From NCBI GenBank assembly GCA_018897155.1, contig JAHILE010000038.1, forward strand, positions 1 to 11,961: 11,961 nt of DNA, written 5' to 3'. Numbering within the stretch: position 1 is the first letter of the stretch; each line of letters opens with the position of its first letter. Shown here one piece after another: positions 1 through 11,961 of this stretch. The stretch is from Nanoarchaeota archaeon. GTDB lineage: Archaea > EX4484-52 > LFW-46. The notes beneath the pieces were generated by a model. The model searched no databases. It had not been told where the DNA came from and saw only the letters and a program-made list of their open reading frames with translations. The translations under genes were made by a program, and so were the position numbers.

Positions 1-38
1 ACTGCGCAAGTTCCGCAACGCTTCTTTAAGATAAGAAT

Positions 39-821
39 TTATTTTCTATGCAGCTCAATATAACTTTCAAGCCGCTCTACTGTGTCAAGGCTAGATATTT
101 GTTTTTCGCAGACATCCGAGAATTTTGCCAGAACATTCCTGCTTATTTCTGTCTGGTCTTCAAAAACTCCTACTGCATGAAATTTTATGTTCCACCTTTC
201 AAACATTAGTATTGAAATAGTCACATCCCTGCATCTTGAATCGCCGTTTATCGCAAATATGAATATTGGCTGTTCATTCGTTTCTATGCAGCAATCTATC
301 GGATACGCCTTTTGCTTGTCTTTCTCATCATAATAGCATCCAAACCTCGCATCAAGCTTTTTCCTTTTTGCAATCAAGTTAATAGATGCTTTAAAGTCTT
401 CAAAGAACGTTGTCTTTACTCTTTCGCGCTCCAAAAAAGTGATGTCGGATATTTTCAGCAGGCACTGGACAAAATCATATAATGCGTCGCCGAAGTTATT
501 ATTTTCGATTTCTAAAAACAGCTCTCCGCTTTGTTCCTGAACGCCAAACATCATTTTAGAGTTTTTAATGATTGTTTCCCGCGTTCCTTTTGACATGTCT
601 TTTTCATCCATAAAATAGCTGAGGTGCAGAAATGTATGGCCTTCATCAGATAACACCCATTTTTTCGATGATTGGATGTATTTTAAAAGTATAACTAAGT
701 TGTCCCCGTCCTCAAACATAAAAGGCGTTTTTACTATAATCCGATTTACTCCTTTAACATCTAGTTTAATGCATTCTGAAACTTTCTCCTTAAATTGCTT
801 CAGGATAATGTTATTGTCCAT
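39..821 (-). CDS. DUF1828/DUF1829 domain protein, function unknown
   Basis: A 260-residue soluble protein with no signal peptide or membrane segment. Residues about 30-125 fit DUF1828: a K-T-P-F start, the G-D-N-L-V-I strand, and W-x-L-S-D-E-G-H-T at about 55-63, the family's hallmark 'DDG' turn. Residues about 138-240 fit DUF1829, with F-E-D-F, then a beta-rich I-D-C-C-I-E and I-F-I-F-A-I-N core. Genes of this family often sit in defence or mobile regions, but I know of no established biochemical role. The ATG directly follows the TAA of the preceding small gene with no spacer, so the two are probably co-translated. The 38 bp beyond its stop run off the window; one minus frame there stays open but cannot be identified. 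Domain assignment is from recalled family patterns, not a search. Confidence 0.75.
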
Positions 822-1283
822 TTAAACCAGCCTTCTTTGTTCTTTATCTACTTCAAACTCAAAATTGTTCTCGTTTAGCATTAAATCTAATGCAGTTTTC
901 CAGTCGCTGTATCTTGTTGTTTTCTCGGCGTATCCTTCTTCTTTAAATCCGTTTTCCTGATATTTCTGTGTGGCGAGGTGTATGTGAAAACCTTGAATTT
1001 CAATTTTTTCAAGTTTATTCATATGTGTATGCGAATTTCCATTATATCGTTTAATTCTAAATAAATTTCCGCCCAAAAGTACTCCAAAAATTACCGAAAA
1101 ATCCAAAGGATTTATTTTCGATTGCCGTATGATTATTTTGAACATATTGCCCAACAATCCAATTACTTGATGTTCGAAGGAATATTTTCCGATTCCGTCT
1201 TTTAGACGCGGAGTAAAATTAGGCTGTAGTAGCTTAACTTCATCTATGAAAGCGCGTATTTGAGCGTCAGTAACAATATCCAT
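822..1283 (-). CDS. DUF6978-like small protein
   Basis: A 153-residue protein, soluble and slightly basic. The second half has two histidine clusters, S-H-T-H at 84-87 and H-I-H at 100-102, then G-Y-A-E-x-T-x-R-Y at about 117-125 and a helical C-terminus. The order R-x-x-R-Y, H-x-H, H-x-H, then a G-rich segment recalls DUF6978, a family often found beside DUF1828 genes. I place it there with moderate confidence only. The histidines could bind metal (inference). The ATG is preceded by GAGGGA seven bases upstream, which supports this start. It lies 54 bp after hsdM, with a TATA-like element in that spacer, and abuts the DUF1828 gene (TAA then ATG). It could be the small partner of a two-protein module; nothing in the sequence proves a toxin or antitoxin role. 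Confidence 0.7.
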   Translation of the reverse strand: MDIVTDAQIRAFIDEVKLLQPNFTPRLKDGIGKYSFEHQVIGLLGNMFKIIIRQSKINPLDFSVIFGVLLGGNLFRIKRYNGNSHTHMNKLEKIEIQGFHIHLATQKYQENGFKEEGYAEKTTRYSDWKTALDLMLNENNFEFEVDKEQRRLV

Positions 1284-1290
1284 CGAACAT

Positions 1291-1328
1291 TCCCTCTTAT
1301 TATTTTGTTATGTTATCCATATATACGT
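1291..1328 (-). promoter_or_regulatory. Candidate promoter and RBS for the DUF6978-DUF1828 pair
   Basis: On the minus strand, ACGTATATATGG (1317-1328) is a TATA-like element centred about 39 nt before the ATG at 1283. A start about 26 nt downstream would leave a short leader of about 13 nt. GAGGGA (1291-1296) then forms a Shine-Dalgarno-like site seven bases before the ATG. Together they suggest the small-gene pair can be transcribed apart from hsdRM. Read-through from hsdM remains possible because the spacer has no clear T-rich terminator. Confidence 0.45.
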
Positions 1329-1337
1329 TTTAATTAA

Positions 1338-2837
1338 TTAAATCATCTTTCCCAATTCTGCGACATTCTCTTTTATCTTGTCCTCAAGCGCGCCAATTTT
1401 TGCGATTATTTCTTTCGGCGGCTCGTATTTGACTTCTTCGTATTCGATTTCCTTGTATTTTGAGATAGAAAGGTCGTATCCGTTTGCCTTTATTTCCGAA
1501 GCAGGCACAAAGAAGCACTTGGCTTTTCTGTCAGTTTGTTTCTCATTCGCGCGGTTTTTGAATCTCTCAATAATGTCTGGAATGTCGCCCTTGCCATCAA
1601 CAAACGTCCGTTTATCATCAAGCGAATACCCGTCTTTGTCCATATCATAGAACCATACTTTATCTGTTTTCCCTCCCTTTGTGAACACAATCACAGCAGT
1701 TGATACTCCAGCATACGGCTTGAACACGCCGGAAGGCATTGAAATAACTGCTTCAAGCTGGCAGTTTTCAAGAATCATCTGCCGCAGTTTTTTGTGCGCA
1801 TTTGAGCTTCCGAACAGAACGCCGTCAGGCACAATTACTCCGCATTGCCCGCCGATAATCAAAAGGTTCATCATCTGCTCGACAAAAAGGAGCTCTGTTT
1901 TTGTTGTATCCAAACTTAAATTGTCGTTAATATCGCTTTTATCAATGCTGCCTTTAAACGGCGGATTTGCAAGGACAATGTCATACTTATTTTTTTCTTC
2001 AAATCTCTTTGAAAGCGTATCCATATAGTCGATATGCGGTGCCTGTATTCCGTGCAAAACCATATTCATAAGCGCAATTCTGACCATTGTGGTGTCAAAT
2101 TCATACCCAAAGAAAGTATTCTTCCACAAAATATCCCAGTGTTTTTTCTCAACAATTTTATCGCCAACAATATTATGCGGCTCGCCTTCTTCGTCATATT
2201 TTATCATGTCGGACGACGTATATTTTGTCAGTATATACTCATACGAATTAATCAAAAATCCTGCTGTGCCGCATGCAGGATCGCATATTTTCTGGCCAAT
2301 ATCCGGATTGACAAGCGCAACCATCATCCTTATTATGTGCCTTGGCGTCCTGAATTGCCCGTTTTTCCCTGCGGTTTTAAGTTCAGACAATAAGTATTCG
2401 TAAATATCTCCCTGAATATCCCTGTTTTGCGCAGTTATGTTCAGCTCGTCAATTATGCTCACTGCTTCCTGTAAAAGCGACGGCTTAGGTATCATAAATA
2501 TTGCGTCTTTCATGTGTTCAGAAAAAAGCGTTTTTTCTCCGTCTCTTACTGTTTTGATAAACGGAAAAACTACGTCCTTTACATGCACCATCATATCCGG
2601 AGCGTTAAAATGCTTCCATTCAGACCATCGGCAGTTTTCATGTCCGACAAATATAGAATTGTATTTTTCTCCTCGCGCTAAAGCTCTTTTTTCGTGTATG
2701 TTATCAAGGTCTTCAAGCCGCTTCATGAAAATAATATAGCTCATCTGCTCTATTGCAGTAAGCGGATTCGTAATTCCTCCGCTCCAGAATCGGTCCCATA
2801 ATTTGTTTATCTTCGCCTTTAATTCGCTTGCAAGCAT
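1338..2837 (-). CDS. hsdM: Type I restriction-modification DNA methyltransferase subunit HsdM
   Basis: N6-adenine DNA methyltransferase subunit of a type I restriction system; it transfers a methyl group from S-adenosylmethionine to adenine in the sequence chosen by HsdS. At 499 residues it has normal length. Residues 1-135 form the helical HsdM N-terminal domain (L-W-D-R-F-W-S-G-G). Q-F-R-T-P at 161-165 begins the N6-MTase domain. Motif I is D-P-A-C-G-T-A-G-F-L at 186-195 and catalytic motif IV is N-P-P-F at 291-294, both intact. The C-terminal Y-D-L-S-I-S-K-Y and the coiled tail from about 465 are usual for HsdS and HsdR contacts. The ATG immediately follows the hsdR TAA, with GGTGGG just upstream as a possible RBS. 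It should be active once it has a specificity subunit; none is in the window. Confidence 0.95.
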   Translation of the reverse strand: MLASELKAKINKLWDRFWSGGITNPLTAIEQMSYIIFMKRLEDLDNIHEKRALARGEKYNSIFVGHENCRWSEWKHFNAPDMMVHVKDVVFPFIKTVRDGEKTLFSEHMKDAIFMIPKPSLLQEAVSIIDELNITAQNRDIQGDIYEYLLSELKTAGKNGQFRTPRHIIRMMVALVNPDIGQKICDPACGTAGFLINSYEYILTKYTSSDMIKYDEEGEPHNIVGDKIVEKKHWDILWKNTFFGYEFDTTMVRIALMNMVLHGIQAPHIDYMDTLSKRFEEKNKYDIVLANPPFKGSIDKSDINDNLSLDTTKTELLFVEQMMNLLIIGGQCGVIVPDGVLFGSSNAHKKLRQMILENCQLEAVISMPSGVFKPYAGVSTAVIVFTKGGKTDKVWFYDMDKDGYSLDDKRTFVDGKGDIPDIIERFKNRANEKQTDRKAKCFFVPASEIKANGYDLSISKYKEIEYEEVKYEPPKEIIAKIGALEDKIKENVAELGKMI

Positions 2838-5732
2838 TTACCCACCCATAAATACATCCTTTTCAAGCCGGTTGCACAGTGTTACCAGCCCTTTTAGCTC
2901 ATCCTTTTCAAACATTGGAATCGGCGCATTGATGCCGAAGTTTATGAATGGCGCATCGAACAAGTCGGAATATTCTATATGCTTCTTCTTTGCAAAAACC
3001 GTCTGTAAAGTTCTTATAAAATTAAGCTGGTCTGCATTGTAAAGCTTGTTGTTCTCAACAAGATGCGTTTCAAACGCTTTTTTTATCTTCACTTCGGGCG
3101 ATTCTTCTTTATAAAGCCCGAGGGTCTCCTTTATGAAATTAACAAAGGTTCCTTTATAGAACTGCTTCAATACATCCTCAGTAAAGTACAATTCCGGACT
3201 GTTCAATGTTTCCTCCAAAGCCCGAACATCTTTTTCAGTAAGTTTCTCATTTGTGAATATCTTCTTTATTGTAGGATGCTCTTTTACAAGCTCTTTTATG
3301 CGCTTATCAACTTTTTCCTTATAGACTTTGACATATTCCTGTTCGGCGTCCGGGCCGAACTCTATTATTTTTCGCTGTTCTACAACATCATCGATATTAA
3401 TAATTATTGGCTCTCTCGGCTCGTCCCTCTTGAACTTCATGAGCTCTGCAAATTCGTCAATAAGCATCTGGGCATCATCAAAACACACATCATTCCAGAA
3501 TTTTTTACTCATCACTTTATCAAGAAGCGCCTCCTTCAGCTTTATTTGATTCAACGTTCTTGGCAGACAATCAAGCATTTTGCAGATTTCGTCCGGAAGC
3601 CGCTCAAGTTCGTTTTCGTTGTTTTTAAGAATTGCAAGCGCAAGCCGTTCTGCTTTTAGCGTAAATGATGCAGCAATTATATTCACATTTTGTTTATACC
3701 GCATTAACGGAGCAATATCTTTTTTTAAGAACTCTATTGGATTAGTTCCGACATTAGTCCATAATTTTGGTGAAAGCGCCTTTTCAACAACCCTTAAATG
3801 TTCGCGGACAGAAACCGAATCTTTGGGAAGAGAATCAACGTCCTCGCTTATTTTTTTCTTCAAAAATTCTGCTCGTCCATCTCCTTTTTTCATCAAGTAT
3901 TCGAGCTGTTCAATACGCATCCTAAAAATCCTGTTTGTAATCGCTTCGCTTGATTCTGTTTGCTCTCCTTCCGGTTTCATGCTGAAGCGCTCAAAATTAT
4001 TCCAGAAGTCAAATATCTTGAAATATTCTTTTTTGCCGTTCGGCAGCCATTCCTTATGTTCGCATGCGCTATTTGCCCGCGTTCCACGCCCAATCATTTG
4101 CCAGAATTTTATTTTTGAGAATACGGGCTTTGCAAACATGAGATTGCACACTTCCGGCACGTCTATTCCCGTATCAAGCATATCTACGGAAATCGCTACT
4201 CTTGGCCATTTATTTTTTTCAAACTCTTCTATGCTGTCCTGCGCTCTTGAATCTTCCGAGACTATTATCCTCGCAAGCTTTGACTTGTATTCGGGATAAA
4301 GCTTCTCAAACGCTTCCCAGATTCTTTTTGCATGTTTTTTCGACATGGCAAAAATTATCGACTTTGCAGGAATCGTGCCGGTTTCATCCGTGAGACAGTG
4401 CTCCATAAATTCTTTGACAAGCGCTTCATTAGTTCCGGTTGTTACGAATTTCTTTTCAAAATCAGTGCCTTCAAAATTTATTTCATCTGGATTCATACCG
4501 CGCTCAAGCATCTCTTTTGTCATATCCTTGCTTAAATCGCCTGTTTTTACGCCCTTTATTTGAAAATGCGTTTGCGCGCCTTGAACTTTGAAATCGCAAA
4601 GAACGCCGTCTTTTATCGCATCCTCATAACTGTAAACCGCAGTCGCCTGCTTTTCGCCGCATTCAAAAAATCGAAATGTATCATGATCAATCATATCCGC
4701 TGGCGTTGCTGTAAGCCCTATTTGCACAGCATCAAAATATGTAAAAACATCCTTCCATTTGTTGTATATTGACCGGTGCGCTTCATCAGAAATTATGAGG
4801 TCAAAATATCCTGGAGAAATTTCTGTGTAGCATTCGCTTAGTGTTTGTATGGTTGATACGTAAAGATTTGCATTTCTATCAATATTTCCAGAATAAATTT
4901 TGGCTTTTGACTCTTCCGGAAAGAATTTCTTGAACCCTTTATTGTATGCTTGGTTTCTCAACGCTTTACGGTCGGCCAAAAATAGTATTTTCTGGGCTTG
5001 TTTTGCCTTCATCATTACGTCTATAATCGACATGGCAACGCGGGTTTTTCCAGTGCCCGTCGCCATTACAATTAACGCTTTTCTATGCCCTTTATCCAAA
5101 TGTTCCAATACTCGCTTAACGCATTCAATGCTCTTTGGGCGGTCGACAATCTCTTTATTTATTGAGATGTTCGATAGTCTCTGGCGATTTTTATTTTGAA
5201 AGATTATCTTTTCAAGATCGCCTCTTGAATAAAATCCCCTTATTTGACGCAATCCTTGATATGGTCTGTTCCAGAACCATATTTCATAGCCATTTGAAAG
5301 AAAAATAAAAACATCTTTTCCGGTTTGCTTCTTTATATCATCCGCATATTGTGCTGCCTGTGTTTGAGCGGTTGCGATAGGATCTTTTGATGTTCTCTTT
5401 GCTTCAATTATGGCTAATGAATCGCCATTTGAATCCAATAAGAGATAATCGGCGTATTTGCTCTCCAAATCATTTTTTAATGTTTCATCAACTGTTTTAT
5501 AATCGCGAATCTTGAAATCAGATTGTTTTGTGTCTACTTCTTCGATTACGTTAATTACCTTCCCATATTGTTCTTTTGATTCGGCAACTGCCATAGTTTT
5601 TTTTAAATCCGCAGATAAGCCAGACACAATGCCAAATTTACGTTTTGGCAGTATCCAATTTTGTTCTCGCAGCATTACATCTATTTTAGAAGATCTTGTC
5701 TGAAATTCGGATAAATGCGCGTCATCAGCCAT
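2838..5732 (-). CDS. hsdR: Type I restriction enzyme motor and nuclease subunit HsdR
   Basis: ATP-driven DNA translocase and endonuclease subunit, 964 residues, EcoEI/EcoAI-like. The N-terminal PD-(D/E)XK nuclease shows D100, then E110-A-K112, followed by Q-A-x-Q-Y-A at about 125-129. The SF2 motor has Walker A A-T-G-T-G-K-T (224-230), Walker B D-E-A-H (316-319), T-A-T-P (341-344), motif V D-T-G-I-D-V-P (520-526) and motif VI Q-M-I-G-R-G-T-R (545-552). The C-terminal third matches the EcoEI_R_C-type helical region that docks on the methyltransferase. All catalytic motifs are intact with no frameshift. It is first in an operon with hsdM and should form R2M2S with a missing S subunit. The start is supported by a TATA box about 26 nt upstream. 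The ATG is at or next to the expected transcript start, so translation is probably leaderless. Confidence 0.95.
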   Translation of the reverse strand: MADDAHLSEFQTRSSKIDVMLREQNWILPKRKFGIVSGLSADLKKTMAVAESKEQYGKVINVIEEVDTKQSDFKIRDYKTVDETLKNDLESKYADYLLLDSNGDSLAIIEAKRTSKDPIATAQTQAAQYADDIKKQTGKDVFIFLSNGYEIWFWNRPYQGLRQIRGFYSRGDLEKIIFQNKNRQRLSNISINKEIVDRPKSIECVKRVLEHLDKGHRKALIVMATGTGKTRVAMSIIDVMMKAKQAQKILFLADRKALRNQAYNKGFKKFFPEESKAKIYSGNIDRNANLYVSTIQTLSECYTEISPGYFDLIISDEAHRSIYNKWKDVFTYFDAVQIGLTATPADMIDHDTFRFFECGEKQATAVYSYEDAIKDGVLCDFKVQGAQTHFQIKGVKTGDLSKDMTKEMLERGMNPDEINFEGTDFEKKFVTTGTNEALVKEFMEHCLTDETGTIPAKSIIFAMSKKHAKRIWEAFEKLYPEYKSKLARIIVSEDSRAQDSIEEFEKNKWPRVAISVDMLDTGIDVPEVCNLMFAKPVFSKIKFWQMIGRGTRANSACEHKEWLPNGKKEYFKIFDFWNNFERFSMKPEGEQTESSEAITNRIFRMRIEQLEYLMKKGDGRAEFLKKKISEDVDSLPKDSVSVREHLRVVEKALSPKLWTNVGTNPIEFLKKDIAPLMRYKQNVNIIAASFTLKAERLALAILKNNENELERLPDEICKMLDCLPRTLNQIKLKEALLDKVMSKKFWNDVCFDDAQMLIDEFAELMKFKRDEPREPIIINIDDVVEQRKIIEFGPDAEQEYVKVYKEKVDKRIKELVKEHPTIKKIFTNEKLTEKDVRALEETLNSPELYFTEDVLKQFYKGTFVNFIKETLGLYKEESPEVKIKKAFETHLVENNKLYNADQLNFIRTLQTVFAKKKHIEYSDLFDAPFINFGINAPIPMFEKDELKGLVTLCNRLEKDVFMGG

Positions 5733-5753
5733 GGAGTATACTTCCTCACACTA

Positions 5754-5761
5754 TTTTATAA
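5754..5761 (-). promoter_or_regulatory. TATA box of hsdR, leaderless-type promoter
   Basis: Minus-strand TTATAAAA, preceded by the BRE-like GCAAAGG, is centred about 25-26 nt upstream of the hsdR ATG. That is the normal archaeal TATA-to-start distance, so the transcript should begin at or beside the ATG. No Shine-Dalgarno sequence lies in between, which fits leaderless translation. Confidence 0.65.
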
Positions 5762-5851
5762 CCTTTGCAAGCGCGTCCACACACACAATTTATGCGCTAT
5801 AACTCAAAACGGACATTATGCCAAAGAATGCGCGCCATATAAGAAGTAGAA

Positions 5852-5916
5852 TGCGCGGTTTGGGTTCGGTTTTGAAGATTTCAGTGACCGAAGAGGTCTC
5901 CAAACCCACCAGCGCA
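5852..5916 (-). other. Branched stem-loop in the bax1-hsdR spacer
   Basis: Three exact helices stack in one long hairpin: TGCGC (5852-5856) with GCGCA (5912-5916), GGTTTGG (5857-5863) with CCAAACC (5900-5906), and TTCGGT (5865-5870) with ACCGAA (5887-5892). A 4-bp tip, TGAA/TTCA, sits inside. The unpaired bases fall mostly on one strand, five and seven nt opposite zero and one. A TATATA site at about 5955-5962 could start a minus-strand RNA just upstream of the hairpin. It may be a small RNA, a processing or termination structure for the bax1 mRNA, or a repeat-family remnant. It has no C/D boxes, and its internal loops do not look like an H/ACA pocket. Confidence 0.4.
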
Positions 5917-6009
5917 GGAGTTTTTAAGTCCAAGAATAACGTGCTTTTTGCGGCATATATAACATCGCCTTTGGCGTTGCCGATATGCAAGAAAAGTTGC
6001 CGACATCAG

Positions 6010-7533
6010 TTATGATTGCTTTTGAAGATGGTTTTTTACAACTACAATCTCCGCATTTTCAGGTTTGAGCCCAGCCCATTTTATCTTATATCCGAGCGCG
6101 CCAAGCACCTCACTATGCCCTTTCACGCCGTATTTTTCAAAAACTTTTAGCGTGTCGGGATAGTTTTTTATGAATTCCAAATCATCCCGTATCGCATCTA
6201 TTGTTTTCTGGCTGACAAGTTGGGTTTGAAAAAGCAGGTATCCTTCATGTTTTTTCTTCGTCTTCAGAATTTCATACAGGGCTTTCGCGCTGATTTTATA
6301 GGTTTCGGCAATTTTGGCGATACTGATAACGTCACCCTCCAGCGAAATTTCAATATCCTTCAGTGAATTTATTTCCGATGCTAATTGCTTTTCCTCATAA
6401 GCATTCAGAACTTTGGCTATTTCCGAATACGGGATCTTTTTGTCAAAGAAAATAACATTTCCTGAATTTATTTTGAATTCAGTGATGGAACACGCAAGGT
6501 TTTTGTCAACCAAAAGCATCAAAGTCTCTTTAACCTGATTGACCTTTTGTATTTTCTTTTGCAAATATTCTGGCGTCCAGAAACCGACAATTTCAACGTA
6601 TATTTTTGTGGCGCTATTTTCAATTAAGAAATCTGGGATAAATGCGTACTGGCCTGCTTTCAATACCGCAGGCTCTCGTTTAACATTCCAGCCGCCGAAG
6701 TCGTGGCGCGCGAATTCTTCTTCAATGGCGCTATCGAATATGTTGTCTGAATAATCATTTGTGTTGAAAATCTTCTTTGTGTCGTCCAGCGCAAATTCAA
6801 AAATCCTCTTGTCGCCATAAGACCTTTTCATGACACTTGCATTTATACTCCATTTATCCGCCCGCATAATCTCAGGAAGGAGCTTTGCAAGCGATGTTCC
6901 GTATCGCTCGGTCATCTTGAATAATGATAGCGCGCCGTCCAGAAACACAGTATCATTCTCAATATTGTAGATGAGCCCGAGCCGCTTTATCTTTCGGAAC
7001 ACATTTTGGAAATTACCTTCTATTTTAAATTCCAGCCCAGTGGCTTTGAAAAGCAAGGTCTGCACAAGCGAGAGGTTGTATTGCCGAAGCAGGTTCTCGG
7101 CAGTTATCGGCTCAAACTCTTTTACAATCAGGTTTTCTTCATAGTCTGCCCACAATGTATTTTCCAATTGTTCGGAGGTAATTGAAAGCTTTTTCGCTGC
7201 TGAATCGATGGCTCTTTGCCGCTCATCCGCAAGCGCCATACCGCGGCACTCGTCAAATACTGCCTTGCGCGCGACAGACGGCTCGACAATAGAATCCTGC
7301 TCAATTACACATCGCCGCTCAAGAAGCTGAATCCATCCGCGGATGAGGCGGAAATTCATTTCCTCAAAGCTTTTTGTCTCTTCAATAAGTGAGCCGTATG
7401 TTTTCCCGACATTTCTCATGAATATATCGATAATTGCCTCTGCAAGCTCCATATTCTCCGGAGTTATGGCTGCATACACCGGTTCAATCTTCCCTTTGTA
7501 CGTCCTTGCAACTAATAAGTCTCCTGTTAACAT
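6010..7533 (-). CDS. bax1: Bax1-type nuclease (DUF790), XPB partner
   Basis: A 507-residue archaeal nuclease that works with XPB, the pair acting as a helicase-nuclease in DNA repair. The N-terminus M-L-T-G-D-L-L-V-A-R is typical of DUF790 and supports this start. The nuclease core is recognisable: P300-D301 (I-P-D-F), then V-E-I-V-G-F-W at 313-319 with E314, and K326/K327 further on, a PD-(D/E)XK arrangement. Residues about 395-507 add a C-terminal region with helix-turn-helix-like V-I-S-I-A-K-I-A-E-T-Y-K-I-S, perhaps for DNA contact. This makes it somewhat long for the family as I recall it. It starts 4 nt after the xpb stop, with GGGTGATG before the ATG as a possible RBS, so it is surely co-transcribed with xpb. 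It is intact. Confidence 0.92.
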   Translation of the reverse strand: MLTGDLLVARTYKGKIEPVYAAITPENMELAEAIIDIFMRNVGKTYGSLIEETKSFEEMNFRLIRGWIQLLERRCVIEQDSIVEPSVARKAVFDECRGMALADERQRAIDSAAKKLSITSEQLENTLWADYEENLIVKEFEPITAENLLRQYNLSLVQTLLFKATGLEFKIEGNFQNVFRKIKRLGLIYNIENDTVFLDGALSLFKMTERYGTSLAKLLPEIMRADKWSINASVMKRSYGDKRIFEFALDDTKKIFNTNDYSDNIFDSAIEEEFARHDFGGWNVKREPAVLKAGQYAFIPDFLIENSATKIYVEIVGFWTPEYLQKKIQKVNQVKETLMLLVDKNLACSITEFKINSGNVIFFDKKIPYSEIAKVLNAYEEKQLASEINSLKDIEISLEGDVISIAKIAETYKISAKALYEILKTKKKHEGYLLFQTQLVSQKTIDAIRDDLEFIKNYPDTLKVFEKYGVKGHSEVLGALGYKIKWAGLKPENAEIVVVKNHLQKQS

Positions 7534-7537
7534 TACA

Positions 7538-8878
7538 TCACCCGATTGATTTTTTTCTCCTGCTTGATGCGCCCACTTCGCTTGTTTCGCGCGACACTAT
7601 TTCATACAATATCGCTTCCTTGCCTTCCCTTTTCCGCAATATGCGCCCGAGCCTCTGCACAAAAGCCCGCGCGCTTCCTGTTCCGCTCAGTATCACGCCG
7701 ACATTGGCATCGGGAACATCAATTCCTTCATCAAGAACTTTTGAAGTGACGATTGCCCTGTATGCGCCGGATTTGAATCCGCCAAGAATCTGCTCCCTTT
7801 CTTTGCCTCCTGTTCTATAGGTTATCGAAGGTATCAGGAACCTGTTTGAGATTATGTGAACCAATTTGTTATGCTCTGTGAAAATAAATATCCGTGCCTC
7901 TTTATGCTCGTTCAGGATTTCCGCAAGCTTTTCGATTTTTGAAGCGCTGTTAAGCGAAATGTCGCGTGCCTTGTTCCGTGCAAGCAATGCCCTGCGCGCA
8001 TTCGGGTCTCGTCCGCTTCGCATCACAAGCTTCTGGAAATCCGCAGCACCTCTTAGGCGGATGTTGCTTTTTTTTAAGTAATCGGCAAACACTTCTTTGT
8101 TTTTGTTGTATTCTTCCCTTTCTTCGCGGACGAGCTCAACCGCAACTTTTCTGAGCGCATACGGCGATAGATGCGTGCCTGAAAGCTCTTTCACATTCAT
8201 CTCAAAAACCTTGCCGCCAAGAATGCGGTTAAGTTCCGAATGCAGGCCGTCGTCTCTTTCGTAAGTTGCGGTCAGGCCCATGCGGAACGGTGCGGCAAAC
8301 ATCTCGGCTATCTGCCTGTAGCCCTCTGCGGGCAGGTGATGCACTTCGTCAAAAATCAGGAAACCAAACCTGTTTCCGAGATAGCCTGCATGAATATATG
8401 CTGAATCATAAGTAGAGACAGTTATCGCCTTTATGTCCTGCTCGCCGCCGCCAAGCATTCCTATTTCGGTGTTAAATGCCTCTTTTAGCTTGGCGCGCCA
8501 CTGGTAAACCAAATCAAGGGTCGGACATATTACTAAAACAGGGGTGTTCAGAAGTGCAATCGCTTTTATGCCGATAATTGTCTTGCCGCTTCCTGTGGGA
8601 AGCACGATTACTCCGCGCTTGCCATTAAGTTCCCATGCATCCAATGCCTGCTTTTGGTAATCGCGAAGAGTTACATTTGCCTGAAGTTCCGGGCACGGGA
8701 TGAAGTCAAGGGCGTAGTCCGCGAAATTAATCTTTGATGCCGCCAGGTAATCAATGATGTCTTTGTAATGCATAGCCATGGCGCGGAAGCTTTGGGCGCG
8801 CTCATCCCAGGTAGAATTAGGCACTTTGACACCTCTAACAAGGATTGTTCCTTTGTCAAATCTCAAAGCGATTTCCAT
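7538..8878 (-). CDS. xpb: XPB/Rad25 family DNA repair helicase
   Basis: A 446-residue SF2 3'-5' helicase of the archaeal XPB family. Residues 1-60 match the damage-recognition domain. Walker A is L-P-T-G-S-G-K-T (93-100), Walker B D-E-V-H (177-180), T-A-T at 203-205, motif V V-L-D-E-G-I-D-V-P (381-389) and motif VI Q-R-L-G-R-I-L-R (408-415). The family's R-E-D motif reads R-D-D at 208-210, a conservative change. The open frame extends 33 codons further to a TTG at 8977. I chose the ATG at 8878 because known archaeal XPBs begin with this M-E-I-like strand and a TATA-like element lies about 26 nt upstream. The extra segment has no family resemblance. It is first in a two-gene operon with bax1. 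Confidence 0.92.
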   Translation of the reverse strand: MEIALRFDKGTILVRGVKVPNSTWDERAQSFRAMAMHYKDIIDYLAASKINFADYALDFIPCPELQANVTLRDYQKQALDAWELNGKRGVIVLPTGSGKTIIGIKAIALLNTPVLVICPTLDLVYQWRAKLKEAFNTEIGMLGGGEQDIKAITVSTYDSAYIHAGYLGNRFGFLIFDEVHHLPAEGYRQIAEMFAAPFRMGLTATYERDDGLHSELNRILGGKVFEMNVKELSGTHLSPYALRKVAVELVREEREEYNKNKEVFADYLKKSNIRLRGAADFQKLVMRSGRDPNARRALLARNKARDISLNSASKIEKLAEILNEHKEARIFIFTEHNKLVHIISNRFLIPSITYRTGGKEREQILGGFKSGAYRAIVTSKVLDEGIDVPDANVGVILSGTGSARAFVQRLGRILRKREGKEAILYEIVSRETSEVGASSRRKKSIG

Positions 8879-8898
8879 GAGTATTGTTCGGCGCGCAA

Positions 8899-8911
8899 AG
8901 TAAAAAGTTTG
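8899..8911 (-). promoter_or_regulatory. Candidate TATA element of xpb-bax1
   Basis: Minus-strand CAAACTTTTTACT is centred about 26 nt before the xpb ATG at 8878. It is a weak TATA (CTTTTTA) with an A-rich BRE-like upstream part. The spacing fits a leaderless transcript and is part of the reason for preferring the ATG over the upstream TTG. The remaining bases up to 9069 hold no gene or RNA that I can recognise. Confidence 0.4.
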
Positions 8912-9083
8912 ACGGCGATTAGAATGCGTGAAAATCTTATTTGTTTCGTAAGGGATGCATTCGCTCAATAATATCAAATCCCATTAACGAACCCCCTGTC
9001 AAAGCTTAAGAGGTGCGCCAAATTAACCACTTACTGCAGTTATTGTCCAAATCGGAAGGGAAATTTCTATCCCGCTGGCCGGA

Positions 9084-9126
9084 TTTTCAGATGCAACGCG
9101 CCATAAAACTTCTGCGCATTGCATGA
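9084..9126 (-). other. Intron 2 of tRNA-Tyr, T-loop position about 59/60, 43 nt
   Basis: The fold is a near-perfect bulge-helix-bulge. The T-stem GCCGG/CCGGC is the outer helix. TTCA of the T-loop pairs with TGAA (9089-9086) as the 4-bp central helix. The bulges are ATT (9128-9126) and AAT (9085-9083). An inner 11-bp stem, ATGCAATGCGC with GCGCGTTGCAT, has one G-U pair and a C-C mismatch at its base. Canonical cuts leave T-loop TTCAATT. A cut one or two bases away would give TTCAAAT, so the borders could shift slightly. Confidence 0.85.
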
Positions 9127-9148
9127 ATTGAACCGGCAACATCACGGT

Positions 9149-9271
9149 AGCTGAAACTTTGCCTGACTTCTATGTTTGAGTACGGGCTAAACCGGAAAAC
9201 GACATGAAAATCCTTGTGGATTTTCAAGTTTTTCAGGTCTCCTTGCAGAACCTGAAAATGCAGTTCTCCTT
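9149..9271 (-). other. Intron 1 of tRNA-Tyr, at position 37/38, 123 nt
   Basis: The anticodon stem is the outer helix. CTG of the anticodon loop pairs with CAG (9153-9151) near the intron end, extended by a U-U pair. The two 3-nt bulges, AG|A and CT|A, give the canonical cuts after G37 and before A38. The bulge-helix-bulge is therefore slightly relaxed, with three Watson-Crick pairs. Inside are two strong hairpins: TTTTCAGG/CCTGAAAA (9258-9251 with 9237-9230) and TGAAAATCC/GGATTTTCA (9226-9218 with 9213-9205). It is long for an archaeal tRNA intron and holds no open frame of note. Confidence 0.85.
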
Positions 9272-9296
9272 CTACAGCCGTGCACTCTACCGGGTT

Positions 9297-9310
9297 GAGT
9301 TACAGCGGGA
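9297..9310 (-). repeat. 5' end of tRNA-Tyr, direct repeat copy 2
   Basis: TCCCGCTGTAACTC, the first bases of the functional tRNA, recurs with one mismatch 232 bp upstream. Here the acceptor strand pairs perfectly with the tRNA 3' end, so this is the working copy. Confidence 0.75.
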
Positions 9311-9541
9311 TATTATGAATTCGCTATGCTTGACTGGTGGCTTGCGCGTCAGCGCAAACCGCCCTAAATCATGGCACTAACGTGCCAAGCTTTTTTGTCT
9401 CTTTCGAGCCAAAAAACACCGGCCGATTTTGGGATTTTAGGGTTCTTTCGCTTGCGCTCTAGACTTTTTCAGCTTCGCTGAAAAATTCCCGAAAGCTTGG
9501 AAACCGCAGTTTCCATGATTATGCGGCCGAGTTACATCGGG
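9310..9541 (-). other. Hairpin-rich non-coding segment upstream of tRNA-Tyr
   Basis: No coding frame is credible here, yet the segment is packed with exact hairpins on the minus strand. They are TGGAAAC/GTTTCCA (9515-9498), TTTTTCAGC/GCTGAAAAA (9485-9465), a GAAA-capped stem TTTTTTG-CTC/GAG-CAAAAAA (9416-9391), TGGCAC/GTGCCA (9387-9372) and GGTTTGCGC/GCGCAAGCC (9360-9339). Longer-range matches also exist: CCCTAAA (9442-9436) with TTTAGGG (9368-9362), and CCAAGCTTT (9500-9492) with AAAGCTTGG (9393-9385). A consensus TATA box ends about 26 nt before its first base. It could be an unrecognised structured RNA, a long tRNA leader, or a decayed tRNA-Tyr copy. I looked for RNase P and SRP RNA signatures and did not find them. 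Confidence 0.5.
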
Positions 9542-9542
9542 A
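9529..9542 (-). repeat. 5' end of tRNA-Tyr, direct repeat copy 1
   Basis: TCCCGATGTAACTC matches copy 2 at 13 of 14 bases. The A instead of C would mispair with the tRNA 3' acceptor strand. It lies at the expected transcription start of the TATA box at 9567-9574, so it may mark the original gene start. Confidence 0.7.
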
Positions 9543-9566
9543 TTCAGAATAACATTATCAAGAAGG

Positions 9567-9574
9567 TATATAAA
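9567..9574 (-). promoter_or_regulatory. Consensus TATA box for the RNA region
   Basis: Minus-strand TTTATATA matches the archaeal TATA consensus exactly. Its centre is about 28 nt upstream of the first tRNA-like 5' copy at 9542. No protein gene starts downstream on the minus strand before xpb, so it most likely drives the structured segment and tRNA-Tyr as one transcript. The element is nearly symmetrical, and plus-strand use cannot be excluded. Confidence 0.65.
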
Positions 9575-9631
9575 TGTTGCGGTGGACCTCATTTCGCAGC
9601 GATAAATTGTCCGGTTCTGAAAAAGGAACTC

Positions 9632-9643
9632 AAAACAAAAAAC
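9632..9643 (-). terminator. T-rich terminator after ftsZ
   Basis: About 50 nt after the ftsZ stop, the minus strand reads TTTTTTGTTTTG. Archaeal termination commonly uses such T tracts without a strong hairpin. It separates ftsZ from the RNA region downstream. Confidence 0.45.
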
Positions 9644-9692
9644 AGATAGTTACAAAGCTAAAGCTATTCAATCAAATGTTCTTGAACAGCAC

Positions 9693-10850
9693 TTATATAA
9701 ATTCAATTCCAAGATCCTTTTCAATGCCGTCTTTGAGTTCAGGCGCTGCCTTATGCCCGACTTCCGGTGGCAGGCCAACAGTGTAGTTCTTTACGCCGGT
9801 CACAATCAGAAGCACGCGAATCATATCGCCCAGTTCTCTTTGTATCATTGCCCCCCAGATGACTTTTGCATCAGGAGCAAGCTGTGATGTAACAGAAGTG
9901 ACTATTTCCTTTGCCTCTTTCAAAGTCAGATCCGCACCTCCTGTGACATTTATCAATGCGCCTGTTGCGCCTTCGATGTCCATGTCAAGAAGCGGATTTG
10001 TAAGCGCTTTGTGCACTGCCTCATACCCTCTGTTCTCTGTATCTGATTCGCCCATTCCAACCATTGCCACTCCGCCGTTGCCCATAATGGCTTTGACGTC
10101 TGCAAAGTCCAGGTTTATCAATCCGGGCTTTGTAATGAGCTCGGTTATGCCTTTAACCGCGTTCACAAGAATCTCGTCAGCCACTTTAAAAGCAGTATTT
10201 ATAGACACGTCAGGAACTATTTCAATAAGCTTCTCGTTCGGTATGACTATCAAGGTATCGACAAGCTCTTCCAACTTCTCAAGGCCCATTCTGGCATTTG
10301 CCATCCTGTGGCTGCCTTCCATATGGAATGGCAGTGTTACAATACCTACAGTCAATGCATTCTCTTTTCTTGCAACCTCAGCAACAATCGGAGCAGAACC
10401 TGTTCCCGTTCCTCCGCCAAGCCCGCATGTAATGAATATAAGGTCTCCGCCTTGTAATGCTGATTTTATTTCATCCTTTGACTCTTTTGCAGCAGCTTCT
10501 CCAACTTTCGGGTTTGCTCCTGCACCAAGGCCCTCAGTAATATCTTTTCCGATAAGGATTTTCTCGTCAGCATCTGTATAAAGAAGGTCCTGAGCATCTG
10601 TATTTATTGCAATTATCTTAGCTCCGTCTATGCCAACTTGCATCAAACGAGAAATGGTATTATTTCCGGCGCCGCCGCAACCGACAATAAAGACGCTCGC
10701 TTTCTTCTTTTTCAGAAGTTCCTGAAGATCCGCATCCTTTGCGTGCTTCCTTTGGGGAAGTGCTTCTTTCGTACCGTTTCCGGCACCTTCCTGTTTTCTC
10801 ACGACGCTTCTGATTAGTTCATCCATAGCATTACCTTTATCCTCTTTCAT
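9693..10850 (-). CDS. ftsZ: Cell division GTPase FtsZ, archaeal FtsZ1-like
   Basis: Tubulin-like GTPase that polymerises into the division ring on the inner face of the membrane; 385 residues. After a charged N-terminal tail of about 48 residues comes V-G-C-G-G-A-G-N-N (56-64). The GTP-binding signature G-G-G-T-G-T-G is at 145-151. The T7 synergy loop N-L-D-F-A-D (246-251) carries the catalytic D248, so the protein should hydrolyse GTP. The C-terminus ends in D-L-G-I-E-F-I, a short tail as in archaeal FtsZ rather than a long bacterial linker. The first ATG is at the predicted leaderless start. An alternative ATG at codon 9, preceded by AAAGGT, would shorten the tail by eight residues. It follows the FKBP gene by 46 bp but has its own TATA box. 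Intact. Confidence 0.96.
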   Translation of the reverse strand: MKEDKGNAMDELIRSVVRKQEGAGNGTKEALPQRKHAKDADLQELLKKKKASVFIVGCGGAGNNTISRLMQVGIDGAKIIAINTDAQDLLYTDADEKILIGKDITEGLGAGANPKVGEAAAKESKDEIKSALQGGDLIFITCGLGGGTGTGSAPIVAEVARKENALTVGIVTLPFHMEGSHRMANARMGLEKLEELVDTLIVIPNEKLIEIVPDVSINTAFKVADEILVNAVKGITELITKPGLINLDFADVKAIMGNGGVAMVGMGESDTENRGYEAVHKALTNPLLDMDIEGATGALINVTGGADLTLKEAKEIVTSVTSQLAPDAKVIWGAMIQRELGDMIRVLLIVTGVKNYTVGLPPEVGHKAAPELKDGIEKDLGIEFI

Positions 10851-10869
10851 ATACTAAATTATAGCGCAC

Positions 10870-10879
10870 ATATTTAAAT
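10870..10879 (-). promoter_or_regulatory. TATA box of ftsZ
   Basis: Minus-strand ATTTAAATAT is centred about 24-25 nt upstream of the first ftsZ ATG, inside the spacer after the FKBP stop. The spacing predicts transcription starting at the ATG, or at a short leader if the codon-9 ATG is used. ftsZ can therefore be expressed independently of the FKBP gene. Confidence 0.6.
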
Positions 10880-10896
10880 AGCTACCTTAAAGGCAA

Positions 10897-11613
10897 TTAT
10901 TTTGAGGGCGTTATTTCTTCCAGTTCGTTAGATGATTTTGTAACTGATTTTTCAAAATTCTCTACAAAACTGACCTCTTTTATGCCTGAAACATGCAGTA
11001 TTATCTCGTCAGATATCTTTTTCTTTCCGTTCTGCGCAAGCTCAAAAGCACTCGGAAGCTCTATTTTGGCGGTTCCTTTCAATGGATCTATCGAAACCGA
11101 TTTCGCTTCAGTATTTGAATAATATAAGAAAACTGCAGAAACCTTTTCTTCAGGCTTTTCAACAATCTTATTAAGAACGACTTCATACTCAAGCTCTTTT
11201 CCTGCAAGAGGATGATTAAAATCTATTTTTACCCTGCCGCTTGAAACAGATAATACGCGCCCCTGCAAATTGTTTGCAAGAGTTATAAATTGCCCTACCT
11301 GAGGGTGCATATTCTGCCTCGTAAAATTGCTCAACGGAATTATTTTGACAAATTCGGCGGATCGCTCCCCAAAAGCCTCTTTTGTCTCAAGAACAATTGT
11401 CTTTTTCTCGCCAACGTTCATCTCTTTGATTTTACTGTCAAGGCTTGCAAGTATCTGCTTGTTGCCAAGGATTATTGTTATGGGGCCATAGTTTACATTC
11501 GGGTTATAAATCTTTTTTTCCTTTGCAATATTCTCATAAGTAAGGTCAAAGATTTCTCCGCTTTCCTTTATCTTTCCGAGATACTCAATTTGTACAAATG
11601 TACCGTTCTCCAT
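10897..11613 (-). CDS. FKBP-type (SlyD-like) peptidyl-prolyl isomerase with C-terminal extension
   Basis: A 238-residue cytoplasmic prolyl isomerase and chaperone, with no signal peptide. The FKBP fold starts at residues 7-23 (V-x-I-E-Y-L-G-K, E-S-G-E-I-F-D). I-I-L-G is at 47-50, and M-N-V-G-E-K-K plus E-A-F-G-E-R at about 65-84. A chaperone-like insert-in-flap spans about 88-135, and the signature N-H-P-L-A-G-K is at 133-139. Residues about 155-238 form an extra beta-rich C-terminal part, as in the long archaeal FKBPs, ending in a polar tail; I cannot name that domain. An insertion at residues 29-42 lengthens the first loop. The ATG is the only good start. It sits just upstream of ftsZ, so the two may share a transcript. 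Clients are unknown. Confidence 0.93.
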   Translation of the reverse strand: MENGTFVQIEYLGKIKESGEIFDLTYENIAKEKKIYNPNVNYGPITIILGNKQILASLDSKIKEMNVGEKKTIVLETKEAFGERSAEFVKIIPLSNFTRQNMHPQVGQFITLANNLQGRVLSVSSGRVKIDFNHPLAGKELEYEVVLNKIVEKPEEKVSAVFLYYSNTEAKSVSIDPLKGTAKIELPSAFELAQNGKKKISDEIILHVSGIKEVSFVENFEKSVTKSSNELEEITPSK

Positions 11614-11626
11614 AAGAATCCGTTAA

Positions 11627-11824
11627 GTAGTTTTTGAAACCGAAGTTTTTAAGGTTATCGGCAGTCAACGATTTATTGAAAAAGTTCTTTATATCTCTGT
11701 TAAGGCAAATATTTCGCGTATTTGCCGAAGAACCAAAAAAATTGCTGAGCGTATGGGACGTGCAAAAAGAGATGTAACGAACAAATACGAAGATACGATT
11801 CAAAAACAGAAAAAGGAATTCTAA
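11627..11824 (+). other. Plus-strand open frame without a start codon, possible gene remnant
   Basis: This frame stays open for 65 codons and ends in TAA at 11822-11824, followed by T-rich CTCTTTTT (11836-11843) as a possible terminator. The translation looks protein-like, Lys/Arg-rich with a helical C-terminal half (I-A-E-R-M-G-R-A-K-R-D-V near 45-55). No ATG, GTG or TTG exists in frame until 11753, which would leave only 24 residues, and TAA closes the frame at 11624. It may be a 5'-truncated gene, a gene with a non-standard start, or chance. I recognise no family. The minus-strand frame across the same bases is Phe-rich and looks like its shadow. The rest of the 348-bp gap up to 11961 holds only AT-rich sites and the palindrome. 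Confidence 0.3.
11684..11697 (-). promoter_or_regulatory. Candidate promoter of the FKBP gene
   Basis: Minus-strand GAGATATAAAGAAC holds a good TATA (ATATAAAG). It would start a transcript about 50 nt before the FKBP ATG. A second A/T element, CCTTAAAAACTT at about 11652-11663, lies closer and could be used instead. The choice cannot be settled from sequence. Confidence 0.35.
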
Positions 11825-11876
11825 ATAATTGTCCGCTCTTTTTAAAAAAAACGTGCCGACATCTAAGAATAGTTTT

Positions 11877-11888
11877 AAAACCGGTTTT
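11877..11888. repeat. 12-bp perfect palindrome
   Basis: AAAACCGGTTTT is a perfect inverted repeat in AT-rich non-coding DNA, directly preceded by the TATA-like TTTTAAAA. It could be a dimeric regulator site; nothing nearby shows which gene it would control. Confidence 0.35.
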
Positions 11889-11961
11889 GAATACTCATGA
11901 TTTAATAAGCAAAACCCCGGATACTTTTCCAAAGTCATTTGGCTCCGCATATATTATTATA

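Follow-up and report, generated by a model that had tools for sequence, protein, structure and literature searches.

A tRNA-Tyr gene with anticodon-loop and T-loop introns in a DPANN-like archaeal lineage whose EndA lacks the catalytic lysine

The interrupted tRNA-Tyr gene

The window, a stretch of 11,961 nucleotides from a contig of a Nanoarchaeota archaeon (JAHILE010000038.1), carries on its minus strand the separated pieces of a tRNA-Tyr, and raises the question of whether a gene interrupted in both the anticodon loop and the T-loop might be the working copy of its genome, and if so, by what means its transcript might be spliced. Joining positions 9309-9272, 9148-9127 and 9083-9070 yields a 74-nt tRNA-Tyr(GUA). 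Its first exon (9272..9309; tRNA positions 1-37, CCCGCTGTAACTCAACCCGGTAGAGTGCACGGCTGTAG) was delimited by reading the sequence and by ARAGORN after splicing. A canonical 37/38 intron of 123 nt (9149..9271), likewise placed by ARAGORN and present at this position also in 12 relatives, separates it from the second exon (9127..9148), which extends from position 38 to position 59 of the T-loop. A further intron of 43 nt at 59/60 (9084..9126) is followed by the third exon (9070..9083) with U60, the 3' strands of the T-stem and acceptor stem, and the discriminator A73. The 123-nt intron contains hairpin repeats of the genome, and its part 37-69 recurs elsewhere. In the joined molecule, the four stems consist of Watson-Crick pairs alone (7/7 in the acceptor, C1-G72 included, 4/4 in the D-arm, and 5/5 each in the anticodon and T-arms), and the 7-nt T-loop reads UUCAAUU.

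ARAGORN made no tRNA call in the raw window, even with introns of up to 3 kb allowed; with the 43 nt cut out it called tRNA-Tyr(gta) and located the 123-nt intron unaided, and precise excision of both introns gave a sound tRNA. The Rfam tRNA model did not report the locus either, be it in the window or in the genome at E values up to 10. A sequence-only reading of this DNA had proposed the two introns with their coordinates, the T-loop site and the perfect helices, all of which are borne out by the sequence and by ARAGORN; its further suggestion that ordinary finders may miss the gene proved apt for both programs as far as the unspliced locus is concerned. An Rfam match to rdlD over the T-arm was dismissed as a chance hit (E 0.06, below the gathering score).

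The T-loop intron presents the elements of the archaeal bulge-helix-bulge (BHB) motif: an outer helix, a 4-bp centre, two 3-nt bulges and an inner helix. The outer helix is the T-stem itself (9137-9133/9082-9078, 5/5 pairs), and the central helix is formed by U54-A57 (UUCA, 9132-9129) with the UGAA of the intron (9089-9086, 4/4 pairs). The 5' bulge is A9128-U9127^U9126 and the 3' bulge A9085-A9084^U9083. A C.C mismatch stands between the 5' bulge and the 11-bp inner helix (9124-9114/9101-9091), and hence the motif is slightly relaxed on its 5' side. Thus, the BHB that had been proposed is exact in its T-stem/CCGGC and UUCA/UGAA pairings and its AA^U bulge, but is not fully strict in view of the mismatch after AU^U. 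A competing register that uses the intron's own UUCA is better by 0.4 kcal/mol (-25.6 versus -25.2 kcal/mol for the BHB), and the BHB register has a probability of only ~0.15 in isolation. As the two registers are thus about equal in energy, the folding energy alone is no proof of the motif; the case for it is built on recurrence and comparison.

The genome (1.43 Mb, about 96% complete) is a fragmented, metagenome-like assembly of 62 contigs. The initial reading had held that an uninterrupted tRNA-Tyr elsewhere in it would count against its proposal; neither the Rfam tRNA model nor a covariance model built for Tyr (R1) nor a D-arm/anticodon pattern allowing 3 mismatches returned another tRNA-Tyr from it. 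Elsewhere in the phylum a tRNA-Tyr was readable in 12 genomes; the 37/38 intron is present in 12/12 and the T-loop is intact in 12/12, and the T-loop intron is thus a lineage-specific gain. The tRNA-Tyr of the congener G001 was not found by the Tyr covariance model or the D-arm/anticodon pattern; three short-pattern matches in that genome were rejected as not being tRNAs.

T-loop introns and a mobile repeat

By re-reading weak tRNA matches and the copies of one repeat (see below), we located introns at 59/60 in twelve tRNA genes of this genome, namely those for Tyr, Ala-CGC, Ser-GCT, Ile-GAT, Thr-GGT, Asp-GTC, a Leu, Pro-CGG, Pro-GGG, Arg-CCT, Arg-TCG and Gln-CTG. They amount to about a third of the ~33 tRNA genes identified by eye from search hits in a partial census, and range from 20 to 160 nt in length. 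A further twelve genes with 59/60 introns were found in G001, the one congener available. All 24 introns share a single geometry, with the T-stem as the outer helix and the UUCR of the T-loop as half of the central helix. Among the 17 scored, the T-stem pairs 5/5 in every case, and the match of positions 54-57 to the intron is full (4/4) in 13 and one pair short (3/4) in four, compared with 1.7% of random 4-mers achieving 4/4; in most the inner helix is in strict register, making them strict BHBs. Hence, the geometry of the tRNA-Tyr T-loop is no chance event, as it recurs in 11 other tRNAs here and 12 in the congener. ARAGORN called 0/17 of the first genes tested when unspliced and 15/17 when spliced, 14 of these with the expected isotype; seven more were added to this set. 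The spliced Arg-TCG gene, which also carries a canonical intron, was miscalled; the Leu and Pro-CGG genes contain additional introns beyond that at 59/60. The T-loop of tRNA-Ile has a 113-nt insert here and is empty in G001 (GGGAGTTCAAATCTCCC), as is that of tRNA-Arg(TCG), which holds a 41-nt insert here. Non-canonical introns also occur in the D-arm, as observed in the initiator tRNA-Met (L015), tRNA-Val(CAC) (L017), a tRNA-Gly (L117) and a tRNA-Leu (L128).

These observations bear on whether the tRNA-Tyr locus is functional. The fragmentation and incompleteness of the assembly leave room for a disrupted pseudogene whose intact counterpart lies outside the assembled contigs; however, every helix is intact across both interruptions, the like interruption of the T-loop in 11 other tRNAs extends to those for Ile and Asp, of which one copy each was found, and the searches recovered no other Tyr gene. 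We accordingly consider a pseudogene very improbable. An assembly artefact, of the kind that a metagenome-like set of 62 contigs might harbor, is scarcely credible given that the separately assembled congener has the same class of insert at the same site in its Ala, Ser, Asp and Pro tRNAs. In all probability, then, the tRNA-Tyr(GUA) gene at this locus is the one that the genome uses, and its two interruptions are introns of the BHB type. We infer that it is transcribed, cut and ligated in vivo, with the EndA described below as the splicing enzyme.

One repeat of ~110 nt is present in 8/12 of the T-loop introns here and in 9/12 of those in G001. It is inverted in tRNA-Ser(GCU) of both genomes, and in G001 a tRNA-Ser(CGA) has one copy in its anticodon loop. 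Four solitary copies (L179, L181, L182, L184; TAATNCGG) begin a few bases past the TAA stop codon of a protein-coding gene, in the context TAAT(T/A/G)CGG, and these might represent a 3'-end element. Strong matches to the repeat are confined to the genus of this archaeon, and it has no credible Rfam match of its own. Its core (L126-L131, L157-L185; alignment A3) comprises a pyrimidine tract, the complement of this tract, which closes a hairpin, and a second purine tract that mirrors the first. This triplex-like relation is kept across subfamilies with different tracts. The 43-nt intron of tRNA-Tyr lies outside this family; no relatives of it were found among the loci compared, and its junction 22-mer is absent in viral contigs.

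A second dispersed repeat with CCGCATAATC-type ends lies just upstream of tRNA-Tyr at 9360-9428 (within 9310-9524). It recurs over 69 nt with 98.6% identity beside tRNA-Val (L008) and over 58 nt with 98.3% identity inside the intron of tRNA-Gly(CCC) (L023), and is a second mobile family that serves also as a canonical intron. As a TATA-like TTTATATA is seen near 9573, this repeat may separate the promoter from tRNA-Tyr. Elsewhere in the window, the type I restriction-modification genes hsdM and hsdR (1338-5732) are found alongside genes for a DUF1828 protein (39-821) and an unknown 153-aa protein (822-1283), with no specificity subunit seen within the window. An XPB-like helicase adjoins a DUF790 (Bax1-type) nuclease at 6010-8977; the two are the usual archaeal pair.

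The shared geometry suggests how the T-loop introns might be removed. In the tRNA-Tyr precursor, the T-stem would act as the outer helix and U54-U55-C56-A57 would pair with the UGAA of the intron, leaving the 3-nt bulges. EndA would then cut after A57-A58-U59 and before U60, and RtcB, of which one was found in the genome, would join the exons to restore the 7-nt T-loop. Since no tRNA is without a T-stem and UUCR, closing upon itself and ending in (U/C)GAA-NN should suffice to make an insert spliceable from any T-loop. Thus, each T-arm constitutes half a BHB, offering a simple structural reason for the 59/60 site, which the lineage appears to have exploited repeatedly, chiefly through copies of one mobile repeat. 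With the outer helix and one half of the central one coming from any T-arm, the preference for the T-loop can be explained without a broad-specificity enzyme. The earlier contention that T-arm introns need such an enzyme is likewise at odds with most of the T-loop introns here being strict BHBs.

The splicing endonuclease

We searched 34 genomes of the phylum with the PF01974 profile at E values up to 10 and recovered EndA in 27, each with only one match above the cut-off, including 7/7 of the genomes that are at least 90% complete; the present genome has a single EndA (C48). No credible second copy was detected by this profile in any of the 34 genomes. A few weak second matches were dismissed, being tiny and mostly containing in-frame stops. 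The complete copies (open frames of 187-290 aa) consist of one N-domain and one C-domain. Hence, they are not of the three-unit, about 390-aa build of the ARMAN epsilon2 enzymes and correspond instead to the alpha-type, i.e., a single N- plus C-domain unit with an MJ-like fold. By both sequence and model the best match is the M. jannaschii (MJ) alpha subunit (1a79; Z 19.6 over 167 residues, 35% identity). The expectation of the sequence-only reading that the host would carry an alpha-beta or epsilon enzyme is thus not supported by copy number, domains or fold.

It is conceivable that the introns are instead removed by an alpha-beta heteromer with a beta subunit too diverged to detect: intron-rich genomes usually have heteromeric enzymes (PMC4090602), and the tRNA-Tyr T-loop motif is slightly relaxed. 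Given that so permissive a profile search yielded no credible second copy across the phylum and that most of the T-loop motifs are strict, we view this as rather unlikely.

The Tyr-His-Lys triad of the alpha-type enzymes is incomplete in these proteins. The Tyr and His are kept, but the catalytic Lys (MJ K156, ARMAN-2 K282) is replaced by Ala in 22/27 and by Ser in 5/27, at a position where the alignment with the MJ enzyme is ungapped. An Ala in place of this Lys abolishes activity in the ARMAN-2 and A. fulgidus enzymes (PMC12397907), and its loss in all 27 genomes might mean that EndA is merely a binding or otherwise non-catalytic subunit with another nuclease doing the cutting. We find this decidedly unlikely, as the EndAs of the phylum show little or no variation at the catalytic Tyr and His, at the Arg that grips the bulge and at the GFKFG Lys, no other candidate nuclease is known, and the tRNAs of these genomes rely on splicing.

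Two insertions are of interest in this regard. The first, of ~5 residues, FGKW(I/V)EEEK (more generally FGK(W/Y/F/I)...), lies in the position that the CSL/ASL loops take in broad-specificity enzymes and is shorter than these, with the Lys of FGK being invariant; the second, of ~7 residues, NPYKxGxK, lies between the Tyr and the His. Loop lysines have been raised as possible catalytic residues (PMC12397907), and perhaps one of those here substitutes for the missing Lys, which gives that suggestion the form of a concrete hypothesis. The AlphaFold model of EndA (mean pLDDT 68, below 50 in the loop around 172-178) is too weak to place a Lys facing the active site. The broad-specificity idea finds some echo in a Lys-bearing insertion at the CSL/ASL place, but is not supported as to the enzyme type.

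Taken together, these observations suggest a picture that we would hold with about even confidence: pre-tRNA splicing in a small phylum of archaea is carried out by an EndA minus its catalytic Lys, whose function might have been taken over by loop lysines (FGK or NPYKxGxK), and a mobile repeat serves one genus as a plug-in T-loop intron, with the universal T-arm giving half of the motif; this repeat also settles in either orientation, in an anticodon loop and behind stop codons. Because the catalytic Lys has been lost naturally in every enzyme seen, what it and the loop lysines do can be put to the test. More practically, annotations of such genomes will miss many tRNA genes.

Relationship to known systems

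The BHB splice site is transplantable, and accordingly tRNA introns occur at many positions including 59/60 (PMC4090602). As introns at 59/60 are already listed for archaea there, the tRNA-Tyr T-loop intron is of a known kind. Reviews hold that relaxed introns are efficiently removed only by heteromeric or epsilon EndA, and that hosts of alpha4 or alpha2 enzymes have few introns, all at 37/38 (PMC6379350, PMC4090602). The present lineage breaks this correlation of EndA type with introns, for it is intron-rich, with multiple sites in its tRNAs, and has one alpha-type unit.

In the Thermoproteales, non-canonical tRNA introns, including those at 59/60, and intron transposition have been described (Sugahara 2008, Fujishima 2010, as cited in PMC4033280 and PMC4090602). 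Going by these citing accounts, the two groups share BHB introns at various sites, 59/60 among them, several introns per gene, and closely similar introns across different tRNAs. On the same accounts, our host differs in belonging to another phylum (DPANN-like), in its T-loop focus and in its single alpha-type EndA unit, as well as in having a repeat that is also found inverted, in the anticodon loop, and solitary past stop codons. Similarly, the ARMAN-2 epsilon2 EndA (PMC12397907) comes from a DPANN host with scattered tRNA introns and bears a Lys-containing insertion at the corresponding place; in contrast to it, the enzyme here is no three-unit fusion, has Ala or Ser at the Lys282 equivalent, and has a shorter loop. 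With the M. jannaschii alpha4 enzyme (1a79) it shares the two-domain build of the single unit; it differs in the missing catalytic Lys and in possessing the FGKW(I/V)EEEK and NPYKxGxK insertions. Introns at 59/60 and the transposition of introns are both known from Thermoproteales, whereas the lineage, the Lys-less alpha-type EndA and the mobile T-loop intron are new.
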